From an uncultured Kiritimatiellota bacterium (GTDB lineage Bacteria > Verrucomicrobiota > Kiritimatiellia > RFP12 > DVOR01), in assembly GCA_944389545.1 (NCBI GenBank), contig CALXMT010000014.1:1-56500 (forward strand): a stretch of DNA of 56,500 bases. Direction: 5' to 3'. This document shows positions 1 through 56,500 of this stretch, piece after piece. Below the pieces are notes generated by a model. That model saw only the letters and a program-made list of their open reading frames with translations. It had not been told where the DNA came from and searched no databases. Positions within the stretch are counted from its first letter, which is position 1, and each line of letters opens with the position of its first letter. Position numbers and translations under genes: made by a program.

Positions 1-288
1 CGCACCCCGCAGCCTTCCAGACACACAACACGTTACGCCGCGCAATGCGCGGCTGTATTTGTCACCAAATGAGTGGGCACTTGTGTGTCTGCTGTGGAGC
101 GCGGGGCGTTCGAGGGGGCGCGCAGCCCCCTCGTGAAATCGCTTGCTAAACCCGTTACCATCCCTACACGCCATCAAAAACCTCCTTATCCACTAAAATT
201 GGAGTAGAGCCAATATTTTTATTCGCTTGCCATAGGATTCTCGAGTGTGACCTTTACTGCAAGTCCCCGTATGTGATAGCATGAACGT
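1..288. other. Intergenic, no gene seen; strong hairpin
   Basis: No convincing reading frame is visible before the RHS remnant. Positions 111-133 form a 9-bp stem with a GCGCA loop (left arm CGAGGGGGC, right arm GCCCCCTCG), and a CCGCGC/GCGCGG palindrome lies near 38-52. Neither has a T-tract. Either could be the 3' end of an element lying to the left of the window. Confidence 0.4.
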
Positions 289-1105
289 ATGGTGTTTGCG
301 GGAACAGGTGTATGGAAGTCAAAGAGAGGGATGCTCCTCCTTGGTTGGTGTTGTACTTTTATCAATGACGAGCAGTACGGCTACAACATCCGCGATGAAT
401 TAATCGCGGCAGATGAAGTTTCCTATGCCTACGACGACATCGGAAACCGCACGACCGCCGAAGGCAAGGCCTACACCGCCAACAATCTCAACCAATACAC
501 AGTCATCGACGACTTCGTGTCCCAATACGATGCGGATGGAAATCAGACCCTCATCAAGACCGAGACCGGTGTGTGGTCTGTCACCTACAATGCCGAAAAC
601 CGCCCCATCCGCTGGTAATCCGGCGACACCGTAATCACCATGGCCTTTGACCGCATGGGTCGCCGCGTCGAAATGCGCACCCAGTCTGCTGATTCCGACC
701 TTCTCCAACGCTTCGTCTACGACAACTATCTTTGCATCCTGCAACTCCGTGGCGCCGATAACGCCCTCTTCCACTCCTACGTCTGGGATCCCACCGAACC
801 CATCGTCACCCGGCCGCTGATTTTCCGCCCAGCCTCCGGTGTGCTCTCCTACTATTTCCATGACGGTAACAAAAACGTCTCCGACCTCGTGGATGCTCAC
901 GGGAGCGTTGTTCACTACGACTACACACCCTTCGGAGTCGCCATAGTCTCTACCCTTTCTGAGAGTCCAGTTGGTTTTTCATCGGAGTTTTACGACATCT
1001 CCCTTGGGCTTGTTTATTACAATTACCGTCATTACAATCCTAAAGATGGAAAGTGGAACGCACGTGATTTATTAGCAACGGATTCATTGGGTATTTCTCC
1101 CCAAT
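289..1105 (+). pseudogene. RHS-repeat protein remnant with nonsense codon
   Basis: From about 385 the frame encodes RHS/YD-repeat sequence (YAYDDIGNRT, YDADGNQT, YNAENRP), and after 640 the typical RHS core end (DYTPFGV, YNYRHYNPKDGKWNARD). The two halves are in the same frame and are separated only by a TAA at 616-618, where related proteins usually carry a glutamate (WESGD), so one G-to-T change of GAA would explain it. The left part lacks the long RHS barrel. On the right the usual NARDPI...Y ending decays and runs into interspersed repeat sequence near 1106. Intact RHS proteins are large surface or secreted toxin carriers. This copy is read as a decayed fragment, not an expressed gene. 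Confidence 0.8.
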
Positions 1106-1689
1106 CGTGTCCGGGGAAGTTTCCACGAAGACACGAAGGAACGCAAGGGCCTGGGCACTTCACCGTTCGGCGCGGTGCGCCTCACTAACGTGCCCATACC
1201 TTGCGTTTCTAGTGTTTTTCGGGAAGCATCATCCGTCGTACCAGGCACGTCGCAGACGTGCCTGCGGGTGCAGGGGTGTGGGGTGAAGTCCCTCCCCGAA
1301 AATCAAACCTCCAAACTTCCAATAACCAGCGTGCGCCAGCACGCCAAAATCTGTGACAATCTGTGTCACCGAAGGTCTTCCTAGCGAAGCGACGGAACAA
1401 TCTGCGTTTCCCAACACTGGCAGTCCTGCGTGCGGTAGCATGCCCTTAATCTGCTCAAAATCTGAAGAATCTGCGGTTTCTCTTACGGCGCTCAGTCCCC
1501 TGAGTCTCCATTTTCCCCGGACAGTATTGATTTCTCCCATAATATTCTGCCTAAATAGTCCTTTTTAGCCCGCGCGCGCCACCCCCGAGGGGCGGGATGG
1601 TCTTCTTCTCTTTCTTCATGACAGGTCCTCTTTAAAGTGCGCAAACGCATCATACACTTTCCAGACAGTATTGCCGTCCCTTTGCTTTT
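1106..1689. repeat. Interspersed repeat tract between RHS remnant and gmd
   Basis: No gene. The tract starts with a GTGTCCGGGGAAGTTTCCACG module. It continues with the TTCACCGTTCGGC module, whose hairpin GGCGC-GGT-GCGCC is at 1169-1181. A perfect 9-bp hairpin follows at 1243-1263 (AGGCACGTC-GCA-GACGTGCCT). A half copy of the AATCTGC module lies near 1326-1375, and a full copy at about 1420-1480 (arms GCGTGC/GCATGC). CCGGACAGTATTG fragments lie near 1515 and 1663. Copies of these modules recur in most other large gaps of the window. Confidence 0.75.
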
Positions 1690-1719
1690 TTGCGTGGAGG
1701 TGGGGGAATTGTGTATAAT
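1690..1719 (+). promoter_or_regulatory. Promoter of gmd operon
   Basis: TTGCGT at 1690-1695, an 18-bp spacer and a perfect TATAAT at 1714-1719. Transcription should start near 1726, leaving a 36-nt leader with a GAAAGGA ribosome site before the ATG at 1762. Confidence 0.65.
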
Positions 1720-1761
1720 AAGGGACGTATGGCTTGATTGGCTGTAATAGAAAGGATTGTC

Positions 1762-2796
1762 ATGGGCAAGGTCGCATTTATCACGGGTATCACGGGGCAG
1801 GACGGTTCGTATCTGGCCGAGTTGTTGTTGGAGAAGGGGTATGAGGTGCATGGCCTGATCCGCCGTTCTTCGAGCTTCAACACGCAACGCATTGACCATT
1901 TGTATCAAGACCCGCACACGGCGGGGGTGAAGCTTTTCCTGCACTATGGCGACGTGACGGATGGCGGCGGCTTGGCGCGCTTGATGTACGAGACGCAGCC
2001 GGACGAGGTTTATCATCTTGCGGCGCAGAGCCATGTGCGCGTCTCCTTCGACGCGCCGGATTACACGGGCGACGTGGTGGCGCTGGGGACGATGCGGATG
2101 CTGGAGGCGATCCGGCTGACGGGCCTCGGGAAGAAGACGCGTTTCTATCAGGCCTCGACCTCTGAGCTTTTCGGCAAGGTGCAGGAGGTGCCGCAGCGCG
2201 AGACGACGCCGTTCTATCCGCGCTCGCCTTATGCGGTGGCGAAGCTGTATGGCTTTTGGGCGGTGAAGAACTACCGTGAGGCCTACGATATGTTCGCCTC
2301 GAACGGTATCCTCTTCAACCACGAGAGCCCGCGGCGCGGGCCAACCTTCGTGACGCGCAAGATCACGATGGCGGCGGCGCGCATCAAGCTGGGCCTGCAG
2401 GACAAGCTTTATCTGGGCAACGTGAACGCGTTGCGCGACTGGGGCTTCGCCGGCGACTACGTTGAGGGCATGTGGCGCATTCTGCAACATGACCGCCCGG
2501 ACGACTTTGTGCTGGCGACCGGCGAGATGCACTCGGTGAAGGAGTTCTGCGAGGAAGCCTTCGGCCTCTTGGACCTCGACTGGGAAAAGTACGTGGAGCA
2601 CGACACGCGCTATGACCGTCCCTCGGAGGTGGAGCAGCTGTTGGGCGATCCGACCAAGGCGCGCGAGCAGCTGGGCTGGACGCCCAAAGTGACCTTCAAG
2701 GCCCTGGTGAAGATGATGGTCGAGGCCGATCTCGCGGTGGCGCGGCAGGACGCGGCCGCGGCGAAGGAAGGCCGCGTCATCGAACGCGCGGAGTGA
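1762..2796 (+). CDS. gmd: GDP-mannose 4,6-dehydratase
   Basis: Converts GDP-D-mannose to GDP-4-keto-6-deoxy-D-mannose, the first step of GDP-L-fucose synthesis, in the cytosol with bound NADP+. The 344-aa length is usual for the family. The N-terminal Rossmann motif GITGQDG is at residues 9-15, the catalytic set is Thr133, Glu135, Tyr157 and Lys161 (STSELFG, SPYAVAK), and the family segment NHESPRRG is present. The ATG at 1762 is chosen over an upstream in-frame TTG because it has GAAAGGA just before it and matches the family N-terminus (MGKVAFITG). The next gene, 3 nt downstream, takes the product onward. Confidence 0.96.
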
Positions 2797-2799
2797 GCC

Positions 2800-3753
2800 A
2801 TGGACACGGCGAAGACCTATTATGTGGCCGGGCACCGCGGGATGGTGGGCTCGGCCGTGGTGCGGGCCCTGCAACGGCGCGGTTGCGACAAGATTCTGAC
2901 GGCCACGCACCGTGAGCTGGACCTGACCGACCAGGCGGCGACGCGGGCGTGGTTCCAGGCGAACCGTCCCGATGTGGCGGTGATTGCGGCGGCCCACGTG
3001 GGCGGCATCGGCGCGAACAGCGCCGCGAACGCGACCTTCCTCTATGAGAACATCATGATTGCGGCGAACACGGTGGAGGCGGCTTATCGCGCGGGCGTGA
3101 AGCGTTTCCTCTTCCTGGGGTCGTCGTGCATCTATCCGCGGATGGCGCCGCAGCCGATTTCGGAGGACGCGTTGTTGACGGGGCCGCTGGAGAAGACGAA
3201 CGAGGGTTATGCCCTGGCGAAGATTTCCGGCCTCAAGCTGTGCGAATTCTATCGGCGGCAGTTCGGTGTGTGCTACCATGCGCTGATGCCCACGAACCTT
3301 TACGGTACGGGCGACAACTATGACGTGGTGGGCGGACACGTGCTGCCCACGATGATCCGGAAGTTCGAGCTGGCCCGCACCACGGGCGCGCCTTACGTGG
3401 ACCTCTGGGGCACGGGGACGCCGCTGCGGGAGTTCCTGCACGTGGACGACTTGGCGGAGGCCTGCCTCTACGCGTTGGAGCTGGAGAACCCGCCGGACCT
3501 GATGAACGTGGGCTCCGGCCGCGAGGTGACCATCCGCGAGCTGGCGGAGATGATCCGCGCGGCCACGGGGTGCGAGGCGGAAATTCGCTGGGATGCCTCG
3601 AAACCCGATGGGACGCCGCGCAAGCTGTGCGATTCCTCGCTCCTGCGGTCGTTCGGCTGGGCGCCGAAGATCGACCTGGAAGAAGGCATCTCGCGGACGG
3701 TGGCGGAATATCGCGCGGCTTTGGCGTCGGGCGACATCCGTCTGGGACACTGA
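2800..3753 (+). CDS. fcl: GDP-L-fucose synthase
   Basis: NADPH-dependent epimerase/reductase that turns the Gmd product into GDP-L-fucose, a donor for fucosylated surface glycans. It has 317 aa. Visible are the Rossmann motif GHRGMVG (residues 11-17), the SSCIYP segment with Ser108 and Cys110, the YALAK motif (Tyr137, Lys141) and a histidine at 180, equivalent to the acid/base Cys and His of the E. coli enzyme. It starts 3 nt after gmd, so the pair is a tight operon. No fucosyltransferase is seen in the window. Confidence 0.95.
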   Translation: MDTAKTYYVAGHRGMVGSAVVRALQRRGCDKILTATHRELDLTDQAATRAWFQANRPDVAVIAAAHVGGIGANSAANATFLYENIMIAANTVEAAYRAGVKRFLFLGSSCIYPRMAPQPISEDALLTGPLEKTNEGYALAKISGLKLCEFYRRQFGVCYHALMPTNLYGTGDNYDVVGGHVLPTMIRKFELARTTGAPYVDLWGTGTPLREFLHVDDLAEACLYALELENPPDLMNVGSGREVTIRELAEMIRAATGCEAEIRWDASKPDGTPRKLCDSSLLRSFGWAPKIDLEEGISRTVAEYRAALASGDIRLGH

Positions 3754-3763
3754 GGGCGGCGCG

Positions 3764-4198
3764 ATGGAACTGATGCTGACCTGGGTGATTGTGGGGGTGC
3801 TGCTGATGGTGGCGGAGATCTTCACCGCGGGCTTCGTGGTGATCTTCTTCGGCATCGGCGCGGTGCTCACGGGGGCGCTGATTTGGGCCTTCCCTGGGCT
3901 GGGTGAGACCTTCCTGTCGCAATCGGTCGTCTTTCTGACGCTCTCGGTGGCCTCGCTGGTGGTGGGGCGCGGTTTCTTCTGCGCGTTGCGGGGGAAGTCG
4001 GAGCGCGCCACGCAGGATGCGGACGACGATGGGATCGTCGGCGCGCAGGTCAAGGTGGTGGCCGCCATCAAGCCGCCGTTGTCCGGGAAAATTGTGCTGA
4101 ACGGGGTGGAGTGGGAGGCCGTGGCCGAACGCCCGGTGGAGCAGGGCGAGACGGTGACCGTCGTCGCCTGCAAGGGAATCGTGCTTGTCGTTCGTTAA
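3764..4198 (+). CDS. NfeD-family membrane protein
   Basis: A 144-aa protein: two to three membrane segments fill residues 4-75, and a C-terminal OB-fold-like NfeD domain follows (about 85-144, with IVGAQVKV and WEAVAE). Family members partner SPFH/stomatin proteins, and here the next gene (30 nt away) is such a protein. The frame is open further upstream inside fcl, but the ATG at 3764 comes just after the fcl stop with a GAGGGCGG-type ribosome site. The role is probably membrane-microdomain or quality control, as inferred from family and context. Confidence 0.85.
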   Translation: MELMLTWVIVGVLLMVAEIFTAGFVVIFFGIGAVLTGALIWAFPGLGETFLSQSVVFLTLSVASLVVGRGFFCALRGKSERATQDADDDGIVGAQVKVVAAIKPPLSGKIVLNGVEWEAVAERPVEQGETVTVVACKGIVLVVR

Positions 4199-4227
4199 CT
4201 GTTGTTCACTGAAAGAGAGGAGTCGTT

Positions 4228-5142
4228 ATGTTGCCGTTGATTCTTGCCTTGATTCTGATTCTGTTGGTGGTCGTTGTCCTGTTCAAGACGGCCATCGTGG
4301 TGCCGCAGCGCTCGGCCTACGTGGTGGAGCGTCTGGGGAAATACCACTCCACGCTGGATGCGGGGTTGCACTTCCTCTTCCCCTTCATCGATGCCGTGGC
4401 CTATAAGCACACGTTGAAGGAAATCCCGCTGGACGTTGAGCCGCAGCAGTGCATCACCCGGGACAACATCACCGTGGAGGTGGACGGCGTGCTCTACCTG
4501 AAGGTGATGGACCCCGTGAAGGCCTCCTACGGCATTGACCACTACCGCTTCGCCTCCACCCAGCTGGCGCAGACCACCATGCGCTCGGAAATCGGCAAGC
4601 TGGACCTCGATGAGATCTTCAACGTGCGCGAGACCATCAATGCCGCCATCTGCGATGCCCTCGACAAGGCCGCGAACCCCTGGGGCATCAAGATCATGCG
4701 CTATGAGATCAAGTCCATCACGCCCCCGCAGTCCATCCGCGACGCCATGGAGAAGCAGATGCGCGCCGAGCGCGAGAAGCGCGCCATGATCGCGGAGTCC
4801 GAGGGTGAGCGCCAGTCGAAGATCAACCGCGCCGAGGGTGACAAGCAGGAGGCCATCGCCCGTTCCGAGGGCGAGATGCAGCGCCGCATCAACGAGGCCC
4901 AGGGCCGCGCGGAGGAAATCCGCTTGGTCGCCCAAGCCACCGCCGCCGGCCTCACCGAAATCGCCCAGTCCATCAGCGCCAACGCGGGCGGCGCCGATGC
5001 CGTGAACCTCCGTCTGGCCGAGCAGTATCTCACCGAGTTCGGCAAGCTCGCCAAGGAGGGCACCACCATGATCCTGCCCTCCAACCTCGCGGACATCGCG
5101 TCCGTCCTCAAGGTGGCGACCTCCGTGGTGAAGAAGGACTGA
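4228..5142 (+). CDS. qmcA: SPFH/Band 7 (stomatin-like, QmcA family) protein
   Basis: The 304-aa protein has one N-terminal membrane anchor (about residues 3-21), a Band 7/SPFH domain (about 22-180, including VPQRSAYVVERLGKY and ITRDNITVEVDG) and a charged coiled coil (about 185-240, with repeated EGE/EAI segments). Such proteins oligomerise on membranes and often scaffold proteases. AGAGGAGT lies 7-8 nt before the ATG. Pairing with the preceding nfeD gene is the common NfeD-stomatin arrangement. The symbol follows E. coli QmcA similarity. Confidence 0.9.
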   Translation: MLPLILALILILLVVVVLFKTAIVVPQRSAYVVERLGKYHSTLDAGLHFLFPFIDAVAYKHTLKEIPLDVEPQQCITRDNITVEVDGVLYLKVMDPVKASYGIDHYRFASTQLAQTTMRSEIGKLDLDEIFNVRETINAAICDALDKAANPWGIKIMRYEIKSITPPQSIRDAMEKQMRAEREKRAMIAESEGERQSKINRAEGDKQEAIARSEGEMQRRINEAQGRAEEIRLVAQATAAGLTEIAQSISANAGGADAVNLRLAEQYLTEFGKLAKEGTTMILPSNLADIASVLKVATSVVKKD

Positions 5143-5149
5143 CGCCGCC

Positions 5150-5848
5150 GTGCCTTCGGAGACGCCGCCCTACACCTTCCGCGACCCCGCGCTGTTGCGC
5201 CTGGCACTCACCGTGCCGGCGGCAATGCGCCAAGAGCCCGACAACCAGCGCCTGGAATTTCTGGGCGACTCCGTGCTCGGGCTCTTGGTCGCGGAGCGCC
5301 TCTATCGTGCGCACCCCGAGTTGGACGAAGGCGGGCTCTCCATCTGGCGCGACGCGTTGGTCTCCACGCGGGGGCTTGCGGCGCGGCTCTCCCGTTTGGG
5401 GGCCTGGTTTGTGCAGGGCCTCGACTGGGGGCAGACCGTTTACAATCGCCCGGAAAAGGCCAAGGTCGATGCCTGCGAGGCCTTGATTGGTGCGGCTTGG
5501 CTCGATGGGGGTCGCAATGCGGTCGAGGCGATCCTCTCGCGCCTCTACGCCAAGAGCGACTTCACCACGCCCCCGTCCGGCCTTCAAGCCGGGCAGAAGA
5601 TTCGCCACTCCATTGACGAGAATCCCAAAGGCCGGCTCGTCCAATATGCCCAGCTCAATCACGTGGATCCGCCGCTCTATACGCGTCTGGGCGTGACCGG
5701 CCCTAGCCATGCGCCGACCTTTACCGTCGCGGTGCGGCTGGATGGGCAAGAGGCCCGTGGCGAAGGGGCCTCCCTCAAGAAGGCCGAAAGCGCCGCGGCC
5801 GCCGCCTGGCTGGCGCAACACGAACCCAAGAAAGCAACACACGCATGA
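5150..5848 (+). CDS. rnc: Ribonuclease III
   Basis: Endoribonuclease for double-stranded RNA (rRNA and mRNA processing). The 232-aa protein has the RNase III signature [12 protein letters not shown] (32-43) and the second acidic pair [15 protein letters not shown] (Asp107, Glu110), followed by a double-stranded RNA-binding domain (about 160-228, ending ESAAAAAWL). The usual NERLEFLGD Glu, equivalent to E. coli Glu38, is Gln33 here, while the core metal ligands Glu36, Asp40, Asp107 and Glu110 are kept. It starts with GTG 7 nt after the SPFH gene, and its stop overlaps the next start (ATGA). Confidence 0.9.
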
Positions 5849-6678
5849 ACGGTTACGAACTTCTGGACAGCGGCAACGGCGCGAAACTGGAACGCTTTGG
5901 CGAGGTCGTCCTGGCTCGTCCCTGCGCCCAGGCCGTCTGGCAGCCCCAGCGCCCCGCGCGCTGGAAGTCCGCCGATGCCACCTTCGACCGCGAGGACGGC
6001 AACCGTTGGCATGGCCGCAACCGTCTGCCGCAGGAGTGGGTCATCGACGTGGACGGCACGCGTTTCCGCCTCTCCGGCACCGACTTCGGCCACCTGGGCA
6101 TCTTCCCCGAGCAGCGCGCCCAATGGACCTGGATCCGCGAGACCGTCGCCGCCGCCGGGCGCCCCGTGCGCATGCTCAATCTCTTCGCCTATTCCGGCGG
6201 CTCCACCCTCGCGGCCGCCCGCGGCGGCGCCGAAGTCTGCCACCTCGACGCCTCCAAGGGCATGGTCCAATGGGCCCGCGCCAACGCCGCCCTCAACGGT
6301 CTCGAGAGCCACCCCATCCGTTGGATCGTGGACGACGCGCACAAGTTCTTGAACCGCGAGATTCGTCGTGGCCGCCGCTACGACGGCATCATCCTCGACC
6401 CGCCAACCTATGGTCGTGGCGGCAACGGCGAGACCTACAAGATTGAGCGCGACCTCACCGAGACTCTCCGCCTCTGCCGCGCCCTCCTCTCCGATTCTCC
6501 CCTCTTCCTCCTCCTCTCCGCCCACACCCCGGGCCACACCCCCATCGTCCTTGGCAACGTCCTCACCCAAGCCCTCCGCGGCCTGGGCGGTGCCGTCACC
6601 TCCGGCGAGATGGTCCTCGCCGGCGCCCCGGACGTCTTCCCCCTCCCCTCCGGCGCCTACGCCCGCTGGCAGGCCTAG
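5845..6678 (+). CDS. Class I SAM methyltransferase, RlmI-like
   Basis: A 277-aa SAM-dependent methyltransferase. Motif [15 protein letters not shown] is at 112-125, the acidic end of the second strand is HLDAS, and DPPTYGRG (185-192) is the catalytic motif IV. The N-terminal third resembles the extended region of the RlmI/RlmK-type 23S rRNA methyltransferases, but the PUA domain of RlmI is absent, so the rRNA target is inferred only. It overlaps rnc by 4 nt (ATGA) and closes the operon. A repeat hairpin begins at the base after the stop codon. Confidence 0.8.
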
Positions 6679-7339
6679 GGGGCGGCTCGCGCCGCCCCGG
6701 AGAACGGAGGGGGCGACTTGCGCCGCCCCGGAGAACGGAGAACAGAAAACAGAACGCGCGGCAAGCGCGCGACGAGTGACGCCGTTTCCAAACTTCCAAG
6801 CCTCCAAACTTCTTCAACTTCGGCACTTCATCGTTCGGCGCGTTGCGCCTCACTAACGTGTCCATCCCTTGCGTTTCTAGCGTTTTAGACGACGCGGTAG
6901 GACATATAGGACGTATAGGACATATAGGACGGCGGCTGACGCCGGTGGACTCCCAACAACCAAAGCGTGGCGTGCGAAGCCCGCCATGCCCCTACAGGCC
7001 CTTCGGGCCGGACGTGCGCCTTGCGCGCACGCACGGCCCGCCCCTGCGTCGTGCTCTTAGCCGTGGAAGGTTTGGCGCTTCGCGCCTGCACGGTGTCCTT
7101 TGTGGTTCTTCGTGGCCTTTGTGATAGCCGCGCAGCGTGAGGCCTGTCCAAACTTCCAAGCCTCCAAACTTCTAAACTTCCATTGCGCGTCCTGCGTGCG
7201 GTAGCATGCCCTTAATCTGCTCAAAATCTGCGAAATCTGCGGTTCCCTTTGCGGCGTGTGGGGTGGGGGTGCCTTTTCTTGGATTTTGCTTAGGGCGGGG
7301 TGGTTGCGCTTGCGTGGGTTGTGCTATACTAATAATGAG
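6679..7339. repeat. Interspersed repeat tract
   Basis: No gene. Hairpin GGGGCGGC/GCCGCCCC at 6679-6698 abuts the stop codon. It is followed by GGAGAACGG and a second, imperfect copy at 6709-6728. Then come a GCGCGGCAAGCGCGC element (about 6754-6772), CCAAACTTCCAAGCCTCC, the TTCACCGTTCGGC-type module (hairpin 6837-6849), a TATAGGACG/ACATATAGGAC tandem (about 6900-6935), an inverted copy of the CCTTCCACGG module (about 7055-7100), a second CCAAACTTCC copy and an AATCTGC module (about 7187-7252). Confidence 0.75.
7325..7330 (+). promoter_or_regulatory. -10 box of probable leaderless cyclase gene
   Basis: TATACT ends 9 nt before the ATG at 7340. Transcription would start about 2-3 nt before the start codon, and no ribosome site is present. 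A TTGCGC lies at 7304-7309, but the spacer is short (15 bp). Confidence 0.45.
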
Positions 7340-8503
7340 ATGAGAGTGATTGAACAACGGTTTTCCGTTTCGTATGCGTATCCGGTTGTCTTTTGCCGCG
7401 GGCTGTTTGGCTCGGGGGATGAGACGATTGCGGAGTTGTTGGCGCGGGATGAGACGTCGCCTTTGCCGCACCGGGTGTTGGTGGCGATGGATCAAGGCGT
7501 GCGCGACGCGCACCCGGATTTGCCGATGCGGTTGACGACGTGGTTGACGGCGCATCAGGGGACCATCGAGCTGGCCGCGCCCATCGAGTATTTGCCCGGT
7601 AATGAGTTTGCGAAGCGCCATGACGGCTTGGTGGCGAAGTTGGTGAAGTTGGCCTATCAGACCCATTTCGGACGGAAGGACACCTTCATCGCCATTGGCG
7701 GCGGCGCGGTGCAGGACGTGGTGGGCTATGCCGCCGGCATCATCCATCGCGGGTGCCGCATCATCCGCGTGAACACCACGACGCTCTCGCAGGCGGACGC
7801 CGGGGTGGGGGTGAAGAACGGGGTCGACTTTGGCTCGTGCAAGAACTTCCTGGGGACCTTCGCGCCGCCCTTCGCGGTGGTGAACGACGCGAACTTCCTG
7901 CCCACGCTCTCGGACAAGGATTGGCGCAACGGCATCGCCGAGGCGGTGAAGGTGGCGACCATCAAGGACGAGGCCTTCCTGAATTGGCTCTGGGGACGCG
8001 CCGATGCTTTGCGGATGCGCGACCTGGACGCGATGGCCGAGATGGTGGAGCGGACGGCGGCGTTGCACCTGGCGCACATCGCCAACGCGGGGGACCCCTT
8101 CGAGCAGGGGTCGGCGCGGCCGTTGGATTTCGGCCACTGGAGCGCGCACCGTCTGGAGGCGATGACGTGCTATCAGCTGTCGCACGGCGAGGCGGTGGCC
8201 ATCGGCATCGCGCTGGACATGGTCTATGCCTCGCTCATGGATTTGGTGACGCCTTCGGAGTGCGCGCGGGTGGTGGCGCTGTTGCGCGACTGCGGCCTGC
8301 GCGTGTGGTGCGACGAGCTGGCGTTGCGCGGGACGGACGGCAAGCTGGCGGTGCTGGAGGGCCTGCGGCAGTTCCGCGAACATTTGGGCGGGGCGCTTTG
8401 CGTGACCCTGCCGCAGGGACTCGGGGCAAAGACCGAGGTGCATGAGATGGATGAGGCGCGCATCGAGCGCGCGGTCGCGCTCTTGCGCGAGCGTTACGCA
8501 TAA
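7340..8503 (+). CDS. Sugar-phosphate cyclase (3-dehydroquinate synthase superfamily, EboD-like)
   Basis: A 387-aa NAD- and metal-dependent cyclase of the dehydroquinate synthase fold. The glycine-rich nucleotide motif IGGGAVQDVVGYAA, the segment TTTLSQADAGVGVKNG and the metal-site region GIAEAVKVATIKD plus LSHGEAVAIG are all visible. The KNFLGTFAPPFAVVND stretch resembles cyclases of ebo-type clusters more than housekeeping AroB, so the product is probably not dehydroquinate, but the substrate cannot be read from sequence. The ATG at 7340 fits the family start and sits 9 nt after a -10 box. The kinase gene follows 13 nt downstream. No other ebo genes are present. Confidence 0.8.
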   Translation: MRVIEQRFSVSYAYPVVFCRGLFGSGDETIAELLARDETSPLPHRVLVAMDQGVRDAHPDLPMRLTTWLTAHQGTIELAAPIEYLPGNEFAKRHDGLVAKLVKLAYQTHFGRKDTFIAIGGGAVQDVVGYAAGIIHRGCRIIRVNTTTLSQADAGVGVKNGVDFGSCKNFLGTFAPPFAVVNDANFLPTLSDKDWRNGIAEAVKVATIKDEAFLNWLWGRADALRMRDLDAMAEMVERTAALHLAHIANAGDPFEQGSARPLDFGHWSAHRLEAMTCYQLSHGEAVAIGIALDMVYASLMDLVTPSECARVVALLRDCGLRVWCDELALRGTDGKLAVLEGLRQFREHLGGALCVTLPQGLGAKTEVHEMDEARIERAVALLRERYA

Positions 8504-8516
8504 GGAGTGAGTCGTC

Positions 8517-10913
8517 ATGAGCGCAGACGGAATCATCGCTAAACCGGTCCAAAATCCCCTCTGCCCCAAGTGCGGGGCTGCGTTGCCCGAGGCCGAGCCC
8601 CTGTCGGAGGTCGTGTGCCCGGCCTGCGGCGAGACGGTGATGGCGCCGGGTATGCTGGCGGGGAAGTATCGTCTCACGCGGCGCATTGGCGCGGGCGGCA
8701 TGGGCGCGGTCTACGAGGCGCTCGACGAGGGCCTTGAGCGCAAGGTGGCCGTGAAGGTCATCCTCAAGGAAAAGGCCGCGGAAGACCCCGACTTCCTGAC
8801 GAACTTCAAGAAAGAGGCCGTCGCCGCCAGCCGGTTCCAAGACGCGCACATCGTCTCCATCTACGATTCCGGCGAGGAGGCGGGGCAGCCCTATCTGGTG
8901 ATGGAGCTGGTGGAGCCGGACTCGCTGGACCGGATGATGAAGTCGGGCCCCGTGATGCCGGGCACCGTGCTGAACGTGGGTAGCCAGATTGCCCAGGGCC
9001 TCAAGGCCGCCGCCGATGTCGGGATGGTCCATGGCGACGTCAAGCCCGAGAACATTCTCATCAATGACAAGCGCGAGGCCAAGTTGGCCGACTTCGGCAT
9101 CGCCGCGCTCATGGGTGCCCACGCCGCCGCCAACAACGAGGTCTGGGGCACGCCCTATTACATCGCCCCCGAGACGCTCCGCAAGCAGAAGGTCGACTTC
9201 CGCGCGGACATCTATTCGCTCGGCGGCACGCTCTACCACGCCATCGCCGGGGTGCCGCCCTTCGAGGGGGCCGACGCGGTGGAGGTGATGAAGGGCCGCC
9301 TGGTGGGCCCCGCCCGCCCCTTGCGCCAGCTCGCGCCGAGCTGCCCCGAAGGCATCGAGAAGATCATCATGCGCATGCTCGAGGCCGAGCCCGCCCGCCG
9401 CTATCCGAACTATTCCGCGCTCCTCAACGACATGGACAAGGAGCTCCGCGCGGTCAAGTCTCAGATTGGCGGCGGCAAACGCATCGTCCTCAAGGGGGCC
9501 ACGTCGCCCTCGCGTCCCATGCCCGTGGTGACCAACCCGAACGCGCCGCTCGTGCCCGAGGCCGAAGAGAAGCCCGGCATGAGCGTGGGGATGCTCGTGG
9601 GGATTGGGGTGGGTGCCGTTGCGTTCCTCGCGATTATCGTTGGTGCCGTTCTCTTCGTTGCGCTTGGCGGCGAAGACGAGTCCGCGCCGAAGAAATCTGA
9701 AGCCGCGGCCCCGGCGGTCGTCGACCCTGCCGAAGTGCAGCGCACCGCAGACTTGGAGGCGCTCGTTGCCCTCAGCGAGGGCGCCGTCAAGCGCGCGGGC
9801 GATCTCACCAAGGGCGCCAAGGACACCGAGGCCGCCATCAAACGTCTTGCCGACGAGCTTCGGAAGGTCACGTTGCCGGAGAACGAATCTTGGCTCGAAC
9901 CCGCCGAGGGCGAGGCACCCAATGAGGTCTACGCGACCCTTCAGGCGCTCTATGGCCGCCAAAAGGCCATCGCCGCCGCGGCCGACCAGGCCGAGGCCGC
10001 CCGCAAGGCCATCGACGGCGAGCGCGCCAAGGCCGAGGCGCCGGAGGCCACGCCAGAGGCCGTCGCCGCCGCCCTTCAGGCCGCGCAGAAGGCCGACAAG
10101 GATTGCGCCGCCGCCGTCAAACCTGCGCTCGCCGACCTCAAGGCCTTCCAGGCCATCGAAAAGACCTGGCAACCGCTCCTCGCTCAGGCCACTTCTGCGC
10201 ACCAAGCCGCCCTCGAGGCCCAGGCGAAAGCCGAGGAGGCCACGCGTCAAGAGGAGGCGCGCCAGGCCGAGGAGGCGCGTCGCCGCGAGGCAATCGCGCG
10301 TGAGGTCGAGTCCGTCACGGTCGCCGAGAACCGCATCACCGTCACCCGTCCGCTCGATTGCTTCCGCCCCGAGGACGCCCTCAAGGCCTTCGAACGCGCC
10401 TGCAACACTGACAAGCTGACGTCCCAGGAGGCCAAGGACGCGGCTCAGACCGTGAAAGACCGCATCGGCGCGCTCAAGGACTTCCAGGACTGGATTGTCG
10501 AGCAAGCGGCGGCCGGCACGCTCTCTGCCTATGGCATCTCCGCCGCCGACGCCAAGGGTGTTACAATCCACGGCACCACGCTCACCTGGGAGGACTTCGC
10601 CACCAAAAACGCCGGGCAGATGGCCGCCGGTCGCCTCATCCATGGCTCCCTCGCCGACGAGGCCGGCGCCCGCGCCGCCGGGCTTGACCGCCCCTCCGAA
10701 CGCGCCGAAAAGGCGCTCGGCGCCTACCTCTTCCTTAACCGTTATTGCGGAGATCTCTTGGGGCGTTCGGCCTTCCTGCGCAACACGTCGGAGGCCCTGC
10801 GCGCCGCCGTTCTCGCCGTGCCCATTGAGGCTAAGAAGCTTGAGCGGATCGAACCCTCCGCCGCCGCGACGGAAGGGGAAGGTGAGGCCGAGGAGACCGA
10901 GACCGCCGAGTGA
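8517..10913 (+). CDS. Membrane Ser/Thr protein kinase with N-terminal zinc ribbon
   Basis: A 798-aa Hanks-type kinase. An N-terminal zinc ribbon (Cys16, 19, 34, 37) precedes the kinase domain (about 51-310). That domain has the GAGGMG loop at 58-63, Lys80, the catalytic loop HGDVKPEN (172-179, with Gly in place of the usual Arg of HRD), DFG 192-194 and APE 217-219. A single membrane span lies at about 355-382, followed by a roughly 400-residue Ala/Glu-rich coiled region that is presumably extracytoplasmic. No PASTA repeats are seen. AAGGAGTGAG precedes the ATG. HGD instead of HRD suggests it is not activated by activation-loop phosphorylation. Confidence 0.88.
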   Translation: MSADGIIAKPVQNPLCPKCGAALPEAEPLSEVVCPACGETVMAPGMLAGKYRLTRRIGAGGMGAVYEALDEGLERKVAVKVILKEKAAEDPDFLTNFKKEAVAASRFQDAHIVSIYDSGEEAGQPYLVMELVEPDSLDRMMKSGPVMPGTVLNVGSQIAQGLKAAADVGMVHGDVKPENILINDKREAKLADFGIAALMGAHAAANNEVWGTPYYIAPETLRKQKVDFRADIYSLGGTLYHAIAGVPPFEGADAVEVMKGRLVGPARPLRQLAPSCPEGIEKIIMRMLEAEPARRYPNYSALLNDMDKELRAVKSQIGGGKRIVLKGATSPSRPMPVVTNPNAPLVPEAEEKPGMSVGMLVGIGVGAVAFLAIIVGAVLFVALGGEDESAPKKSEAAAPAVVDPAEVQRTADLEALVALSEGAVKRAGDLTKGAKDTEAAIKRLADELRKVTLPENESWLEPAEGEAPNEVYATLQALYGRQKAIAAAADQAEAARKAIDGERAKAEAPEATPEAVAAALQAAQKADKDCAAAVKPALADLKAFQAIEKTWQPLLAQATSAHQAALEAQAKAEEATRQEEARQAEEARRREAIAREVESVTVAENRITVTRPLDCFRPEDALKAFERACNTDKLTSQEAKDAAQTVKDRIGALKDFQDWIVEQAAAGTLSAYGISAADAKGVTIHGTTLTWEDFATKNAGQMAAGRLIHGSLADEAGARAAGLDRPSERAEKALGAYLFLNRYCGDLLGRSAFLRNTSEALRAAVLAVPIEAKKLERIEPSAAATEGEGEAEETETAE

Positions 10914-11608
10914 GCGCGGCGCGCCCAACCATGAAAAAGGCGCTCCTCTTCCTGCTTGCGCTCGCGGGGGTCCCCTTTGTGTGGGCCTGTGTGCGAGCCC
11001 TGCTCAACAGTCTCGCCGCCGGCCTCACCGAGGACTCCTTTTTCGCGCCGGGGTGCGTTGCCTTTCTGGCCGGCGCCGCCGCGATGGTCGCGCTCTACTT
11101 CTGGAAGGGCCGCGAACTCTCCATCGTCTACGTCTTTGGTCACGAGATGACGCACGCGCTCGTCGGGCTCTGCTTCTTTGCCCGCATCCACAGCGTCAAC
11201 ATCCGGGAGACCGGCGGCTTTGTTGAGCTCTCCAAGAGCAACCTCTTCATCACCCTCGCGCCCTACTGCGTCCCTTTTTATCTCTTCATCGTCATCGGGG
11301 TGCACGCCTTGGCCACGTGCATCGCCCCGCAACCGGTGTGGCCCTGGTATGCGGCCTTTGGCGTGACGACTGCCTTCCATATCCTTTACACGTTGGACGC
11401 CCTCCTCACCGTGGCCCAGCCGGACGTCCGTGCCTATGGCCGCTTCTTCTCCTATTGGTTCATCTTGGTCGTCAACCTGCTTTTTGCGCTGTTGGCCCTG
11501 GTCGCCATCGGCCACGTCAGTTTCTGCGGACAAGCCCACGCCCTGCGCGTCCAGACCGTTGATGCCTACGTCGCCGTGGTCGACCTCGCCCGCCGCCTCA
11601 TCCCCTAG
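10910..11608 (+). CDS. Integral membrane HExxH (M50-like) protein
   Basis: A 232-aa polytopic protein with about five membrane segments. HEMTH (78-82 from the GTG start) is a zinc-peptidase HExxH motif embedded at a membrane segment, as in M50-type enzymes; no clear third ligand motif is seen. The GTG overlaps the kinase stop (GTGA), suggesting coupled translation, and an alternative ATG at 10931 gives a cleaner N-terminus (MKKALLFLL). Placement after the membrane kinase suggests a linked signalling or proteolysis role, but this is inference. A repeat hairpin begins 12 nt after the stop. Confidence 0.65.
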   Translation: MSAARPTMKKALLFLLALAGVPFVWACVRALLNSLAAGLTEDSFFAPGCVAFLAGAAAMVALYFWKGRELSIVYVFGHEMTHALVGLCFFARIHSVNIRETGGFVELSKSNLFITLAPYCVPFYLFIVIGVHALATCIAPQPVWPWYAAFGVTTAFHILYTLDALLTVAQPDVRAYGRFFSYWFILVVNLLFALLALVAIGHVSFCGQAHALRVQTVDAYVAVVDLARRLIP

Positions 11609-11776
11609 GAGAACGCAATGGGGCGGCTTATGCCGCCCCAGAGAACAGAGCGTGCAGGCGCGGAGCGCCAAACCTTCCACGGCCACAGAGAACGGAGAAC
11701 AGAACGCCCCTGCGGGGCGACGGATGAAGCCCTGTCCAAACTTCCAAGCCTCTAAACTTCCAAACTTCCAACTGCC
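11609..11776. repeat. Repeat tract between the HExxH and SIR2 genes
   Basis: The gap is almost wholly repeat modules: hairpin GGGGCGGC/GCCGCCCC (11620-11639), hairpin GGCGC-GGA-GCGCC (11657-11669) followed by CCTTCCACGG, hairpin CGCCCC-TGC-GGGGCG (11705-11719), and a CCAAACTTCCAAGCCTC run that touches the next start codon. Confidence 0.75.
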
Positions 11777-12520
11777 ATGAATCCTGTCGGCCAACTGCTT
11801 GATTTGCTCCACGAATCCACCTCCACCGTTGCCTTCACCGGCGCCGGCGTCTCCACCGCCAGCGGCATCCGCGACTTCCGCGGCAAGAACGGCGTCTATC
11901 GCGACACCTTCAAGGGCTACGCCGTCGAGGAACTCTTCGGTCTGCCCCTCTTCGAGCACGACCCCTCCATCTTCTACGAATGGAGCAAAGACTTCGTCTA
12001 CGCCATCGACGCCCACCGCCCCAACATCGTCCACCGCGTCCTGGCCGACCTCGATGCCCACGGACTCCTCTCCGCCGTCGTCACCCAAAACATCGACCGC
12101 CTCCACACCCTCGCCGGCAGCAAGACTGTTTACGAAATCCACGGCTCCCCGCAATGGCACCACTGCCTCACCTGCGGCCGCGCCTATCCCTATGACGACG
12201 TCGCCCCCACCGTGCGCGAAGGCCGCGTCCCCCACTGCGCCTGCGGCGGCGTCCTCAAGCCCGACATCGTCTTCTACGGCGAAAACCTCCCCGAGGACAC
12301 CCTCCAAAAGGCCCTCGACGCCTGTCGCCGTGCCGACCTCTGCCTTGTTCTCGGCTCCTCCCTCACCGTCTACCCCGCCGCCGCCCTTCCCCGCGAGGCC
12401 TACGAATGCGGGGGCCGCCTCGTCATCGTCAACGATTCCCCCACGCCCCTCGACCGCCTCGCCATCCTCCGCCTCCCCGACCTCGTCCCCACCTTCACCG
12501 AACTCGCCTCCATGCTCTGA
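11777..12520 (+). CDS. cobB: NAD-dependent protein deacylase (SIR2 family)
   Basis: Removes acyl groups from lysines using NAD+, giving O-acyl-ADP-ribose and nicotinamide. The 247-aa protein has the family motifs FTGAGVSTASGIRDFRG (NAD site), TQNIDRLH, the catalytic-His segment EIHGS, a four-Cys zinc site (CLTC and CACG) and GSSLTVYPAA. No ribosome site is seen, because repeat sequence runs up to the ATG, so expression may depend on read-through from the upstream operon. Bacterial sirtuins are generally called CobB; the exact acyl preference is unknown. Confidence 0.92.
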   Translation: MNPVGQLLDLLHESTSTVAFTGAGVSTASGIRDFRGKNGVYRDTFKGYAVEELFGLPLFEHDPSIFYEWSKDFVYAIDAHRPNIVHRVLADLDAHGLLSAVVTQNIDRLHTLAGSKTVYEIHGSPQWHHCLTCGRAYPYDDVAPTVREGRVPHCACGGVLKPDIVFYGENLPEDTLQKALDACRRADLCLVLGSSLTVYPAAALPREAYECGGRLVIVNDSPTPLDRLAILRLPDLVPTFTELASML

Positions 12521-12776
12521 TTGAAAGACAGCCAGCGTGGGGAACCGCAGATTGATCGGAAGTTTGGAAGTTTGGAGGCTTGGAAGTTTGGCCTCACGCT
12601 ACGCGGCACCCGCAAAGGCGCTGAAGAACCGCAAAGGACGCAAAGACTGCCAGAGCGGGGAAACGCAGATTCCGGAAGAACACAGAGTGGCACAGAGGAT
12701 ACAGAGGGTCACAGAGACGGGCGGTGTGCTACCGCATGCAGGACTGTCAGTATATTCCCTTGAGCGAAGGCGATAA
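12521..12776. repeat. Repeat tract downstream of SIR2 gene
   Basis: Holds an inverted GGAAGTTTGGAGGCTTGG run, a CGCAAAGGACGCAAAGAC segment and an element (about 12660-12750) with CACAGAGTGGCACAGAGG and an inverted AATCTGC-type hairpin (GTGTGC/GCATGC). Nearly the same element occurs at about 22859-22950. Confidence 0.7.
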
Positions 12777-12812
12777 AACTTGTGGGGCGGCCGAGAGGCC
12801 GCCCCACAAGTT
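12777..12812 (-). terminator. Rho-independent terminator
   Basis: A 16-bp perfect stem with a GAGA/TCTC loop (12777-12792 with 12797-12812). On the minus strand it is followed by TTTTATCG and lies 16 nt past the stop of the 12828-13331 gene. Confidence 0.85.
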
Positions 12813-12827
12813 CATGTGTGAGGGTGC

Positions 12828-13331
12828 TTACTGGTTGTTGGAGCCGTCCCAGTTCTCCACCATCTCCATCAGCGCGTAGAGCTCGGGGAGTTCTTTTTCC
12901 GTGACCTCGTAAAAGAGGTTATTGTCGGTCGTCAGGAAGAGTAGCCGGTTCTTACGGCTTTTCCAGAGGATATTACCGAACCAACCGCAAACAATCAGCA
13001 AAAGAAGGCCGATGGGGCAGGCAACATAACCGACCATTTCACCGCTTGGATCTCCCGACACCAGCCCGGCCACACCGAGAATGGCGAAGACAAGGCCGAT
13101 GAATGCCAGGAAATAGCAACCGATGGCACGGGCCGCAGGTTGGCAACCCTGCGCGACAACACGCATGTTGGATTGACTGGGCGCAAGCCGCATGACCTCA
13201 TTGCCTTGGGCATCTTTCACAAAAAGCCACTTGCTCGTAAGCGAGAGTGTCTGGCCGTCGTTCAAAACAACGGATTTGAGGGGCGCGGTACTGGCGTTTT
13301 TGACCGCGTTGTTTGGGTTTGTGGGTGCCAT
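12828..13331 (-). CDS. Hypothetical two-helix membrane protein
   Basis: A 167-aa protein of no family I recognise. A polar N-terminal domain (1-66) is followed by two membrane helices (about 70-91 and 99-120) and a short C-terminal domain with a beta-rich start (NRLLFLTTDNNLFYEV) and an acidic helix (EKELPELYALMEMVE). AAGGAGT lies 6 nt before the ATG, and a strong terminator follows, so the gene is monocistronic. The C-terminal part resembles short membrane-associated domains that sense or bind at the inner face, but no function is claimed. Confidence 0.7.
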   Translation of the reverse strand: MAPTNPNNAVKNASTAPLKSVVLNDGQTLSLTSKWLFVKDAQGNEVMRLAPSQSNMRVVAQGCQPAARAIGCYFLAFIGLVFAILGVAGLVSGDPSGEMVGYVACPIGLLLLIVCGWFGNILWKSRKNRLLFLTTDNNLFYEVTEKELPELYALMEMVENWDGSNNQ

Positions 13332-13987
13332 GATGGACTCCTTGGGTTGCGAGAGAGGGAATCATGGGGCCACCCATAAAAGAACCTCTCTCTATCTCCA
13401 CAGGGGGCCTTAGGATGCCTTGCAAGAAGATAGGGAGAGGCAATGCGCATGCGCGCACTCCACTTCCCATGACATCCTGCTAGAAAGTTCCTAAGTTTCC
13501 TGTGATGTCGATGGTTGCGTAGTCGCAATCAATCTGCGAAGGCTCTCCCTTCGCGTGCCACATAGTATAGCACATCCATCCCGAAACGTTACCCCCTTTG
13601 GAGATTTGCAATCCTGTTCGGGGAAAATGGGAACCGCAAAGACGCAAGGAGAGGCGCGAACCGCTTCGGGCTCCAGCGGTCGCTCTGCGGCTTCGCCGCT
13701 GACCGCGACCGCCGCCCTCCGTTTCGCGCCTTGAAGTTGTAGAGGATGTGGGGCGAAGCCCCTCCGTAAAAGCTGAACTTCCAAGCGTCCAAACTTCCTC
13801 ATCCCCCTTTTGAGCGCCCCTTCAGGGGCGCGATAGCGTGGAAATCCCAAGGGCGGCGCGACCAACGGGAGCGATGGAGCCCGCAGGGTTTCCACGCAAG
13901 ACCGTCTTCGCGGTAAAACTTCCCCGGACACTACTGGAAGATTTGCAATCCTGTTCGGGGAAACTTTCCCTAGACAGTGTTGGGAAA
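13332..13987. repeat. Repeat tract upstream of Sel1 gene
   Basis: No gene. An inverted GCGAAACGGAGGGCGG module covers about 13600-13735 (hairpin GCGGC/GCCGC), then a CCAAACTTCC-like run. The long GATAGCGTGGAAATCCC module (about 13808-13975) begins with the hairpin GCGCCCC-TTCA-GGGGCGC. CCGGACACTACTGG and CTAGACAGTGTTGG ends close it. A near copy of the long module lies at about 52055-52170, and inverted copies lie near 17620-17730 and 48840-48950. Confidence 0.7.
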
Positions 13988-14016
13988 TTGTGTTTCAGTT
14001 CCTAATTGTGTATACT
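13988..14016 (+). promoter_or_regulatory. Promoter of Sel1 gene
   Basis: TTGTGT (13988-13993), a 17-bp spacer and TATACT (14011-14016). The leader is short and carries TTGGAGG before the ATG at 14040. Confidence 0.55.
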
Positions 14017-14039
14017 TGCGCTATTTATTGGAGGTTCGC

Positions 14040-15482
14040 ATGAAGAGAATTGGTCTTGTCGCGTCGCTTTTGGTTTGCCTTTTGGGGGCTGTCGCTGTTG
14101 CGGTACCTTATGAGAGGCAGGGCGTGGAGCAAGGTGACCGTGAGACGGCAGGCGTGTTGGGAGAGCAAGGGGCCGATGGTTCTCTGTGGTGGTCCATGGG
14201 GCTCTGTTTGATGGCGCTTGGGGTGGTGTCGGAAAAGAGACCGAAAAAGGTCCGTGCCAAAGCGGGGAAGAGCGATGCCAACAGCCAAGACGTGGAGCAG
14301 GACTCGGTCGAGAAGGCCAAGCGTTATCAGGAAGCTGCGGAGCAGGGAGATGTTGAGGCTCAATATAATCTTGGCATGTGCTATGTCGCCGGTCAAGGGG
14401 TGGAGCAGTCTTATGAGGAGGCGGCGAAGTGGTTTCGTGTGGCCGCGGAGCAGGGATACGCCAAGGCGCAAACCGGCCTGGGCGTGTGTTATGCCCATGG
14501 TAAAGGGGTGAGGCAGTCCGACAAGGAGATGGTGAAGTGGTTTCGCGCGGCGGCAGAGCAAGGATTCGCCGAGGCGCAAAACAACCTTGCTTGGTGCTAT
14601 GCCAATGGGGAAGGGGTGAGTCGGTCCTCTAAGGAGGCGGTGAAGTGGTACCGTAAGTCCGCAGAGCAAGGGAATGCCTGGGCACAAAACAGCCTTGGCG
14701 AGTGCTATCTCTATGGTCGCGGAGTGAAACACTCCTATACAGAGGCGGCAAAATGGTTCCGTTCGGCGGCGGAACAAGGATTTGCCGAGGCGCAATACAA
14801 GCTGGGCGAGCGTTATCTCTCCGGTCAAGGCGTGGAGCGGTCCGCCGAGGAGGCGGTGAAGTGGATTCGTAAGGCCGCGGAGCAAGGAGAGGTTGAGGCA
14901 CAATGCCACCTTGGCATGTGTTATGCCGAAGGCAAAGGCGTGGAGCAGTCCTACGAGGAGTCGGTGAGATGGTACCGCGCGGCGGCTGAGCAAGGAGATG
15001 TCGAGGCACAATTCCTCATTGGCATGTGTTATGCCGAAGGCAAAGGTGTGGAACAGTCTGATGAGGAGGCGGAGAAATGGTACCGCAAGGTTGCGGAGCA
15101 AGGAAGCGCCTTGGCGCAATATTGCCTTGGAGAGCTGTATTTCAACGGCAAAGGCGTGAAGCAGTCTTATGAAGAGGCGGTGAAGTGGTATCGCGCGGCG
15201 GCGGAGCAAGGGTTTCCCGAGGTGCAATACAAGCTTGCCCGGTGTTATGCCGAAGGCAAAGGCGTGGAGCAGTCCGATGAGGAGGCGGCGAAGTGGTACC
15301 GCACGGCTGCGAAGCAAGGATTTGCCGAGGCGCAATACAATCTTGGCCTGTGCTATGCTGAAGGCAAAGGCGTGGAGCGGTCTAATAAGACGGCAAAGGT
15401 TTGGATGGAAAAAGCCGCGAGACAGTACGTCGAAGAGGCGATAGCGTGGTTAAAGTCTAGGCCACGCCGTCGCTCGCGGTGA
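14040..15482 (+). CDS. Exported Sel1-repeat protein
   Basis: A 480-aa protein. A signal peptide or anchor (about 1-24, MKRIGLVASLLVCLLGAVAV) and a second short hydrophobic patch (SLWWSMGLCLMALGVV) are followed by ten consecutive 36-residue Sel1-like repeats (pattern KWYRxAAEQGxAEAQ..LGxCYxxGKGVEQSxEEA) and a partial eleventh. Sel1/TPR-like solenoids bind proteins; no enzyme domain is attached, so it is probably an envelope scaffold or adaptor. TTGGAGG lies 6 nt before the ATG. The repeats are similar at DNA level, so copy number may vary by slippage. Confidence 0.88.
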   Translation: MKRIGLVASLLVCLLGAVAVAVPYERQGVEQGDRETAGVLGEQGADGSLWWSMGLCLMALGVVSEKRPKKVRAKAGKSDANSQDVEQDSVEKAKRYQEAAEQGDVEAQYNLGMCYVAGQGVEQSYEEAAKWFRVAAEQGYAKAQTGLGVCYAHGKGVRQSDKEMVKWFRAAAEQGFAEAQNNLAWCYANGEGVSRSSKEAVKWYRKSAEQGNAWAQNSLGECYLYGRGVKHSYTEAAKWFRSAAEQGFAEAQYKLGERYLSGQGVERSAEEAVKWIRKAAEQGEVEAQCHLGMCYAEGKGVEQSYEESVRWYRAAAEQGDVEAQFLIGMCYAEGKGVEQSDEEAEKWYRKVAEQGSALAQYCLGELYFNGKGVKQSYEEAVKWYRAAAEQGFPEVQYKLARCYAEGKGVEQSDEEAAKWYRTAAKQGFAEAQYNLGLCYAEGKGVERSNKTAKVWMEKAARQYVEEAIAWLKSRPRRRSR

Positions 15483-15757
15483 AGCTGTCAGCCTGGTTGA
15501 GGAGGGGCAATCGGGTTAGGCAAGTGAGGCGCTTGTGCGCCCCACCTGCCTTTATTTTAAGGACCCGTCGTGAGCACCTCTGGCAGTCTTGCGTGCGGTA
15601 GCACGCCCTTAATCTGCCCAAAATCTGCTGTTTCTACGCTGGCAGTCTTCTTTGTGTCCTTTGTGGTTCTTCGTGGCCTTAGCCGTGGAAGGTTTGGCCC
15701 TTTGGGCCTGCACGGTGATAGCCGCGCAGCGTCACCAAACTTCCAAACTTCCGCGAG
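15483..15757. repeat. Repeat tract upstream of DUF1846 gene
   Basis: No gene. It contains an AATCTGC module with a perfect GCGTGC/GCACGC hairpin (15591-15606), a TTTGTGGTTCTTCGTGGCC segment, an inverted CCTTCCACGG module with its GGCCC/GGGCC hairpin (about 15680-15720) and CCAAACTTCC. Confidence 0.65.
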
Positions 15758-15787
15758 GTGACAGGCGAGGGGAGATTTTGTTATCAT
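15758..15787 (+). promoter_or_regulatory. Promoter of DUF1846 gene
   Basis: GTGACA (15758-15763), an 18-bp spacer and TATCAT (15782-15787), 47 nt before the ATG. Confidence 0.5.
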
Positions 15788-15834
15788 AGCGCCCCGTGTT
15801 CGGGCACGGAAGCCCGCATGAAACGGAGCGGACG

Positions 15835-17355
15835 ATGAGCAAAATCGGGTTTGACAACGAGGCCTATCTCAAGCAACAGGCTGAGGGGCTCATGAAGCGG
15901 GCCGAGGCTTTCGGCAACAAGCTGTATTTGGAATTCGGCGGCAAGCTGATGTTTGATTATCACGCCGCCCGCGTGTTGCCCGGCTATGACCCGAACGCCA
16001 AGCTGCGTCTGCTCCGTTCGCTGGGCAACAAGGCCGAAATCATCCTCTGCGTCTATGCGGAGGACATCGAGCGCAAGAAGATGCGTGCGGACTTTGGCAT
16101 TTCGTATGACGACGACGCGCTCAAGCTGATCGACTCCCTGCGCGACTGGGGCATCCACGTCTGCGCGGTGGTCATCACGCGTTTTGATGGGCAGCCTGCG
16201 GCGTTGCAGTTCCGCAACAAATTGGAAGCGCGCGGCATCACGGTGAAGCTCCATCGCGCGGTGCCGGGCTATCCTTCCAACCTCGACCGCGTCGTCTCCC
16301 CGGAGGGCTACGGCGCCAACGCGTATGTCGAGACCACGCGTCCCATCGTGGTGGTGACCGGTCCCGGCCCCGGTTCTGGCAAGCTGGCCACCTGCCTGAC
16401 GATGCTCTACCACGACCGTATGGCCGGTCGCCCCGCGGGCTACGCGAAGTTCGAGACCTTCCCGGTGTGGGACCTGCCGCTCAAGCACCCGGTGAACCTG
16501 GCCTACGAGGCCGCCACCGCCGACCTGGGCGACATCAACATGATTGACCCCTTCCACCTCGAGGCCTACGGCAAGGTGGCCGTCAACTACAATCGCGACG
16601 TGGATGCCTTCCCCATCCTCCGCGAGATTTGGACGCGTCTGGACGCCTCGGGGCAGTGCCCTTACAAGAGCCCCACGGACATGGGCGTCAACCGCATCTC
16701 CGCCGGCATCGTCGATGACGAGGTCTGCCAGGCCGCCGCCTGCCAGGAGGTCATCCGCCGCTACTTCCGTCACCTCTCCGACGCCGTTGCCAAGGGTTCC
16801 AACGACAAGCACCCCGTTGAGATTGTGGAGCGCCTGATGCACCAGCTCCACCTCAAGCCCGAGGACCGTCCTGTCGTTCAGCCCGCGCGTCAGGCCGCGC
16901 ACGACGCCTCGCTCACGCACACGCTCGAAGGCGTCGCTTGCGGCGCGGCTCTGCAGTTGCCCGATGGACAGATTGTCCAGGGCAAGAACTCCCCGAGTCT
17001 CCATGCCGCCGCGGCCACCGTGCTCAACGCCGTCAAGCGTCTGGCCGGCATCCCGCAGGAGCGCCATCTGCTCGCGCCCGAGACCATCGCCTCCGTCACG
17101 CACATGAAGCAGGGCATCCTCAAGGGCAAGTACGGCTCACTCAACCTGGACGAGACCCTCGTCTCTCTGGCCATCTGCGCGGCCACCGACCCCGCCGCCA
17201 AGGCCGCGCTCGAGCGCCTGGCCGATCTCCGTGACTGCGAGATGCACCTCTCGCACATGCTCACGCCCGGCGATGAGGCCGGCCTCCGCCGTCTGGGCAT
17301 CCGCGCCACCAACGATCCCCTCTTCGCCACCGCGGAACTCTTCGTTGACGCTTGA
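15835..17355 (+). CDS. DUF1846 family protein
   Basis: A 506-aa protein matching the DUF1846 family, conserved and widespread in anaerobes. It has [20 protein letters not shown] near the N-terminus, a nucleotide-binding-like segment [17 protein letters not shown] (about 177-193) and conserved blocks [15 protein letters not shown] and [11 protein letters not shown]. The family is structurally characterised, but its biochemical role is not known to me. The ATG at 15835 follows CGGAGCGG; an upstream GTG in frame is less likely because it would fall within the leader. A repeat hairpin (17359-17378) follows 3 nt after the stop. Confidence 0.88.
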
Positions 17356-17909
17356 GGTGGGGCGGCTTGCGCCGCCCCGGAGAACGGAGAACAGAGCGTG
17401 CAGGCCCGGAGGGCCAAACCTTCCACGGCCACGGAGAACAGAACGCGCGGCAAGCGCGCGACGAACGTGGCCGTTTCCAAACTCCCAAGCCTCCAAGCTT
17501 CCAAACTTCCACCTTGGTACTTCACCGTTCGGCGCGTTGCGCCTCACTCCCTATCCCCATCCCTTGCGTTTCTGTGTTCTCGCGGCAAGCGCGACAGGCG
17601 GAGCCAGACCAATACTGTTCGGGGAAGTTTTTCCGCGAAGACGATTTGGCGTGGAAACCCTGCGGGCTCCATCGCTCCCGTTGGTCGCGCCGCCCTTGGG
17701 ATTTCCACGCTATCGCGCCCCTGAAGGGGCGCTCAAAGGAAAAAGAAAAAGCGACTAGGCGCGAAACGGAGGGCGGCGGTCGCGGTCAGCGGCAAAGCCG
17801 CAGAGCGACCGATGGAGCCCGGGCGTTTCGCGCCCACTATTGCGTCTTTGCGGTTCCTTTGCTTTCTGTTGCACATTCTACACTGTTTTATAATGATTAC
17901 AAAAAGTGC
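17356..17909. repeat. Repeat tract between DUF1846 and rubrerythrin genes
   Basis: No gene. In order: hairpin GGGGCGGC/GCCGCCCC (17359-17378), the GTGCAGG-CCCGGAGGG-CC module, the GCGCGGCAAGCGCGC element, CCAAGCCTCCAAGC, the TTCACCGTTCGGC module (hairpin GGCGC-GTT-GCGCC, 17531-17543), an inverted GATAGCGTGG long module (about 17620-17730) and the GCGAAACGGAGGGCGG module (hairpin GCGGC-AAA-GCCGC, 17789-17801). Confidence 0.75.
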
Positions 17910-17939
17910 TTGCCTTTTGGCGGTGCGTTGCTGTATAAT
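17910..17939 (+). promoter_or_regulatory. Promoter of rubrerythrin gene
   Basis: TTGCCT (17910-17915), an 18-bp spacer and TATAAT (17934-17939). The -35 is preceded by AAAAAGTGC, a string also present before the tRNA-Gln promoter. Confidence 0.65.
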
Positions 17940-17996
17940 GGGAGGCGTTTTCGGGGGTACCTTTTCCCCGACCACACGACAACCAGGAGAGACACC

Positions 17997-18533
17997 ATGG
18001 AACTCAAAGGCAGCAAGACCGAGAAGAACCTGATGGAAGCCTTCGCCGGCGAATCCCAGGCCCGCAACAAGTACACCTACTTCGCGTCCGTCGCCAAGAA
18101 GGAAGGCTACGTCCAGATCGCCAAGATCTTCGAGGAGACCGCCAACAACGAGAAGGAGCACGCCAAGCTCTGGTTCAAGCACCTGCAGGGCATCGGCAAC
18201 ACGCTCGAGAACCTCAAGGCCGCGGCCGCCGGCGAGAACTACGAGTGGACCGACATGTACAAGCGCATGGCCGACGAGGCCGACGCCGAGGGCTTCCACG
18301 ACATTGCCCGCCAGATGCGCGGCGTCGCCGAGGTCGAGGCCCGCCACGAGGCCCGCTACAACGCCCTCGCCAAGAACGTCGAGACCGGGGAGGTCTTCGT
18401 TCGCACCGGCAAGCGTCGTTGGGAGTGCCTCAACTGCGGCGCCATCATCATCAGCGAGAAGGCCCCCGAGATGTGCCCCGTCTGCAAGCATCCGCGCGCC
18501 TATTTCGCCCTGGAGCCCGAGAACGCCTATTGA
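17997..18533 (+). CDS. rbr: Rubrerythrin
   Basis: A 178-aa non-heme iron peroxidase that reduces H2O2 in anaerobes. The N-terminal ferritin-like four-helix domain carries the di-iron ligands in [22 protein letters not shown] and [10 protein letters not shown]. The C-terminal rubredoxin domain has CLNCG and CPVCKHP for the Fe(SCys)4 site. AGGAG lies 8 nt before the ATG. It stands alone with its own promoter and a perfect terminator. Electron donors are not encoded nearby. Confidence 0.96.
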
Positions 18534-18563
18534 GGCGCTTGACGGCACATCCGTTCCAAAAAG

Positions 18564-18589
18564 GCCGGCGGTTCCCCGCCGGCTTTTTT
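18564..18589 (+). terminator. Rho-independent terminator of rbr
   Basis: GCCGGCGG (18564-18571), loop TTCC, CCGCCGGC (18576-18583), then six T, 30 nt after the rbr stop. Confidence 0.9.
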
Positions 18590-18935
18590 ACGGCCCCCAT
18601 TTCCACAAAGACACGAAGTGACGCAAGGGCCTGGGCACAAGGGGCGCTGATGCGCCCCGGAGAACAGAGCGTGCAGGCCCGAAGGGCCAAACCTTCCACG
18701 GCTACGGAAAACGGAGCGTGCAGGCGCAGAGCGCCAAACCTTCCACGGCCACAGAAGCGCGGCAAGCGCGCGACAGGAGGTGGCCCGGGAAAAGGACAAG
18801 GCGCGAAACGGAGGGCGGCGGTCGCGGTCAGTGGCGAAGCCACAGAGCGACCGATGGAGCCCGAAGCGATTCGCGCCTCCCCTTGCGTCCTTGCGGTCCC
18901 CATTTCCACGGACACTATTGGGAGCGAAATATCAC
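18590..18935. repeat. Repeat tract between rbr and merR-type gene
   Basis: No gene. A CACGAAGTGACGCAAGGGCC segment is followed by hairpin GGGGCGC-TGAT-GCGCCCC (18641-18658) and two successive GTGCAGG modules with different hairpin arms (CCC/GGG, then CGC/GCG). The GCGCGGCAAGCGCGC element and the GCGAAACGGAGGGCGG module follow; in the latter the hairpin is GTGGC-GAA-GCCAC (18831-18843) instead of GCGGC/GCCGC. Confidence 0.75.
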
Positions 18936-18966
18936 TTGACCTTGAGTGTATGCTAGGTGTTATTGT
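18936..18966 (+). promoter_or_regulatory. MerR-type promoter/operator
   Basis: TTGACC (18936-18941), a 19-bp spacer and TATTGT (18961-18966). The spacer holds an imperfect dyad CCTTGAGT-GT-ATGCTAGG. A 19-bp spacer with a central dyad is the hallmark of promoters that MerR-family activators untwist, so the downstream regulator probably controls itself here. Confidence 0.65.
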
Positions 18967-18988
18967 AGTGGCATTTGAAAGGAAAGCT

Positions 18989-19390
18989 ATGACCATCGCC
19001 GAAGTCTGCAAACAATGCAACGTCACCGCGGACACGCTCCGCTACTATGAGCGCATTGGGCTGATTCCCCCTGTGCGGCGCACCGGCGGCGGCATCCGCG
19101 ATTATGGCGAGCGGGATGTCAATTGGATCACCTTCATCCGCCATATGCGTAGCGCGGGCCTGCAGGTCAACGCGTTGGTTCGTTATGTCGCGCTCTTCCG
19201 CAAGGGTGATGCCTCGCTCGCGGAGCGCAAAGAGATTCTGGTCCGTCAACGGGACCTCCTCGCCAAGCGTCTGGCGGCCCAACAGGCCGTCCTGGAGAAG
19301 CTGGATGCGAAGATCGCCAACTATGAGGAGCGGTGCGTGGTGTGGGAGCGCACGCATTTAAGAGGAGACCGGAGAACGGAGACCCTGTAG
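18989..19390 (+). CDS. MerR-family transcriptional regulator
   Basis: A 133-aa protein with an N-terminal winged helix (TIAEVCKQCNVTADTLRYYERIGLIPP, typical MerR recognition region) and a C-terminal antiparallel coiled coil (about 75-115). There is no metal-binding Cys pair of the MerR/CueR kind; it looks closer to the aldehyde- or thiol-stress AdhR-like branch. AAAGGA precedes the ATG. The last dozen residues (RGDRRTETL) run into repeat-like sequence, so the C-terminus may have been altered by repeat insertion. No target gene other than itself is adjacent. Confidence 0.85.
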   Translation: MTIAEVCKQCNVTADTLRYYERIGLIPPVRRTGGGIRDYGERDVNWITFIRHMRSAGLQVNALVRYVALFRKGDASLAERKEILVRQRDLLAKRLAAQQAVLEKLDAKIANYEERCVVWERTHLRGDRRTETL

Positions 19391-19584
19391 TTCTCCACGA
19401 AGACACAAAAGGAACGCAAGGGCCTGGGCACTTCACCGTTCGGCGCATTGCGCCTCACTACCGTGCCCATCCCTTGCGTTTCTATCATCTTGGAGATGCG
19501 CTCTTCCCTTGACTACGCTTCGCCGGTCGCGCGCTTGTCGCGCGTTCTGTTCTCTGTTTTCCGTTTTCCGTTCTCCGGGGCGCG
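19391..19584. repeat. Repeat tract between convergent merR-type and PpiC genes
   Basis: Contains a TTCTCCACGAAGACAC segment, the TTCACCGTTCGGC module (hairpin GGCGC-ATT-GCGCC, 19442-19454) and an inverted GGAGAACGG module with its GGGGCGC/GCGCCCC hairpin near 19577-19595, close to the end of the minus-strand gene. Confidence 0.65.
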
Positions 19585-20283
19585 TTAGCGCCCCACCTTG
19601 CGGGAATCGACGTAATCTTCGAGGGCGGCGCGTTCGCGTTCTTCGCGGAGGGAGGTGAGGAGGGAATCCTTGGCCTCTTCAAAGAGCATGGGTTCCTCGG
19701 GGAGGTGGGCGAGGACTTGGATGAGGTGCCAGCCAAAGGGAGTCTCGACCACATCGGTGATGGTGCCTTCCTCGGCGGCGAAGGCGGCGTCCTCGAATTC
19801 CTGGACCATGGCGCCGCGGGGAAAGAAACCGAGGTCATCGTGGCCGGGGCAGGAGGAGTGGGCGGCCGCGGCCTCCTCCCAGGTCGTCTTGCCGGAGAGG
19901 ATTTGTCCGCGCAGGTTGAGGAGGGCGGTGACGGCCTCGGCGGCGTTCTGGACCTCTTCGCGGTGGATGACGATGTGGCGGGCGTGGACGCGCTCGGGCG
20001 CGACAAAGCGCTCGGGGTGGGCCTTGAAGACGGCGCGGGCCTCCTCGACGGTGGGCGGGGGGACGGCGGCGACGATGCTCTTCATGAGGGCATCGACGGT
20101 CTTGCCGGCGGCCTTGGCGTCGGTCTCAAGGATGATTTGCTCGCGGAGGTTTTCGGCGGCCCAGTCGCGGAGTTGCGCGGGGTCGGGTTCCTCGCCGTTG
20201 GCGCGCATGAAGGCTTCGTAGCGGGGGCGGAGGCGGTCGGCCTCGGCGGCGACGGCCTCAGGGGTTGGCTGGCGATACTGCAT
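19585..20283 (-). CDS. PpiC-type peptidyl-prolyl isomerase
   Basis: A 232-aa parvulin. An N-terminal helical region (1-85) is followed by a rotamase domain (about 90-195: VHARHIVIH, LGFFPRGAMVQEFEDAAF, VVETPFGWHLIQV). No signal peptide follows the ATG at 20283. That start is chosen because the upstream in-frame extension would lie inside the preceding gene in a low-complexity Pro/Arg stretch. It overlaps the previous gene by 26 nt, implying coupled translation. The partner proteins are unknown. Confidence 0.82.
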   Translation of the reverse strand: MQYRQPTPEAVAAEADRLRPRYEAFMRANGEEPDPAQLRDWAAENLREQIILETDAKAAGKTVDALMKSIVAAVPPPTVEEARAVFKAHPERFVAPERVHARHIVIHREEVQNAAEAVTALLNLRGQILSGKTTWEEAAAAHSSCPGHDDLGFFPRGAMVQEFEDAAFAAEEGTITDVVETPFGWHLIQVLAHLPEEPMLFEEAKDSLLTSLREERERAALEDYVDSRKVGR

Positions 20284-21103
20284 CTGCGGGGGTCTCTTCC
20301 TGCGGCGTGGCGGCGGGGGTGGCCTCGGGGACGTTGAAGACGCCGGCGGCCTCGAGCTCGGCATCCTCGGCGGGGGTCAGGGTGATGGGTTTGGTGGGGG
20401 GCAGACCGCGCTTGATGCGCTCGATCTGGAGGCGGCGCTCAGTCTGGGCCTGGCTTTGGGCTTGGATAATCTTGGCGTTCTCGGCGGCAAGGTCCTTGGC
20501 GAGGGCCTCGCGACGTTCGGCCTCGGCCTTGACCTTGGCGGCTTCGCGGCGGCGGAGGCGGGCGGAGAAGGAGCCGGACTTGGCGGCAGGCTTGGCCGCG
20601 GGCTTGGCCACGGCGCTTTGGGCGGAGGCCTGCGGGAGGACGCGGCGCGCGGCGGGGGCGAGAGGCGCGAGGGGGGCCGCTTCCTCCTCGGGGTCGGGTT
20701 TTTCGATGAGGCCCTTGCCGAGGCCGAGGGTGAAGGTGAGACCGTCTTTGGTGAGGGTGGCCCACTCGGCGTCGTAGTCGGCCTCGACGAGGGTGAAGCC
20801 GTTCTCGCTCTCGCCGATGCCGAGGAGGTAACTGGCGATGCCCTGGGTTTCGTCCAAGAAGGCGATTTTGCGCGTGCCGTCGGGGTAGTCGGTGATGCCG
20901 ACCATGCGGAACTTCTGGGCGATTTCCTCTTTTTGCTTCTGCTCCTCGGCGGCCTTGGCGGCCTCTTCCGCGGAGACTTGCTTGGCCACATCGCCGAAGG
21001 GTTTGGCGTCGACGATGGGCTGGTAATGCTCACGCGTGGGCGCCTCCGGCAGGGCGAAGGCGGCGAGGGGGGCGAGGGTCAGCAAAAGGAGGAAGAGACG
21101 CAT
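20258..21103 (-). CDS. Exported hypothetical protein, Ala/Lys-rich
   Basis: A 281-aa protein with a signal peptide (MRLFLLLLTLAPLAAFA, cleavage about 17-18). It has a small conserved-looking domain (about 60-130: FRMVGITDYPDGTRKIAFLD, YLLGIGESENGFTLVEADYDAEWATL) and a long Ala/Pro/Lys/Arg-rich low-complexity C-terminus. The folded part resembles periplasmic domains of general-secretion-type or pilus-associated proteins, but I do not recognise the family. It sits between an NSS transporter (1-nt gap) and a PpiC gene (26-nt overlap). Confidence 0.7.
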   Translation of the reverse strand: MRLFLLLLTLAPLAAFALPEAPTREHYQPIVDAKPFGDVAKQVSAEEAAKAAEEQKQKEEIAQKFRMVGITDYPDGTRKIAFLDETQGIASYLLGIGESENGFTLVEADYDAEWATLTKDGLTFTLGLGKGLIEKPDPEEEAAPLAPLAPAARRVLPQASAQSAVAKPAAKPAAKSGSFSARLRRREAAKVKAEAERREALAKDLAAENAKIIQAQSQAQTERRLQIERIKRGLPPTKPITLTPAEDAELEAAGVFNVPEATPAATPQEETPADAVSPANP

Positions 21104-21104
21104 C

Positions 21105-22670
21105 TTAGAGCTTCTTCAAGATGGGGTCCAGGAAGCCGGCCACGTAGAGGAAGACGAAGAGGATGCCGATGGGCGAGACCCAGCGGAGCAGGAAGCCCCA
21201 GATGGCCGGGGCAACACGCCAATCCTCGCCCTGCGCGAGCAGTTCGCGGCCGGCGCGGCGGGGCGTCCAGCCCCAGCCCACGAGGAGTGCCGTGCAGAGG
21301 GCGGTGAAGGGCAGGATCCAGTTGCTCGCGAAGTTGTCGAGCGTGTCCAGCCAGTTGCCCTTGGCCAAGTCGCCCATGGAGGCCTCGATGGCCTTGCCCA
21401 GCCACGGCATGTGGCTCCAATCGGCGGTGGAGAAGACCGCGAGCAGACCCATCAGCGTGCAGAGGACAAAGCCGATGAGGACAGCCGTGCGGCGGCTACC
21501 GCGCTTGTGGCCGCGGCGGAGACGTTCGATGAAGACCGTCGCACCGCACTCCAGCAGGGCCACGGAGCTGGTGACTGCGGCGATGAAGAGCATGAAGAAG
21601 AAGCAGGTCGCCCAGACGGGACCCAACCACATGGAGTCGAAGACCGCGGGGAGGGCGCCGAAGATGAGGCCCGGGCCGGCGCTCGGCTCCAGGCCGACGG
21701 CGAAGACGGCGGGGAAGATGGCTAGGCCGGCCATGAGGGCGGCGCAGGTGTCGAGCACGCCCACCCAACCGGCGGCCTTGAGGATGTTGTGCTCCTTGTG
21801 CAGGTAGGAGCCGTAGGTCACGGTGATGGCCATGCCCAGCGAGAGCGAGAAGAAGACTTGCCCCAGGGCCATCAGCACCACCTGCGGCGTGAAGGCATCC
21901 ATCGTCGGCTTCAGCAGGAACTCAATGCCTTCGTAGGCGCCCGGGAGCGTCACGCTGCGCACGATGACCACCAGTAGGAGGATGAAGAGCAGCGGCATCA
22001 GAATCTTGCTCATGCGCTCAATGCCCGCGCGGATGCCGCCCAGCAACATCCACCCCGTCACGGCCATGAAGATGACGAAGCCGACCAAGACGCGCCAGGG
22101 GTCGGCGACGTAAGCGCCAAAGGCTGTCTGCGAGGTCTGCGCGACCGCTTCGGCCGCCGCGCCGTCAATCGCCTCGGGCACCAACGTGCCGGTGAGGGAG
22201 AGGCGGATGTATTCCACAATCCAGCCGCCGATGACCGCGTAGTAAGAGAGGATGGCCAGTGCCACAATGGTGCAGACCCAGCCCAACACGGCGAAGCCCT
22301 TTTTCGCGAAGAGGTAGACGCCGACCAACGACAGGGCCACCGGCAGCCACGCGTGCATCGTCGCGAAGGCCACCGCCATGCCCGCCGAGAGCGCGCTCAT
22401 CACGAAGCGGACCTTCTGATTGGCCGAGAGGCGCTCAATCTTGCCCATCGCGTTGATGATGTTGCGGCGCGTGTGCCGCCCAATGAGCATCTCCGAACAC
22501 ATCACCGGCAGACCGATGAAGATGACGCATAGCACGTAGACCAACACAAAGGTGCCGCCGCCGTTCTCGCCGGCCATGTAAGGGAACTTCCAAATGTTGC
22601 CCAGGCCGATGGCCGAGCCCGCGGAAGCCAAGATAAACCCAATCGAAGATGTCCAATTCTCGCGCGTCAT
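21105..22670 (-). CDS. Neurotransmitter:sodium symporter family transporter
   Basis: A 521-aa Na+-coupled amino-acid-type transporter with about 12 membrane segments. The NSS signature is at the N-terminus (GFILASAGSAIGLGNIWKFPYMAGENGGGTF, with the unwound TM1 Gly-Asn), and FSLSLGMAITVTYGSYL is in the middle. The substrate cannot be read; bacterial homologues carry amino acids. AAAGGA lies upstream of the ATG, with TACAAT (22699-22704 on the minus strand) as a likely -10. It is first in a three-gene minus-strand operon. Confidence 0.93.
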   Translation of the reverse strand: MTRENWTSSIGFILASAGSAIGLGNIWKFPYMAGENGGGTFVLVYVLCVIFIGLPVMCSEMLIGRHTRRNIINAMGKIERLSANQKVRFVMSALSAGMAVAFATMHAWLPVALSLVGVYLFAKKGFAVLGWVCTIVALAILSYYAVIGGWIVEYIRLSLTGTLVPEAIDGAAAEAVAQTSQTAFGAYVADPWRVLVGFVIFMAVTGWMLLGGIRAGIERMSKILMPLLFILLLVVIVRSVTLPGAYEGIEFLLKPTMDAFTPQVVLMALGQVFFSLSLGMAITVTYGSYLHKEHNILKAAGWVGVLDTCAALMAGLAIFPAVFAVGLEPSAGPGLIFGALPAVFDSMWLGPVWATCFFFMLFIAAVTSSVALLECGATVFIERLRRGHKRGSRRTAVLIGFVLCTLMGLLAVFSTADWSHMPWLGKAIEASMGDLAKGNWLDTLDNFASNWILPFTALCTALLVGWGWTPRRAGRELLAQGEDWRVAPAIWGFLLRWVSPIGILFVFLYVAGFLDPILKKL

Positions 22671-23323
22671 GCGTATCCTTTATTGTTCCGTTTTCGTTAT
22701 TGTACCAAAAAAGGGAGAACGGAGAACGGAGAACGGAACGCTCCTGCGGGGCGACCGGCGAAGCCGTTGGGAGAGTGTGGAAGGTTTACCCTGCGGGGCT
22801 GACACGAAGGTTCACGAAGAACCACGAAGACTGTCAACAGGGAAACATCGCAGGGGAACCGCAGATTCCGGAAGAACACAGAGTGGCACAGAGGATACAG
22901 AGGGTCACAGAGACGGGCGGCGTGCTAGCGCACGCAGACTGCCAGTGTGTCTTTAGAAATCACAAAGGACACAAAGGACACAAAGAGGATTTTGGCTGAT
23001 TGGCTGATTGAAAGGTGGGGGCGCTGCCCCACACCCCGGCAGGGGTGGCAGGGCCACGCCCCTTCGTTCTCCCTGTACCCCCGGCGCGTCTGCGACGTGC
23101 CAAAGAACGAACCAGACGTCGCACAGGAGATTCAGGAGATGCAGGAGATACAGGAGTGCGCGGCAAGCGCGCGACGGATAAGGCCTTCCAGGAAAGCGAC
23201 AGAGACGCAAGGGATGGACACGGTAGTGAGGCCCGAAGGGCCGAACGGTGAAGTGTCCAGGCCCTTGCGTCCCTTTGTGTCTTTGTGGGAAACGTCTCCG
23301 TTCTCCGGGCGCCAAGGGCCCCC
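22671..23323. repeat. Repeat tract between NSS and tgt genes
   Basis: No gene. From the left: promoter region of the transporter, GGAGAACGG repeats, a CGCTCC-TGC-GGGGCG element, and a CACAGAGTGGCACAGAGG element (about 22859-22950) nearly identical to the one at 12660-12750. Then come TGATTGGCTGATTG direct repeats, a GTGGGG/CCCCAC hairpin near 23016-23034, a GCGCGGCAAGCGCGC element and an inverted TTCACCGTTCGGC module (hairpin GGCCC-GAA-GGGCC, 23230-23242). Confidence 0.7.
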
Positions 23324-24472
23324 TCAATAGGCGCCGCGTTTGGGGTGTTCGCGGAGACGGGCGTGGGCCTCGGCGCGGAACTCCAGGAAGCAGTCGTTGG
23401 CGATGGCTTGGCGCATCAGGCGCATGAAGCGGAGGTAGCAGTGGATGTTGTGGAGGGTGAGGAGGCGGTAGCCCAGCATCTCCGAGGCGTTGAGGAGGTG
23501 GCGGACGTAGCCGCGGGTGTGGCGCGTACAGGCGGGGCAGTCGCAACCGGGCTCGATGGGCAGGGGACTGTCCTTCCAGGCGCCGGCCTTGACGGGGTAG
23601 GGGCCGTCGAGGGTGAAGGCGGAGCCGTTGCGGGCGTTGCGGGTGGGGATGACGCAATCGAACATGTCGCAGCCCATGCCGACGGCCTCGGTCATCTGCC
23701 AGAGGTCGCCCAGGCCCATGACGTAGCGGGGGCGGTGGCGGGGCATGTTGGGGAGGCTGTCGGCGATGCCCTTGAGGATGAAGGGCTCGGGTTCGCCGAC
23801 GCTCACGCCGCCCACGGCGAAACCGTCCAGGCCGTCCTGCTCCATGGCGGCGAGCTCGCGGGCGCAGTGGGCGCGGAGGTCGGCGTATTCGGAGCCTTGG
23901 ACGATGCCGAAATAGAGTTGGCCCTCGGCGCGCTCCTGCTCCAGGCAGACGCGGGCCCAGCGGAGGGTCTGCTCGACGCTCTTGGCGGCGTAGTCGTGGG
24001 TCGCGGGGTAGGGGATGCATTCGTCGAAGAGCATCGCGATGTCGCTGCCCAGGGTGCGCTGGATGGCCATGCTCTCCTTGGGGCCCATGAAGAGGCGGCG
24101 GCCATCGATGTGCGACTGGAAGGAGACGCCCTCTTCGGTGATTTTGCGCAGGGAGGAGAGGGAGAAGACCTGGAAGCCGCCGCTGTCGGTGAGGATGGGG
24201 CCGCGCCAACCCTGGAAGGCGTGGAGGCCGCCGAGACGCTCCATGATGTCCATCCCCGGGCGAAGCATGAGGTGATAGGTGTTGCCCAGGATGATGGAGA
24301 CGCCGAGACGCTCGAGGTCCTCCGCGCCAAGGGTCTTGACGGTGGCCTGGGTGCCGACGGGCATGAAGACGGGGGTGTCGACGGGCCCATGGCGGGTCCA
24401 GAGGCGGCCCAGGCGGGCGCCGCTCTTGGCGTCTTCGTGGAGAATCTCGTAGGTTCCGGTCTTGGGAGGCAT
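23324..24472 (-). CDS. tgt: tRNA-guanine(34) transglycosylase
   Basis: Exchanges guanine 34 for preQ1 in GUN-anticodon tRNAs, a step of queuosine synthesis. The 382-aa TIM barrel shows the nucleophile segment LTDSGGFQVFSL, GIVQGSEYADLR, AVGGVSVGE and CDMFDCVIPTRNARNG, plus the zinc site (CDCPAC and a later Cys/His in LHNIHCY). No clear ribosome site precedes the ATG. The 70-nt gap upstream to pdxJ carries TGATTGGCTGATTG direct repeats. No other que genes are in the window, so preQ1 may be made elsewhere or salvaged. Confidence 0.95.
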   Translation of the reverse strand: MPPKTGTYEILHEDAKSGARLGRLWTRHGPVDTPVFMPVGTQATVKTLGAEDLERLGVSIILGNTYHLMLRPGMDIMERLGGLHAFQGWRGPILTDSGGFQVFSLSSLRKITEEGVSFQSHIDGRRLFMGPKESMAIQRTLGSDIAMLFDECIPYPATHDYAAKSVEQTLRWARVCLEQERAEGQLYFGIVQGSEYADLRAHCARELAAMEQDGLDGFAVGGVSVGEPEPFILKGIADSLPNMPRHRPRYVMGLGDLWQMTEAVGMGCDMFDCVIPTRNARNGSAFTLDGPYPVKAGAWKDSPLPIEPGCDCPACTRHTRGYVRHLLNASEMLGYRLLTLHNIHCYLRFMRLMRQAIANDCFLEFRAEAHARLREHPKRGAY

Positions 24473-24542
24473 GGTAGAGGGCTGATTGGCTGATTAGCTG
24501 ATTGGCTGATTGGTGCACCCCTGACGGGGCGACGGAGGCGCC

Positions 24543-25262
24543 TTAACGGCGGATGGCGGCGAGCATGTCGCGGACGGCCTGCTCCATGCCGACGAAGAGG
24601 GCGTGGGCGACGATGGAGTGGCCGATGTTGAGGGTGTCGAGGTTGGGGATGTCGAGGAGGGGCTTGACGTTGTCCATGGTCAGGCCGTGGCCGGCGTTGA
24701 CCTTGAGGCCGAGGGTCGCGCCGTAGGCGGCGGCTTCGTGGAGGGCATCAAGCTCGCGCTTGAGGGCATCGCCGGTGGCATTGGCGTAGGCGCCGGTGTG
24801 GAGCTCGACGTAGGGGGCGCCGAGGGCGGCGGCGGCATCGAGCTGGCGGCGGTCGGGGGCGATGAAGAGGGAGACCTGGGTGCCCTGGGCGGCGAGCGCG
24901 GCGACGGTGGGGCGGAGGGCCTCGAGCTGGCCGGCGGCGTCGAGGCCGCCCTCGGTGGTGAGCTCCTGGCGGCGCTCGGGGACGAGGCAGACCTCATCGG
25001 GCACGACGTCGAGGGCGACGCGGACGACGTCGGGATTGTTGGCCATCTCCAGGTTCATGCGGGTGGTGAGGGTCTTGCGCAGACGGTAGACGTCGGCGTC
25101 CTGGATGTGGCGGCGATCTTCGCGCAGGTGGATGGTGATGCCGTGGGCGCCGGCCTTCTCGGCGAGGGCGGCGATGGCCGCGAGGTCGGGATAGTCGACG
25201 CCGCGGGCTTGGCGGAGGGTGGCGGCGTGGTCGATGTTGACGCCCAGTTTGATCGGTTCCAT
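24543..25262 (-). CDS. pdxJ: Pyridoxine 5'-phosphate synthase
   Basis: Condenses 1-deoxy-D-xylulose 5-phosphate with 3-amino-2-oxopropyl phosphate to form PNP, the last ring-forming step of the DXP-dependent vitamin B6 pathway. The 239-aa TIM barrel has LGVNIDHAATLRQARG, HLREDRRHIQD, EVCLVPERRQELTTEGGLD, VSLFIAPD, ELHTGAYA and LKVNAGHGL. AAAGGAG precedes the ATG at 25262. PdxB of the same pathway is encoded at 50572-51741, which supports a functional DXP-type route. Confidence 0.96.
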   Translation of the reverse strand: MEPIKLGVNIDHAATLRQARGVDYPDLAAIAALAEKAGAHGITIHLREDRRHIQDADVYRLRKTLTTRMNLEMANNPDVVRVALDVVPDEVCLVPERRQELTTEGGLDAAGQLEALRPTVAALAAQGTQVSLFIAPDRRQLDAAAALGAPYVELHTGAYANATGDALKRELDALHEAAAYGATLGLKVNAGHGLTMDNVKPLLDIPNLDTLNIGHSIVAHALFVGMEQAVRDMLAAIRR

Positions 25263-25273
25263 GGTTTGCTCCT

Positions 25274-26374
25274 TTACCAGGTCTTCTTCATGCGGAAGTA
25301 CCAGGTGGTGTCGGTGTTGCAATACTGCGGGTCGGGGTCGGTCTTGTATTCGTTGCGCATGCCGGCCTCGAGCGCGATGTCGGAAAGGCGTTTGTGGAAA
25401 CGGCGGAGTTCGCGGAGGGTGTAGGTGAGGTTGGTCTCGTGGACCAGGGTGCCCTCGGCGAGGTCGTCGATGAGGGGGATGTAGGTGATCTCGGTGTTCC
25501 AGCCCAGGCCGCACTCGAAGTCGTGGTGGAAGAGGAAGCCGAGGTCGAGGCCGAGGTCGCTCTCCACCAGGCGGCTGTCCGAGCCGGTGAAGGACTTGGA
25601 GTAGTGGCGGGTGTAGGAGTGGGAGAGACCGAGACGGAAACGGAGGGTGGTGGTGCGGCCCTTCACGGAACGGTTGATGAGGTAGTGACCGTAACCGGCG
25701 GCGAAGACGTTGCGCAGGTGGTAGTCGGAGAAGCGGTTGTGCTGGGCTTCGTCGCGGAGGTACCAGGAGGCGATGTCGTTGGGGCGGTATTCCAGGTCGA
25801 GGCCGCCGATGTATTGCTCGGCGGTGAGAGTGTCGAAGGAACGGGTCTTGTCGTAGGAGGCGTAGAGCTTGAGGGTGGTGGTCTCGGTGGTGCGGATGGC
25901 CTCGAAGCGGGTGGAGACGGAGAGGTCCTGGGTGTTGCCGGAATTGCCGTTGAGGCCGAAGGCGAGGCTGAAGGCCCAGCGCTTGATGGGCGGGAAGTCG
26001 GGGTCCTCGGCGTCGGTGGCCCAGAGCGTTTGCACCTCGCTGACGGAGAGGGCCTTGGCCTTGTCGGCCACGGGGATGAAGACCAGGTTGCCTTCGGCGT
26101 CATGGCCCAGGCGGACCTCTTCCTTGGCCTTGTTTTCCACGTCGGTGCGGGCGAAGAAGGCCTTTTCGCGGTTGGCGTCGTCGAAGTCCATGGACTTCAC
26201 TTGGTCGCGGGGGATGCGCAGGGTGCCGGCGAAGGCGGTCTCAATGACGACCTTCTCGCTGCGCAGACGCAGGATGGTGCCGTGGATGACGTCATCGGTT
26301 TTGGTCACGATGGTGTCCGCGTGGGCACACGTGGCGCAGAGGCAGAGGCAAATGGCGGCAACTGTTTTACGCAT
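25274..26374 (-). CDS. DUF481 family outer-membrane protein
   Basis: A 366-aa exported protein with a signal peptide (MRKTVAAICLCLCATCAHA) and an N-terminal small beta domain (about 20-65: VTKTDDVIHGTILRLRSEKVVIET). The C-terminal part is a DUF481-type beta barrel (about 130-366) with alternating polar/aromatic strands, and it ends in Trp. The function of DUF481 barrels is not established. Its start overlaps the end of rsmI by 8 nt, and pdxJ follows 11 nt downstream, so the three are one operon. Confidence 0.85.
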   Translation of the reverse strand: MRKTVAAICLCLCATCAHADTIVTKTDDVIHGTILRLRSEKVVIETAFAGTLRIPRDQVKSMDFDDANREKAFFARTDVENKAKEEVRLGHDAEGNLVFIPVADKAKALSVSEVQTLWATDAEDPDFPPIKRWAFSLAFGLNGNSGNTQDLSVSTRFEAIRTTETTTLKLYASYDKTRSFDTLTAEQYIGGLDLEYRPNDIASWYLRDEAQHNRFSDYHLRNVFAAGYGHYLINRSVKGRTTTLRFRLGLSHSYTRHYSKSFTGSDSRLVESDLGLDLGFLFHHDFECGLGWNTEITYIPLIDDLAEGTLVHETNLTYTLRELRRFHKRLSDIALEAGMRNEYKTDPDPQYCNTDTTWYFRMKKTW

Positions 26375-27110
26375 TGTCGTCCGGGTCCTTGGGGCCGTCG
26401 TTGTTGTCGTCAGAGTGGTCGAATTTGGGATTGGCGCCCGCGATGACGAAGGTGATTTCGCCCTTGGGCGGCTTGCCGGAGAAGGCCTCCGCCAGTTGCG
26501 ACAGGGTGCCGCGGCGCACGCGCTCGTGGGCCTTGGTCATCTCCAGGCAGACGGCGGCTTCGCGATCGCCCAACACCTCGAGCGCCGCCCGCAGGCTGGC
26601 GCCGATGCGGAAGGGCGATTCCAGGCAGACGAGCGTGTGCGGCAGGGCGCGCTCCTGCTCGAAGAAGCGCCGCAACGCACCCGCCTTGCGCGGCGGGAAA
26701 CCCTTGAAGGTGTAACTTGAGGTCGGCAAACCGGAGAGCAACAACGCCAAGTCCACGCAGCAGGGGCCGGGCAGCACCGTGTAGGGCAGACCCTCGGTCG
26801 CGAAGGTGCGAATGACGCGGTAGCCCGGGTCGCTGATGCCCGGATAGCCGCCGTCGGAACAGAGCGCGACGGGCGTCCCCGCCCGCACCAAGCCCACAAT
26901 GCGCTTGGTTACCGTCTCTTCGTTGCCTTGTCGATAGGAGAAGAGTTCCGGCCGCGGGATGCCGAGCGCGGAGAGCAACTGCCACGTTCGCCGCGTGTCC
27001 TCGCAGGCGATGACCGGCGCCGCGGCCAACGTCTCCCGTACCCGCGGGGAGGCATCCCCCAGGTTCCCGAGCGGTGTCGCCACCACATACAATTGAGCTT
27101 CCAAATCCAC
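26367..27110 (-). CDS. rsmI: 16S rRNA (cytidine(1402)-2'-O)-methyltransferase
   Basis: SAM-dependent 2'-O-methylation of C1402 in the decoding centre. The 247-aa protein shows the tetrapyrrole-methylase fold motifs LYVVATPLGNLGD, CEDTRRT, CSDGGYPGISDPG, VLPGPC and ECPxRI-like ESPFRIG, and ends with a poly-acidic tail (HSDDNNDGPKDPDDN). The start is GTG at 27110, only 9 nt after a TAAACT -10 box and without a ribosome site, suggesting a leaderless mRNA. It is first gene of the rsmI-DUF481-pdxJ operon. Confidence 0.94.
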   Translation of the reverse strand: MDLEAQLYVVATPLGNLGDASPRVRETLAAAPVIACEDTRRTWQLLSALGIPRPELFSYRQGNEETVTKRIVGLVRAGTPVALCSDGGYPGISDPGYRVIRTFATEGLPYTVLPGPCCVDLALLLSGLPTSSYTFKGFPPRKAGALRRFFEQERALPHTLVCLESPFRIGASLRAALEVLGDREAAVCLEMTKAHERVRRGTLSQLAEAFSGKPPKGEITFVIAGANPKFDHSDDNNDGPKDPDDNA

Positions 27111-27119
27111 GAACCTAAT

Positions 27120-27125
27120 AGTTTA
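27120..27125 (-). promoter_or_regulatory. -10 box of probable leaderless rsmI
   Basis: TAAACT on the minus strand, 9 nt from the GTG start. A weak TGACGA is a possible -35 (17 bp upstream). Confidence 0.4.
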
Positions 27126-27657
27126 GCAAAAACACCTCTTCTTCGTCATTTTTGCCCTCGGTTTTCCAATAGCGTCCGGGGAAAATGGAGACCGCAAAGA
27201 CGCAAATCTTGCAGGAAAGGTGGGGCGCTAACGCCGGGCGCACGGTCGTGCGCCCTCCCGCGCCTTTGCCAAAGATTTGTTATGCGACTTCTCTAAATCT
27301 CAATCAACTCTTTCATATCTATTCTGATGCCAACTTTCATAAATCTGCCATTGGATAAAGAAGACGGCGAACTGCCGTGTCGCTTGCTTGCTTCCCTATC
27401 CGCGGCCACTTGATGGTTCGAGGAGAGAGACTCCGAGGGATGACTTTTGCTATACTGGTGGCACGTTGCGGGTGAGCCGCAGTCTATTGTTTGCGCTTTT
27501 GCGTAGACACGTTACCTTCTGCGAAACGTAGGAAATTTCATAGGAAAGGGACAGACGAGTCTAAAGCAAGGCGTGCCGTTTTGGCACGTCTTCTTGTTGC
27601 GTCCCTTCCTGGCTTCCTACGGCCTCGCAGAAGGTGTGATAAGGAGGCGTGCTTTTT
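27126..27657. other. Intergenic leader region before methyltransferase gene
   Basis: A GTCCGGGGAAAATGGAGACC repeat with a GGGGCGCTAACGCC element lies at about 27173-27245. The rest is lower in G+C than the neighbouring operons. TATACT at 27451-27456 is a possible -10 for the methyltransferase, giving a leader of about 200 nt. That leader contains a CGTGCC-GTTTT-GGCACG hairpin (27572-27588) followed by a T-rich stretch. No convincing small gene is seen. Confidence 0.4.
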
Positions 27658-28608
27658 ATGGCTAAGAATACCGGACTGAACAAGGCCAACAAGGCGAAGA
27701 AGGATGAGTTTTATACACGTCTGGAGGACATCCAGCGGGAGTTGTCGCATTATCGCCAGCACTTTAAGGGAAAAACGGTGCTCTGTAACTGCGATGACCC
27801 GCGCGTCTCCAACTTCTTCCATTACTTTGCGATGAACTTTGAGGTCTTGGGGTTGAGGAGGCTAATCACCACGTGCTATAAGAATCAGGAACCTGACCTT
27901 TTTAGCATGAACACCTATGATCAAGCCATTTGGCTGGAGTATCTGGGGGATAAGAATGGGAATCGGGTGCCCGACCCCGAGGAAATTGGCATTCGCTATT
28001 TCAAGGGCGACGGGGACTTTCGTAGCCAAGAGTGCATTGAATTGCTGAAACAGGCTGATATCGTCGTCACCAATCCGCCTTTCTCTTTGTTCAGAGAGTA
28101 TCTCGCCCAACTGATTGAGTACGACAAAAAGTTCCTAATTGTCGCCCACCAGAACGCCTTTACTTATAAGGAGGTTTTTCCGCTTTTTATGAACAACAAG
28201 ATTTGGCTGGGATATGGCTTTCCTGGCGGGGCAGGCCATTTTATCTCAAAATATGAAGATGTCGCGGTGGCCGGTGACCATAAAGAGGGCATGATTCGCG
28301 TCTCGGGCGTTACATGGTTGACCAACTTGGAAATTCCCAAGCGCCATGAGAGTGTCATCCTTTACAAGAATTACTCTCCTGAAGAGTATCCCACCTACGA
28401 CAACTACCCCGCCATTGAGGTGAGCAAAACGGCAGAAATACCAATGGACTACGATGGCATGATGGGTGTGCCAATCACCTTTTTGGATAAGTACAATCCC
28501 GATCAGTTCGAGATTGTGGGGAATGAATACACGCTAGGCATTGAGAAGGGCCGGGTCTATGTGAACGGCGAACGGAAGTACAGTCGTATCTTCATCAGGA
28601 GGAAGTGA
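27658..28608 (+). CDS. EcoRI-type adenine-specific DNA methyltransferase
   Basis: The 316-aa protein matches the EcoRI-methylase family (N6-adenine methylation). A Lys-rich N-terminus (NKANKAKKDEFYTRLEDI) precedes the SAM-site region CNCDDPRVS (43-51) and the catalytic NPPF (139-142) in DIVVTNPPFSLF. AAGGAGG at 27641-27647 fixes the ATG at 27658; an upstream GTG is too close to it. It is joined to a DUF262-HNH gene 1 nt downstream. There is no EcoRI-like endonuclease, so the HNH protein is the likely restriction partner. The recognition sequence is unknown. Confidence 0.9.
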   Translation: MAKNTGLNKANKAKKDEFYTRLEDIQRELSHYRQHFKGKTVLCNCDDPRVSNFFHYFAMNFEVLGLRRLITTCYKNQEPDLFSMNTYDQAIWLEYLGDKNGNRVPDPEEIGIRYFKGDGDFRSQECIELLKQADIVVTNPPFSLFREYLAQLIEYDKKFLIVAHQNAFTYKEVFPLFMNNKIWLGYGFPGGAGHFISKYEDVAVAGDHKEGMIRVSGVTWLTNLEIPKRHESVILYKNYSPEEYPTYDNYPAIEVSKTAEIPMDYDGMMGVPITFLDKYNPDQFEIVGNEYTLGIEKGRVYVNGERKYSRIFIRRK

Positions 28609-28609
28609 G

Positions 28610-29692
28610 ATGGATATCACGTTGAAAGAGGTAAGCGTCAGGGAGCTGACGGCGGGTTATTGCGATGATGGTGAGCAGGGGGTGCGCGGTTATGCGGGGA
28701 AACTGGATATCCGGCCGCCTTATCAGCGGGAGTTTGTCTACAATGACGCCCAGCGCGAGGCGGTGATTGACACGGTAACGAACGGTTATCCGCTGAATGT
28801 GATGTATTGGGCGGACAGTGAGGATGGTACCTTTGAGGTGATCGATGGGCAACAGCGCACGTTGAGCCTGTGCCAATACGTGGATGGCGTCTTCGCGCAT
28901 AACATGCGCTACTTCCATAATCTGACGAAGGATGAGCAGGAGCAGATTCTGGATTATAAGGTGATGGTCTACGTCTGCAAAGGGACGGACAGTGAGAAGC
29001 TGGCTTGGTTTCGCATCATCAACATCGCGGGCGAGGAGCTGACGGACCAGGAGTTGCTCAATGCGGTCTATAGCGGGCCTTTCGTGACGGATGCGAAGCG
29101 GCATTTCAGCAAGCAGGGGTGTCCAGCCTATAAGCTTGCTTCGGATTATCTTTCTGGAAGCGTGGTGCGGCAGGACTATCTGGCGACGGCGTTGGCGTGG
29201 ATTTCCAACGGTTTCGGCGAGGGTTATCTGGCCACCCATCAACACGATCCGAACGCCAATGCGTTGTGGCTCCACTTTCAGAATGTCGTCAATTGGGTGC
29301 GGGCGACCTTCCCGAAGTATCGCAAGGAGATGAAAGGTGTGGACTGGGGCAACCTCTGGCGGCGCCACCATGAGCGTCAGTTGGATGTGGCGGCCCTGGA
29401 ACAGGAGGTCAAGCGCTTGATGGCCGACAGCGACGTGCAGAAAAAGAAGGGTATCTATGCCTATGTGCTGGATGGCGATGAGCGTCATCTGAACCTGCGC
29501 GCCTTCGACGACAACACCAAGCGCGAGGTGTACGAACGTCAAGAAGGCATCTGTCCCCACTGCAAGAAGCACTTCCCCATCGAAGAGATGGAGGCCGACC
29601 ACATCACACCCTGGTCGCAAGGTGGCCGCACCATCGCCGAGAACTGTCAAATGCTCTGTCGCGCCTGCAACCGCCGCAAAAGCGACAAGTAG
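28610..29692 (+). CDS. DUF262 (GmrS/DndB-like) protein with C-terminal HNH nuclease
   Basis: A 360-aa two-domain protein. The N-terminal DUF262 domain (about 1-230) has PPYQREFVYN (36-45) and the DGQQR motif (79-83), used for NTP-dependent activity in GmrS-type restriction proteins. The C-terminal HNH domain has zinc Cys pairs 315/318 and 350/353, the catalytic DH at 330-331 and Asn345. AGGAGG lies 7 nt before the ATG, and the gene follows the methyltransferase stop by 1 nt, so this is a compact methylase/nuclease operon. By analogy it may cut DNA lacking or bearing a modification; the direction is not readable from sequence. Confidence 0.88.
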   Translation: MDITLKEVSVRELTAGYCDDGEQGVRGYAGKLDIRPPYQREFVYNDAQREAVIDTVTNGYPLNVMYWADSEDGTFEVIDGQQRTLSLCQYVDGVFAHNMRYFHNLTKDEQEQILDYKVMVYVCKGTDSEKLAWFRIINIAGEELTDQELLNAVYSGPFVTDAKRHFSKQGCPAYKLASDYLSGSVVRQDYLATALAWISNGFGEGYLATHQHDPNANALWLHFQNVVNWVRATFPKYRKEMKGVDWGNLWRRHHERQLDVAALEQEVKRLMADSDVQKKKGIYAYVLDGDERHLNLRAFDDNTKREVYERQEGICPHCKKHFPIEEMEADHITPWSQGGRTIAENCQMLCRACNRRKSDK

Positions 29693-29918
29693 TAAAAGTT
29701 TTTCCTAGAGCGTCTTGCGTGCGGTAGCACGCCCTTAATCTGCTCAAAATCTGTGAAATCTGCGGTTCCATCATTCTGGCAGTTCTGCCGGCGGTAGCCG
29801 GCCCCTAATCGGCTCCAATCGGCGTAATCGGCGGTTCCCTTGTGGGGGCCATCGTCGTCCTATATGTCCGCCTGTGGGGTGCAGGGTGGGCGATGGAATC
29901 CTAGCGGGTGCCCACGCG
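29693..29918. repeat. Two AATCTGC-type modules
   Basis: The first copy has hairpin GCGTGC-GGTA-GCACGC (29717-29732). The second has GCCGGC-GGTA-GCCGGC (29787-29802) in an otherwise parallel context that ends AATCGGCG instead of AATCTGCG. A TCGTCCTATATGTCC fragment follows. Confidence 0.75.
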
Positions 29919-30120
29919 GACCCTATAGTGGTTGACCTTCGACCACTATAGGGTCTGGCATTGGACCACTATAGGGTCTGGCCCCCGACCACTATAGGGT
30001 CTGGCGTTGGACCACTATAGGGTCTCGCATTGGACCACTATAGGGTCTGGCATTGGACCACTATAGGGTCTCGACCTCGACCACTATAGTGGTTGACCTC
30101 GGACCCTTATAGGGTCTGAG
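29919..30120. repeat. 23-bp direct-repeat array (nine units)
   Basis: Units 2-8 start at 29941, 29964, 29987, 30010, 30033, 30056 and 30079, exactly 23 bp apart: a conserved 16-mer GACCACTATAGGGTCT plus 7 variable bases (often GGCATTG). Unit 1 (29919-29940) carries the core in reverse orientation (GACCCTATAGTGGTT), unit 8 is a full palindrome (GACCACTATAGTGGTT) and unit 9 is GACCCTTATAGGGTC. The array lies between convergent genes, just after the DUF262-HNH gene. It resembles iterated protein-binding sites; no gene is present. Confidence 0.9.
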
Positions 30121-30154
30121 AAGGGGGGCTTTAGGGAATGGGTATAAAAAAAGG

Positions 30155-30188
30155 CTCGGGGCTGAACGGTGAAGCGTTCAGCCCCGAG
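30155..30188. terminator. Bidirectional rho-independent terminator
   Basis: A 14-bp perfect stem, CTCGGGGCTGAACG (30155-30168) with CGTTCAGCCCCGAG (30175-30188), with a 6-nt loop. AAAAAAAGG lies on its left and TTTATT on its right, so it can serve both the plus-strand R-M-like operon and the minus-strand nrnA. Confidence 0.85.
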
Positions 30189-30264
30189 TTTATTCCGGTC
30201 TTTTATCGTGTGGGAAGCGAGGTTTCGGCCAAGCCTCTAAACCTCCAAACTTCCAAACTTCCCA

Positions 30265-31287
30265 TTAGGGTTGGTCGTCGGCGAAGAGGGTGGCGAGGTA
30301 GGCCTTGACGGTCTCGATGGCGGCTTTGGGTTTGGCGTGGAGGTCGCAACCGGCGGCGCGGAGATGGCCGCCGCCGCCGAAGTGCTCGGCGATGGAGGCG
30401 GCGGTGAAGGCGGGGGTCTCGTTGCGGGTGCGGATGCTGAGGCGGGTGATGCCGGGCTTGTCCTTGGTCTCGTAGAAGAAGAGGCAGATTTGGGCGGTGG
30501 GGATGGAGCGGGGGATGTCGATGGCATCCTCGATTTCGCTCTTGGCGACGCCGGCGCGGCGGAAGTCGCGTGCGGTGAGGCTGATGAGGGCGACGCGGCC
30601 GCGGAACCAGGTGGTGAGGGAGTCGTAGGCCTTGCGCTTGAGGAGGACGGCGCCTTCGCTGGCGTAGAGGTAGAGGCGGTCGTTGATGGCCGAGGAGTCG
30701 ACGCCGCGGGCGAGGAGGTCGGCGGCGGCGCGGAGGGTGGAGGGGTGGGTGCAGGAGTAGGCGAAGCGGCCGGTGTCGGTGACGAGGGCGACCCAGAGGG
30801 CCTCGGCGGTGGGGAGGTCGATCTCCCATTTCCAGCGCGCGGCGAAGCGGTAGACGAGCTCGCCGGTGCTGCTGGCATCGGGGACGACCCAGCGAGCGAT
30901 GCCGTAGGGCTTGCTGGTGGCGTGGTGGTCGATGACGCAGGTGGGGAGCTTGGCGACGGCGTCGCGGAGGGGGTCGGGGAGGCGATCAGGGCCGCCGCAG
31001 TCGAGGAGGAGGGCGCAATCGTAGTCGCGCGCCTTGACGTTGGTGGGTGCGACGCAGGTGGCGTAGTCCAAGAGGAACTTGGGCGGGCCCATGCCGAGGG
31101 GGGAGAGGGCGACGGTGGGTTCCCAGCCGTTGGCCTTGAGCATGCGGGCAATGGCGATGCTGGAGCCGACGGCGTCGCCGTCCGGGCGGATGTGGGCGGT
31201 GATGAGGACGCGCCGGAAGCGGCGGAGGGCCTCGACGACGGTCTTGGCGCTCCCCCGCTGGCGGTGCTTGGTGAGGTTGGGGGACAT
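30265..31287 (-). CDS. nrnA: DHH/DHHA1 phosphoesterase (NrnA-like oligoribonuclease)
   Basis: A 340-aa DHH-family phosphoesterase of the NrnA type, which degrades nanoRNA (2-5 nt) and can hydrolyse pAp. The metal-ligand motifs are AHIRPDGDAVGS (His32, Asp36, Asp38), LLLDCGG (Asp96), VIDHH (120-122) and LVTDTGRF, with the C-terminal DHHA1 motif GGGGHLRAAG. Its ATG overlaps the greA stop by one base (TAATG), so the two are translated from one mRNA. Confidence 0.9.
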   Translation of the reverse strand: MSPNLTKHRQRGSAKTVVEALRRFRRVLITAHIRPDGDAVGSSIAIARMLKANGWEPTVALSPLGMGPPKFLLDYATCVAPTNVKARDYDCALLLDCGGPDRLPDPLRDAVAKLPTCVIDHHATSKPYGIARWVVPDASSTGELVYRFAARWKWEIDLPTAEALWVALVTDTGRFAYSCTHPSTLRAAADLLARGVDSSAINDRLYLYASEGAVLLKRKAYDSLTTWFRGRVALISLTARDFRRAGVAKSEIEDAIDIPRSIPTAQICLFFYETKDKPGITRLSIRTRNETPAFTAASIAEHFGGGGHLRAAGCDLHAKPKAAIETVKAYLATLFADDQP

Positions 31288-33446
31288 TAAGCGTTGGGCT
31301 CGTACTGGGTGGGGATGGCGGCGAGCCAGGCTTTGACGGCGTCGTCGAGGGGTTCGACGGCGACGAGGGTGCCGGACTCGGTGCCACGCTCAGCGGGGAG
31401 TTCCACCTTGTCGCCGGGCTTGTGGCCGAGGAGGGCGGCGGCGAGGCGGGAGCGGCTGGAGATGATGTTGAGCTGCTCGTCGCGGTCGAGTTCGCCGAGG
31501 ATGGTGTAGGTGGCGCGGCCCTTGGCGGTCTCGATGGTGACGCGGGTGCCGGGCTCGGCGGTCTCGCAGGAGACGCCGGCGAAGTCGGTGGGCTTGAGGA
31601 GCTTGAGGGTGCGGTCCATCTCGTCCTGGCGGCCCATGAGGACGCGCTCGTGCTCGCGGGCGAACTGATATTCGGCGTTTTCGCGCAAGTCGCCGTAGCT
31701 GCGGGCGGTGGCGATGTCCTTCTTGTTCGCGGGGATTTCGACGTTGATGAGGTGGTCGAAGGCGAGGCGGTAGGCCTGGAGGGAGCGGACGGAGGTGAGG
31801 TGGGGGCGCTCCTGGGGCTGACGCTCGGTGCGGCGGAGCTTGGCCAGGGTGGTGTCGAAGCGGGCCATGCGGACGAGGACGTTGCGCTTGGAGGCGGCGT
31901 CCCACTCGTTGGCGGTGGAGGCCTGGATGCGCTCGAACATGACGCGGCGATCGAAGGCGGAGAGCTCCTTGCAGACCTCTTCCAGCCACTTGGCGCTGTC
32001 GAAGAAGGCCTGAAGGGCGTTGCGCATCTTGAGGTTTTCGCCGGCGAGGCGCTGTTCGACGATGTGGATGGCCTGGGTGATGAGCTCGTTGAGGGCGGGG
32101 GCCTTCCAGGCGGCCGCGTCCTCGCGGTTGCGCAGGGCCCAAACGACGAGGGTGGGCACGGGGCTGGCCTGGCGGGCGAGGAGCTTGCGGACCTCCGCGC
32201 CGGTCTCTTCATCGCCGGCGAGGGCGCCGAGGGTGGCGCCGAGGGCGACGCTGTTGAGCTGGGTGAGATGGTCGAGGATGAAGGCCTTCTTCTCGGGCTT
32301 CTCCGCGAGGATGAAGCGGATGGTGGCGGCGACATCGCGGGCGGAGAGGCCCTTGAGCGCGGCCAGGAAGTTGTCCTGCTCGTCCACTTCGGTGAGGGTT
32401 TCGGCCTGCTTGGCGCGGTCGGTCTGGGAGGAGAGGCCCAGGCGGGCCATGAGGGCGGCGACCTGCGCGTAGCGGGGGAAGTCGGACTTGTCGGCGCCCT
32501 TGAGGGCGAAGTTCAGGCGGTTCGTCACCGCGTCGCGATAGCTGTCGGGGAGCTCGCCCTTCTTGTCGGCGAGCATGGCCAGGGTGCCGTCGTAGATGGC
32601 CTTGAGGTCGCGGAGCTTGGAGAAGCGCTTGAGCCAGGCGTCGCCGAAGTCTTCCTCGGCGTCGAGGATGCGGATGGGCTCGGTGCGCTTGGTGGGGATC
32701 TCCACGGGGTGGGCCTTGTCGGCCTTGAGGCTGCGGCGGGCGGACTCCCAGAAACGCTTCCAGTCATCGGTCTTGACCAGGCCGATGGCGGCGAGGCGCT
32801 CCTGCAGGCGCTGGATGGTGAGGGGGCCGTAGCTCTTGATGGTGAGGCGGACGAGGTCGCCGGGGTGCTCGGCGGCCATCTTCTCGATTTCCGCGCGGTC
32901 CTTCATCAGGCGCGTCATGAGGTGGCCTTCTTGGGCGATTTCGAGGTTCTGTCCGGCGACGGCGAGGCTCATGGCGTGGCCCTTCTTGCCCTCGAAGTCG
33001 ATGATGACCTTGCCATAGAAGGTGTCGATGTTCTTGACTTGGCCAAAGCCCCAGGACTGGCTGCTCACGTAGACCTCCGGCTTCAGGGCCAGGAGGACGG
33101 AGAGGCGGCGGACGATGGCGGAGGCCGAGGCGGAGGCCAGGCCGATGGAATCAACCATCAGCTTTTCTTCGGTGGTGGAGGCGCTGCGGCGAATGACCTC
33201 ACGCATCTGGGCCAGGTCGATGCCCTTCAGCTCAACGCCGCGCTTGGCAAAGAAGTCCATGCAGGCGATCGCCCCAGGCAAATCCCGGTGCTCCACGGCG
33301 GTTTTGGTCGTCGCGGAGAAACCCTTGACCGCGCTCTTCGCGTCTTCGGCCAATTGTTCGCCGATCATCGCAAGCGCCGCGGTGATGTCAGGCTTCTCGG
33401 TGTCCAACAGTTCCTGGATTTGCGACCCGAAAGCGACCTTATCCAT
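31287..33446 (-). CDS. greA: Long GreA-type transcription elongation factor
   Basis: A 719-aa protein. The last 160-170 residues are GreA: a coiled-coil hairpin with the acidic tip SYGDLRENAEY (Asp586, Glu589; E. coli has GDLKENAEY) and a C-terminal FKBP-like domain. These rescue backtracked RNA polymerase by stimulating transcript cleavage. The first ~550 residues are a helical extension of unknown role, like the long GreA of Chlamydiae. The ATG at 33446 is chosen because AAAGGA lies 7 nt upstream; an ATG at 33452 lies too close to that site. It is cotranscribed with nrnA, an RNA-decay gene. Confidence 0.88.
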   Translation of the reverse strand: MDKVAFGSQIQELLDTEKPDITAALAMIGEQLAEDAKSAVKGFSATTKTAVEHRDLPGAIACMDFFAKRGVELKGIDLAQMREVIRRSASTTEEKLMVDSIGLASASASAIVRRLSVLLALKPEVYVSSQSWGFGQVKNIDTFYGKVIIDFEGKKGHAMSLAVAGQNLEIAQEGHLMTRLMKDRAEIEKMAAEHPGDLVRLTIKSYGPLTIQRLQERLAAIGLVKTDDWKRFWESARRSLKADKAHPVEIPTKRTEPIRILDAEEDFGDAWLKRFSKLRDLKAIYDGTLAMLADKKGELPDSYRDAVTNRLNFALKGADKSDFPRYAQVAALMARLGLSSQTDRAKQAETLTEVDEQDNFLAALKGLSARDVAATIRFILAEKPEKKAFILDHLTQLNSVALGATLGALAGDEETGAEVRKLLARQASPVPTLVVWALRNREDAAAWKAPALNELITQAIHIVEQRLAGENLKMRNALQAFFDSAKWLEEVCKELSAFDRRVMFERIQASTANEWDAASKRNVLVRMARFDTTLAKLRRTERQPQERPHLTSVRSLQAYRLAFDHLINVEIPANKKDIATARSYGDLRENAEYQFAREHERVLMGRQDEMDRTLKLLKPTDFAGVSCETAEPGTRVTIETAKGRATYTILGELDRDEQLNIISSRSRLAAALLGHKPGDKVELPAERGTESGTLVAVEPLDDAVKAWLAAIPTQYEPNA

Positions 33447-33532
33447 ATCCATATCCTTTCCACTGAAAGCAACAGTCCCACCGCGCCGCGCCGACACTTT
33501 CGTCGTCGCGCCACCAAGGGCACTCGCGATAT

Positions 33533-33561
33533 AAAGTACCAAAAAGGCCTGTTTTTCGCAA
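33533..33561 (-). promoter_or_regulatory. Promoter of greA-nrnA
   Basis: Minus strand: TTGCGA (33556-33561), a 17-bp spacer and TACTTT (33533-33538). Confidence 0.5.
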
Positions 33562-34029
33562 CTTTGAGGGGGCGGCTGACGCCGCCCCGGAGAACGGAGA
33601 ACAGAGCGTGCAGGCCCGAAGGGACAAACCTTCCACGGCCACGGAGAACAGAACGCCCCTGCGGGGCGATGGATGAAGCCTCTGTACAATCAGTAGGGTC
33701 CGGGGAAAATGGGAACCGTAAAGACGCAAGGGACGGCTTGCGCCGCCCCGGAGAACAGAGAACGGAAAACGGAGAACAGAGAGCGCCCCTGCGGGGCGAC
33801 AGGCAAGCCGCTGTACAATCAATCGGCGTGCGCCAGCACGCCAAAATCTGCTTAAATCTGCGAAATCGGCGTTTTCCTCCACTGGCAGTCCTGCGTGCGC
33901 TAGCACGCCCTTAATCTGCTCAAAATCTGTGAAATCTGCGGTTTCCTCTCGGTGTGTTCGCTGTGTTCCGCAGTCTTCTCTGTACCGCTCTGTGTCCACA
34001 AAACCGCTTTCTCGCGGGGCGGAAGGTGG
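33562..34029. repeat. Repeat tract between divergent greA and D-aminoacylase genes
   Basis: No gene. Hairpin GGGGCGGC/GCCGCCCC (33569-33588) is followed by the GTGCAGG module, a CGCCCC-TGC-GGGGCG element, a GTCCGGGGAAAATGGGAACC segment, a second GCCGCCCCGGAGAAC copy, another CGCCCC-TGC-GGGGCG, and two AATCTGC-type copies (the full one with hairpin GCGTGC-GCTA-GCACGC at 33893-33908). Confidence 0.75.
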
Positions 34030-34035
34030 TACAAT
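34030..34035 (+). promoter_or_regulatory. -10 box of probable leaderless D-aminoacylase gene
   Basis: TACAAT ends 7 nt before the ATG at 34043, so transcription should start at or next to the A of the start codon. No good -35 is seen. Confidence 0.45.
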
Positions 34036-34042
34036 TTAGGGT

Positions 34043-35641
34043 ATGGATTTTGACTTTCTTTTCAGAGGTGCGACGGTCTTTGACGGGACCGGCGCGAAGG
34101 CGTTTCAAGCGGATGTGGGCGTGCGCGGGGAGACCATCGCGGCAATCGGCGACCTCTCGGCCGCGGAGGCGCGGGAGTCGCGCGACGCGCAGGGGCTCTG
34201 GCTGATGCCGGGACTGATTGACGCGCATACGCACTCGGACGCTTTTTTGTTGTTGGAGCCGATGTGCCCAAGCAAGTTGGCGCAGGGCGTGACGACGGAG
34301 ATCGGCGGGCAGTGCGGCGGCAGCGCGGCGCCACGGTTGAACGTGGCGCGCTTGCCTTCGGACTGGGAGGCGCAGACCTATCCGCCGCGGCCGGGTCATG
34401 AGGGGCCGGGACCGAACTGGGACACGGTGGCGGATTACCGCACGTGCCTGGAGGCGGCGCGGCCGGCCACGAACCTGATTCTCTTCGCGGGGCACAACAC
34501 CATCCGCAAGGGCGTGATGGGCGACGCGCCGCGCGCGGCCACGTCGGACGAGGTGGCGCGGATGGTGCGGGTGCTGGAGCAGGCGCTCGACGAGGGCGCG
34601 TGGGGCATGACCACGGGCCTGATCTACCATCCCGGCGTCCACAGCACGCCCGAGGAGGTGTTGGCCTTGGCCGCGGCGTGCGCCCGGCGCGGCGGAATGT
34701 ACGCCACGCATATGCGCAGCGAGAGCGACCGTCTGCTGGAGGCCATCGACGAGGTGTTGGGGCTTGTCCGCGCCACGGGCATCCACGCGCAGATTTCCCA
34801 CCTGAAGACCACGGGTCGGGCCAACTGGCCGAAAGTCGATGCCGCCATCGCCAAGATTGAGGCCGCGCGCGAGGAGGGGCTTTGGCTCCATTCCGACCGC
34901 TATCCCTATCTCTCCTCCGGGACCGATCTGGATATCATCTTGCCCGACTGGGCGTCGGCGGGCGGCAACGCGGCCATCCTGTCGCACTTGGACGATCCGG
35001 CGGACGCACGGCGCATCGCGCGGGAACTGGACGAGTCCGGACGCGACCCGGTGACAGTGATGATTGGCGGGGCGTGGACGCCCGAGACGCAAGCGTTCTC
35101 GGGCAAGACGTTGGCCGACGCGATGGAGACGTGGGAGTGTTCCTTCGGCGAGGCCGTGGTGCGCATCCTGCAGGCCGACCGGAGCCGCACGGGGGCCTTC
35201 TTCTTCGGGATGTGCGAGGAGAACATGCTCAAGATCTTGGCGCGGCCGTGGGTGATGCCCGGCTCGGACGCGTCGTTGCGCGCGCCGTGGGGGCCTTTGG
35301 GACGCGATTGGCCGCACCCGCGGGCCTACGGCACGCACCCGCGCTTCTTCCGGACGCTCACGGAGCGTCTGGGCGTGTCGCCGGAGGCGGCCATCCACCG
35401 CATGACGGGCTTGCCCGCGCAGGCCTTCGGGATTCCGCGGCGCGGGGTGGTGAAGGAAGGCACCTTCGCCGATCTGACGCTGATTGACCCCGCGGCCTGG
35501 CGCGACACGGCGGACTATGCCCACCCGCACCGTTTCGCGACGGGCGTGGACACCGTGTTGGTCAACGGCTCGCCGGTCTTCATGGGCGGGCAGCTGAACC
35601 CCTCCGCGCCGCGTCGCGGACGGCTCTTGGAGCGTGCGTGA
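34043..35641 (+). CDS. D-aminoacylase (N-acyl-D-amino-acid deacylase) family amidohydrolase
   Basis: A 532-aa zinc amidohydrolase. The AHTH motif is at 61-64, TTEIGGQCGGS carries the Cys ligand (Cys91) typical of D-aminoacylases, ISHLKTTGR carries the conserved lysine region, and YPYLSSGTDLD, PGSDAS and the final IPRRGVVKEGTFADLTLID are all family blocks. It would release D-amino acids from N-acyl conjugates, for example from peptidoglycan-derived compounds; the true substrate is unknown. There is no ribosome site, and the -10 box lies 7 nt from the ATG. The HydE-like gene follows directly. Confidence 0.88.
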   Translation: MDFDFLFRGATVFDGTGAKAFQADVGVRGETIAAIGDLSAAEARESRDAQGLWLMPGLIDAHTHSDAFLLLEPMCPSKLAQGVTTEIGGQCGGSAAPRLNVARLPSDWEAQTYPPRPGHEGPGPNWDTVADYRTCLEAARPATNLILFAGHNTIRKGVMGDAPRAATSDEVARMVRVLEQALDEGAWGMTTGLIYHPGVHSTPEEVLALAAACARRGGMYATHMRSESDRLLEAIDEVLGLVRATGIHAQISHLKTTGRANWPKVDAAIAKIEAAREEGLWLHSDRYPYLSSGTDLDIILPDWASAGGNAAILSHLDDPADARRIARELDESGRDPVTVMIGGAWTPETQAFSGKTLADAMETWECSFGEAVVRILQADRSRTGAFFFGMCEENMLKILARPWVMPGSDASLRAPWGPLGRDWPHPRAYGTHPRFFRTLTERLGVSPEAAIHRMTGLPAQAFGIPRRGVVKEGTFADLTLIDPAAWRDTADYAHPHRFATGVDTVLVNGSPVFMGGQLNPSAPRRGRLLERA

Positions 35642-35652
35642 GAGGCGCGGAG

Positions 35653-36648
35653 ATGGACAAGCGGGAGATTTTGGAGGCCCTGACGGCGCCGGACGGTGAG
35701 GCGCTCTTTGCCAAAGCCCGGGTCGTTCGCGAGAAAACAAAGGGCAACGGCGTCTTCTTCCGCGGATTGGTCGAGCTCTCCAGCGTGTGCGACCGCGATT
35801 GCCTCTATTGCGGCATGCGGCACTCCAACGTGGGGGCGCACCGTTACGCCATGCGCGACGACGAGATTGTGGCGTGCGCGGCGTTGGCGCGGGAGTTGGG
35901 CTTCGGCACGGTGGTGTTGCAGGCCGGCGAGTGCCCCGCGCTCTGGACACGCGAACGCGTGGCGGGGTTGGTGCGGCGCGTCAAGGCCGAGACGGGGCAG
36001 CACGTGACGCTCTCGCTGGGGGAACGCGCCGAGGCCGACACCGCGGCGTGGCGCGAGGCCGGGGCCGACCGCTATCTGTTGCGCTTTGAGACCACCGACC
36101 GCGACCTCTTCGCGCGCATCCATCCCGGCGCCCCGCGCGACGGCGAGCATCCGCGACTGGCGCAGTTGCGGCGCATGAAGGCGCAGGGTTACGAAATCGG
36201 CGGCGGGATGATGCTGGGTTTGCCCGGGCAGACGCTGGAATCCGTGGCGGACGATTTGCTTATGCTCCGCGAGCTGGCCGTGGACATGGTGGGGTTGGGG
36301 CCCTATCTGGCCCATCCGGACACGCCCTTGGGGCGCGACCAGACGCCGAGCGAGGTGCCCGTGAGCGTGGACTTCACCTGTCGGTGTTACGCCCTGGCGC
36401 GTCTGCTCCTACCGCGGGCCAATATCCCCTCCACCACCGCACTCTCGACCCTCGACCCCGAGCAGGGACGCCTCCGAGGACTCGCCTCCGGCGCGAACGT
36501 CTTCATGCCCAACCTCACGCCGGCGGCTTACCGCGCGGACTACCAAATCTACCCCGACAAAATCTGCGTCGTCGCCCCCCAAGCCGACTCCCTCGACGCC
36601 CTCCACGCCGACCTCGCCACCCTCGGCCTCCGCCAGGTTGAAGGCTAG
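35653..36648 (+). CDS. hydE: HydE-like radical SAM protein
   Basis: A 331-aa radical SAM enzyme of the biotin synthase/HydE group. The 4Fe-4S motif is Cys46-x3-Cys50-x2-Cys53 (VCDRDCLYCG), followed by LQAGE, LSLGE, LLRFETTDR and GGGMMLGLPGQT. HydE makes part of the [FeFe]-hydrogenase H-cluster, but no hydF, hydG or hydrogenase gene is visible here, so a HydE relative with another role is possible. A GTG at 35638 overlapping the upstream stop (GTGA) is an alternative start; the ATG at 35653 has AGAGG 7 nt upstream. A hairpin starts at the last base of the stop codon. Confidence 0.8.
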   Translation: MDKREILEALTAPDGEALFAKARVVREKTKGNGVFFRGLVELSSVCDRDCLYCGMRHSNVGAHRYAMRDDEIVACAALARELGFGTVVLQAGECPALWTRERVAGLVRRVKAETGQHVTLSLGERAEADTAAWREAGADRYLLRFETTDRDLFARIHPGAPRDGEHPRLAQLRRMKAQGYEIGGGMMLGLPGQTLESVADDLLMLRELAVDMVGLGPYLAHPDTPLGRDQTPSEVPVSVDFTCRCYALARLLLPRANIPSTTALSTLDPEQGRLRGLASGANVFMPNLTPAAYRADYQIYPDKICVVAPQADSLDALHADLATLGLRQVEG

Positions 36649-36891
36649 GGGTGGCTAGCGCCACCCCGGAGAACGGAGAACAGAGCGTGCAGGCCCGGAG
36701 GGCCAAACCTTCCACGGCCACGGAGAACAGAGCGCGCGACAAGCGCGCGACGGGTGAAGCCGTAGCCAAACTTCCAAGCCTCCAAACTTCCATTTAGTAC
36801 TTCACCGTTCGGCCCTTTGGGCCTCACTCCCTATCCCCACCCCTTGCGTTTCTGTGACTTCCTGTAACCCCAAAATTTGGTATCTCCCCTC
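36648..36891. repeat. Repeat tract after hydE-like gene
   Basis: Hairpin GGGGTGGC-TAGC-GCCACCCC (36648-36667), where other copies have GGGGCGGC/GCCGCCCC. Then the GTGCAGG module (GGCCC-GGA-GGGCC, 36692-36704), a GCGCGCGACAAGCGCGC variant, CCAAACTTCCAAGCC and the TTCACCGTTCGGC module (GGCCC-TTT-GGGCC, 36811-36823). Confidence 0.8.
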
Positions 36892-36921
36892 TTGGCTGTA
36901 TTATCGCATTTTTGCTATAAT
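36892..36921 (+). promoter_or_regulatory. Promoter of higBA
   Basis: TTGGCT (36892-36897), an 18-bp spacer and TATAAT (36916-36921). The -10 ends 6 nt before the toxin ATG, so the mRNA should be leaderless. Confidence 0.65.
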
Positions 36922-36927
36922 GCAGGC

Positions 36928-37248
36928 ATGAAGAAGCGGATTAGGTTGAGTAGTCAAGCGGAGGATTTTATCTGCAGTCTGCCAACGACGGCGATAGAAA
37001 AGCTGACCTCCTCCCTCGAGCGATTGAGCCAAGATGGGCGCCTCCCCGCGCCTTACGCTGAAAAAGTCGAGGGACGAGACAATCTCTTCGAGATCCGCGT
37101 GAAGGACGGCGAGCAAATCCGCGTCTTTTATGCCTATGCCAAAGGCGATGATGTCTGGTTGTTGTCAGGCTTCATCAAGAAGACGCAGAAGACCCCGCCC
37201 GCCGAGATACGAAAGGCTTTAAGGATCAGAAAGGAGTTGGGATTATGA
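36928..37248 (+). CDS. higB: RelE/HigB-type toxin
   Basis: A 106-aa protein of the RelE superfamily (HigB/phage Gp49-like): compact basic fold, with AEKVEGRDNLFEIRVKDGEQIRVFYAYAKGDDVWLLSGFIKKTQKTP carrying the typical Leu-Phe-Glu-Ile-Arg core strand and the Lys/Arg residues used by these ribosome-dependent mRNases. Toxin before antitoxin is the HigBA order. Its stop overlaps the antitoxin start (ATGA). The -10 box 6 nt upstream predicts a leaderless, probably weakly translated toxin message. An upstream TTG start is unlikely. Confidence 0.88.
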   Translation: MKKRIRLSSQAEDFICSLPTTAIEKLTSSLERLSQDGRLPAPYAEKVEGRDNLFEIRVKDGEQIRVFYAYAKGDDVWLLSGFIKKTQKTPPAEIRKALRIRKELGL

Positions 37249-37559
37249 AGACGAAAAAGAGCTATGAGGAGCTGAGCAAGGAAGGCGAGGCCCGTTGGGA
37301 GAAAATGAAGGCCTTTGCCAAGGCGCAGCCGGACTATGAGGCCATTGCCGCGGAGGTCAACGCTGGCATTGACGCCGCGTTCGCCATGGAGCGTGCGCGC
37401 AAAGAGGCCGGTCTGACTCAGGCGCAGGTGGCCGAGCGGATGGGCACCACCCAATCCAGTGTCGCGCGTATGCTCAAGGGGCGCCTGACCCTGGCCTCCT
37501 TTGCCCGTTATCTCGCCGCGTGCGGGAAGCGGGCCGAGATCACCATCCACCAACTGTGA
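37245..37559 (+). CDS. higA: HigA-type antitoxin (XRE family)
   Basis: A 104-aa protein with a helical N-terminal half and a helix-turn-helix at about 56-82 (GLTQAQVAERMGTTQSSVARMLKG), followed by a short C-terminal strand (RAEITIHQL). It neutralises the HigB partner and probably represses the shared promoter. It overlaps the toxin by 4 nt. AAGGAG in the toxin 3' end (AGAAAGGAGTTGGG) is a good ribosome site, so the antitoxin should be translated more strongly than the leaderless toxin. Confidence 0.88.
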   Translation: MKTKKSYEELSKEGEARWEKMKAFAKAQPDYEAIAAEVNAGIDAAFAMERARKEAGLTQAQVAERMGTTQSSVARMLKGRLTLASFARYLAACGKRAEITIHQL

Positions 37560-37580
37560 GGCTTGACGGCCCGGAACTGA

Positions 37581-38696
37581 TTACAGGAGAAGGGTGAGGG
37601 CGGAGAGGGCGGCGAGGAAGATGAGGTTGAGGAGGGTGAAGAGGGCGAGGTAGCGCCAGGGGCGGGCGTCGGGTTCGCGGAGGTAGAGGCCCAGGGAGAT
37701 GAGGCTGGCGAGGGAGGCGATGGGCGTGCCGAAACCGCCGATGTCCGCGCCCCAGAGCAGTCCGCACCAGTCATCGGTGAAGGGTGCGAGGAGGACGGCG
37801 GCGGGGACGTTGGAGAGGAATTGCGAGGCCAGGGTCGCAGTGGCTTGGGTGTGGTTTTCGAGGAGTTGTTCGAGGAGGGTACTGACGGCGGGGATGCGGC
37901 CCAGGTTGTTGGAGAAGACGAAGAAGCCGACGAAGGTGAGGAGCAGACCGTAGTCCACGCCGCGCAGGGCGGCGCGGTAGAAGAGCAACGCGAAGGCCGC
38001 GACCAGGCCGAAGAGCCAGGCGTGGGGGAAGAGGCGGAAAACGGTCAGCAGGCAGAGCACGAGGAGTCCGCCGCAGAGGAAGACTTTGCGGGGATGGGTC
38101 AGCGTGCGGTGGTGCTCGAAGCGGAAGTCGATGGGTTCATCGCGCAGGATGTGGGTGAGGGCGAAGAGGAGGAGCGCGCCGCCGAAGGCCACCGGCAGGG
38201 TGGCGGCAAAGAAGTCCTTGGCGGGGATGGCGTAGGTGGTGTAGAGGAAGAGGTTTTGCGGGTTGCCGATGGGGGTGGCGATGGAGCCGAGGTTGGCCGC
38301 GACGGTCTGCAGGGCGATGAGGCCGGGGAGGCGGCGTCGGAGTTTGAGACGGTCGAGCGCGTAGACGGCGAAGGGGACGAGGGCGATGAGGGCGACGTCG
38401 TTGGTGGCCACCATCGAGACGAAGAAGGTGAGTTGCACCAGGGTGTGCGCGAGGGCGCGGAAGCTCTTGCGACCGGCCAGGAGCGACTGCGCTAGGACTC
38501 GGAAGAGGGCGCACCCGCGGAAGCCCGCGACCACGAACATCAGGCAGAAGAGCAGGTTGAGCGTGCGCAGGTCGATGGCCTGCCACCAGGCGCCGGGGTC
38601 GGCGACAAAGAGGAACGAGACCGCCGCGGCCAGGAGCGAGACGGCGGTGACGGCGTTGGCGCGCAGGAAACGGAGCGCGGCGGCGATCATGGGCAT
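37581..38696 (-). CDS. SLC13/ArsB-type anion permease
   Basis: A 371-aa protein with about 10 membrane segments, of the ion-transporter superfamily that includes SLC13, CitM, ArsB and NhaD. The paired re-entrant motifs are VATNDVALIALVPF and NLGSIATPIGNPQNLFLY in the first half and QFLSNVPAAVLLAPF and GADIGGFGTPIASLASLISL in the second. The substrate (organic anion, arsenite or Na+/H+ exchange) cannot be assigned. It overlaps the MATE gene by 10 nt, last in a five-gene minus-strand operon, and ends 22 nt from the convergent higA stop. Confidence 0.82.
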   Translation of the reverse strand: MPMIAAALRFLRANAVTAVSLLAAAVSFLFVADPGAWWQAIDLRTLNLLFCLMFVVAGFRGCALFRVLAQSLLAGRKSFRALAHTLVQLTFFVSMVATNDVALIALVPFAVYALDRLKLRRRLPGLIALQTVAANLGSIATPIGNPQNLFLYTTYAIPAKDFFAATLPVAFGGALLLFALTHILRDEPIDFRFEHHRTLTHPRKVFLCGGLLVLCLLTVFRLFPHAWLFGLVAAFALLFYRAALRGVDYGLLLTFVGFFVFSNNLGRIPAVSTLLEQLLENHTQATATLASQFLSNVPAAVLLAPFTDDWCGLLWGADIGGFGTPIASLASLISLGLYLREPDARPWRYLALFTLLNLIFLAALSALTLLL

Positions 38697-40039
38697 GGTT
38701 CGGCCTCCCGTTCATGCGGCCAGCGGAAGGAATAGGCCCAGTAGGCCACGATCAAGAGGACCGCCGCGCCGACCCACGCCGCCGGGTCGCCCCAGTAGAC
38801 GGCGTTCACGCCGAGCACGTGGAGCAATCCGAGCGCGACGCCCATGCGCATGACCATCTCGACGAAGCCCGCGAGCATGGGCAGGAGCGAGCGGCCGATG
38901 CCCTGCAGGGTGTTGCGGAAGATGAAGATGAGGCCGAGGGGCACGAAGAAGGGCGCCGTCACCCACAGCATGTGGCGGCCCACGGTCAGCACCTCGGGGG
39001 TGCGCTCGCGCAGGAAGGCCGCGACGAAGAGGTCGCCGAAGAGCAACGCCAGCGCCGTCATCGCGATGCTGCTCACCACGGTGATGAGCACCGAGGCCCG
39101 CACCCCGGCGCGGATACGGCCCAGTTGGCCGGCGCCGTAGTTCTGCGCGGAGTAGGTCGCCATGGCCTGGCCGAGCGCCACGGGGAGCTGACAGGCGACG
39201 TTTTCGACGTTGCGGGCGGCGGTCATGCCGGCCATCTGCGCCACGCCGAAGGTGTTGATCGCGGCCTGGAGCACCATCGCGCCCAGTCCCGTGACGGAGA
39301 ATTGCAAGCCCATCGGCACGGCGATCCAGAGCTGCCGCAGGGCCATCCGCGGATGCGGACGCCAATCGTTCAGACGCAGACGGAGCTCCGGCAGACGGCG
39401 CGTGACCAACAGCAGGCAGGTAAGGGCCGAGGCGAAGATGGCGGTGTTGGTGGCCCAGGCCGCGCCGCCCACGCCCATGTCGAAGACCGTGATGAAGAGG
39501 ATGTCGAGCACCACGTTGAGGAGCGAGGCGCCGGCGAGGAAGAAGAGCGGCGTGCGGCTGTCGCCCAGGGCTCGCAGGGTGGCGCTCTGGAAGTTGAAGA
39601 AGACCATCAAGGGCGTGCCCAGGAAGCTGATCGCGAGGTAGTCATGCGCCAGGGCGAAGACGTCCGCCGGCGTGTTGAGCATCCGCAGGATGGGGTCCAC
39701 GCACAGCCAGCAGGCCAACGTCACGAGGCCCGCGATAATCGCGCTCACCCACACGCCCGTGCCGACCGACTGCCGCACGCCGCGCGGGTCGCCCGCGCCG
39801 AAGCGTTGCGCGGTGACCACGGCCACGCCCGCGGTGATGCCGAAGACGAAGCCCAAGACCACGAAAATCGTCGAACCCACCGCACCCACGGCGGCCAAGG
39901 CACGCTCGCCCAACAGCTGCCCCACGATGACCATGTCGGCCAGCGCATAGGCCATCTGGATGACGTTGCCCACCAGCAGGGGCCATGAGAAGGCCACCAG
40001 CAGCCGGAGGGGCTTGCCGCGGGTCATGTCGGTGGTCAT
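38687..40039 (-). CDS. MATE family efflux transporter
   Basis: A 450-aa, 12-segment multidrug/toxin extrusion transporter driven by H+ or Na+. FSWPLLVGNVIQMAYALADMVIVGQLLG, GFVFGITAGVAVVTAQRFGAGD and, in the second half, LGQAMATYSAQNYGAGQ are the symmetric family motifs. The ATG at 40039, one base after the tsaB stop, is preferred over an in-frame start inside tsaB. The substrate is unknown. Confidence 0.92.
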   Translation of the reverse strand: MTTDMTRGKPLRLLVAFSWPLLVGNVIQMAYALADMVIVGQLLGERALAAVGAVGSTIFVVLGFVFGITAGVAVVTAQRFGAGDPRGVRQSVGTGVWVSAIIAGLVTLACWLCVDPILRMLNTPADVFALAHDYLAISFLGTPLMVFFNFQSATLRALGDSRTPLFFLAGASLLNVVLDILFITVFDMGVGGAAWATNTAIFASALTCLLLVTRRLPELRLRLNDWRPHPRMALRQLWIAVPMGLQFSVTGLGAMVLQAAINTFGVAQMAGMTAARNVENVACQLPVALGQAMATYSAQNYGAGQLGRIRAGVRASVLITVVSSIAMTALALLFGDLFVAAFLRERTPEVLTVGRHMLWVTAPFFVPLGLIFIFRNTLQGIGRSLLPMLAGFVEMVMRMGVALGLLHVLGVNAVYWGDPAAWVGAAVLLIVAYWAYSFRWPHEREAEPCP

Positions 40040-40040
40040 G

Positions 40041-40616
40041 TCACTCGGCGGGGGCGGCCCCAACGGCGGGGTGGAGATAGAAGGGCGCGGGATCCTCGGA
40101 GAGCGCGCCGGTCAGACGGCGGAGCGCCTCGGGCAGGAGGTCGGCGGTGAGGGTGACGGGACGTAGGCCAAACTCGGCGAGGCGCTCGGCGTCGGGACTG
40201 ACCATGTCCGCCGCGGGCGTGAAGCGGTCGCGTGCCAGGATGTGGAAGTCGCCCTGTTGGACGATGGCGTCCGGCCCGACGGCGAAGCGCGCGGCCCAGA
40301 GCGTGTTGCGGCGGGCGTCACCCACCACGGTCACCTCGGGCAGACCGGAGGCCAGGGCGCAGAGCGCCGCGGAGGGGAAGCCTTTGGGGCGCAGGCCCAA
40401 CGCCAGCCCCATGCCTTGCAGACAGGCGATGGAGGAGCGGACGCCGGCGAAAGAGCCCGGACCCAGCCCCACGGCTAACAGGTCGGGGCGGCGCCCGGCA
40501 AGCAACTCGCGCAGACGGTCGCACCAGGTCGGGTCGCGGCCGGGAAGCTCCAGCGTCTCGTCGCCGAAGGCGATGAGCGTGCGTGCGGAAGAACGGTCAA
40601 GGACAAGCGCAGACAT
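40041..40616 (-). CDS. tsaB: tRNA N6-threonylcarbamoyladenosine protein TsaB
   Basis: A 191-aa ASKHA-fold protein that scaffolds TsaD/TsaE in t6A37 formation of ANN-decoding tRNAs. It shows the TsaB motif VGLGPGSFAGVRSSIACLQGMGLAL and a following VVGDARRNTLWAARF (usually DARmgevY). It is slightly shorter than E. coli TsaB and has a divergent N-terminus (MSALVLDRSSARTLIAF). The ATG overlaps the epimerase stop by one base (TGATG). No tsaD, tsaC or tsaE is in the window. Confidence 0.88.
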   Translation of the reverse strand: MSALVLDRSSARTLIAFGDETLELPGRDPTWCDRLRELLAGRRPDLLAVGLGPGSFAGVRSSIACLQGMGLALGLRPKGFPSAALCALASGLPEVTVVGDARRNTLWAARFAVGPDAIVQQGDFHILARDRFTPAADMVSPDAERLAEFGLRPVTLTADLLPEALRRLTGALSEDPAPFYLHPAVGAAPAE

Positions 40617-41692
40617 CAGAAACACCGCTTGATAAGGGAGAGAATGCCCTGCTTCCACGGCACGCGGTGGGTCTTGCCGCTTTGGCCCTGGAAACGCGGG
40701 AGGTTGGCGACGTACCACGCGTAGTTGCGCAGGAGCGCGTCGCGGTTGGAAAAGCGCGGGGTCCAGCCCAGACGGTCCCGGATTTTGGAGACGTCCACAA
40801 AGCTGTCGCAGGGGGCCGTCTCATAGACCCAACGGTAGAGCGGGGAGAGGTGGAGCGCCTCGAGCACGCGCAGGGTGGGGATGACCAGCCAGGCCGGCGT
40901 GCCGCGCACGCGCTTGCCGTGGCCGGCGGCGTCGAGCACGGACTGCCAATCCTCGCGCATGGTGGCGAAGCGGTCGGCCCCCACGTTGTAGGTGTCGCGC
41001 ACGGCGGACTCGTCGGGGTGGGTCAGGCAGAGGCCGATGGCATCGCACAGGTCCTCCACGTCGAGCAACTGGTAGCGGTTGCGCCCGGAGCCAATCATCG
41101 GGAAACCGTGACCCGTGTAGGCCCAGTCGTACAGCAACGCGAAGACACCCAGGCGCTCCGGCCCCACGAAGCTCTTCGGCCGCAGAATCGAGACCGCGAA
41201 GCCGGGCGCGTCCAGTTCGCGCGCGATGCCTTCGGCCACAATCTTGCTCTCGCCGTAGGGGCCGACGCCAATCAGTCTGTCGCCCTCCCGCACGGGGTGG
41301 TGGTCCGGGATGCCATAGACGGCGGTGGAGGAGATATAGACGAAGCGCACGACGCCGGCGGCCTTGGCCTCCTCGGCCACGATGCGCGCTCCGTCCACGT
41401 CCGTCGAGCGGATTTCTTCCTCCGAGCAGAGCGGGAGCGCCGCCGCGCAGTGCACCACCGAGCGGCACCCCGCCATCAGCTCGCGCACGGCCTCGCGGTC
41501 GCGCACATCGCCGAGCACCGTCCGCACGCGCGGGTCGCTCTTCTCGGGATAGTCAAAGGCCACCAAGTCCAACGACCGCACGTCCTCGGCGCCATGCGCC
41601 AAGAACCAACGGATGAGGTTGATGCCCAAAAAACCACTGCCGCCCGTGACAAGCACGGGCGCAGGGAGGCTTTCTTGGACGGTCGTCGCCAT
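40616..41692 (-). CDS. NAD-dependent epimerase/dehydratase (extended SDR)
   Basis: A 358-aa extended short-chain dehydrogenase. TGGSGFLG (16-23) binds NAD(P), and the catalytic set is Ser121/Ser122, Tyr146 and Lys150 (ISSTAVYG, GPYGESK). The rest resembles nucleotide-sugar epimerases and 3-beta-hydroxysteroid-like dehydratases, without a specific signature. It sits 3 nt after gltA. The substrate is unknown. Confidence 0.85.
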   Translation of the reverse strand: MATTVQESLPAPVLVTGGSGFLGINLIRWFLAHGAEDVRSLDLVAFDYPEKSDPRVRTVLGDVRDREAVRELMAGCRSVVHCAAALPLCSEEEIRSTDVDGARIVAEEAKAAGVVRFVYISSTAVYGIPDHHPVREGDRLIGVGPYGESKIVAEGIARELDAPGFAVSILRPKSFVGPERLGVFALLYDWAYTGHGFPMIGSGRNRYQLLDVEDLCDAIGLCLTHPDESAVRDTYNVGADRFATMREDWQSVLDAAGHGKRVRGTPAWLVIPTLRVLEALHLSPLYRWVYETAPCDSFVDVSKIRDRLGWTPRFSNRDALLRNYAWYVANLPRFQGQSGKTHRVPWKQGILSLIKRCF

Positions 41693-41695
41693 GGC

Positions 41696-43093
41696 TTAGG
41701 CGCGGTCGTGCATCGGCACGTAGGGGAGCAGGGCCTTGCCCACAGCCTTGAAGGCCGGGCGCACAATCGGGCCGCCGTTCACGAGCTCTTCCAGACGGTG
41801 CGCGCACCAGCCGACCACGCGCGAGATGGCGAAGAGCGGCGTGTAGAGGTCCACCGGGATGTTGAGCATGTCGTAGACGAAGCCCGAGTAGAAGTCCACG
41901 TTCGCGCAGAGCTCCTTGGTCTTCTCGCGGCCCTCGTTGAAGATGGCCGGGCCGAGGCGCTCGATGGCCTCGTAGAGGTGGAATTCCTCCATGCGGTCCT
42001 TGCTCTCGGCCAGCTCGCGGGCCTTCTCCTTGAGGAGCAGCGCGCGCGGGTCGGAGATGGTGTAGACCGCGTGCCCCAGGCCGTAGATAAGGCCCGAGCC
42101 GTCGCCGGCCTCCTTGCGCAGGATTTTGCGCAGGTAATCGGCGATTGCGCCCTCGTCCATCCAGTCTGGCAGGGCGTCCTTGATTTCGTCCATCTGGTGC
42201 ATCACGCGCAGGTTCGCGCCGCCGTGACGCGGGCCCTTGAGCGACAGCGTCGCCGCCGCGATGGCGGAGTAGGTGTCCGTCGCGGCCGAGGTCACCACGT
42301 GCGTGGTGAAGGCGGAGTTGTTGCCGCCGCCGTGCTCGGCGTGGAGCACCAGGCAGAGGTCCAACAGCTCGGCCTCAAGCGGCGTGTAGGCCGCGTCCTC
42401 GCGCAGCATCATCAGGAAGTTCTCCGCCGTCGAGCGGCCCGGCACCGGGTTGCGCACGAAGAGCGACTCCCCGTGGTAATAGTGCATCTTCGCCTGATAG
42501 GCATAGGCCGCCATCGCGGAGAAACGCGCCACCAGGTCGATGCTCTGGCGCAACACCGCCGGGATGCTCACCGCGTCGGGCGTCTCGTCATCGCTGTATG
42601 CCGCGAGGACCGAGCGCGCCAGCGAGTTCATGATGTCCCGGCTCGGCTCGCGGATAATCTTCTCAAGCAACAGATAGGGCAACGCACGCTTGGAGTCCAA
42701 GACCGCGTTCCACTCCTCCAGCTCGGACTTGTTCGGCAGCTTCCCGAAGAGCAACAGATAGGCCGTCTCCTCGAAGCCGGGCCGCCCCTCGCTCTGGAAG
42801 CCGTGCACCAATTCCTGCACGTCCATCCCGCGATAGAACTGCTTGCCCGGCACCGGGACCAGCTCGTTTTCGTCCATCACGTAGCCGTGGATCGAGCCGA
42901 CGCGCGTCAACCCCACCAACACGCCCGAGCCATCCTCGTTGCGCAGGCCGCGCTTCACGTTGTAGCGCCGATAGAGCTGCGGGTCGATTTGTGCGCACGC
43001 ACGCGCCATCCCCTCATAACGCGCCAGTCGCTCCTCCGTCAAGAGGGTGTCCGTCCGCGTTTCAGGGGCTTCTTTCTTATTCCGTGTCACCAT
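41696..43093 (-). CDS. gltA: Citrate synthase
   Basis: Condenses oxaloacetate and acetyl-CoA to citrate. A 465-aa protein with catalytic regions HAEHGGGNNSAFTTHV and LKGPRHGGANLRV, GLGHAVYTISDPRA with the third active-site His, and NVDFYSGFVYDMLNIP (Asp and Arg region). The ATG at 43093 follows GGAG by 10 nt; the frame is open upstream but that part lies across the promoter. It is first gene of the gltA-epimerase-tsaB-MATE-SLC13 operon. Confidence 0.94.
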   Translation of the reverse strand: MVTRNKKEAPETRTDTLLTEERLARYEGMARACAQIDPQLYRRYNVKRGLRNEDGSGVLVGLTRVGSIHGYVMDENELVPVPGKQFYRGMDVQELVHGFQSEGRPGFEETAYLLLFGKLPNKSELEEWNAVLDSKRALPYLLLEKIIREPSRDIMNSLARSVLAAYSDDETPDAVSIPAVLRQSIDLVARFSAMAAYAYQAKMHYYHGESLFVRNPVPGRSTAENFLMMLREDAAYTPLEAELLDLCLVLHAEHGGGNNSAFTTHVVTSAATDTYSAIAAATLSLKGPRHGGANLRVMHQMDEIKDALPDWMDEGAIADYLRKILRKEAGDGSGLIYGLGHAVYTISDPRALLLKEKARELAESKDRMEEFHLYEAIERLGPAIFNEGREKTKELCANVDFYSGFVYDMLNIPVDLYTPLFAISRVVGWCAHRLEELVNGGPIVRPAFKAVGKALLPYVPMHDRA

Positions 43094-43142
43094 GCTGCGT
43101 GCTCTCCGTGGTTGGATTGTCAATAAAAGAAAACGGTCGCCA

Positions 43143-43171
43143 ATCTTACCACGCATCCCCCCATCGCGCAA
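43143..43171 (-). promoter_or_regulatory. Promoter of gltA operon
   Basis: Minus strand: TTGCGC (43166-43171), a 17-bp spacer and TAAGAT (43143-43148), with TTTTTGC just upstream. Confidence 0.55.
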
Positions 43172-43376
43172 GCAAAAACGCCACCCCGTCTTTTTTAATG
43201 GCACCCACGATGTCGCCCCGGCCCCCATTTAGCGCCTTAATGGACCCTTTATGCCTTGCAAATTGCGAGGGAAATCCATGCTCTTTTTCGTGTTCTTGTT
43301 GCCTGTCGCGAAGCCGGCGGGGAACATCCCCGTGTTCGAAAGACGCCTTCTTTTAGGAAAGTGCAAAAAAAAGTGC
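43172..43376. other. Intergenic between gltA and tRNA-Gln, no gene seen
   Basis: No reading frame is supported. It is A/T-richer than the flanks. GGAAAGTGCAAAAAAAAGTGC directly precedes the tRNA promoter. None of the interspersed modules is recognised here, unlike in most gaps of this size. Confidence 0.4.
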
Positions 43377-43405
43377 TTGCGGTGGGGTAGGGAGTGTGCT
43401 ATTAT
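43377..43405 (+). promoter_or_regulatory. Promoter of tRNA-Gln
   Basis: TTGCGG (43377-43382), a 17-bp spacer and TATTAT (43400-43405), preceded by an A8 tract and GTGC. It is 21 nt from the mature tRNA 5' end. Confidence 0.7.
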
Positions 43406-43426
43406 ATGCCTCGTTTTTGCGTTCGT

Positions 43427-43500
43427 TGCCTCATGGTGTAACGGTAGCACAACTGACTCTGGATCAGTTTGTCAAGGTTCGAATCCTTGTGAGGCAACCA
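43427..43500 (+). tRNA. tRNA-Gln(CTG)
   Basis: 74 nt with encoded CCA. The acceptor stem TGCCTCA/TGAGGCA pairs fully, including the U1-A72 pair typical of bacterial tRNA-Gln. The anticodon stem ACTGA/TCAGT (43452-43456, 43464-43468) encloses the loop CTCTGGA with anticodon CTG at 43459-43461. The TTCGAAT T-loop is closed by CAAGG/CCTTG. It reads CAG codons. Confidence 0.97.
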
Positions 43501-43508
43501 ATTTGGAT

Positions 43509-43539
43509 GGATTGTGGGGGCGCCCGCAATCCTTTTTTT
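43509..43539 (+). terminator. Terminator/attenuator between tRNA-Gln and Lrp-type gene
   Basis: GGATTGTGGG (43509-43518), loop GGCG, CCCGCAATCC (43523-43532) with one G-T pair, then seven T. Only 20 nt separate it from the next start codon, with no room for a separate promoter. Confidence 0.85.
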
Positions 43540-43559
43540 GCACGATTGGAGGTGCCGCG

Positions 43560-44042
43560 GTGGTAGAGAGCCTTTTGGACATCCTGCGCAACAATGCGAA
43601 GGAAACCCCTGAGACCATGGCCAAGCTGTTGGGCGTGACGCCCGAGGCCGTGGAGGCGGAAATCGCGCGCCTGGAGCGTGAGGGCGTCATCCGTGGCTGG
43701 CAGGCGATCGTGAACGACGACCTCTTGCCCAAGGGCCACGTGACGGCCGTGATCGAAGTGCGCGTGACGCCGGAGCGCGAGGGCGGCTTCAACCGCATCG
43801 CCGAGCAGGTGAGCCGCTTCGACGAGGTGGACGCGGTCTTCCTGATGAGCGGCGGCTATGACCTGCTTCTCTTTGTGGAGGGCGAGAGCCTGTTGTCGGT
43901 GGCGCGCTTCGTGAGCGAAAAGCTGGCGACCATCCATGGCGTGCTCTCCACGGCGACCCATTTCAAGCTGAAGACCTACAAGCAGAGCGGTGTGCTGATG
44001 GCCACACCCGGCGACGACGGCCGATTGGTGGTGACGCCGTGA
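43560..44042 (+). CDS. Lrp/AsnC family regulator
   Basis: A 160-aa protein with an N-terminal helix-turn-helix (about 1-50: LLDILRNNAKETPETMAKLLGVTPEAVEAEIARLEREGVI) and a C-terminal RAM/ACT-like effector domain (about 62-140: VTAVIEVRVTPEREGGFNRIAEQVSRF, GGYDLLLFVEG). The start is GTG at 43560 with TTGGAGGT 7 nt upstream; the longer open frame would run through the tRNA. It lies just downstream of the tRNA-Gln terminator and overlaps the aminotransferase gene by 4 nt, so it probably regulates amino-acid use in that operon. Confidence 0.9.
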   Translation: MVESLLDILRNNAKETPETMAKLLGVTPEAVEAEIARLEREGVIRGWQAIVNDDLLPKGHVTAVIEVRVTPEREGGFNRIAEQVSRFDEVDAVFLMSGGYDLLLFVEGESLLSVARFVSEKLATIHGVLSTATHFKLKTYKQSGVLMATPGDDGRLVVTP

Positions 44043-45208
44043 GCGTGGGCAGGGAACGTCTTGCGAAGCACATCGTGGGGCTGCCGAAGAGCGGCATCCG
44101 CGAGTTCTTCGACATCGTGAGCACGCGCCAGGGGGTCATCTCCCTGGCCATCGGCGAGCCTGATTTCGACACGCCCTGGCACATCCGCGAGGCCGCCATC
44201 ACCTCGCTCGAGCAGGGCAAGAGCCACTACACCGGCAACGCCGGCCTGATGGAGCTCCGCCGCGCCATCGCCGACTACGTGCGCGACCGCTTCGGCGGGG
44301 ACTACGACCCCGCGCACGAGGTGCTCGTGACGGTCGGTGCCTCGGAGGGGCTGGACATCACGTTGCGCGCGTTGCTGAACCCCGGCGACGAGGTGCTCTA
44401 TCATGAGCCTTGCTTCGTGAGCTACGGGCCGGAAATCGCGATGGCCCACGGCGTGCCCGTGCCGGTGGAGACCCACGTGGAGGACAATTTCCGCCTCTCC
44501 GTGGAGGCCCTCGATGCCAAGGTCACGCCCCGTACGCGGGTGCTGGTGGTGAACTTCCCGAACAACCCCACGGGCGCGGTGCTCGAGCGCGAGGACGTGC
44601 AGGCCATCGCCGACTTCGTGGTGCGGCACGACCTCATCCTCGTCTCCGATGAAATCTACGCCGAGCTGACCTGGGGCGGCAAGCGCCACGTGAGCTTCGC
44701 CTCGGTGCCGGGCCTGAAGGAGCGTCTGGTGCTCCTGCACGGCTACTCCAAGGCGTGGGCGATGACGGGCTTTCGCATGGCCTACGTCTGCGCCCCGGCG
44801 TGGATGATGGACACCATTCTGAAGATTCACCAGTATCAAATCATGTGCGCGCCGACGTCGTCGCAGTGGGCCTCGCTCGAGGCGATGCGCCAGCCCGCCG
44901 AGGACATGGCCCCCATGCTCCGCGCCTACGAGATGCGCCGCAACTTCCTGCGCGCCTCCTTCGCGGAGGCCGGCATCCCGATGCACAATCCCGCCGGCGC
45001 CTTCTACGCCTTCCCGCAAATCGCGAAGTTCGGCCTCTCCGCCCGCGAGTTCGCCGTGCGTCTGCTCGATGCCGAGAACGTCGCGGTCGTGCCGGGCACG
45101 GCCTTCGGCGCGTGCGGCGAGGGCTTCGTGCGCTGCTCCTACGCCACGGGCATCGACCAACTGAAAGAGGCCGCCGCCCGCATCGCCCGTTTCGTCAAGA
45201 CCCTGTGA
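44039..45208 (+). CDS. PLP-dependent class I/II aminotransferase
   Basis: A 389-aa fold-type I aminotransferase (AspC/PatA-like). AIGEPDFDTP binds substrate, NFPNNPTGAV and SDEIYAEL are PLP-ring contacts, and HGYSKAWAMTGFRMAY contains the Schiff-base Lys238, with the phosphate-binding Arg six residues on. The GTG start overlaps the regulator stop (GTGA). The pair regulator plus aminotransferase suggests an aspartate- or aromatic-type amino-acid transaminase controlled by the Lrp-type protein. The specificity is unknown. Confidence 0.92.
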   Translation: MSVGRERLAKHIVGLPKSGIREFFDIVSTRQGVISLAIGEPDFDTPWHIREAAITSLEQGKSHYTGNAGLMELRRAIADYVRDRFGGDYDPAHEVLVTVGASEGLDITLRALLNPGDEVLYHEPCFVSYGPEIAMAHGVPVPVETHVEDNFRLSVEALDAKVTPRTRVLVVNFPNNPTGAVLEREDVQAIADFVVRHDLILVSDEIYAELTWGGKRHVSFASVPGLKERLVLLHGYSKAWAMTGFRMAYVCAPAWMMDTILKIHQYQIMCAPTSSQWASLEAMRQPAEDMAPMLRAYEMRRNFLRASFAEAGIPMHNPAGAFYAFPQIAKFGLSAREFAVRLLDAENVAVVPGTAFGACGEGFVRCSYATGIDQLKEAAARIARFVKTL

Positions 45209-45215
45209 GGACCCC

Positions 45216-46100
45216 ATGCGCCCCGACACGCCGACCGCCAAGCCCAAAATCGCCATCGTCACGCGCGACGAGGAGGGCATCAGCCTGCAGGACTTCCTGG
45301 CGGGCCGCCTGAAGACCACCAAGCGCGCCGCCAAGGCGATGATCGACGCCCGCGTCGTCTGGGTCAACCGCAAGTTGGTCTGGATCGCCCGCCACACCCT
45401 CAAGCCCGGCGACAAGGTGGCCTTCGTGGTCAAGGCCGGCACCGGCGCCAAGCAGAGCAAAGAGGGCGACCGTGCCCCCCACATCCGCGTGCTCTGGCAG
45501 GACAGCCACTACCTGGCCGTCGACAAGCCCGCGGGCATCCTTACCCAGGGCCGCGACTCCGCCGAGGAGCTCCTCCGCAAGCAGGAGGGCAATCCCTCCA
45601 TTGCCGCCGTCCATCGTCTGGACCGCGAGACCAGCGGCGTGCTTCTCTTCGCGAAGGACGCCGAGGCCCTCGAGGCTGCCATCGCCATGTTCCGCACGCA
45701 CCGCGTGGTCAAGCACTACGCCGCCATCGTCGCGGGCCGCTTCGAGCGCGAGATGAGCACCCTCACCGAGACGCTCGACGGCGAGCGCGCCGTCACCCAC
45801 CTCAAGCGTCTGCGCGCCACGCCCGACGCCACCTTCCTGGCCGTCCGCATCGAGACGGGCCGCACCCACCAGATCCGCCGCCACCTGGCCGGCATCCGCC
45901 ATCCCATTATCGGCGACCGCCAGTACGGCGTCAAGCAGGCCAACGACCCGCGCCTCCTCTCTGTCACCCGGCAGATGCTCCACTCCCAAGAGCTCGAGCT
46001 CCCCAACCCCCTCACCCCCGGCGAGCACATCCGTGCCCACTCGCCCCTCCCGGCGGACTTCCGTGCCGCCCTCAAGCTCTTCTCCCTCGGCAAAAGCTAA
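45216..46100 (+). CDS. RluA-family RNA pseudouridine synthase
   Basis: A 294-aa protein with an N-terminal S4-like RNA-binding domain (about 22-72: LQDFLAGRLKTTKRAAKAMIDARVVWVNRKL) and a catalytic RluA domain. The motif HRLDRETSG (133-141) has the catalytic Asp136, with VDKPAGILTQ before it and IETGRTHQIRRHL after it. It isomerises uridines in 23S rRNA (RluC/RluD type) or tRNA; which site is not readable. A repeat hairpin (46101-46118) abuts the stop codon. Confidence 0.92.
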   Translation: MRPDTPTAKPKIAIVTRDEEGISLQDFLAGRLKTTKRAAKAMIDARVVWVNRKLVWIARHTLKPGDKVAFVVKAGTGAKQSKEGDRAPHIRVLWQDSHYLAVDKPAGILTQGRDSAEELLRKQEGNPSIAAVHRLDRETSGVLLFAKDAEALEAAIAMFRTHRVVKHYAAIVAGRFEREMSTLTETLDGERAVTHLKRLRATPDATFLAVRIETGRTHQIRRHLAGIRHPIIGDRQYGVKQANDPRLLSVTRQMLHSQELELPNPLTPGEHIRAHSPLPADFRAALKLFSLGKS

Positions 46101-46369
46101 GGGGCGCTGGCGCGCCCCGGAGAACGGAGAACAGAGAACGGAGAACGGAGCGCCCCTATGGGGCGACGGACAGTACGGTGGTCAAGCGGTGCTAACCGCT
46201 GTCCTATACGTCCTATATGTCCTACCGCGCTGTTCACCCGCAAAGACGCCAGTACGCGCGAAGCCAGAAGGGCTAACGCCGGTCGCTCTGCGGCTTCGCC
46301 GCTGATCGCTCCCTCCCGCCCATCGTCTTCGCGGTTTCCAATCTTGTCCCTCGGGCACGATAAGGTTGC
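46101..46369. repeat. Repeat tract between convergent RluA-type and murD genes
   Basis: Hairpin GGGGCGC-TGGC-GCGCCCC (46101-46118) starts at the base after the stop. Then GGAGAACGG repeats, a CGCCCC-TAT-GGGGCG element, a CCTATACGTCCTATATGTCC tandem (about 46202-46222, the inverse of that at 6900-6935) and part of the inverted GCGAAACGG module with its GCGGC/GCCGC hairpin. Confidence 0.75.
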
Positions 46370-47719
46370 TCAGCGGCTTCCTGTATCCTCTGCCATTGCA
46401 GCCCGGGCAAGGATTTGGAAGGCGTCGCCGCGGGCGGACATGCCGGGGAACTGGTCGAAAGAGGCGCAGCCCGGTGAGAGCAGGAGCGTCTCGCCCGGTT
46501 GGGCTTCATCGCAGGCCGAGTGAAAGGCCGTGGGCAGGTCGCCGCAAAGGGCGCAGGGCACGGTTTCACGCCAGGCGTCGTGGAGCGTCTGGGCGGCTTC
46601 GCCGATGAGGTAGACCTTGACGGCGTGGGCGCGGAGGTCGGGCAGGAGGAAGGCGAGGTCGCGTTCCTTGAGCTGGCCGCCCGCGATGAGGCGGACGCCG
46701 TGGCCGACGATGCGGAGCGCGGCCTGGGTGGCGGAGAGGGAGGTGCCCTTGGAGTCGTCGATGAAGGCCACGCCGGACGCGGTCTCGCCCACGCGTTGCA
46801 TACGGTGCGGGAGCGGTTGGAAGTCGGCGAAGGCCGCGGCGATTTGCTCGGGCGTGAGCCCACTGTGGGTGAGCATGGCCGCGATGAGCGCGGCGGCGGG
46901 GCCGAGGATGGGGTTCGCGAAGTAGCCGGAGACGGGGATGGCCGTCTCTTCGTGGCGGACAGTGCGGGAGTCCGCGTCGTAGCGCCAGTCGGCATCCGGT
47001 GCGAGCCCGAAACGCAACAGCGGCACGCCGTCGGGGAGGGCGTCCCCGGGGAGGTCGGGCGGCAGGAAGGCGTGGGCCTCGGGCGGACGTTGCGCTTGGA
47101 AGAGACGATACTTCGCCGCCGCGTAGGCCTCGAGGGTGCCGTGGCGGTCCAGATGGTCGGCTTGGATGTTGAGGATGGCCGCGAGGCGCGGGGCAAAGGT
47201 GCGCGTCAGCTCCAACTGGAAGGAGGAGGCCTCGACCACCGCGATGGCGCCGGCGCCGCGGTCCGGACGCTCCAAGGCTCGCTGCGAGAGCGGCGTGCCG
47301 TAGTTGCCCGCGTCGCAGACGTCGCGTCCCGCGGCGCGGAGGGCGTCCACCAGGCATTTGACCACGGAGCTCTTGCCCTTGGAGCCGGTGACGGCCAGGG
47401 TGTCGCCCTGCCATGCGGCGGCCCCCAGTTCCAGTTCGGAGATGACGTGGAGGCCACGGGTCCGCGCCGTGTCAAGCCACGGGTGGTCCATGGGGATGGA
47501 GGGCGAGGCGACGATGAGGTCGTAGGCGCCGTCGGGCAGATAGTCGCGGGTGGCGCGGAGGCAACGGATGCCCTGCGAGCCGACCTCGGCCAAGCGGCCC
47601 TCGGGCCAGCGTTCATCGACGATGGCGGCGCGGCCGCCGGTCTCCATGATGAGTTTGGCGGCGGCTTCGCCGCTTCGGCCCGCGCCCAGGATGAGGGCGT
47701 TGCGATTGGCGTATTTCAT
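46370..47719 (-). CDS. murD: UDP-N-acetylmuramoyl-L-alanine--D-glutamate ligase
   Basis: ATP-dependent addition of D-Glu to UDP-MurNAc-L-Ala in peptidoglycan synthesis. A 449-aa protein with an N-terminal Rossmann-like domain (LGAGRSG), the ATP P-loop TGSKGKSSVV (111-120; most MurD have GTxGKTT), the family motif VEASSFQLE, the metal/nucleotide segment LNIQADHLDRHG and a C-terminal domain with FIDDSKGTS. No ribosome site is seen before the ATG, which lies immediately after the terminator of the upstream lipoprotein gene. No other mur or fts genes are adjacent, so it is outside a dcw cluster. Confidence 0.93.
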   Translation of the reverse strand: MKYANRNALILGAGRSGEAAAKLIMETGGRAAIVDERWPEGRLAEVGSQGIRCLRATRDYLPDGAYDLIVASPSIPMDHPWLDTARTRGLHVISELELGAAAWQGDTLAVTGSKGKSSVVKCLVDALRAAGRDVCDAGNYGTPLSQRALERPDRGAGAIAVVEASSFQLELTRTFAPRLAAILNIQADHLDRHGTLEAYAAAKYRLFQAQRPPEAHAFLPPDLPGDALPDGVPLLRFGLAPDADWRYDADSRTVRHEETAIPVSGYFANPILGPAAALIAAMLTHSGLTPEQIAAAFADFQPLPHRMQRVGETASGVAFIDDSKGTSLSATQAALRIVGHGVRLIAGGQLKERDLAFLLPDLRAHAVKVYLIGEAAQTLHDAWRETVPCALCGDLPTAFHSACDEAQPGETLLLSPGCASFDQFPGMSARGDAFQILARAAMAEDTGSR

Positions 47720-47734
47720 GGCGGTGGGGAAATA

Positions 47735-47763
47735 AAAAAGGGCCGCCCCGGGTGGGGCGGCCG
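47735..47763 (-). terminator. Rho-independent terminator of the first DUF3332 gene
   Basis: Minus strand: GGCCGCCCC/GGGGCGGCC stem of 9 bp (47742-47750 with 47755-47763) and a 4-nt loop, followed by CCCTTTTTT. It lies 15 nt past the stop of the 47778-48251 gene and 16 nt before murD. Confidence 0.85.
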
Positions 47764-47777
47764 ATTGTCGCCCAGGC

Positions 47778-48251
47778 TCAGCGGAGCGTGGTGCGGATGG
47801 TACCGTCAGGGGCGGTGAAGGTGACGAGGTCGCCCTGCTGGGTGTAGGTGCCCAGGAGGACGCCGTCCTTGGAGAGGGTCACGCCGGCATCGGTGCGAGT
47901 GAGCTGGCAGACCTGGCCATCGTAGGTGAAGGTGGCGGTGCGGCCGTCGCCGTTGGGGACGATCGCGTAGTTCTTGCCGGTGTTGGAGTCAACGCCCACA
48001 ATCGGGTTGTCGCCGGTCCAGAAGTCGATGGAGTTGAAGACGATGGTGTCGGCGAAGAGGCAGATGGGATAGACGGGGATGATGCAGAGACCCACGAAGA
48101 TGAGCTCGTTGCCCCACTCGTTGTCGCTGGCCGTCAGGTTCCAATCGTAGATCTTGTTGAAGAGCGCGAAGCCGTTGTTCTTGCCAACACAACCAACGGT
48201 GGAGACCGCGAGGGTCAGCGCGGCGAGGGTGAGGAAGGAAGCCTTTTTCAT
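47778..48251 (-). CDS. DUF3332 family lipoprotein
   Basis: A 157-aa lipoprotein with a signal peptide ending in a lipobox-like STVGC (Cys21). The mature part has the family pattern FNKIYDWNLTASDNEWGNE, two hydrophobic stretches (about 50-70) and NSIDFWTGDNPI, followed by a beta-rich C-terminal domain (about 95-157). The function of DUF3332 is not established. It is paralogous to the next gene upstream (48310-48759), from which it is separated by a hairpin. Confidence 0.85.
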   Translation of the reverse strand: MKKASFLTLAALTLAVSTVGCVGKNNGFALFNKIYDWNLTASDNEWGNELIFVGLCIIPVYPICLFADTIVFNSIDFWTGDNPIVGVDSNTGKNYAIVPNGDGRTATFTYDGQVCQLTRTDAGVTLSKDGVLLGTYTQQGDLVTFTAPDGTIRTTLR

Positions 48252-48279
48252 GGTGTGTCTTTCGTTGTTGTTGTCAATC

Positions 48280-48300
48280 GGGCCGGGGGTGACCCGGCCC
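48280..48300 (-). promoter_or_regulatory. Hairpin between the two DUF3332 genes
   Basis: GGGCCGGG (48280-48287) with CCCGGCCC (48293-48300) and a 5-nt loop, without a T-tract. It may act as an attenuator or mRNA-stability element between the paralogues. Confidence 0.5.
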
Positions 48301-48309
48301 GAAAAGCGC

Positions 48310-48759
48310 TTAGAGCAGGGCCGTGCGGGTGGTGCCTTCGGCGTCCGTCATGGTCAGCAGGTTGCCGTTGACGGTGCAGTCGAGGACGTTGCCCTGGGCG
48401 TCGGTGACGGTGTAGGCGTTGTCGCCCAGGCGCTTGAGGGTGTAGGTCTCGCCGGTGGCGTTGGCCGTGACGAGGGCGGTGTCGGCGCCGGTGCGGGTGA
48501 GGGTGGCGTCGGCGGTCTTGATGGTGACGGGGTTCTCGCCGATCCAGAACTCGACGGAGTTGAAGAAGATGGTGTCGACGGTGTAGGCGGCGGCGTAAAT
48601 CGGGATGATGCACGCCACCAGGTAGCACGCCTCATCGGTCCAACGGTTCTGGAAGTTCGTGTGCCAACGATGGACGGCCTGGACGAGCTGGAACGACCCA
48701 GTGCAACCGGTGGCTAGGAGGGTGAGCGCGGCGGCCGCGCCATAGATCATCTTCTTCAT
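48310..48759 (-). CDS. DUF3332 family lipoprotein (second copy)
   Basis: A 149-aa lipoprotein with signal peptide MKKMIYGAAAALTLLATGC (lipobox LLATGC, Cys19) and the DUF3332 core LVQAVHRWHTNFQNRWTDE, VACIIPIYAAAY, FFNSVEFWIGENPV, then the same C-terminal beta domain as its neighbour. It has its own promoter, and the leader holds a 15-nt palindrome. GAAAGGAAAAGAG precedes the ATG. Confidence 0.85.
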   Translation of the reverse strand: MKKMIYGAAAALTLLATGCTGSFQLVQAVHRWHTNFQNRWTDEACYLVACIIPIYAAAYTVDTIFFNSVEFWIGENPVTIKTADATLTRTGADTALVTANATGETYTLKRLGDNAYTVTDAQGNVLDCTVNGNLLTMTDAEGTTRTALL

Positions 48760-48776
48760 GACTCTTTTCCTTTCAA

Positions 48777-48791
48777 CGTGAGATTCTCACG
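48777..48791 (-). promoter_or_regulatory. Palindrome in DUF3332 leader
   Basis: CGTGAGA-A-TCTCACG, a perfect inverted repeat between the promoter and the ribosome site. It could be an operator or an RNA hairpin near the mRNA 5' end. Confidence 0.5.
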
Positions 48792-48801
48792 AAACAACAG
48801 T

Positions 48802-48830
48802 AGTATGCCACAATCAGGCCCGCGTTGCAA
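48802..48830 (-). promoter_or_regulatory. Promoter of DUF3332 pair
   Basis: Minus strand: TTGCAA (48825-48830), a 17-bp spacer and CATACT (48802-48807). Confidence 0.55.
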
Positions 48831-49188
48831 CTTCATGCAATACTGTCCGGGGAAGTTTTTCCGCGAAGACGGCCTGGCGTGGAAACCCTGCGGGCTCCAT
48901 CGCTCCCTTTGGTCGCGCCGCCCTTGGGATTTCCACGCTATCGCACCAAAGGGGCGGCGTTGCCGCCCCGGAGAACGGAGCGTACAGGCGCGAAGCGCCA
49001 AACCTTCCACGGCTACAGAACGCCCCTGCGGGGCGACGGGTGAGACTCCGAAAAACGAAAAGGCGCGAAACGGAGGGCGGCGGTCGCGGTCAGCGGCGAA
49101 GCCGCAGAGCGACCGATGGAGCCCGAAGCGGTTCGCGCCTCCTTTTGCGTCTTCGCGGTCCCAAATTTTCCCCGGACACTATTGAACT
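48831..49188. repeat. Repeat tract between DUF3332 and ispH genes
   Basis: No gene. An inverted GATAGCGTGG long module (about 48840-48950) is followed by hairpin GGGGCGGC-GTT-GCCGCCCC (48951-48969), a GTACAGG-CGCGAAGCG-CC module, a CGCCCC-TGC-GGGGCG element and the GCGAAACGG module (hairpin GCGGC-GAA-GCCGC, 49093-49105) ending in CCCCGGACACTATTG. Confidence 0.75.
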
Positions 49189-50061
49189 TCATGCGCTTGG
49201 CGGCGGGGGCGCGCCGAGGCGGGCGAGGAGGGCGTGGAGGAGGGGTTCCGGAGTGGAGGCGCCGGAGGTGAGGCCGAGCGTGCGGACGCCGGAGAGGTCG
49301 TGCGCGTCCAGGTCGTCGGGGTGGGCGATGAGGGTGGCGGGGCAACCGGCGTTCTCGGCGACCTCGACTAACCGCTTGGAGTTGGAGGAGGTGACGGACC
49401 CGAGGACGAGGATGCGGTCGGCCTGCGCGGCCAGGTCGCGGACGGCGTCTTGGCGCTCTTGGGTGGCGGTGCAGATGTCGCGTCGGTCCGGCAGGAACGG
49501 CTCGAGGCCGACCGCGCGAAGGTCGGCCAAGCGGGCCTCGACCATGGCCTGCGAGACGGTCGTCTGGCTGAGCAGGGCGACCTCGCGGGCCTCCGGGAAG
49601 TCGTCGCGGAGCGTCTGTGCGTCTTGCGGGGTCTCGACCACGCGGATGCGGTCGGGGGCCTCACCCAGCACGCCGAGGATTTCGTCGTGCCCTTTGTGGC
49701 CGACCAGGGCGATGGGGAGGCCGCGTGCGGCGTAGGCGCGCGCCTCGGCGTGGACCTTGGCGACGAAGGGGCAGGTGGCGTCGATCACGCGCAGGTTACG
49801 CGCGGCGGCCTGGGCCCGTACGGCGGGGCTGACGCCATGGGCGGAGAAGAGGACGCGTGCGCCTTCGGGAATCTCCGCGAGGTCGTCCACGAACCGTGCG
49901 CCGCGTGCCCGCAGGTCGTTGACGACGTGTTCGTTGTGGACAAGCTTGTGGTAGCACCAGAGGGTCTCGCCGGGGGCGTCTTCAAGGGCCTTTGCGGCGA
50001 TGCGCAGGGCCCGCGCGACGCCGCTGCACATGCCATGGGGAGTTGCAACCAGAATCTGCAT
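49189..50061 (-). CDS. ispH: 4-hydroxy-3-methylbut-2-enyl diphosphate reductase
   Basis: Last step of the MEP isoprenoid pathway: reduces HMBPP to IPP and DMAPP at a [4Fe-4S] cluster. A 290-aa protein with the three cluster cysteines Cys12 (PHGMCSGV), Cys97 (IDATCPFV) and Cys197 (DICTATQERQDAV), substrate histidines in VHNEHVV and SAHGVS, and the GHKGHDEILG segment with the proton-donor Glu. No clear ribosome site precedes the ATG; ybeY lies 17 nt upstream. Confidence 0.95.
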   Translation of the reverse strand: MQILVATPHGMCSGVARALRIAAKALEDAPGETLWCYHKLVHNEHVVNDLRARGARFVDDLAEIPEGARVLFSAHGVSPAVRAQAAARNLRVIDATCPFVAKVHAEARAYAARGLPIALVGHKGHDEILGVLGEAPDRIRVVETPQDAQTLRDDFPEAREVALLSQTTVSQAMVEARLADLRAVGLEPFLPDRRDICTATQERQDAVRDLAAQADRILVLGSVTSSNSKRLVEVAENAGCPATLIAHPDDLDAHDLSGVRTLGLTSGASTPEPLLHALLARLGAPPPPSA

Positions 50062-50078
50062 GGGGTCTCGGACGAGGG

Positions 50079-50552
50079 TCAGGGGAGCTTCGCGGCCTGG
50101 GCCGCCAGACGCATCCAGCGGAGGTCGCGGCGGCGCATGGCCTGGCGTTGAGCGGGGGTCGCGTCATCGGCGCCGGTGAGGTGGTCGCACCCGTGAGCGA
50201 TGTAAAGGAGGAGTTCCTCGGCCCAGGTGGTGCGGCCCAAGCGCTCGGCATTGCGGCGCGCCTCGTCGATGTTGACGTACAGCTCCGCGACGAGTCCCGG
50301 CGGCTCAAAGGGGAAGGGCTCGTAGGCCTGGGTGATGACGTCGGTGGCGTAGTCATGGCCCAGGATGCGGCGATTGACCTCTTGGTTGTCGGCATCGTGG
50401 GTGACGTGGAGGGTGATTTCGCGCCACGGGGCCTCGGGTTGGGCTCGGCGTTCGGCGAGGGCGGCGCAACGTTCCGCGGCGATCTGCAGCCGGGCCTTGG
50501 TCAAGCCCTCCGGCAGACGCACGCCCTCGGTGTCCAGAATAATCTCAGCCAT
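50079..50552 (-). CDS. ybeY: YbeY endoribonuclease/rRNA maturation factor
   Basis: A 157-aa metalloprotein for 16S rRNA 3'-end maturation and 70S quality control. The core strand segment DVITQAYEPF and the zinc motif HGCDHLTGADD are visible; the usual motif is HGxLHLxGYDH, so the third ligand position is Asp here instead of His. An in-frame ATG at 50594 would extend it by 14 residues into pdxB; MAEIILDTEG at 50552 is preferred. Confidence 0.85.
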   Translation of the reverse strand: MAEIILDTEGVRLPEGLTKARLQIAAERCAALAERRAQPEAPWREITLHVTHDADNQEVNRRILGHDYATDVITQAYEPFPFEPPGLVAELYVNIDEARRNAERLGRTTWAEELLLYIAHGCDHLTGADDATPAQRQAMRRRDLRWMRLAAQAAKLP

Positions 50553-50571
50553 GTTCGGTTCAGTCCGGAGC

Positions 50572-51741
50572 TCAGGGCGTGACGGCGTTGCCATCCGGCA
50601 GACGGAAGCCGATGGCCGCGGCCTTCGCCAAGAGGGTGGGCGAGGCGTGCTGAAGATAGAGCGTGGTGGCGCAGAACTGCCGGCGATAGGGATAGGTGCG
50701 GCGCTGAATGGCGAAGCGCCGCCGACGCTGCGCCTCCGGCAGGTGGACGATGTCCAGGAAGTTCAGGTGGTCGGCCACGACCATCGAGAGCTTCTGCGTG
50801 ATAAACCAGAGCACCTCTTCGTCCGGACGGTTTTGCACGTCCATCGTGATTTTGGGGATGACGGGCGGGGGCAGAATAGGCTGTACGGCGGGCTGCTTGC
50901 CGAGATAGGCGCAGGCGGCGTGATAGACCGCGATGGTGCCGTTGACCTTGCCCTCATAGGAGTGTCCGGCGAGGTGGGGCGTGGCGAGGAAGGCGAGGTC
51001 GGCCAGCTCGGGCGAGAAGTCGGGCTCGCCCTCCCACACATCGATGATGGCGTCGGAGAGCTGGCCATCGCGCAGGGCCGCGATGAGCGCCTCCGTGTCG
51101 CAGACGGCGCCGCGGGCCATGTTGATGAGCACCGCGCCATACTTCGCGCCCTTCAGCGTCTCGGCGTTGAGCATGTGCCACGTGGGGTGGGGCCCCTCCT
51201 TCGTGAGCGGCACAAAGGGAATGATGTAATCCGCCTGCGCGAGGACCACATCCTGCGGCAAGAAGTTCTGCGCCTCCACGTCGCGCGGGTTGTCCTTGCG
51301 CGGCGGGTCGCAGCAGAGCACACGCATCCCCAGCGCCTCACACCGCCGGCGAATCATCCCGCCGATCCACCCCACGCCAATCAACGCAACGGTCGCGCCG
51401 TCCAGACGGTGGTGTCGGGTGTGGGCATATTCCAAAAGCGCCGCGATGCAATAATCCGCCACGCTTTCGCCGTTCGCGCGCGGCGCGTGCACCCAACGGA
51501 TGCCCGCCTCCGCCAACCAATCCGCGTCCACATGATCCGTACCCGTCACGGCCGTTCCGATGAACCGCACAGACGACCCCTCCAGCAGGGCCTTGTTCAA
51601 GGGCACATCGCGCACCATGAGCATGTCCGCGTCACGCACCAATTCCGGGGTGAGCCGCGAGCCATCCGCCAGTGTCACCTGTCCAAGTGTGCTAAACAAC
51701 GTCCGCCCCAAGGGCAGGTTGGTGTCGCAAACTATTTTCAT
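50572..51741 (-). CDS. pdxB: 4-phosphoerythronate dehydrogenase
   Basis: Oxidises 4-phospho-D-erythronate in the DXP-dependent PLP pathway. A 389-aa D-2-hydroxyacid dehydrogenase: the PdxB-type N-terminus (CDTNLPLGRTLF, MLMVRD), VRFIGTAVTGTDHVD, the NAD motif GVGWIGG, DPPRKD, NMARGAV with the catalytic Arg, and DVWEGEP plus TPHLAGHSYEGK with Glu and His, followed by the PdxB dimerisation domain. GGAG lies 8 nt before the ATG. PdxJ is encoded at 24543-25262. ybeY and ispH follow in the same direction. Confidence 0.93.
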   Translation of the reverse strand: MKIVCDTNLPLGRTLFSTLGQVTLADGSRLTPELVRDADMLMVRDVPLNKALLEGSSVRFIGTAVTGTDHVDADWLAEAGIRWVHAPRANGESVADYCIAALLEYAHTRHHRLDGATVALIGVGWIGGMIRRRCEALGMRVLCCDPPRKDNPRDVEAQNFLPQDVVLAQADYIIPFVPLTKEGPHPTWHMLNAETLKGAKYGAVLINMARGAVCDTEALIAALRDGQLSDAIIDVWEGEPDFSPELADLAFLATPHLAGHSYEGKVNGTIAVYHAACAYLGKQPAVQPILPPPVIPKITMDVQNRPDEEVLWFITQKLSMVVADHLNFLDIVHLPEAQRRRRFAIQRRTYPYRRQFCATTLYLQHASPTLLAKAAAIGFRLPDGNAVTP

Positions 51742-51774
51742 CTTTTCATCTCCGAACCAGCTTTTCTACTTATA

Positions 51775-51803
51775 GTCTACCCAATCCCGCCTCTCCATGC
51801 AAG
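51775..51803 (-). promoter_or_regulatory. Promoter of pdxB-ybeY-ispH
   Basis: Minus strand: TTGCAT (51798-51803), a 17-bp spacer and TAGACT (51775-51780). Confidence 0.55.
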
Positions 51804-52276
51804 CGAAAAAAATACAGAAGGATGTATGGGTTCCGCGCCAGCCGCCCCCACCCGCACCCCACCGCAAAGACGCAACAATGGGCGCGAACCGCTTCGGGCT
51901 CCATCGGTCGCTCTGCGGCTTTGCCGCTGACCGCGACCGCCGCCCTCCGTTTCGCGCCTTGTGGCCTTTTATAAAGAAGAGACGTCGGGGAGTGGGGCAT
52001 AGCCCCACCAACAAAACCAAACCTCCAAGCCTCCAAGCTTCTAAACTTCCACTTAAAGCGCGATAGCGTGGAAATCCCAAGGGCGGCGCGACCAAAGGGA
52101 GCGATGGAGCCCGCCGAGTTTCCACGCAAGACCGTCTTCGCGGTAAAATTTTCCCGGACACTACTGGAAAAATACAGAAGGCCGCATGGCTTCCGCGCCA
52201 GCCGCCCCACCCGTGCCCCGCCGCAAACCCTCCTGGGACGTGTTGCCTTTGGGATTCCCACGCCACCGTAAAACGA
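51804..52276. repeat. Repeat tract between pdxB and DUF4143 genes
   Basis: No gene. The inverted GCGAAACGG module (about 51850-51960, hairpin GCGGC/GCCGC) is followed by CCAAGCCTCCAAGC and the GATAGCGTGG long module (about 52055-52170). An AAATACAGAAGG...TTCCGCGCCAGCCGCCCC segment occurs twice in direct orientation (about 51811-51850 and 52170-52208), framing these modules. Confidence 0.7.
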
Positions 52277-53620
52277 TTATTGCGCTTGAGGAAAGGGGGC
52301 CGCGAGGAGGCGAGGGAACTCGGAGATGAGATAGAGGGGGATGACACGAATGGGCCCGTAAGCGGAGAGATTTTCCTGGGAAGCCCGAACGGCAAGGGAA
52401 AGATGTTTTTCCTCCATCATCAGGTGGAGACTGCGCATGGCGCCGGACTTGCCGGACTTGACTTCGATGGGCAAGACACGCCCAGCGTAAGGCATCAGGT
52501 AATCCACCTCGGCAGAGGAGCCACGCGCCTCTCGGTGCCAATAATAGAGCGCCGGAGCCTCGAAAGGTGAACCCATTTTCTGCAATTCCAAACCCACAAA
52601 GAGTTCGGCGAGCGCCCCGCGGTTGACAAAGACGTCCGGCATGCCGGCCCCCCAATCGGAGAGGTCAAGCCCGCTTTCGCAAAGGTAGAGCCCCACGTCA
52701 AAGAAGAGAAGCTTGTTGCGACGCGGGTCGATGTCGCCGCCCAACGGCAATCCGTTGGCATGGCAATCCGTGACGCGGACCAAGAGTCGAGCTTGTTCCA
52801 GCAGTTGTGCGGCCTCTTTGGCTTGGCGGCTGGCAAGCCCGGCCTCCGGGGCTGCATAAACAAATTTTCGTCCGGTTTGTTCGATGGCGGAGGCCAACAC
52901 CCGCAGGATGCGTTCGGCGGGCACCCGCGCACGATATTTGTCGAAGTCCGCCTTGAGAGAGACCAAGATGTCCATCTGTTCACGCCGCGCTTCGAGAAAG
53001 GAGCCGCTCTCGACATACGCCAAGACGGCCGCCGGCATCCCTCCTACCACGCAATAATCGTGCAAAAGTCGCAAGAGCGTCTCGTGGACAAAGGGCTCGA
53101 TTGGGCCTGTCCCTGTCGTTGCAGCCTCCCAAAAGCGACCTTGCCCAACCGCCTCGACAAACTCGCGGAAGGAAAAAGGATGGACAAAGAGATTGCGGAT
53201 TCTCCCTACGCCGAATCCGCCGGCCGCGCCAAACGCGAACTCCAAGAGCGACCCCGCCGCCACCACGTGCAGGTCGGGCCGTTGCTCATAAAAGTAACGC
53301 AAGGCCGTGATGGCACGCGGGCATTCCTGAATTTCATCCAAAAAGAGCAAACTTTTGCCATCCTCCAAGCGCACGCCGGAACGCAATTCCAACGCTTTGC
53401 AAATGGAAGGGATGTCCAGGTCCCCAGCGAAGAGGCCGCCCACTTCAGGCGTCCGCTCAAAATTGACCTCTACAAATGCCTGGAAATGGCGTGCCAACGC
53501 CCGTACTGCGGAGGTCTTCCCTGTCTGCCTCGCCCCACGCAGCAACAGCGGCTTACGGGAGGGGGCCGCGGCCCAAGCCTCCAACGATTCGTCGATTTTC
53601 CGTCTAAAGTATTTGCCCAT
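52277..53620 (-). CDS. AAA+ ATPase with DUF4143 domain
   Basis: A 447-aa ATPase of the AAA_14/DUF4143 group: Walker A GARQTGKTSAV (about 27-37), Walker B SLLFLDEIQE, arginine/sensor region VVAAGSLLEFAFG, and the C-terminal DUF4143 domain with a nuclease-like fold region (SSAEVDYLMPYAGRVLPIEVKSGKSG, D...EVKSG). These genes are common, often mobile or copy-variable, and their role is unknown; a toxin-antitoxin or DNA-related function has been suggested. The ATG at 53620 has GAGAAGGG 9 nt upstream. Four copies of a 33-bp-spaced motif lie just upstream. Confidence 0.88.
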   Translation of the reverse strand: MGKYFRRKIDESLEAWAAAPSRKPLLLRGARQTGKTSAVRALARHFQAFVEVNFERTPEVGGLFAGDLDIPSICKALELRSGVRLEDGKSLLFLDEIQECPRAITALRYFYEQRPDLHVVAAGSLLEFAFGAAGGFGVGRIRNLFVHPFSFREFVEAVGQGRFWEAATTGTGPIEPFVHETLLRLLHDYCVVGGMPAAVLAYVESGSFLEARREQMDILVSLKADFDKYRARVPAERILRVLASAIEQTGRKFVYAAPEAGLASRQAKEAAQLLEQARLLVRVTDCHANGLPLGGDIDPRRNKLLFFDVGLYLCESGLDLSDWGAGMPDVFVNRGALAELFVGLELQKMGSPFEAPALYYWHREARGSSAEVDYLMPYAGRVLPIEVKSGKSGAMRSLHLMMEEKHLSLAVRASQENLSAYGPIRVIPLYLISEFPRLLAAPFPQAQ

Positions 53621-53663
53621 CGTCAATTACCCTTCTCTCTGCCCTTTATGATAACCGACATGA

Positions 53664-53784
53664 TGCAAAAAGACAAGGTAAATTTGAGACCTATCTGACA
53701 AAAATACAGGGTAAATTCAGCGGTGAAATGACACAAATACAGGGTAAATTCAGGGTCGAAGTGACAAAAAGACAGGGTAAATCC
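53664..53784. repeat. Four-copy iterated motif upstream of DUF4143 gene
   Basis: On the minus strand the motif TTTACCCTGTATTTTTGTCA recurs four times, with plus-strand starts at 53664, 53696, 53729 and 53762, i.e. spacings of 32, 33 and 33 bp (about three helical turns). The 10-13 bp between copies are unrelated. The nearest copy is 44 bp from the start codon, where an operator or iterated activator site would lie. Confidence 0.85.
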
Positions 53785-53937
53785 CCTAAGCCCGGGGAAG
53801 TTTTTGCGCAAAAACGCGCTTGTGTAAGAATCCCGCGGCACCGGCTCTCATTGGCAAAGACATCGTTAAACGATGAGTCTCTGAAGATTGCTTACAAGAA
53901 GTGCTTGGGCAACGAATCACGCGGGTGATTGTATCGA
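53785..53937. other. Intergenic, no gene; 15-nt palindrome
   Basis: Downstream of the ATPase/nuclease-like pair. CATCGTT-A-AACGATG at 53861-53875 is a perfect inverted repeat and could end that operon's mRNA, but no T-tract follows. A CCCGGGGAAGTTTTTGCGC segment (about 53790-53810) resembles the start of the GTCCGGGGAA modules. Confidence 0.4.
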
Positions 53938-54612
53938 TTAGGCTTCGGCGGGGCTGGCAAGGCACTTTTGGATTGCCCACTGCTCGAATTGCTCTTTGTC
54001 GAACGTGTGGACATCGCGATAGAACTCTCTCGCTTTGAATCTGTCCAGGTTGAAAAAGATTGGGATATCCTGGGCATCCAAGAGATTGCCCGGTTTTTGG
54101 ACGTTCTTGGCAATCTTCTCTAAGTCGAGTTTTGATTTCTGCGTATAATAATTCTTAACCTCGTCGCTTGCGCTCTTGAAGACAACGATGAACTCGGCAT
54201 TGGCGCGAATCTTCTCCATGGGACAATCCCCCAAGACGCTCAGTGCCGCAGCGTACAGGCTTTCGAACGCCTTCCCACAAATATCGTCATCATCCACATT
54301 CCCGGCGGGTTGCGCCTTGAACTCGATGAAGTAGATTTTCTCATCTGGCGCCAAATAAAGTGCGTCTGCTGTCTTAAGGTCCTTTTGGACATATGGCGTC
54401 TTGAGTCCGTCTCGATACGCGCAAGTTTCCTTTGTGCATCGAATTGAACACTTCACTTTCCAGAGTGATTTAATGCTCGGGAATTTGTCCAACGAATAAA
54501 CGGGGAGATCCCAGATTGGGGAGTCCATCTGTTCAAACGCGGCATCCTCGGACGCCGCGGCTTCCCTCAGTGAGATTTTGGGGAGCTGAAAAGACAGACG
54601 CTTCTTGCTCAT
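53938..54612 (-). CDS. Putative PD-(D/E)xK nuclease-like protein
   Basis: A 224-aa protein of no family I can name. Residues 80-100 read KTADALYLAPDEKIYFIEFK: Asp83, then Glu97-x-Lys99 on a hydrophobic strand, the spacing and context of the PD-(D/E)xK nuclease active site. A Cys cluster (55, 59, 64) precedes it, and a helical C-terminal half follows (FESLYAAALSVLGD, RANAEFIVVFKSASDE). Its ATG overlaps the ATPase stop by 4 nt (ATGA), so the two are cotranslated. The nuclease role is inferred from motif and context only. Confidence 0.6.
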   Translation of the reverse strand: MSKKRLSFQLPKISLREAAASEDAAFEQMDSPIWDLPVYSLDKFPSIKSLWKVKCSIRCTKETCAYRDGLKTPYVQKDLKTADALYLAPDEKIYFIEFKAQPAGNVDDDDICGKAFESLYAAALSVLGDCPMEKIRANAEFIVVFKSASDEVKNYYTQKSKLDLEKIAKNVQKPGNLLDAQDIPIFFNLDRFKAREFYRDVHTFDKEQFEQWAIQKCLASPAEA

Positions 54613-55967
54613 TCGATTTCCTCGAACGGCTTGGCCATTGCCCTATATACCTCTCCGATATCATCCGTGACGTCTTGCGCAAAGAATGTGGGGAGCGCGT
54701 TTCCTTCCGCGTCACGGTCTTGCTCCATCAAATAGACATGGAGTTTGCCAATCATGCTTTCGCGTCCGCAGAATCGCTCAATTGCCCGCAGGAAATAAGG
54801 GCTATGCGTATTGAGGAGCAGACGCAAGCCCAACTTGTCCGACAATTCAACCAACCATTCCGCAAAGCGGACTTGCCACTCCGGGTGCAGGTTGGATTCC
54901 GGTTCATCGATGATGAGCAGGTCGCGCTCCCGAATCCACCCATTCTCAATCGCGCGGGCGATCAGCGCCATCGACTTCATCCCGGAGGCCACGTTGGGGA
55001 TATAAATCTGTCCATTGACGGAACGGTCTTCAAAGACAAGCGTCCGATTTTGCTCCGTCAATTGTCCATTCAACGTCCTCGACAGGTCCCGCAACAACGC
55101 GTTGCGAGCCTCCTGCGATTGGGCCTCTTCCATCGTTGGGTTGGCATCGCGTTGGAGAAAGGCAAAATCCCACCATGAGGGTGTGCAAACCTCTCCGTAA
55201 TGTGCCCTCTTTCTCTTGAGGCTTAGCTCTTGTTCCTGATACGGATTAGGCTCAAGCTCATCAAGGATATGGCAAGGCTCCAAGTAATACGTATCGGAAG
55301 CAACAGCCATGGTGTCACTCGATGGGATATACTTCCAATCCTCAAAGTGCGCCGTGAAGACTGCGCCGGTCTCATATAACGTAAATGATGGCATTGTGTC
55401 AGTTCCCAACAAGTTGACCTGTCCACAATACACGCGCTTGATGGCATTCGAGATTACGAATGTTCCATAGGCTTCATCCGAGTGCGCTGAATCACGCAAC
55501 CATTCCAGGATTTGCTTCTTTAGTGTTGTGTAATCGTCGCAAGCAATCCAGCGTAGCCATGTCTCATGATCTTGAGTAGTTTGGTTGGTCTGCCGCGCAG
55601 GATAATGACCAGAGAAATAATTAAACACCTCCTCGTCATTCCCCCAAAAGGATTCCTTGCAGAGAAGTTCCGGTTGTTCGATATGCGCTAGGCCGCTAGC
55701 CAGAGTGCGAACATGAACGACAAACGAAAGCTCGCTAGGGAATGCGACTTCTCTCTTCGCTTGATACCCGAAGAAGGTTTTCAGCAAATCCGAGGCCTTC
55801 TTGTAAGCCACATAGTAGGGGAGCGCCCGCAATGTGTCGCGAAGCGTCAATATGCCCTTCGCGATTGTGCTCTTTCCGCTCCCATTTGGGCCCGCGACAA
55901 CGGCGATGCGATCCAAGCAGATTTTCGCCTCGCGCACCTTTGCAACGTTATGAACCTCAAATTCCAT
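54609..55967 (-). CDS. ABC-type AAA ATPase (OLD/AAA_21-like), defence-associated type
   Basis: A 452-aa SMC/ABC-like ATPase: Walker A AGPNGSGKST (25-34), a long insert, an ABC-signature-like ASGMKSMALI, Walker B LLIIDEPE with D-loop SNLHP, and the switch His in NTHSP. There is no C-terminal TOPRIM domain, which separates it from OLD nucleases such as GajA. Such ATPases, paired with a small effector, form many anti-phage systems (Septu, PARIS, AbiEi-like types). In-frame ATGs exist at 55985 and 55973; 55967 matches the family start and lies 6 nt after a -10 box. G+C is lower than in flanking operons. Confidence 0.85.
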   Translation of the reverse strand: MEFEVHNVAKVREAKICLDRIAVVAGPNGSGKSTIAKGILTLRDTLRALPYYVAYKKASDLLKTFFGYQAKREVAFPSELSFVVHVRTLASGLAHIEQPELLCKESFWGNDEEVFNYFSGHYPARQTNQTTQDHETWLRWIACDDYTTLKKQILEWLRDSAHSDEAYGTFVISNAIKRVYCGQVNLLGTDTMPSFTLYETGAVFTAHFEDWKYIPSSDTMAVASDTYYLEPCHILDELEPNPYQEQELSLKRKRAHYGEVCTPSWWDFAFLQRDANPTMEEAQSQEARNALLRDLSRTLNGQLTEQNRTLVFEDRSVNGQIYIPNVASGMKSMALIARAIENGWIRERDLLIIDEPESNLHPEWQVRFAEWLVELSDKLGLRLLLNTHSPYFLRAIERFCGRESMIGKLHVYLMEQDRDAEGNALPTFFAQDVTDDIGEVYRAMAKPFEEIE

Positions 55968-55973
55968 AAACAT

Positions 55974-56002
55974 AAGATAGCACATTCCAGGAATGCGTTC
56001 AC
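55974..56002 (-). promoter_or_regulatory. Promoter of ATPase/nuclease-like operon
   Basis: Minus strand: GTGAAC (55997-56002), a 17-bp spacer and TATCTT (55974-55979), ending 6 nt before the ATG at 55967. Predicts a leaderless mRNA. Confidence 0.45.
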
Positions 56003-56061
56003 GTTCTTTCGCGGCAGTAGTTTCTTAAGGTGGCCCCCTGTGTGGGGCGGCCCGTACTGCG

Positions 56062-56460
56062 TCAAGCCCTAATCTGTCCCCTGGCGCACAGGAAGCGCCA
56101 ATAGAGCTTCGCGGCGCTGGTGCAGGAATTGTGGTTGGCTTGGTTGGCCGCTTGAAGAAAGAGGCGTTGCGGTTCCGTGAGCGCGCTCAGGCGCCGTTCG
56201 TATTGGGCCTTCCCAAGATAGACAAAGTCTCCGTAAAGACGCAGAAACTCGTCCGGGTCGGAGACATCGAAGACGGCCTTTTTCGGGGCCTGCCCATAAA
56301 TGTGGCGGTAAAGCCCCGCCACGGTGGTGTCCAATGGAGAGAACGGTACATCCAGGGTCAACTCCTTCAGCGAACGAAGGCGTCCCTTGACGGATTGAGG
56401 GCTTTGATTGCCTCCTTCAGGGCTTCCCATCCATTCGGCGAACTCGTTCTCCAGTCCCAT
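56062..56460 (-). CDS. Small orphan protein, possibly restriction-associated N-terminal-type module
   Basis: A 132-aa soluble helical protein. The ATG at 56460 has GGGAGGA 7 nt upstream; the frame is open to the window edge, but only non-ATG starts lie further up. The layout SVKGRLRSLKEL...VFDVSDPDEFLRLYGDFV...QAANQANHNSCTSAAKLYWRFL resembles the helical module found at the N-terminus of McrB-like and HNH/PD-(D/E)xK restriction proteins (S..YL..L, F.I.D.DEF, N...SAAL..Y..FL). Here it stands alone, 60 nt upstream of the ATPase promoter. The resemblance is by eye and tentative. Confidence 0.55.
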   Translation of the reverse strand: MGLENEFAEWMGSPEGGNQSPQSVKGRLRSLKELTLDVPFSPLDTTVAGLYRHIYGQAPKKAVFDVSDPDEFLRLYGDFVYLGKAQYERRLSALTEPQRLFLQAANQANHNSCTSAAKLYWRFLCARGQIRA

Positions 56461-56500
56461 AAAGCCATCCTCCCGCTCCACGCACGTCAAAAAAAGGTAC

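What the first reader, a model, noticed from the sequence alone, without database searches (positions are those of the whole stretch)
27658..29692. Compact EcoRI-type methylase plus DUF262-HNH operon
The methylase of a classical type II family is joined (1 nt) to a GmrS-like DUF262 protein with its own HNH domain, instead of an EcoRI-like endonuclease. The nuclease keeps DGQQR and the HNH residues, so both genes look intact. A long leader with a hairpin precedes them, and base composition is lower than in neighbours, suggesting acquired DNA. Whether the nuclease cuts unmodified or modified DNA is open.
Basis: partly seen in the sequence, partly recalled or inferred. Interest (0 to 1): 0.6.

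Follow-up and report, generated by a model that had tools for sequence, protein, structure and literature searches.

The report
Methylase-nuclease defence operon behind RNA switch
Two adjacent bacterial genes form a DNA-methylating and DNA-cutting defence pair whose cutter seems to borrow its target choice from the methylase, and the pair sits behind a previously undescribed folded RNA leader that the same bacteria also place in front of many other phage-facing genes.

Summary
The two-gene operon is real and intact: an EcoRI-type adenine methylase (27658-28608), 1 nt, then a DUF262-HNH nuclease (28610-29692). The pair is not new. PADLOC already lists the nuclease as a Type II REase, and it sits beside the methylase in 41/45 places in the phylum sample and 78/80 viral contigs.

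(1) In at least three lineages the nuclease is 89-99% identical while the methylase, otherwise ~94-98% identical in its core, has exchanged a target-recognition block (40-49%). Similar blocks recur in distant methylase backbones, and no nuclease segment tracks them. Specificity therefore probably comes from the methylase (Type I/III logic). (2) The "hairpin leader" is a new structured RNA family: 21 copies in this genome, matches in 69/388 phylum genomes, 35/37 pairs with compensatory changes, no Rfam match. A downstream strand holding the Shine-Dalgarno sequence and a U-run pairs with the apical arm (own vs swapped partners, 0/2000 permutations), implying a terminator/anti-SD switch. Its downstream genes are mainly restriction-modification, surface-glycan and envelope genes; upstream neighbours are not. 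Function is inferred; no experiment exists.

The parts
27448..27456 (+). Extended -10-like box TGCTATACT, start of the conserved unit
   Evidence: Alignments A1 and A2; a TKSTATNNT-type match in 39 of 53 nonredundant genus copies of the leader, mostly at the same distance. No start site was measured.
27466..27482 (+). 5' hairpin P0 (TTGCGGGTGAGCCGCAG) of the leader RNA
   Evidence: Compensatory changes in the stem; loop motif in 46/53 copies
27506..27660 (+). Structured leader RNA core (model R1): nested helices P1-P4 plus the terminal strand, up to the ATG of M
   Evidence: z -6.9; 138.6 bits, E 4.6e-30 in the window; covariation in 38 distinct copies. The window copy is one of the six the model was built from.
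27583..27603 (+). Anti-SD strand: P4 3' arm and following bases (GGCACGTCTTCTTGTTGCGTC)
   Evidence: 21 uninterrupted pairs with 27633-27653; swap test
27633..27653 (+). Terminal strand with the Shine-Dalgarno AAGGAGG (27641-27647), followed by TTTT to 27657
27658..28608 (+). EcoRI-type adenine-N6 methylase gene (M), 316 aa
   Evidence: PF13651 5e-129; PADLOC MTase_II; NPPF invariant
28171..28353 (+). Exchangeable block of M (aa ~172-232), the inferred target-recognition segment
   Evidence: 40-49% identical in pairs whose M cores are 94-98% and R 90-99% identical
28610..29692 (+). DUF262-HNH nuclease gene (R), 360 aa
   Evidence: PF03235 and PF01844; PADLOC REase_II PDLC03418 1.7e-136; catalytic residues
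13375..13509 (-). Second, weaker copy of the same leader RNA family in this window
   Evidence: 46.1 bits, E 1.3e-8 in the window search

Best explanation
This is a compact mobile restriction-modification unit with three working parts. The methylase finds and methylates its site through an exchangeable target-recognition block. The DUF262-HNH nuclease has no recognition module of its own that tracks that site; it most likely acts with the methylase as a nucleotide-controlled cutting subunit, so methylase and cutting specificity change together (Type I/III logic in a two-gene unit). Both genes are expressed behind a structured leader RNA. Its nested P1-P4 hairpin forms first and leaves the ribosome-binding strand free. 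If P4 is opened by an unknown factor or event, its 3' arm pairs with the SD strand, making a long helix followed by a U-run that would stop transcription and/or hide the SD. Shown: gene identities, adjacency, block exchange in M with constant R, RNA covariation, the competing helix, the recurrence and gene context of the RNA. Inferred: physical M-R cooperation, direction of the switch, its trigger, and anti-phage function.
For: Families and intact motifs. Adjacency 41/45 and 78/80. Near-identical R with exchanged recognition block: L037/L038 R 99%, M core 98%, block 40%; L011/L012 R 99% over aa 20-360, core 94%, block 44%; L044/L042 R 90%, core 94%, block 49%. For L037 and L038 the nearest relatives of the exchanged blocks are in methylases with only 59-63% identical cores, and DNA identity changes abruptly at the edges in all three pairs. 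No R segment correlates with the block beyond the M core (partial r 0.16 or less, except R aa 1-30, 0.26, next to the exchange edge). RNA: covariation, swap test, U-run and ATG placement, fold energies -99.3 (P1-P4) vs -78.4 kcal/mol (competing helix enforced), 21 genomic copies, RM/glycan/envelope genes downstream but not upstream.
Against: No biochemistry, methylome, transcriptome or structure of either part. The block is called a target-recognition domain from its exchange pattern and position, not from a solved complex; the AlphaFold models are poor (pLDDT 64). Differing blocks could in principle still read the same site. Only three clean exchange cases plus weaker ones are in hand, and one of them (L011/L012) lies in a single MAG, where both methylases could protect. 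Some RNA copies, mostly outside the genus, are not immediately before a start codon, so the SD is not always the regulated element.
Confidence: 0.55

Rival explanations
1. Orthodox Type II system: R recognises and cuts the unmethylated site by itself, M protects it, and all members of the family read the same or compatible sites despite divergent M blocks.
For: PADLOC files both proteins under Type II; strict adjacency and 1:1 pairing.
Against: M recognition blocks of 40-49% identity accompany R of 90-99% identity, and no R segment tracks the block.
Confidence: 0.22
2. Modification-reading nuclease (GmrSD/BrxU/SspE logic): R reads modified bases, or the presence or absence of m6A, without reading the motif; M marks the host or is a partner only through that mark.
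For: DUF262 with DGQQR as in GmrSD; weak structural match to BrxU among others; a motif-blind R would tolerate exchange of M blocks.
Against: No DUF1524; near-universal pairing with one methylase family is not typical of Type IV enzymes.
Confidence: 0.2
3. For the leader: a processive antitermination RNA (EAR- or put-like), or a site for a specialised elongation factor, that keeps polymerase running through long acquired operons; the terminal helix is secondary.
For: Surface-glycan operons among its targets, as for EAR and RfaH/LoaP systems; promoter-proximal conserved hairpin with a 5-base loop.
Against: Only one NusG-family gene found in the genome; no Rfam match; the terminal strand is under pairing selection and ends in a U-run, which points to local control.
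Confidence: 0.25
4. For the leader: a stand-alone small RNA ending at the U-run, with the downstream gene merely adjacent.
For: Terminator-like 3' end; copies outside the genus often lack an ATG at the end.
Against: 36/53 genus copies have ATG exactly at the end, 30 with a long frame, and SD-like bases lie in the paired strand; downstream but not upstream genes share function.
Confidence: 0.12

Closest known systems
EcoRI restriction-modification (M.EcoRI family, PF13651)
   Same: The methylase is a full-length member of the family.
   Different: The endonuclease is DUF262-HNH, not an EcoRI-like enzyme; the M recognition block is exchanged without R changing.
PADLOC Type II models PDLC03297 / PDLC03418
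   Same: Both proteins match over nearly their full length.
   Different: The catalogue assigns Type II; the exchange pattern argues for methylase-supplied specificity.
Type III (Mod/Res) and Type I systems
   Same: Exchangeable recognition domain on the modification side with a constant nuclease.
   Different: No helicase-type Res/HsdR; the nuclease is 360 aa with a DUF262 domain (ParB/Srx fold, PMC4619093) and HNH.
GmrSD, BrxU, SspE (DUF262 nucleases)
   Same: DUF262 with DGQQR plus a His-Me-finger nuclease domain.
   Different: HNH PF01844 instead of DUF1524; paired with an m6A methylase; substrate unknown.
EAR, put RNA, RfaH/ops and LoaP leaders (from general knowledge; only abstracts seen here)
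   Same: Promoter-proximal leader control of long, acquired operons, surface-glycan operons among them.
   Different: Here a three-strand P4 / anti-SD / SD-U-run arrangement, also in front of restriction genes; no Rfam match.

Membership tests
EcoRI-type methylase (PF13651) | Profile match above the curated cut-off with catalytic NPPF | tested here: met
   430.9 bits vs cut-off 26.4; NPPF 28/28
Orthodox Type II restriction-modification | Cognate M and R genes adjacent | tested here: met
   41/45 and 78/80
Orthodox Type II restriction-modification | R carries its own specificity matching M | tested here: inconclusive
   Indirect test goes against it: R constant while the M block is exchanged; no cleavage data
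Type III / Type I-like | Recognition domain on the modification side exchanged independently of the nuclease | tested here: met
Type III / Type I-like | Helicase-motor nuclease subunit | tested here: not met
   R passes the curated cut-off only for GmrSD_N and HNH families; so it is not filed as a Type I or III member
Type III / Type I-like | M and R act as a complex | not testable with these tools
   Needs biochemistry
GmrSD Type IV | DUF262 plus DUF1524 | tested here: not met
   No DUF1524 match; HNH PF01844 instead
GmrSD Type IV | Cuts only modified DNA | not testable with these tools
   Needs an assay
Known Rfam RNA family | Match to any of 4227 models | tested here: not met
   Around the operon: one below-threshold CRISPR-repeat match inside the M gene, none in the leader; none at E<=1 in 13 further loci
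cis-regulatory leader / attenuator | Conserved RNA structure directly upstream of coding regions with a mutually exclusive terminator or anti-SD helix | tested here: met
cis-regulatory leader / attenuator | Ligand- or factor-dependent change in expression | not testable with these tools
   Needs experiment

The most novel reading that the evidence does not exclude
One previously undescribed RNA switch family acts as a shared control point for phage-facing genes (restriction systems and surface glycans or envelope proteins) across a bacterial class, perhaps sensing infection or the state of transcription or translation; and the EcoRI-methylase/DUF262-HNH pair is a separate mechanistic class of restriction in which a ParB-like nucleotide-gated nuclease is aimed by an exchangeable methylase.
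Probability: 0.25. Interest if true: 0.88.

Novelty: new variant of a known kind. Interest (0 to 1): 0.68.

Why it matters
If the nuclease takes its target from the methylase, a large catalogued group of "Type II" systems is mis-assigned and offers a small nuclease whose specificity can be changed by exchanging one methylase block. The leader is a strongly supported new RNA family that ties restriction systems and surface-glycan genes to one kind of switch, which makes testable how these bacteria hold costly acquired defence and surface genes in check.

Tried and rejected
Rfam: no match in the leader, none in 13 further loci at E<=1. RfaH/LoaP-type partner: only one NusG-family gene found. AlphaFold models of R and M had 8-9 sequences and mean pLDDT 64, so the ParB/sulfiredoxin, HNH and BrxU matches (best E 1.6e-3) are supportive only. 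PDB sequence search gave credible matches only for the HNH part of R and none for M. RM-specific leader: rejected once the model found it before many other genes. RNA-guided nuclease reading (IscB/Cas9-like HNH hits): rejected as HNH-only similarity, with an RNA that is not tied to the nuclease. Leader-peptide attenuation: no ATG in the leader before that of M.

Full report
Observation. M (27658-28608) is a full-length EcoRI-type adenine methylase and R (28610-29692) joins a DUF262/GmrSD_N domain to a C-terminal HNH domain; the stop and start are separated by one base. DGQQR is invariant in 28 homologous R proteins, the HNH residues D330, H331, N345 and N354 in all 27 with letters there, and DEFYT, CDDP and NPPF in 28 M proteins. 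GC is 48% and 56% against 63% in the window. PADLOC already holds models for both as Type II enzymes, R over its full length at 1.7e-136, and plasmid annotation shows the pair often, so the pairing itself is known.

Origin. The genome is of the same genus as G023, whose contig C4 (90,673 bases) has the length of the Kiritimatiellaeota MAG contig CALXMV010000004.1 that holds L006, with R 94% identical (inference). DNA homology with these relatives and with a second unit in the same genome runs from about 27443, at a promoter-like box, to the R stop codon, so the unit is leader plus two genes.

Adjacency. In 388 genomes of the phylum, 41 of 45 R places lie within 600 bp of an M place on the same strand. 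Of 80 viral-contig relatives, 78 have M on the same strand in the fetched locus; in the other two R begins within 151 bases of the contig end.

Where specificity sits. Comparing pairs with similar R showed a repeated pattern. L037/L038: R 99%, M core 98%, but M residues about 172-232 only 40% identical. L011/L012 (two contigs of one Bacteroidota MAG): R 99% over aa 20-360, core 94%, block 44%. L042/L044: R 90%, core 94%, block 49%. Weaker cases are window/L013 and L032/L033. The last ~33 residues of M also vary. Exchanged blocks resemble blocks in methylases with more distant cores (L037 75% block with 63% core; L038 76% with 59%), and DNA identity drops and recovers abruptly. Across 78 nonredundant pairs no part of R follows the block once the M core is accounted for, apart from the R N-terminus beside the exchange edge. 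In an orthodox Type II system an M that changes target without R would expose the host; the pattern is the one known for exchangeable recognition domains of Type I and III systems (general knowledge). I infer that M supplies the target. Whether R cuts unmodified DNA together with M, or reads modification in a sequence-blind way, remains open.

The leader. Its fold is far more stable than shuffles (z -6.9). Genus copies plus one from another family of the order gave a covariance model (the leader of G151, nearly or fully identical to that of the paralog, was left out). On 38 distinct aligned copies 94% of cells pair, 35 of 37 pairs show two-sided changes, and the covariation score is 0.767 against 0.251 in shuffles and at most 0.155 when partners are slid. 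That alignment was fitted to the model, which favours the model's structure, but both controls are far below. The model finds 21 copies in this genome, including one at 13375-13509 on the minus strand of this window, and matches in 69 of 388 phylum genomes at E<=1. In 430 kb of viral loci it has one match, upstream of M in L204.

Switch architecture. Just before the start codon lies a strand with the Shine-Dalgarno sequence followed by a U-run. In the window it forms 21 uninterrupted pairs with a strand that begins as the P4 3' arm. In 53 nonredundant genus copies the mean duplex energy with the own partner is -32.8 against -23.3 kcal/mol with partners from other copies, and in 34 copies from other genera -26.7 against -18.3; no permutation of 2000 reached either value, and three control strand pairs were flat. 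A U-run of at least four stands in the last 14 nt in 45 of 53 copies against 3.2% of background, and ATG is exactly at the end in 36 of 53. The nested P1-P4 form is lower in energy and can form before the terminal strand is made. The simplest reading is on by default, off when P4 is opened; direction and trigger are inferred.

Cargo. First genes downstream in the genus are restriction-modification genes (EcoRI-M, Eco57I-type M, HsdM, C5 methylase, Mrr-ResIII) and surface-glycan or envelope genes (GtrA, glycosyltransferases, acyltransferases, MBOAT, FrhB, PEP-CTERM, LRR); several have no family match. Outside the genus lectin-like/peptidase, acyltransferase and EcoRI-M genes recur. The longest frames upstream of the copies, used as a control, gave scattered families, none restriction-related among the 25 listed. 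A second leader type (R2) precedes seven M-R pairs elsewhere in the phylum and is also multi-copy; both models score overlapping stretches in L034 and L037 and at G009:C26, so they may be one superfamily, which is not proven.

Literature. GmrSD-family work describes DUF262 as ParB/Srx-like with a UTPase motif DGQQR and DUF1524 as the nuclease (PMC4619093; PMC12707154). No paper found in the searched library describes this leader or the exchange pattern; the library lacks most subscription journals and REBASE was not searchable.

Verdict. The gene pair is a known kind. The methylase-supplied specificity and the new leader RNA family are the parts worth pursuing.

Noticed in passing
window 13375-13509 (-): A second, weaker copy of the leader RNA (46 bits, E 1.3e-8 in the window), ending at an AUG, upstream of a 167-aa frame without a Pfam match.
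   Followed up: partly
window 29918-30118: Tandem array of 8.8 copies of a 23-bp unit (GGACCACTATAGGGTCTGGCCTT) just after R. The core ACCACTATAGGGTC occurs 110 times in the genome vs 0 for the reversed control, also after the paralogous R (L016 8262-8349); function unknown.
   Followed up: partly
L016 6155-8201 (G000:C1:114154-116197): Second paralogous M-R unit in the same genome with the same type of leader (M 77%, R 78%).
   Followed up: yes
L022, L025-L029, L031 upstream of M: A different structured leader (type B), with strands that look like anti-anti-SD / anti-SD / SD, before seven M-R pairs elsewhere in the phylum; multi-copy in several of those genomes.
   Followed up: partly
L040: Gene order reversed (R before M): M resembles one group (up to 71%) while R is only 46% identical to that group's R.
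   Followed up: no
L110, L117, L081, L128, L149: Several leader copies lie within a few hundred bases of contig ends, suggesting strain-variable or repeated DNA downstream.
   Followed up: no
L007, L010 upstream of M: Strongly folded leaders also precede M here (z -5 and -10), which the type A model does not match convincingly.
   Followed up: no
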